Assembly (NCBI GenBank): GCA_027051265.1
Contig: JALTZH010000155.1
Coordinates: 1-9,853, forward strand
Length of the DNA stretch: 9,853 nt
From: an archaeon
Lineage (GTDB): Archaea > Hydrothermarchaeota > Hydrothermarchaeia > JALTZZ01 > JALUTC01
Reading direction: 5' to 3'
This document shows, in pieces, positions 1 through 9,853 of this stretch (the stretch's first letter is position 1; the number at the start of each line of letters is the position of its first letter). The position numbers were made by a program, and so were the translations under genes. The notes beneath the pieces were generated by a model. That model searched no databases. It worked only from the letters and a program-made list of their open reading frames with translations, and was not told the DNA's origin.

Positions 1-673
1 TATCATCATCAACGTATATTTCGTTTGTTGTTAACAATACAACGGCATCATTTGTACTTGTATCGTTATCAATTGCGATTAGATTTAACGTTCTGTTGAT
101 TGAATCAACGAATATCTCTTTTAACTTTTCGTTCCTAATGTTTGTTATTATAAAACAAAGCATTGTTGCTTCAGATAGATGTGGATTTATCATGCCTGAA
201 CCTTTTGCTATTACTATTAAGATGGCATCCTTAAACCTTTCAACAACAATCTTTACCTTCTTGTCTGTAGTCCTAATAGCGTTTGCAAAGGATAAGTAAT
301 CGTCATATTTATCTCCGAGATTTATTTTTTCAACAAGATTTTGGATTTTTTTGAGATCAATTCTTTTTCCAATTATTCCAGTAGAAAATATCATAAGTTT
401 TTTTGGATCGATATTAAACTTAGAAGCAACGAGATTGCATATCTCTTCCGCATCTCTATATCCATCTGGAACAAAACAATTAGCATTTCCAGAATTCACT
501 ACTATGCCACGTATTTTATTGTTTCTATAAACATCTAACGAATATTTCAACGATTCAGAGATTATTTTATTCTTTGTGATCATCATATGTACAACTAAGT
601 CTTTTTCTGATATTAATACACCTAAACCGTAATTATCTTCTTTGATTCCACCAATAATTATACCTTTTATCAT
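1..673 (-). CDS. argJ: ArgJ glutamate N-acetyltransferase, 5' part (C-terminus lies beyond left edge)
   Basis: ArgJ transfers the acetyl group from N-acetylornithine to glutamate in the cyclic arginine pathway in the cytoplasm. 224 codons are visible out of about 400 usual for the family. Seen motifs are NSGNANCF (residues 60-67), the oxyanion-hole STG of FSTGIIG (97-99), KGSGMINPH (158-166), the self-cleavage site Ala169/Thr170 in SEATMLCF, and IDNDTSTND (201-209). Thr170 should become the N-terminal nucleophile of the beta chain. The layout closely follows methanogen-type ArgJ as I recall it. The N-terminus is about ten residues short: the usual GGVTAP stretch is missing, and an in-frame TAA two codons before the ATG rules out an upstream start. 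Whether the enzyme is bifunctional (also using acetyl-CoA) cannot be judged. The gene is divergent from the permease at 677. Confidence 0.93.
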   Translation of the reverse strand, partial: MIKGIIIGGIKEDNYGLGVLISEKDLVVHMMITKNKIISESLKYSLDVYRNNKIRGIVVNSGNANCFVPDGYRDAEEICNLVASKFNIDPKKLMIFSTGIIGKRIDLKKIQNLVEKINLGDKYDDYLSFANAIRTTDKKVKIVVERFKDAILIVIAKGSGMINPHLSEATMLCFIITNIRNEKLKEIFVDSINRTLNLIAIDNDTSTNDAVVLLTTNEIYVDDD

Positions 674-676
674 AAT

Positions 677-1882
677 ATGTTAAAAATTATAATGTTTCTT
701 ATGAAACTTAGTATTTACTCGATATCTTTAAAAAACATAAGTAGGAATTCTTTAAGAACTGTTATAGTAATTTTATCTGCAATATTCATAACATTTATAA
801 TATCGTTTACATTGATTTCCTCCTCATTAATACAGGGTGCAATAAAAAATATGAACGAGAAATTAGGTGCAGATTTAATTGTTATACCAGAAGGTTCGGA
901 AACAGAAACAAACGAGTTCCTCTTTTTGAATGAGCTGAGAACTTTTTATATGAGTAAAAATATATATGAAAAGTTAAAAAATTATGAAGAAATCGATAAG
1001 ATTACATATCAGATATGGCTTGTAACGTTACCTTCACTTTGTTGTGGTGTTGCAGATATAGAGGTTATTGCAATAGATCCAGAAACGGACTTTATAATAA
1101 AACCTTTTCTTGAAAAAAAGTTAGAATTACTTGAAGGAACTGCATATGCTGGATATGAAGCGTGGTTATCGGTTTTGGGTGGAGTAATTGATACGGCTGT
1201 TCTGTACCAAAAGGAATTTAAGATTATAGATAAGCTTGAGAAAACAGGAACAGGTTTGGATTATGCATTATACATTGGGGTTGATGATTTCAGAAAGATT
1301 GCTGAGGAAAATCCTTATATAGAAGCAAAACCTGATCAGATTTCTGTAATATTTATAAAACTTAAGGAAGATGTTGATGAAAACAAAGTTATTGAAAAGA
1401 TTAAAAACGAATTTCCTAATGTTGAAGTATTGAGAAAAAGTGATTTAGGAGAAAATTTAAAGAAAATAATAAGCAGCATATCTTCCTCGTTACTGATTGT
1501 AGCCTTAATAATATTTCCTCTATCACTTCTGGTTATACTTAACTTAACATTTATAACAATTAACGAAAGGAAGAAAGAAATAGGAATTTTAAAAGCTCTT
1601 GGAGCAAATAATTCTTCTATAATAAAGATACTCTTTATAGAAAATTTCTTCATGGTACTGCCTTCAATTTTAATAGGGTTCTCTCTTGCATTAATTCTAT
1701 CGTTATTTTTAATACACAGCTATTTAAAAGCATATCTACCAATTTTAAGTATAACCCATTTATTGGAAACGTTAATAATTTCATCTCTAAGTATCATGAT
1801 AATAATAATTGTTGCGACGATAATTTCTATAAGAAAAATATTTAAAACTGAAACTTTAACTTTGTTAAAAGAGAAAGAATGA
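677..1882 (+). CDS. FtsX/MacB-fold ABC transporter permease with external Cys-Cys motif
   Basis: An integral membrane permease of 401 residues. Hydrophobic segments lie near residues 28-51, 269-294, 322-347 and 362-385. The first and second are separated by an external domain of about 215 residues, the MacB/FtsX topology. NERKKEIGILKALGA (296-310) is the conserved cytoplasmic loop after helix 2. The external domain contains EKLGADLIVIPEGSE (61-75), an FYM (90-92) and SLCCGVADIEVIAIDPETDF (120-139). I recall the CC followed by IDPxTDF from a subgroup of putative ABC permeases found near iron or Fe-S membrane proteins; that link is from memory. Substrate and direction are unknown, and no ATPase gene lies in the window. 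The Rieske gene overlaps its end by 4 bp, so the two are cotranslated. Start is uncertain: residue 9 (ATG at 701) fits the family N-terminus (KLSIYSISLKNISRNSLRT) equally well. Confidence 0.88.
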   Translation: MLKIIMFLMKLSIYSISLKNISRNSLRTVIVILSAIFITFIISFTLISSSLIQGAIKNMNEKLGADLIVIPEGSETETNEFLFLNELRTFYMSKNIYEKLKNYEEIDKITYQIWLVTLPSLCCGVADIEVIAIDPETDFIIKPFLEKKLELLEGTAYAGYEAWLSVLGGVIDTAVLYQKEFKIIDKLEKTGTGLDYALYIGVDDFRKIAEENPYIEAKPDQISVIFIKLKEDVDENKVIEKIKNEFPNVEVLRKSDLGENLKKIISSISSSLLIVALIIFPLSLLVILNLTFITINERKKEIGILKALGANNSSIIKILFIENFFMVLPSILIGFSLALILSLFLIHSYLKAYLPILSITHLLETLIISSLSIMIIIIVATIISIRKIFKTETLTLLKEKE

Positions 1883-2295
1883 ACAGAAGAAAGTTTCTTG
1901 TAAAAATTGCTAATCTAATTTTTATAATTTTTTCTTTAACACTTTTTTCATCACTTTTCAAAAAGAGAGACATATCGCTTGAAGAATTGAGACAAACAGT
2001 TCAATATAGAATCGAATTAGAAGAGATAAAGAGAAAAAAATTTTTGGTTATATATATTAAAAATGATCCAATCTTATTGGTACAATCTAATGATAAGATA
2101 CAAGCACTTCTGTTACGATGTCCTCATAGAGGATGTACGTTGTATTTAGATAGAGAGAGAAAATTGATATCCTGTCCATGTCACGGTTCTTTATTTGATT
2201 TAGATGGAAAAAGATTAAGAGGACCAGCACCAACCGATTTAAGAAAAATAAATTATAAAATCAAAGATAAATTTTTATACATATACTTTACTTAA
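1879..2295 (+). CDS. Small Rieske 2Fe-2S protein with twin-arginine leader
   Basis: A 138-residue protein with one Rieske domain, expected to carry electrons outside the cytoplasmic membrane. The ligand boxes are CPHRGC (81-86) and CPCHGS (99-104): Cys81, His83, Cys99 and His102 bind the cluster, and Cys86 and Cys101 form the usual disulfide. GPAPTDL (115-121) is the proline loop. The N-terminus NRRKFLVK followed by a hydrophobic stretch (residues 10-26) looks like a Tat signal or signal anchor, which agrees with export of a folded cofactor protein. Its ATG overlaps the permease stop as ATGA. No cytochrome b or oxidase gene accompanies it, so a bc-type complex role is not supported here. Function together with the permease is an inference from coupling. 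Confidence 0.93.
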   Translation: MNRRKFLVKIANLIFIIFSLTLFSSLFKKRDISLEELRQTVQYRIELEEIKRKKFLVIYIKNDPILLVQSNDKIQALLLRCPHRGCTLYLDRERKLISCPCHGSLFDLDGKRLRGPAPTDLRKINYKIKDKFLYIYFT

Positions 2296-2309
2296 TTTCT
2301 AAAATATAC

Positions 2310-2319
2310 TTTTTTAAAA
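2310..2319 (+). promoter_or_regulatory. Possible TATA-like box for the DUF362 gene
   Basis: A T-run joined to an A-run (TTTTTAAAAA) is centred about 22-25 bases before ATG 2336/2339. No ribosome site precedes either ATG. The spacing would give a leaderless transcript, common in archaea. The alternative is read-through from the Rieske gene, which ends at 2295. Confidence 0.3.
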
Positions 2320-2335
2320 AATTCCCATAACAATT

Positions 2336-3424
2336 ATGATGGTATATTTTGTATCCTCAAGAGTTAAAAATTACTTGGAATGGTGGCAACCTGATAAGAG
2401 TTTACTAACAAAACTGGAAAAATTATTCTTTGAGGCTGGTTTTGATAAAATCTTAAAGGGCAAGGTTGGAATAAAACTTCATTTTGGAGAATATGGAAAT
2501 GTTCATTATATAAGACCTGTATTTGTTCATAAAATTGTAGAGATATTAAAAGAACTAGATTTAGAACCAGAATTGATTGAAACATGTGGTCTAGGTGCAA
2601 TAAGTAGAAGAAGTACTGCAAAAAAACATCTTGAAGTTGCAAAAAAACACGGATTCTGTGAGCATTGTCTTGGAGTAAAAATAAATATCATAGATGGAGA
2701 ATATGGTCTAGATTTTATCGAATATAAAGGTACTTATATAGCAAAAGGATTAAAAAACTATGACTCATTACTGATAATGTCTCATGTAAAGGGACATGTA
2801 CAAGCTGGTTTTGGAGGTGCTATAAAAAATATAGGTCTTGGATTGGTTGCAAAACCTAGCAAATATTATGTACATTTTGATGGATATCCAAAGATAAACG
2901 ATGATAAATGTATTAAATGTAACTCTTGTATTAAAAGTTGTCCTGTAAATGCTATTGAAAATTATAAGATAATTGAGAACAAATGTCTGAAATGTAATGT
3001 TTGTGTAGATGTTTGTGAAAAAAAAGCAATTGAAGTAAAACCAGTGGATAACATTACACTCAATAAGAGAATTGTAGAGAACGTAAAGAACGTTCTCGAA
3101 TTTTTTGGAAAGGAACATGTAGTTTATATAAATTTTTTGTTAGATATAATTCCACACTGTGATTGTCATCCGTTTTCTGATATTCCAATAGTTCCAGATA
3201 TTGGTATACTGGCATCTAAAGATATCGTTTCAGTAGATAAAGCGTCAATAGATTTAATAAACAATACCTTTGGCATAATTGGAAGCTCTATAAGTTTATC
3301 GAACATTAAGAAAGGGGAAAAGAAATTTATAAACCCAAATACGAATTATGAGATACAGATTGAATATGCCCATAGAATAAAGCTTGGAAATAAAAATTAC
3401 ACATTAAAGATTTTAGAAGAATGA
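2336..3424 (+). CDS. DUF362 protein with two 4Fe-4S ferredoxin motifs
   Basis: A 362-residue cytoplasmic iron-sulfur protein with no leader or membrane segment. It starts with the DUF362 fold: KVGIKLHFGEYGNVHYIRP (43-61), an IETCGL turn (81-86), and SHVKGHVQAGFGGAIKNIGL (149-168). Two clusters follow: Cys192-x2-Cys195-x2-Cys198-x3-Cys202-Pro and Cys217-x2-Cys220-x2-Cys223-x3-Cys227. The C-terminal DUF362 half has HCDCHPFSDIPIVPDIGILA (274-293), with Cys275 and Cys277 as possible extra ligands. No specific reaction is established for this family, so none is assigned; a redox role follows only from the clusters. It lies 40 bp after the Rieske gene on the same strand and may be cotranscribed with it. 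The second codon (ATG at 2339) is an equally possible start. Confidence 0.93.
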   Translation: MMVYFVSSRVKNYLEWWQPDKSLLTKLEKLFFEAGFDKILKGKVGIKLHFGEYGNVHYIRPVFVHKIVEILKELDLEPELIETCGLGAISRRSTAKKHLEVAKKHGFCEHCLGVKINIIDGEYGLDFIEYKGTYIAKGLKNYDSLLIMSHVKGHVQAGFGGAIKNIGLGLVAKPSKYYVHFDGYPKINDDKCIKCNSCIKSCPVNAIENYKIIENKCLKCNVCVDVCEKKAIEVKPVDNITLNKRIVENVKNVLEFFGKEHVVYINFLLDIIPHCDCHPFSDIPIVPDIGILASKDIVSVDKASIDLINNTFGIIGSSISLSNIKKGEKKFINPNTNYEIQIEYAHRIKLGNKNYTLKILEE

Positions 3425-3719
3425 GATTTACTATATTAAACATTAAATTTTTTAACAGATTTCTGATATCAAGCAAATCGAGATATGATTGAGATTTAAG
3501 ATTTTTTCTCGGATCAGCAAATAAGATGTTTTTTCAATGAGAAATTGGATCGTTAGAACGATTTCTTTATATTTAAGAAAATTTCTTTCACCGAATTACT
3601 TATTAAACCATTTAATTATTTTCTAAATTTTTTCTTGTTCAACTTTTCCCTCTATAAATGATCTTCTCTAACTGTTCATATCTTATCTCATAAAATTTCT
3701 CACATAATTCCTTAACATC

Positions 3720-3779
3720 TTGAATCAGAGGTGATTGCGAAGACGTGACATAGTTTGAGTTCTTTCGTTAATCTTATGA
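3720..3779 (-). repeat. Diverged repeat, copy 1
   Basis: About 60 bases match 5272-5331 at roughly three quarters identity in the same orientation. Read on the minus strand, both encode nearly the same peptide: here LTKELKLCHVFAITSDS followed by a stop two codons later, in the other copy LIKELKLCHVFTITFDS. Better conservation in this frame suggests two old copies of a gene fragment. The peptide is reminiscent of the C-terminal part of PIN-domain toxins, but this is weak. Confidence 0.5.
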
Positions 3780-3836
3780 TAGGTTGAAGATGCGGTAGAT
3801 TAGAGGTTCGTTGACCTTGATATCTTTTATGTCTTG

Positions 3837-3845
3837 CTTTATAAT
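3837..3845 (+). promoter_or_regulatory. TATA-like box before the vapB remnant
   Basis: CTTTATAAT ends 16 bases before ATG 3862, which would place a transcript start at or close to the ATG (leaderless). No ribosome site is present. Confidence 0.35.
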
Positions 3846-3861
3846 GTTTAACAAATTAATA

Positions 3862-4084
3862 ATGAAATCAACAATTACAATAGATAAGGAACTTAGTAGA
3901 GAGCTTGAGATTTTAAAAGGTTCAAAGACTTGGAATGAATTCTTAAAGGAACTTCTTGTTGTATATAAAGAGTATAAAAACAAAGAAACTTAAAAAAGAG
4001 ATAAAAAAACTCTATGAACTTGTTGATATTGAAAAGGTAAAAAAAGGTTTAAAATTAAGAAGATATGATATTATATTGATATGA
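3862..4084 (+). pseudogene. VapB-type antitoxin remnant (frameshifted)
   Basis: The open part (3862-3993, 43 codons) begins KSTITIDKELSRELEILKG and continues KTWNEFLKELL. This is the ribbon-helix-helix N-terminus typical of short archaeal VapB antitoxins that bind DNA and their toxin. It stops at 3993. The missing toxin-binding tail continues in another frame from about 3983 (KKLKKEIKKLYELVDIEKV) to a TGA at 4084, so one indel near the A-rich stretch 3975-3985 broke the gene. The reconstructed tail would have overlapped the toxin start at 4065, as in intact vapBC operons. The 43-residue product might still fold as a DNA-binding dimer; that is not testable here. Confidence 0.7.
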
Positions 4085-4419
4085 ATATCCTATAGAATAT
4101 TTTAAGAAAAGAGAAATTGAAAAACTCATTGGAAATTCTATCTCAATAATCACTTTAATAGAATTTTTAAGAGGAGCTAAAAATCCAAAGATCGTGAAGA
4201 AAATTTTAGAAGAAATTTATGTTATAAATTTTGGATAATGATATCATTATAAAATATGTAGAAATTTATCAGAAACTTAAAAGAAAAGGAGATATCCTTT
4301 CAGATTCTGATTTATTAATAGCTTCTACATCAATAGCTAAAAATCTACCACTATTAACAAAAAACGTAAAACATTTTAAACGATTGATAAAATTTGGTCT
4401 AAAACTTTTTAAATTATAA
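4065..4419 (+). pseudogene. VapC-type PIN-domain toxin remnant (multiple frameshifts)
   Basis: VapC toxins are PIN-fold Mg-dependent RNases. The pieces lie in order but in different frames. ATG 4065 is followed by an in-frame TGA at 4077. YYIDMNIL, the first-Asp motif (usually DTN), is in frame 1 near 4072-4091. IEYFKKREIEKLIGN and IITLIEFLRGAKNPK run from 4092 to 4235. LDNDIIIKYVEIYQKLKRKG and LSDSDLLIAST run from 4231 to 4419. The acidic residues of the PIN active site (D of IDMN, E of LIEFLRG, D of DSDLL) can all be traced. At least three indels or stops separate them, so no active toxin can be made. Homopolymer sequencing error could explain one lesion but hardly all, because 8 kb of neighbouring genes are clean. 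Confidence 0.75.
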
Positions 4420-4539
4420 ACCTTTACAAGCCATATTAAGCGAACGTGCACAGATTAGTTTGAGTAAAGTGGATTAATTTTGATTGGAATTCAAGAATTA
4501 GACATATAAATTTTTAGGAAGAGAATATTAATCACATTC

Positions 4540-4661
4540 TCATACATCTTTGTATATTTCTCTTTTCAACTTGTTTAATAAATACGTTAATCTACTCCTG
4601 ACTTCTCCAATAGCTTTTTCTCACAATGTTCTTTGATACTTTTATCTATCTTATTTACTTG
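4540..4661 (-). pseudogene. Unidentified broken reading frame
   Basis: On the minus strand, 4661-4587 reads IQVNKIDKSIKEHCEKK and ends in a stop. A second frame overlapping it (about 4620-4540) continues with KAIGEVRSRLTYLLNKLK and then REIYKDV before a stop. The charged, helical composition across the frame change looks like one gene split by an indel. I do not recognise the family. Confidence 0.3.
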
Positions 4662-4697
4662 TATTATCTAACTATATACCGGTTTACAAACGTCACT

Positions 4698-4732
4698 AAG
4701 AAAGCCTCACTTTTTAGTATGAGGATGAATCG
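4698..4732 (+). mobile_element. Hairpin resembling an IS200/IS605-family right end
   Basis: AAGCCTCAC, a loop, then TGAGGATGAAT. CCTCA (4705-4709) pairs with TGAGG (4720-4724) across a 10-base loop. Right ends of archaeal IS200/IS605 elements, which are also the 3' scaffold of TnpB guide RNAs, commonly read GAAGCC plus a hairpin plus GAGGAT. No tnpB or Y1 transposase remnant is recognisable upstream, so this could be a solitary end or a chance match. Confidence 0.3.
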
Positions 4733-4831
4733 TGAAACTTTGGAGGAGTAATGGCTTTTAACCACGGTTAAGACATTTAAGCATCCTATTAATGAACTCA
4801 GCTGATTTGTACTAAGGTTATCAGTAGGAAT

Positions 4832-4853
4832 ATTATGCTCATTTTTGCATAAT
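4832..4853. repeat. Perfect 7-bp inverted repeat
   Basis: ATTATGC (4832-4838) and GCATAAT (4847-4853) flank an 8-base T-rich loop, followed by a T5 run at 4856-4860. It may form a hairpin in RNA or be a relic of a mobile-element end. No gene can be linked to it. Confidence 0.35.
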
Positions 4854-5000
4854 TATTTTTACATAACTATACATAAACGTTTCGTATGCTCATAGAGATA
4901 TTGTAGACTATTTGTTTATTTGAGGAATTGGAGTAACTTGATAATTACGAAAAATCTTTTTTTGAAATTTTAAAAAATTTATTTTGTCGCGAAAAAATTT

Positions 5001-5165
5001 GTCTCAATGACGGGATTAAGCCTTGAGAGATCTTGAGCATCCTAAAATGGGTGCCCTCAGTAGTGAGCACAACTGCCTCCTATGATGCACTGATAAATTT
5101 AAATGACGTGCTGAGGAAGAAGCCCGTGCACATATCTAAATTCCTTAAAATTTAGTGCACGAGCA
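5001..5165. other. GC-richer island with consecutive stem-loops: possible structured RNA or foreign gene remnant
   Basis: This stretch is about 45% GC against about 30% around it. On the plus strand four helices follow each other almost without gaps: 5002-5007 with 5023-5028; 5037-5042 with 5049-5054 (one G-U); 5055-5059 plus 5067-5070 with 5108-5116; and a long bulged hairpin 5122-5164. An AT-rich TATA-like tract sits near 4968-4982, in place for a start around 5000. Against an RNA, one plus-strand frame is open from 5027 to a TAG at 5153-5155. It includes KWVPSVVSTTASYDALINL and NDVLRKKPVHISKFLKI, with GTG/CTG/CCC codons unlike the host. That would suggest the tail of a transferred gene, which I cannot identify. 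Confidence 0.4.
5122..5164. repeat. Long bulged inverted repeat
   Basis: CGTGCA (5125-5130) pairs with TGCACG (5156-5161), and CTAAATT (5136-5142) pairs with AATTTAG (5149-5155). The loop is 6 bases and a 5-base bulge (5131-5135) lies on the left arm. GC (5122-5123) with GC (5163-5164) extends the stem past one mismatch, for about 15 bp in all. It is the strongest secondary structure in the gene-free region. Confidence 0.6.
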
Positions 5166-5271
5166 ACCACTTACTTTATCTACACTACTTTATCTTTTGT
5201 CAAAATCATCCACGAGATAATATTTTGCTCTATCTTATAGCATGGCTTTGTTGTAAATTTTTCGATGAAAG

Positions 5272-5331
5272 TTGAGTCAAAGGTTATTGTGAAGACATGG
5301 CAGAGTTTTAGTTCTTTAATTAGATTAATGA
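5272..5331 (-). repeat. Diverged repeat, copy 2
   Basis: Partner of 3720-3779. On the minus strand this copy stays open longer: FFINLIKELKLCHVF then TITFDSTFIEKF, continuing to about 5187 before a stop. It would be the better-preserved fragment of the same unknown, possibly PIN-like, gene. Confidence 0.5.
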
Positions 5332-5372
5332 AGAAGTTTTTCTTAGATTTTTTGTATTAAGCTCTTTTTCGT

Positions 5373-5391
5373 TTTATATATCTTTTATAAA
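5373..5391 (+). promoter_or_regulatory. gyrB promoter (TATA boxes)
   Basis: TTTATATA at 5373-5380 lies about 45-52 bases before the gyrB ATG, giving a start near 5402 and a leader of about 20 bases. A second box, TTTATAAA at 5384-5391, would give a shorter leader. No GGTG-type ribosome site precedes the ATG. Confidence 0.5.
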
Positions 5392-5424
5392 AATAGCAAA
5401 TAAATAAGTTTTTAAATTTTCTAT

Positions 5425-7305
5425 ATGAATTATACGGCAAAAGATATAGAGGTTCTGGATAGTATTGAAGGTATAAGAAAAAGACCCTCAATGTATATAG
5501 GCAGTGTTGATGAGCAGGGATTTCATCATTTGATATTCGAGGTTATTGACAATAGTATAGATGAAGCATTGGCAGGATATTGTAACGAAATAAGAGTTAT
5601 AATTAATGAGGACAATTCAATTACAGTATTAGATAATGGTAGGGGGATACCGGTTGATATACATCCAAAATTTAAGAAACCTGCCGTAGAAATTATATTC
5701 ACGCATTTACATAAAGGTGCAAAATTCAGTAATAAGATTTACAGGATAAGTGGTGGCTTACATGGTGTTGGATTAACTGTTGTTAACGCTTTATCTGAAT
5801 TTTTAATCGCCGAAATATACAGGGATGGAAAAGTTTATAGATTGGCTTTTAAGAAAGGAAAATTAGTGGAATCGTTAAGAGTTGTAGGAAAATCAAAGAA
5901 GAGAGGAACAAAAATTACGTTTAAACCAGATAAAGATATATTTAAAAACGTGAATATAAATTATGATTTGGTAAAGAATAGATTGGAAGAGTTATCTTAT
6001 ATTCTTGGTGATACGATTAAAATTTATCTCGAAGATAAGAGGCTAAATAAGAAGGAAATCATTAAAAATAAGAAAGGTATTATAACAATTATAGAGAAAC
6101 TATCGAAGAATAAATCCCTTATGTTTAATCCAATACATTTTAAAGTAGAAAAGGACAACAAAAAATTAGAAGTAGCATTTTCTTATATAGAAAATGCTGA
6201 GGAAGAGAAAATAATAAGTTTTGTAAATACTATAAGAACAAATGAGCATGGAACACATGTATCAGGATTTAAATATGGATTAACAAGAGCTTTGAACAAG
6301 GTTGCAAAAGAGTTAAATATACTTAAAGGAGATAATTTAACGGGTAGAGATATAAGAGAAGGTTTAATAGCAGTAATCTCTTTATTTATACCAAATCCAA
6401 GTTTTTCTGGACAAACTAAAACAAAGTTAACAAATCCTGAAATTAAAACATTCGTAGAAAATGAAATTTCAAAATACTTGGAAAGATTTTTCTTAGAAAA
6501 TAAAGATATAACCAAAAGGATCGTTGAAAAGGCGTTAATATCTAAAGAAATCAGAGAAACTCTTAAAAAGAAAAAAGAAATGATAAGGAAACGTTTTGAG
6601 AAAATATTACTTCCAGGAAAGCTTGCTGATTGTACAGAGAAGAATATAGAAAAGAGGGAATTATTTATAGTTGAAGGTGATTCCGCAGGAGGATCTGCAA
6701 AACAGGCAAGAGATAGAAGGTTTCAAGCAATATTACCCATACAAGGAAAAATTTTAAACGTAGAGAAAACGAGATTCACGAAAATACTGGAGAACAAGGA
6801 AATAAAATCAATACTTACAGCAATAGGAACAGGTGTTGGAGAAGATTTTGATATAAATAAATTAAGGTATGGAAAGATAATAATAATGACAGATGCAGAT
6901 GTCGATGGTATGCATATCAGAGCTTTGCTTCTAACGTTATTCTATCGTTACATGAAAAAACTCATAGAGGAAGGAAGAGTGTATGTTGCAAAAACTCCGC
7001 TGTATAGAGTTAGAATAGGAAATGAAGATCACTACGTATATACAGATAAAGAACTCAACGAATTGTTAAAGAAATTTAGTGGGAAAAACATTCTTATTCA
7101 AAGATTTAAAGGTTTAGGAGAAATGAATCCTGAACAACTATGGAAAACGGCTATGGATCCGAGGAGTAGAATTCTGTTGAGAATAACAATCAAAGATGCT
7201 AAAGAAGCAGAGGAGCTCGTTACCAAATTAATGGGAGAAAACACATCACATAGAAAAGATTTCATAAAGAAATTCTCAAAACATGCTAAAAATCTCGATA
7301 TCTGA
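5425..7305 (+). CDS. gyrB: DNA gyrase subunit B
   Basis: The ATPase subunit of type IIA topoisomerase, which with GyrA introduces negative supercoils. At 626 residues it has the short GyrB form. The GHKL ATPase domain shows FEVIDNSIDEALAG (38-51), LDNGRGIP (69-76), SGGLHGVG (109-116) and the transducer K-loop GQTKTKL (329-335), whose Lys334 contacts the phosphate. The Toprim domain shows LFIVEGDSAGGSAKQARD (413-430) with Glu417 and IMTDADVDGMHIRALLLTL (487-505) with metal ligands Asp490, Asp492 and Asp494. QRFKGLGEMNPEQLW (559-573) and the end ENTSHRKDFI (605-614) are typical. It is complete and undamaged. No gyrA follows: the next gene converges on it after 1 bp. Upstream is the 2-kb decayed region, so it is transcribed from its own promoter. 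Confidence 0.98.
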   Translation: MNYTAKDIEVLDSIEGIRKRPSMYIGSVDEQGFHHLIFEVIDNSIDEALAGYCNEIRVIINEDNSITVLDNGRGIPVDIHPKFKKPAVEIIFTHLHKGAKFSNKIYRISGGLHGVGLTVVNALSEFLIAEIYRDGKVYRLAFKKGKLVESLRVVGKSKKRGTKITFKPDKDIFKNVNINYDLVKNRLEELSYILGDTIKIYLEDKRLNKKEIIKNKKGIITIIEKLSKNKSLMFNPIHFKVEKDNKKLEVAFSYIENAEEEKIISFVNTIRTNEHGTHVSGFKYGLTRALNKVAKELNILKGDNLTGRDIREGLIAVISLFIPNPSFSGQTKTKLTNPEIKTFVENEISKYLERFFLENKDITKRIVEKALISKEIRETLKKKKEMIRKRFEKILLPGKLADCTEKNIEKRELFIVEGDSAGGSAKQARDRRFQAILPIQGKILNVEKTRFTKILENKEIKSILTAIGTGVGEDFDINKLRYGKIIIMTDADVDGMHIRALLLTLFYRYMKKLIEEGRVYVAKTPLYRVRIGNEDHYVYTDKELNELLKKFSGKNILIQRFKGLGEMNPEQLWKTAMDPRSRILLRITIKDAKEAEELVTKLMGENTSHRKDFIKKFSKHAKNLDI

Positions 7306-7306
7306 T

Positions 7307-8161
7307 TTAAAATGTTTTAATATAAGATTCTATATTTTCGTACCATTTATTTTCGTTAAAATTTATTTCCAGGAATGCAGCAAATCTATTGAAATAAGGT
7401 TTTCCTTTCCTAGAAAATATCGTTAAAACTTTTTTACCATGATTAAACTTATAACCGTTTGAACACGCTTCATGACCTCTGATCAAAATTTTTGTATTGG
7501 AAATTTTAAGTGCATGTTTTGTTACGATTTCTCCAAACAAATATCCTGCTCCTCTTGGGTTATGTATATAAAAATCAACATCATCTGTTGGATCGTTCCA
7601 AAGAATTTGTTCGAGAAGTTTTTCGCTCGGATTTCCAACCTCAAAATATTCAAAGATGCTATCCTTTAAATCAACGGGTAATCCACCATGAAGCAAAATT
7701 GCCGAATCTTCGATCAATATTGTATAAGGTAGCTTTTGAAATACATCCAAAAATTTTTTATATAGAGAGATCCAGTCTTTAAATCTTATTAAATGCATGG
7801 GAAAATCGTGAGGATATGGTTCTAAACCAATTAATGGTTCATGATTGCCTCTCAATAAAAATACTTTGTCTGGATATTTAATCTTCAACAAAAATACCGT
7901 TATTATAGATTCCAACTGGTGATCACCACGATCTATATAATCTCCAAGAAAAATAATCCTATTATTTTTAGTATTCTCTATTATATATTTAAGACTTGTA
8001 AAATCTCCGTGAATATCACCAACTATTGTGTACGTGTCTTTTTTTAATACGAGAAATTTTTCCTCCTTATCTAGTATAGATGTAATCTCATCGAGTAATT
8101 TTTTTAATTCGGCTTCGTTTTCCATGCATTCCTCAAGCGTTACATAATCTATTTCTAACAT
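7307..8161 (-). CDS. PPP-family serine/threonine protein phosphatase
   Basis: A 284-residue metallophosphatase with all PPP signature blocks: GDIHGD (48-53), GDYIDRG (73-79), RGNHE (104-108), LLHGGLP (156-162), LWNDP (187-191), RGAGYLFG (203-210) and IRGHEACSNGYKF (227-239). Metal ligands are Asp49, His51, Asp74, Asn106, His158 and His230; Arg78 and Arg228 would bind phosphate. It therefore should hydrolyse phosphoprotein Ser/Thr esters with Mn or Fe/Zn. The usual SAPNY near the end is replaced by FSRKGKP (249-255), which alters the beta12-13 loop that shapes specificity. It starts 22 bp after metV on the same strand without a ribosome site, so it is probably the second gene of that transcript. 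Its stop lies 1 bp from the gyrB stop. Confidence 0.95.
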   Translation of the reverse strand: MLEIDYVTLEECMENEAELKKLLDEITSILDKEEKFLVLKKDTYTIVGDIHGDFTSLKYIIENTKNNRIIFLGDYIDRGDHQLESIITVFLLKIKYPDKVFLLRGNHEPLIGLEPYPHDFPMHLIRFKDWISLYKKFLDVFQKLPYTILIEDSAILLHGGLPVDLKDSIFEYFEVGNPSEKLLEQILWNDPTDDVDFYIHNPRGAGYLFGEIVTKHALKISNTKILIRGHEACSNGYKFNHGKKVLTIFSRKGKPYFNRFAAFLEINFNENKWYENIESYIKTF

Positions 8162-8183
8162 AATAGAAAATAAATAACAAAAA

Positions 8184-8852
8184 TTATATCTTATATCTTT
8201 TTATTTTTTTGCTGAAATCTTTAGGCATATATATATCTTTAATGTACTTTAATCTGTTTAGTTTTTTGAGTTTTTCATAAATCATAACCCATACACACTT
8301 TCGATCTTTGATAACTTCACACATACCGTTATTAACACCACCACATGGTCCATTGAGCATTGATTTTGGACATAACGATATAGGACAATATTGCGTGAGG
8401 TGTAATATACAGTTACCACATCCAAGGCAATATTCTTCGAAAACTCTTTCATCATTATTCTTTATACCCATGAAAACCGTATCATTTGCAGGAACTATGT
8501 ATAGATCTATATGTCTCGCCATGTTTTGAATTCCAACACCACATGCTAGAGAGACGATAGCATCAACATCTTTTAGATCTTTCACTGTTAATTCTTTGTC
8601 AATACCTTTACAGTTCTTGAGTAATGTATCCAAATAATCTACTCCTTTTATCAACGAGCATTGTCGTGGAATCATTGCTTTTATGACGTTCTTGTTATGT
8701 TTCTTAATTTTTTCGGCAAGCTCTATTGTTTCTTTTCTACCTCCTTTGTTATAAAACGTAACACATCCACCACATCCAACTACGAGTATTTTATTGAAGT
8801 CTTTAATTGTATCCATTACTTCATCAAATTTCTTTTCCTTTACAACTATCAT
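8184..8852 (-). CDS. metV: MetV-type Fe-S protein (methylene-tetrahydrofolate reductase C-terminal family)
   Basis: A 222-residue protein of the MTHFR C-terminal family. In bacteria with the acetyl-CoA pathway this zinc/iron-sulfur subunit pairs with MetF. Seen: VVGCGGCVTFYNKGG (24-38), Cys65 in RQC, Cys104 in SLACGVG, EYCLGCGNCI (140-149), then CPKSMLNGPCGGVNNGMCEV (161-180) and KCVWVMIYEKL (185-195). The C-terminal LNGPCGG...MCEV...CxW pattern identifies the family. At least eleven cysteines suggest one or two metal sites. No metF-like gene is in the window, so the partner, if any, lies elsewhere. It is the first gene of a likely two-gene unit with the phosphatase and is divergent, 38 bp apart, from the small zinc protein. 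Confidence 0.88.
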   Translation of the reverse strand: MIVVKEKKFDEVMDTIKDFNKILVVGCGGCVTFYNKGGRKETIELAEKIKKHNKNVIKAMIPRQCSLIKGVDYLDTLLKNCKGIDKELTVKDLKDVDAIVSLACGVGIQNMARHIDLYIVPANDTVFMGIKNNDERVFEEYCLGCGNCILHLTQYCPISLCPKSMLNGPCGGVNNGMCEVIKDRKCVWVMIYEKLKKLNRLKYIKDIYMPKDFSKKIKRYKI

Positions 8853-8879
8853 AATTAATGTTAATTTTTTGTTTGTTTA

Positions 8880-8885
8880 AAGGTG
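8880..8885 (+). promoter_or_regulatory. Ribosome binding site selecting ATG 8891
   Basis: AGGTGA lies 5 bases before ATG 8891 and complements the archaeal 16S 3' end. It favours this ATG over an in-frame ATG at 8858, which has no such site and would add eleven hydrophobic residues. Confidence 0.7.
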
Positions 8886-8890
8886 AAATT

Positions 8891-9100
8891 ATGGGCGATA
8901 TGGTTATATGTGGATTTTGTGGAAGAACATTTCCAAGACGAAGAGCCATTATAACTTACAAAGGTTTTGTTGCAAGTGATCCCTTCCTAAAAACTGTAAT
9001 AGGTAAGGATAAGATAACCATTGGACTATCACGTAAGGTTTATGTATGTCCAAAATGTGCTAGATTTTATGGTATAAGAGGAAGACGTGCAGAAGATTGA
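8891..9100 (+). CDS. Small two-CxxC zinc-ribbon protein resembling ribosomal protein S26e
   Basis: 69 residues, basic, with ICGFCGRTFPRRRAI (6-20) and RKVYVCPKCARFYGIRGRR (48-66). The CxxC pairs (Cys7/Cys10, Cys53/Cys56) should bind one zinc. Their spacing, the RxxPRxxAI after the first pair, and the YVCPKCARFYGIxxxR ending echo S26e (CxxCGRxVPxDKAI ... YCVSCAIxxGI). It is shorter than S26e and lacks that protein's basic N-terminal tail. It may be a diverged S26e or a separate small archaeal zinc protein. The neighbourhood (initiator tRNA 111 bp downstream) fits a translation role but does not prove it. The start is chosen from the ribosome site. Confidence 0.72.
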   Translation: MGDMVICGFCGRTFPRRRAIITYKGFVASDPFLKTVIGKDKITIGLSRKVYVCPKCARFYGIRGRRAED

Positions 9101-9186
9101 ACAACAGTATATTAATTTACTTTCTTTTGTTAAATAGCTTTATCTTTCTATGAGATAAATAAGGATGAGCGTAATTTGATGTTAAC

Positions 9187-9200
9187 TTTATTAATTTTAA
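9187..9200 (+). promoter_or_regulatory. Probable tRNA promoter (TATA box)
   Basis: TTTATTAATTTTAA lies 12-25 bases before the mature tRNA 5' end, about right for an archaeal TATA box if the 5' leader is short and removed by RNase P. Confidence 0.4.
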
Positions 9201-9211
9201 ATGTAATATAT

Positions 9212-9287
9212 AGCGGCGTAGGGTAGTCTGGTCTATCCCGCCGGGCTCATAACCCGGAGATCGGCCGTTCAAATCGGCCCGCCGCTA
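9212..9287 (+). tRNA. Initiator tRNA-Met (CAU)
   Basis: A 76-base tRNA, 64% GC, no intron. The acceptor stem 9212-9218 pairs with 9280-9286, with discriminator A at 9287 and no encoded CCA. Anticodon stem CCGGG (9241-9245) pairs with CCCGG (9253-9257) around loop CTCATAA, anticodon CAT at 9248-9250. The T arm is GGCCG (9263-9267), TTCAAAT, CGGCC (9275-9279). The A1-U72 end pair and three successive G-C pairs next to the anticodon loop are the marks of an archaeal initiator rather than elongator tRNA-Met. A short T-run at 9293-9297 may serve as terminator. Confidence 0.97.
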
Positions 9288-9366
9288 TTAATATTTTTCA
9301 TAAACAATCGTTTGAAGATAATATGATATAAAAACGTATAGAAAAGATAAACGTCGAATGAAACGG

Positions 9367-9786
9367 TTATGATGTATTTCTTCTAAATTCTCTTTTTAAA
9401 TATCTTTCATATGCAAGCTCTTTATCATGTTTAATCTTTTCTATTTTTATATTAGATGGTGTTAATATTATATAGTTTGATTCGTTAAGCTTTGCAATAT
9501 CTCCATTAATCTTGTTGATTAAGGTTTTTAATTCTTTTTCAATAAACGACCTTTCATTCTTGTTTGTGATATCGCTTAAGTTTATAACCATTATAAAACC
9601 GTTATATAATTCCTTCGAGACATCACCAATATCTCTATAACCTTTAATCTTCATCGCTTTTATACCTTTTACTTTTGTTTCGGTATTCTTATGTTCTTTT
9701 ATATCAACCAAGACATAATCATTTAATGATCTCTTATTATTTACATTTCTATCTCTTCTTAATTTATCCAATAGGAATTTTATCAT
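9367..9786 (-). CDS. sepF: SepF cell-division protein (FtsZ membrane anchor)
   Basis: Archaeal SepF tethers FtsZ to the membrane at the division site. The 139-residue protein has the expected order: a short amphipathic membrane-targeting helix (MIKFLLDKLRR, 1-11), a charged linker (about 12-38), then the SepF core from about 40 to 115. The core includes YNGFIMVINLSDI (61-73), the helix EKELKTLINKINGDI (83-97) and NYIILTPSNIKIE (104-116), which match the (V)VVNL...G(S)...FL.(T)PSN pattern of the family. A basic tail (117-139) follows. The start is fixed by a strong ribosome site and a TATA box upstream. It implies an FtsZ-based division system. ftsZ is not in the window. Confidence 0.92.
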   Translation of the reverse strand: MIKFLLDKLRRDRNVNNKRSLNDYVLVDIKEHKNTETKVKGIKAMKIKGYRDIGDVSKELYNGFIMVINLSDITNKNERSFIEKELKTLINKINGDIAKLNESNYIILTPSNIKIEKIKHDKELAYERYLKREFRRNTS

Positions 9787-9792
9787 GTAAGA

Positions 9793-9799
9793 CCACCTT
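9793..9799 (-). promoter_or_regulatory. sepF ribosome binding site
   Basis: AAGGTGG on the minus strand ends 6 bases before the sepF ATG and is a strong match to the archaeal 16S 3' end. Confidence 0.75.
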
Positions 9800-9843
9800 A
9801 ACCGTAATTTTATGTAATTATTAAAAATATTGTCAATTCTTCA

Positions 9844-9851
9844 TATATAAA
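9844..9851 (-). promoter_or_regulatory. sepF promoter (TATA box)
   Basis: TTTATATA on the minus strand would start transcription near 9820, leaving a leader of about 33 bases that contains the ribosome site. It sits at the window edge, so any upstream BRE element is only partly visible. Confidence 0.5.
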
Positions 9852-9853
9852 GT

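Follow-up and report, generated by a model that had tools for sequence, protein, structure and literature searches.

The window analysed here, a stretch of 9,853 nucleotides from contig C155 of a hydrothermarchaeotal genome (1.46 Mb over 257 contigs; an archaeal group of hydrothermal vents), carries three consecutive genes on the + strand that encode, in order, an FtsX/MacB-like (type VII) ABC permease (677..1882), a Rieske [2Fe-2S] protein with a Tat-type signal anchor (1879..2295), and a DUF362 protein with two 4Fe-4S motifs (2336..3424). Contamination was discarded as the source of the contig, as its GC content of 0.29 is in keeping with the 0.30-0.31 found on other contigs of the same genome. 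A divergent argJ gene lies to the left of the permease and runs off the contig end, and because the contig ends inside argJ, no upstream operon partner of the permease is visible. To the right of the three genes, at 3811-4419, a VapB-like antitoxin ORF (a weak match) is followed by a PIN-domain (VapC-like) gene split between two frames, and the two look like a toxin-antitoxin pair that has decayed.

The permease ORF encodes 401 aa and matches the FtsX domain (PF02687, E 2e-17). Its real start is probably the ATG at 701, which is favoured because the family profile begins at 698 and the paralogues align there; a start at 677 would leave only 3 bp between the permease and argJ. An AlphaFold model (mean pLDDT 81.8) resembles MacB, LolCDE, and HrtBA, as does the sequence profile, and the combination of an FtsX domain with a MacB-like fold places the protein among the type VII ABC permeases. 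It shares with MacB, LolCDE, HrtBA, BceAB, and FtsEX the FtsX-like domain and the order of a first transmembrane helix, a large extracytoplasmic domain, and three further helices, but differs from them in its neighbours, in the lack of an adjacent ATPase gene in the window, and in two additional motifs. The first is a vicinal cysteine pair, Cys122-Cys123 (1040..1045, + strand), which the initial annotation had correctly located and regarded as external; the domain that holds it is predicted to be extracytoplasmic, and in the model the pair falls in a flexible loop between strands 98-108 and 121-125 (numbering from 701), with pLDDT under 50 at residues 112-114. The second is the sequence IDPETDF at residues 133-139 (1073..1093, + strand), which reads DPxTDF in most relatives.

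The cysteine pair is invariant in the aligned relatives, bacteria included (13/13 in alignment A2 and 16/16 in alignment A3), and as judged from these alignments it is not a chance occurrence. One permease of the archaeal class lacks both cysteines (L163:7816-9027), and adjoins a PCuAC-like copper chaperone. Permeases in which CC precedes a DPxTDF-like motif were also found in Bacillota, Fibrobacterota, Chloroflexota, Nitrospirota, and Pseudomonadota, and in a set of 297 archaeal relatives, matches with E 1e-60 or better occur only in this class and in one other genome. On the evidence of motif and profile, these CC permeases are a genuine subfamily, present in one archaeal class and in several bacterial phyla. 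At most loci of the subfamily an ATPase gene directly follows the CC permease. The window permease has no adjoining ATPase gene on its truncated contig, and one ATPase gene is found beside its paralogue on contig C85 of the same genome. The two CC permeases are sisters in the tree (support 100/99), a placement by which the window copy is a lineage-specific duplicate. In a relative of the same order (G002), the C-terminal halves of two partner permeases (L054:6481-9284) share identical stretches while their N-terminal halves have diverged, which suggests gene conversion between them.

The permease stop and the Rieske start share an ATGA overlap of 4 bp (1879..1882, + strand), as the initial annotation had observed. 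Its further description of the two genes as fused in translation was too strong, and translational fusion was dropped as an explanation: 4-bp overlaps occur at an ordinary frequency, in 19 of 155 same-strand neighbour pairs of related loci, and the arrangement is not conserved, with 42 bp separating the permease and Rieske genes in G002.

The Rieske protein (138 aa; PF00355, E 4.9e-14) contains both cluster-binding boxes, CPHRGC...CPCH (2119..2184, + strand), with ligands C81/H83 and C99/H102 and disulfide cysteines C86 and C101, as in a Rieske subunit, and its nearest solved structures include b6f and bc1 Rieske proteins. An RRKFL motif at residues 3-7 and a single predicted transmembrane helix at residues 6-24 make up a Tat-type anchor, and the genome encodes TatC, consistent with the Tat export that had been claimed for this protein. 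Menaquinone synthesis (PF02621) and cytochrome c assembly genes are likewise present. The genome has one Rieske match, that of the window, and one cytochrome b match, a 311-residue protein (PF00033) on contig C85, with bis-histidine pairs at His75/89 and His171/186 as in a Rieske partner; of the two spacings, 14 and 15, we take the latter to be b6-type. The initial annotation had stated that no respiratory complex gene accompanies the Rieske gene, which fails on a genome-wide view, for this cytochrome b lies beside the paralogous CC permease; the annotation had itself named pairing of the Rieske gene with a cytochrome b elsewhere as evidence against its proposal, and such a cytochrome b is what C85 provides.

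Rieske and this type of cytochrome b occur together in the host genome (G000) and in G002, G006, G007, G008, G013, and G021; in G001, which is of the same genus and 81% complete, no match to Rieske, cytochrome b, or TatC was found, and in G017 (82% complete) cytochrome b was matched with no Rieske match found. The two genes adjoin each other in G002, G008, and G021, and in the latter two the pair sits beside a ten-heme cytochrome. They lie apart in G006, G007, and G013, and a split pair is therefore not unusual in the class. Because the host genes are on different contigs, their pairing is deduced from their uniqueness in the genome and from the synteny in G002, G008, and G021, and on this basis the window Rieske protein is most likely a subunit of a quinol oxidoreductase with the C85 cytochrome b. 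Ligands, disulfide cysteines, Tat-type anchor, and bis-histidine cytochrome b with b6-type spacing are all shared with bc1/b6f-type systems; the host departs from them in that the two genes are on separate contigs, an ABC permease gene accompanies the Rieske gene, and a multiheme cytochrome of the c type is the apparent acceptor.

The C85 cluster comprises a CC permease, an ATPase, a partner permease lacking CC, a beta-propeller lipoprotein with one CxxCH motif (CKACH, a heme-c beta-propeller), a DsrE-like protein, a membrane-anchored cytochrome c with nine CxxCH motifs, TusA, a Sulf_transp protein, and the cytochrome b. Identification of the propeller as a cytochrome d1 was discarded, as the host copy has no Pfam or PDB match; a bacterial copy is YVTN-like, with only a sub-threshold d1 match. 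The multiheme cytochrome is flanked by DsrE-like (one Pfam-confirmed), TusA, and Sulf_transp proteins (L052:9146-10197, L075:3105-4432), a setting suggestive of sulfur trafficking around it; an earlier paper on the Hydrothermarchaeota group reported no DsrEFH.

The third gene of the window encodes a protein of 362 aa (PF04015, E 8.5e-36, plus Fer4) whose two CxxCxxCxxxC motifs and + strand orientation agree with the initial annotation. Its role as a third component of the system was discarded, as counterparts of the same span in relatives either lie on different contigs or are separated from CC permeases by about 500 kb. The host genome has two DUF362 genes, and that of the window is probably a bystander; it shares PF04015 and the two 4Fe-4S motifs with DUF362 ferredoxin-like proteins and has nothing unusual about it. 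A different DUF362 subfamily, without Fer4, follows clusters of the order CC permease-ATPase-CC permease in G006 and G017 (L170:12400-13458, L159:1496-2554, L160:7034-8089).

How general the permease-Rieske linkage is was judged from 22 CC-permease loci of the class, with pairs counted once, and from 14 bacterial loci. A Rieske gene adjoins the CC permease in the host and in G002, and lies in the same cluster in G008. No Rieske neighbour was seen at 19 of the 22 class loci, some of which are on short contigs of the mostly fragmented assemblies compared, nor at any of the 14 bacterial loci inspected, and in G006, G007, and G013 the Rieske gene is apart from every CC permease. That the two genes directly adjoin in two families of a single order is no coincidence, yet the arrangement is not general. 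In G002 the order is ATPase-permease-CC permease-Rieske-cytochrome b, and in G008 a thioredoxin, a multiheme cytochrome, the Rieske gene, and cytochrome b lie beside a propeller, a CC permease, an ATPase, and a second CC permease, all within ~10 kb. From these gene orders the linkage is therefore inherited, but to a respiratory module and not as a two-protein device. The conserved adjacency that had been suggested as a check gains two further families, one adjacent and one clustered, and does not extend to most of the class or to the bacteria. Similarly, of the proposed redox-coupled envelope system, what survives is that CC permeases recur with extracytoplasmic redox and metal proteins; a dedicated permease-Rieske device does not.

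Repeated neighbours of the CC permeases include sulfur-transport proteins, TusA, rhodanese-like, thioredoxin-like, and cupredoxin-like proteins, and the heme propeller; bacterial loci add DUF4418 or genes for iron uptake, with several of these labels assigned by comparison with exemplars and not by Pfam. PCuAC copper chaperones were found in 5 genomes of the class, and in 4 of them the gene is in or beside a cluster of permeases of the CC subfamily (in one of the 4, without the CC pair), an association whose chance probability, on a crude uniform model, is about 3e-10. NosL adjoins the CC permease in 5 genomes of one genus, and the pairing of an ABC permease and ATPase with NosL and other copper chaperones in these relatives recalls the NosL/NosDFY assembly of copper sites. 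The likeness has its limits, as the window permease is of the FtsX type, whereas NosY is an ABC-2-type permease. Because PCuAC and NosL are both absent from the host genome, the copper link is extrapolated from relatives. In several bacterial phyla DUF4418 lies directly upstream of the CC permease-ATPase pair (L079:8381-10630, L089:2334-4616), and it or a similar small membrane protein is so placed in L080, L081, L091, and L093; DUF4418, CC permease, and ATPase are a conserved three-gene unit in bacteria. In the literature searched, DUF4418 and this permease were found together in one transcriptome table only.

From these homologies, motifs, gene orders, and co-occurrences we infer an envelope respiratory module split over two loci, C155 and C85, of which the window carries two pieces, together with an ABC helper for exported redox proteins, and give this overall reading a probability of roughly 0.7. 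The part of it that concerns the Rieske protein, which would provide the iron-sulfur subunit to a Rieske/cytochrome b complex of the b6 type, has high confidence. The complex would oxidise menaquinol and pass electrons to multiheme cytochromes, a route made probable because cytochrome b shares C85 with the nine-heme cytochrome c. C85 also encodes the other parts of the ABC system, namely its ATPase, its partner permease, and its lipoprotein with the heme-c beta-propeller, and the window permease probably borrows the C85 ATPase. Such a system is most likely a transporter of the mechanotransmission type, which would supply or maintain a metal or thiol/sulfur for redox proteins outside the cytoplasm, the module's own among them. 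The choice of substrate is tentative: copper is the best guess for the metal, with sulfur carriers and iron genes serving equally well as hints.

One alternative holds that the Rieske cluster exchanges electrons directly with Cys122-Cys123, setting the oxidation state of a thiol or metal during transport. The gene overlap, the adjacency in the host and in G002, and the invariance of the cysteines in a predicted extracytoplasmic domain would all fit such coupling. However, CC is kept where there is no Rieske neighbour, in five bacterial phyla and at most class loci, the Rieske protein is already accounted for by cytochrome b, and no thiol-chemistry partner was seen; moreover, a Rieske [2Fe-2S] cluster carries one electron at a time. 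The direct transfer that the initial annotation had envisaged finds no support here and is very improbable. A long shot of a related kind is that CC-DPxTDF permeases make up a widespread, so far undescribed class of ABC transporter and move or reduce copper or thiols at the vicinal cysteines, which the quinol pool of this archaeal order would hold in the reduced state through Rieske/cytochrome b. It is also conceivable that permease and Rieske are independent proteins on one transcript, left as neighbours by the break-up of an ancestral cluster like that of G002, with the ABC system functionally separate from the quinol oxidase. The status of the window permease as a lineage-specific duplicate speaks for this, as does the separation of Rieske and CC permease in G006, G007, and G013, but the clustering of CC permease, propeller, multiheme cytochrome, and Rieske and/or cytochrome b in three families makes it somewhat unlikely.

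Another potential function for the CC-type system is that of an iron-uptake helper, like the FetBCD/SifBCD components of FetMP-FetABCDEF and bfeUO-sifABCDE, in which two FtsX-type permeases and an ATPase also lie beside extracytoplasmic redox proteins (PMC10783030, PMC6083913, PMC5449479). In Catonella a CC permease-ATPase pair is found beside FTR1, P19, and FtrD, and on a Nitrospirota contig such a pair is beside an FtrD-like domain. FetBCD, whose substrate is still open, is required by Campylobacter for growth under iron limitation, and in the proposal of the study's authors periplasmic thioredoxins draw their reducing power from it (PMC10783030); this is the nearest published idea to a redox coupling of permease and Rieske, though without a Rieske protein. 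Against an iron-uptake role, no FTR1, P19, or FtrD was seen at the two host loci, and the two Catonella permeases downstream of FtrD lack CC in the part inspected, so that the CC permeases seem to form a branch of their own. An iron-helper function is quite unlikely compared with a respiratory module served by an ABC helper.

Two genome papers on Hydrothermarchaeota report many c-type cytochromes, and the word Rieske is absent from both. The host described here is a concrete candidate for a menaquinol-to-multiheme-cytochrome route in Hydrothermarchaeota, and the CC permeases make up a sharply defined and testable group of ABC proteins that links copper chaperones, iron uptake, sulfur carriers, and cytochromes.
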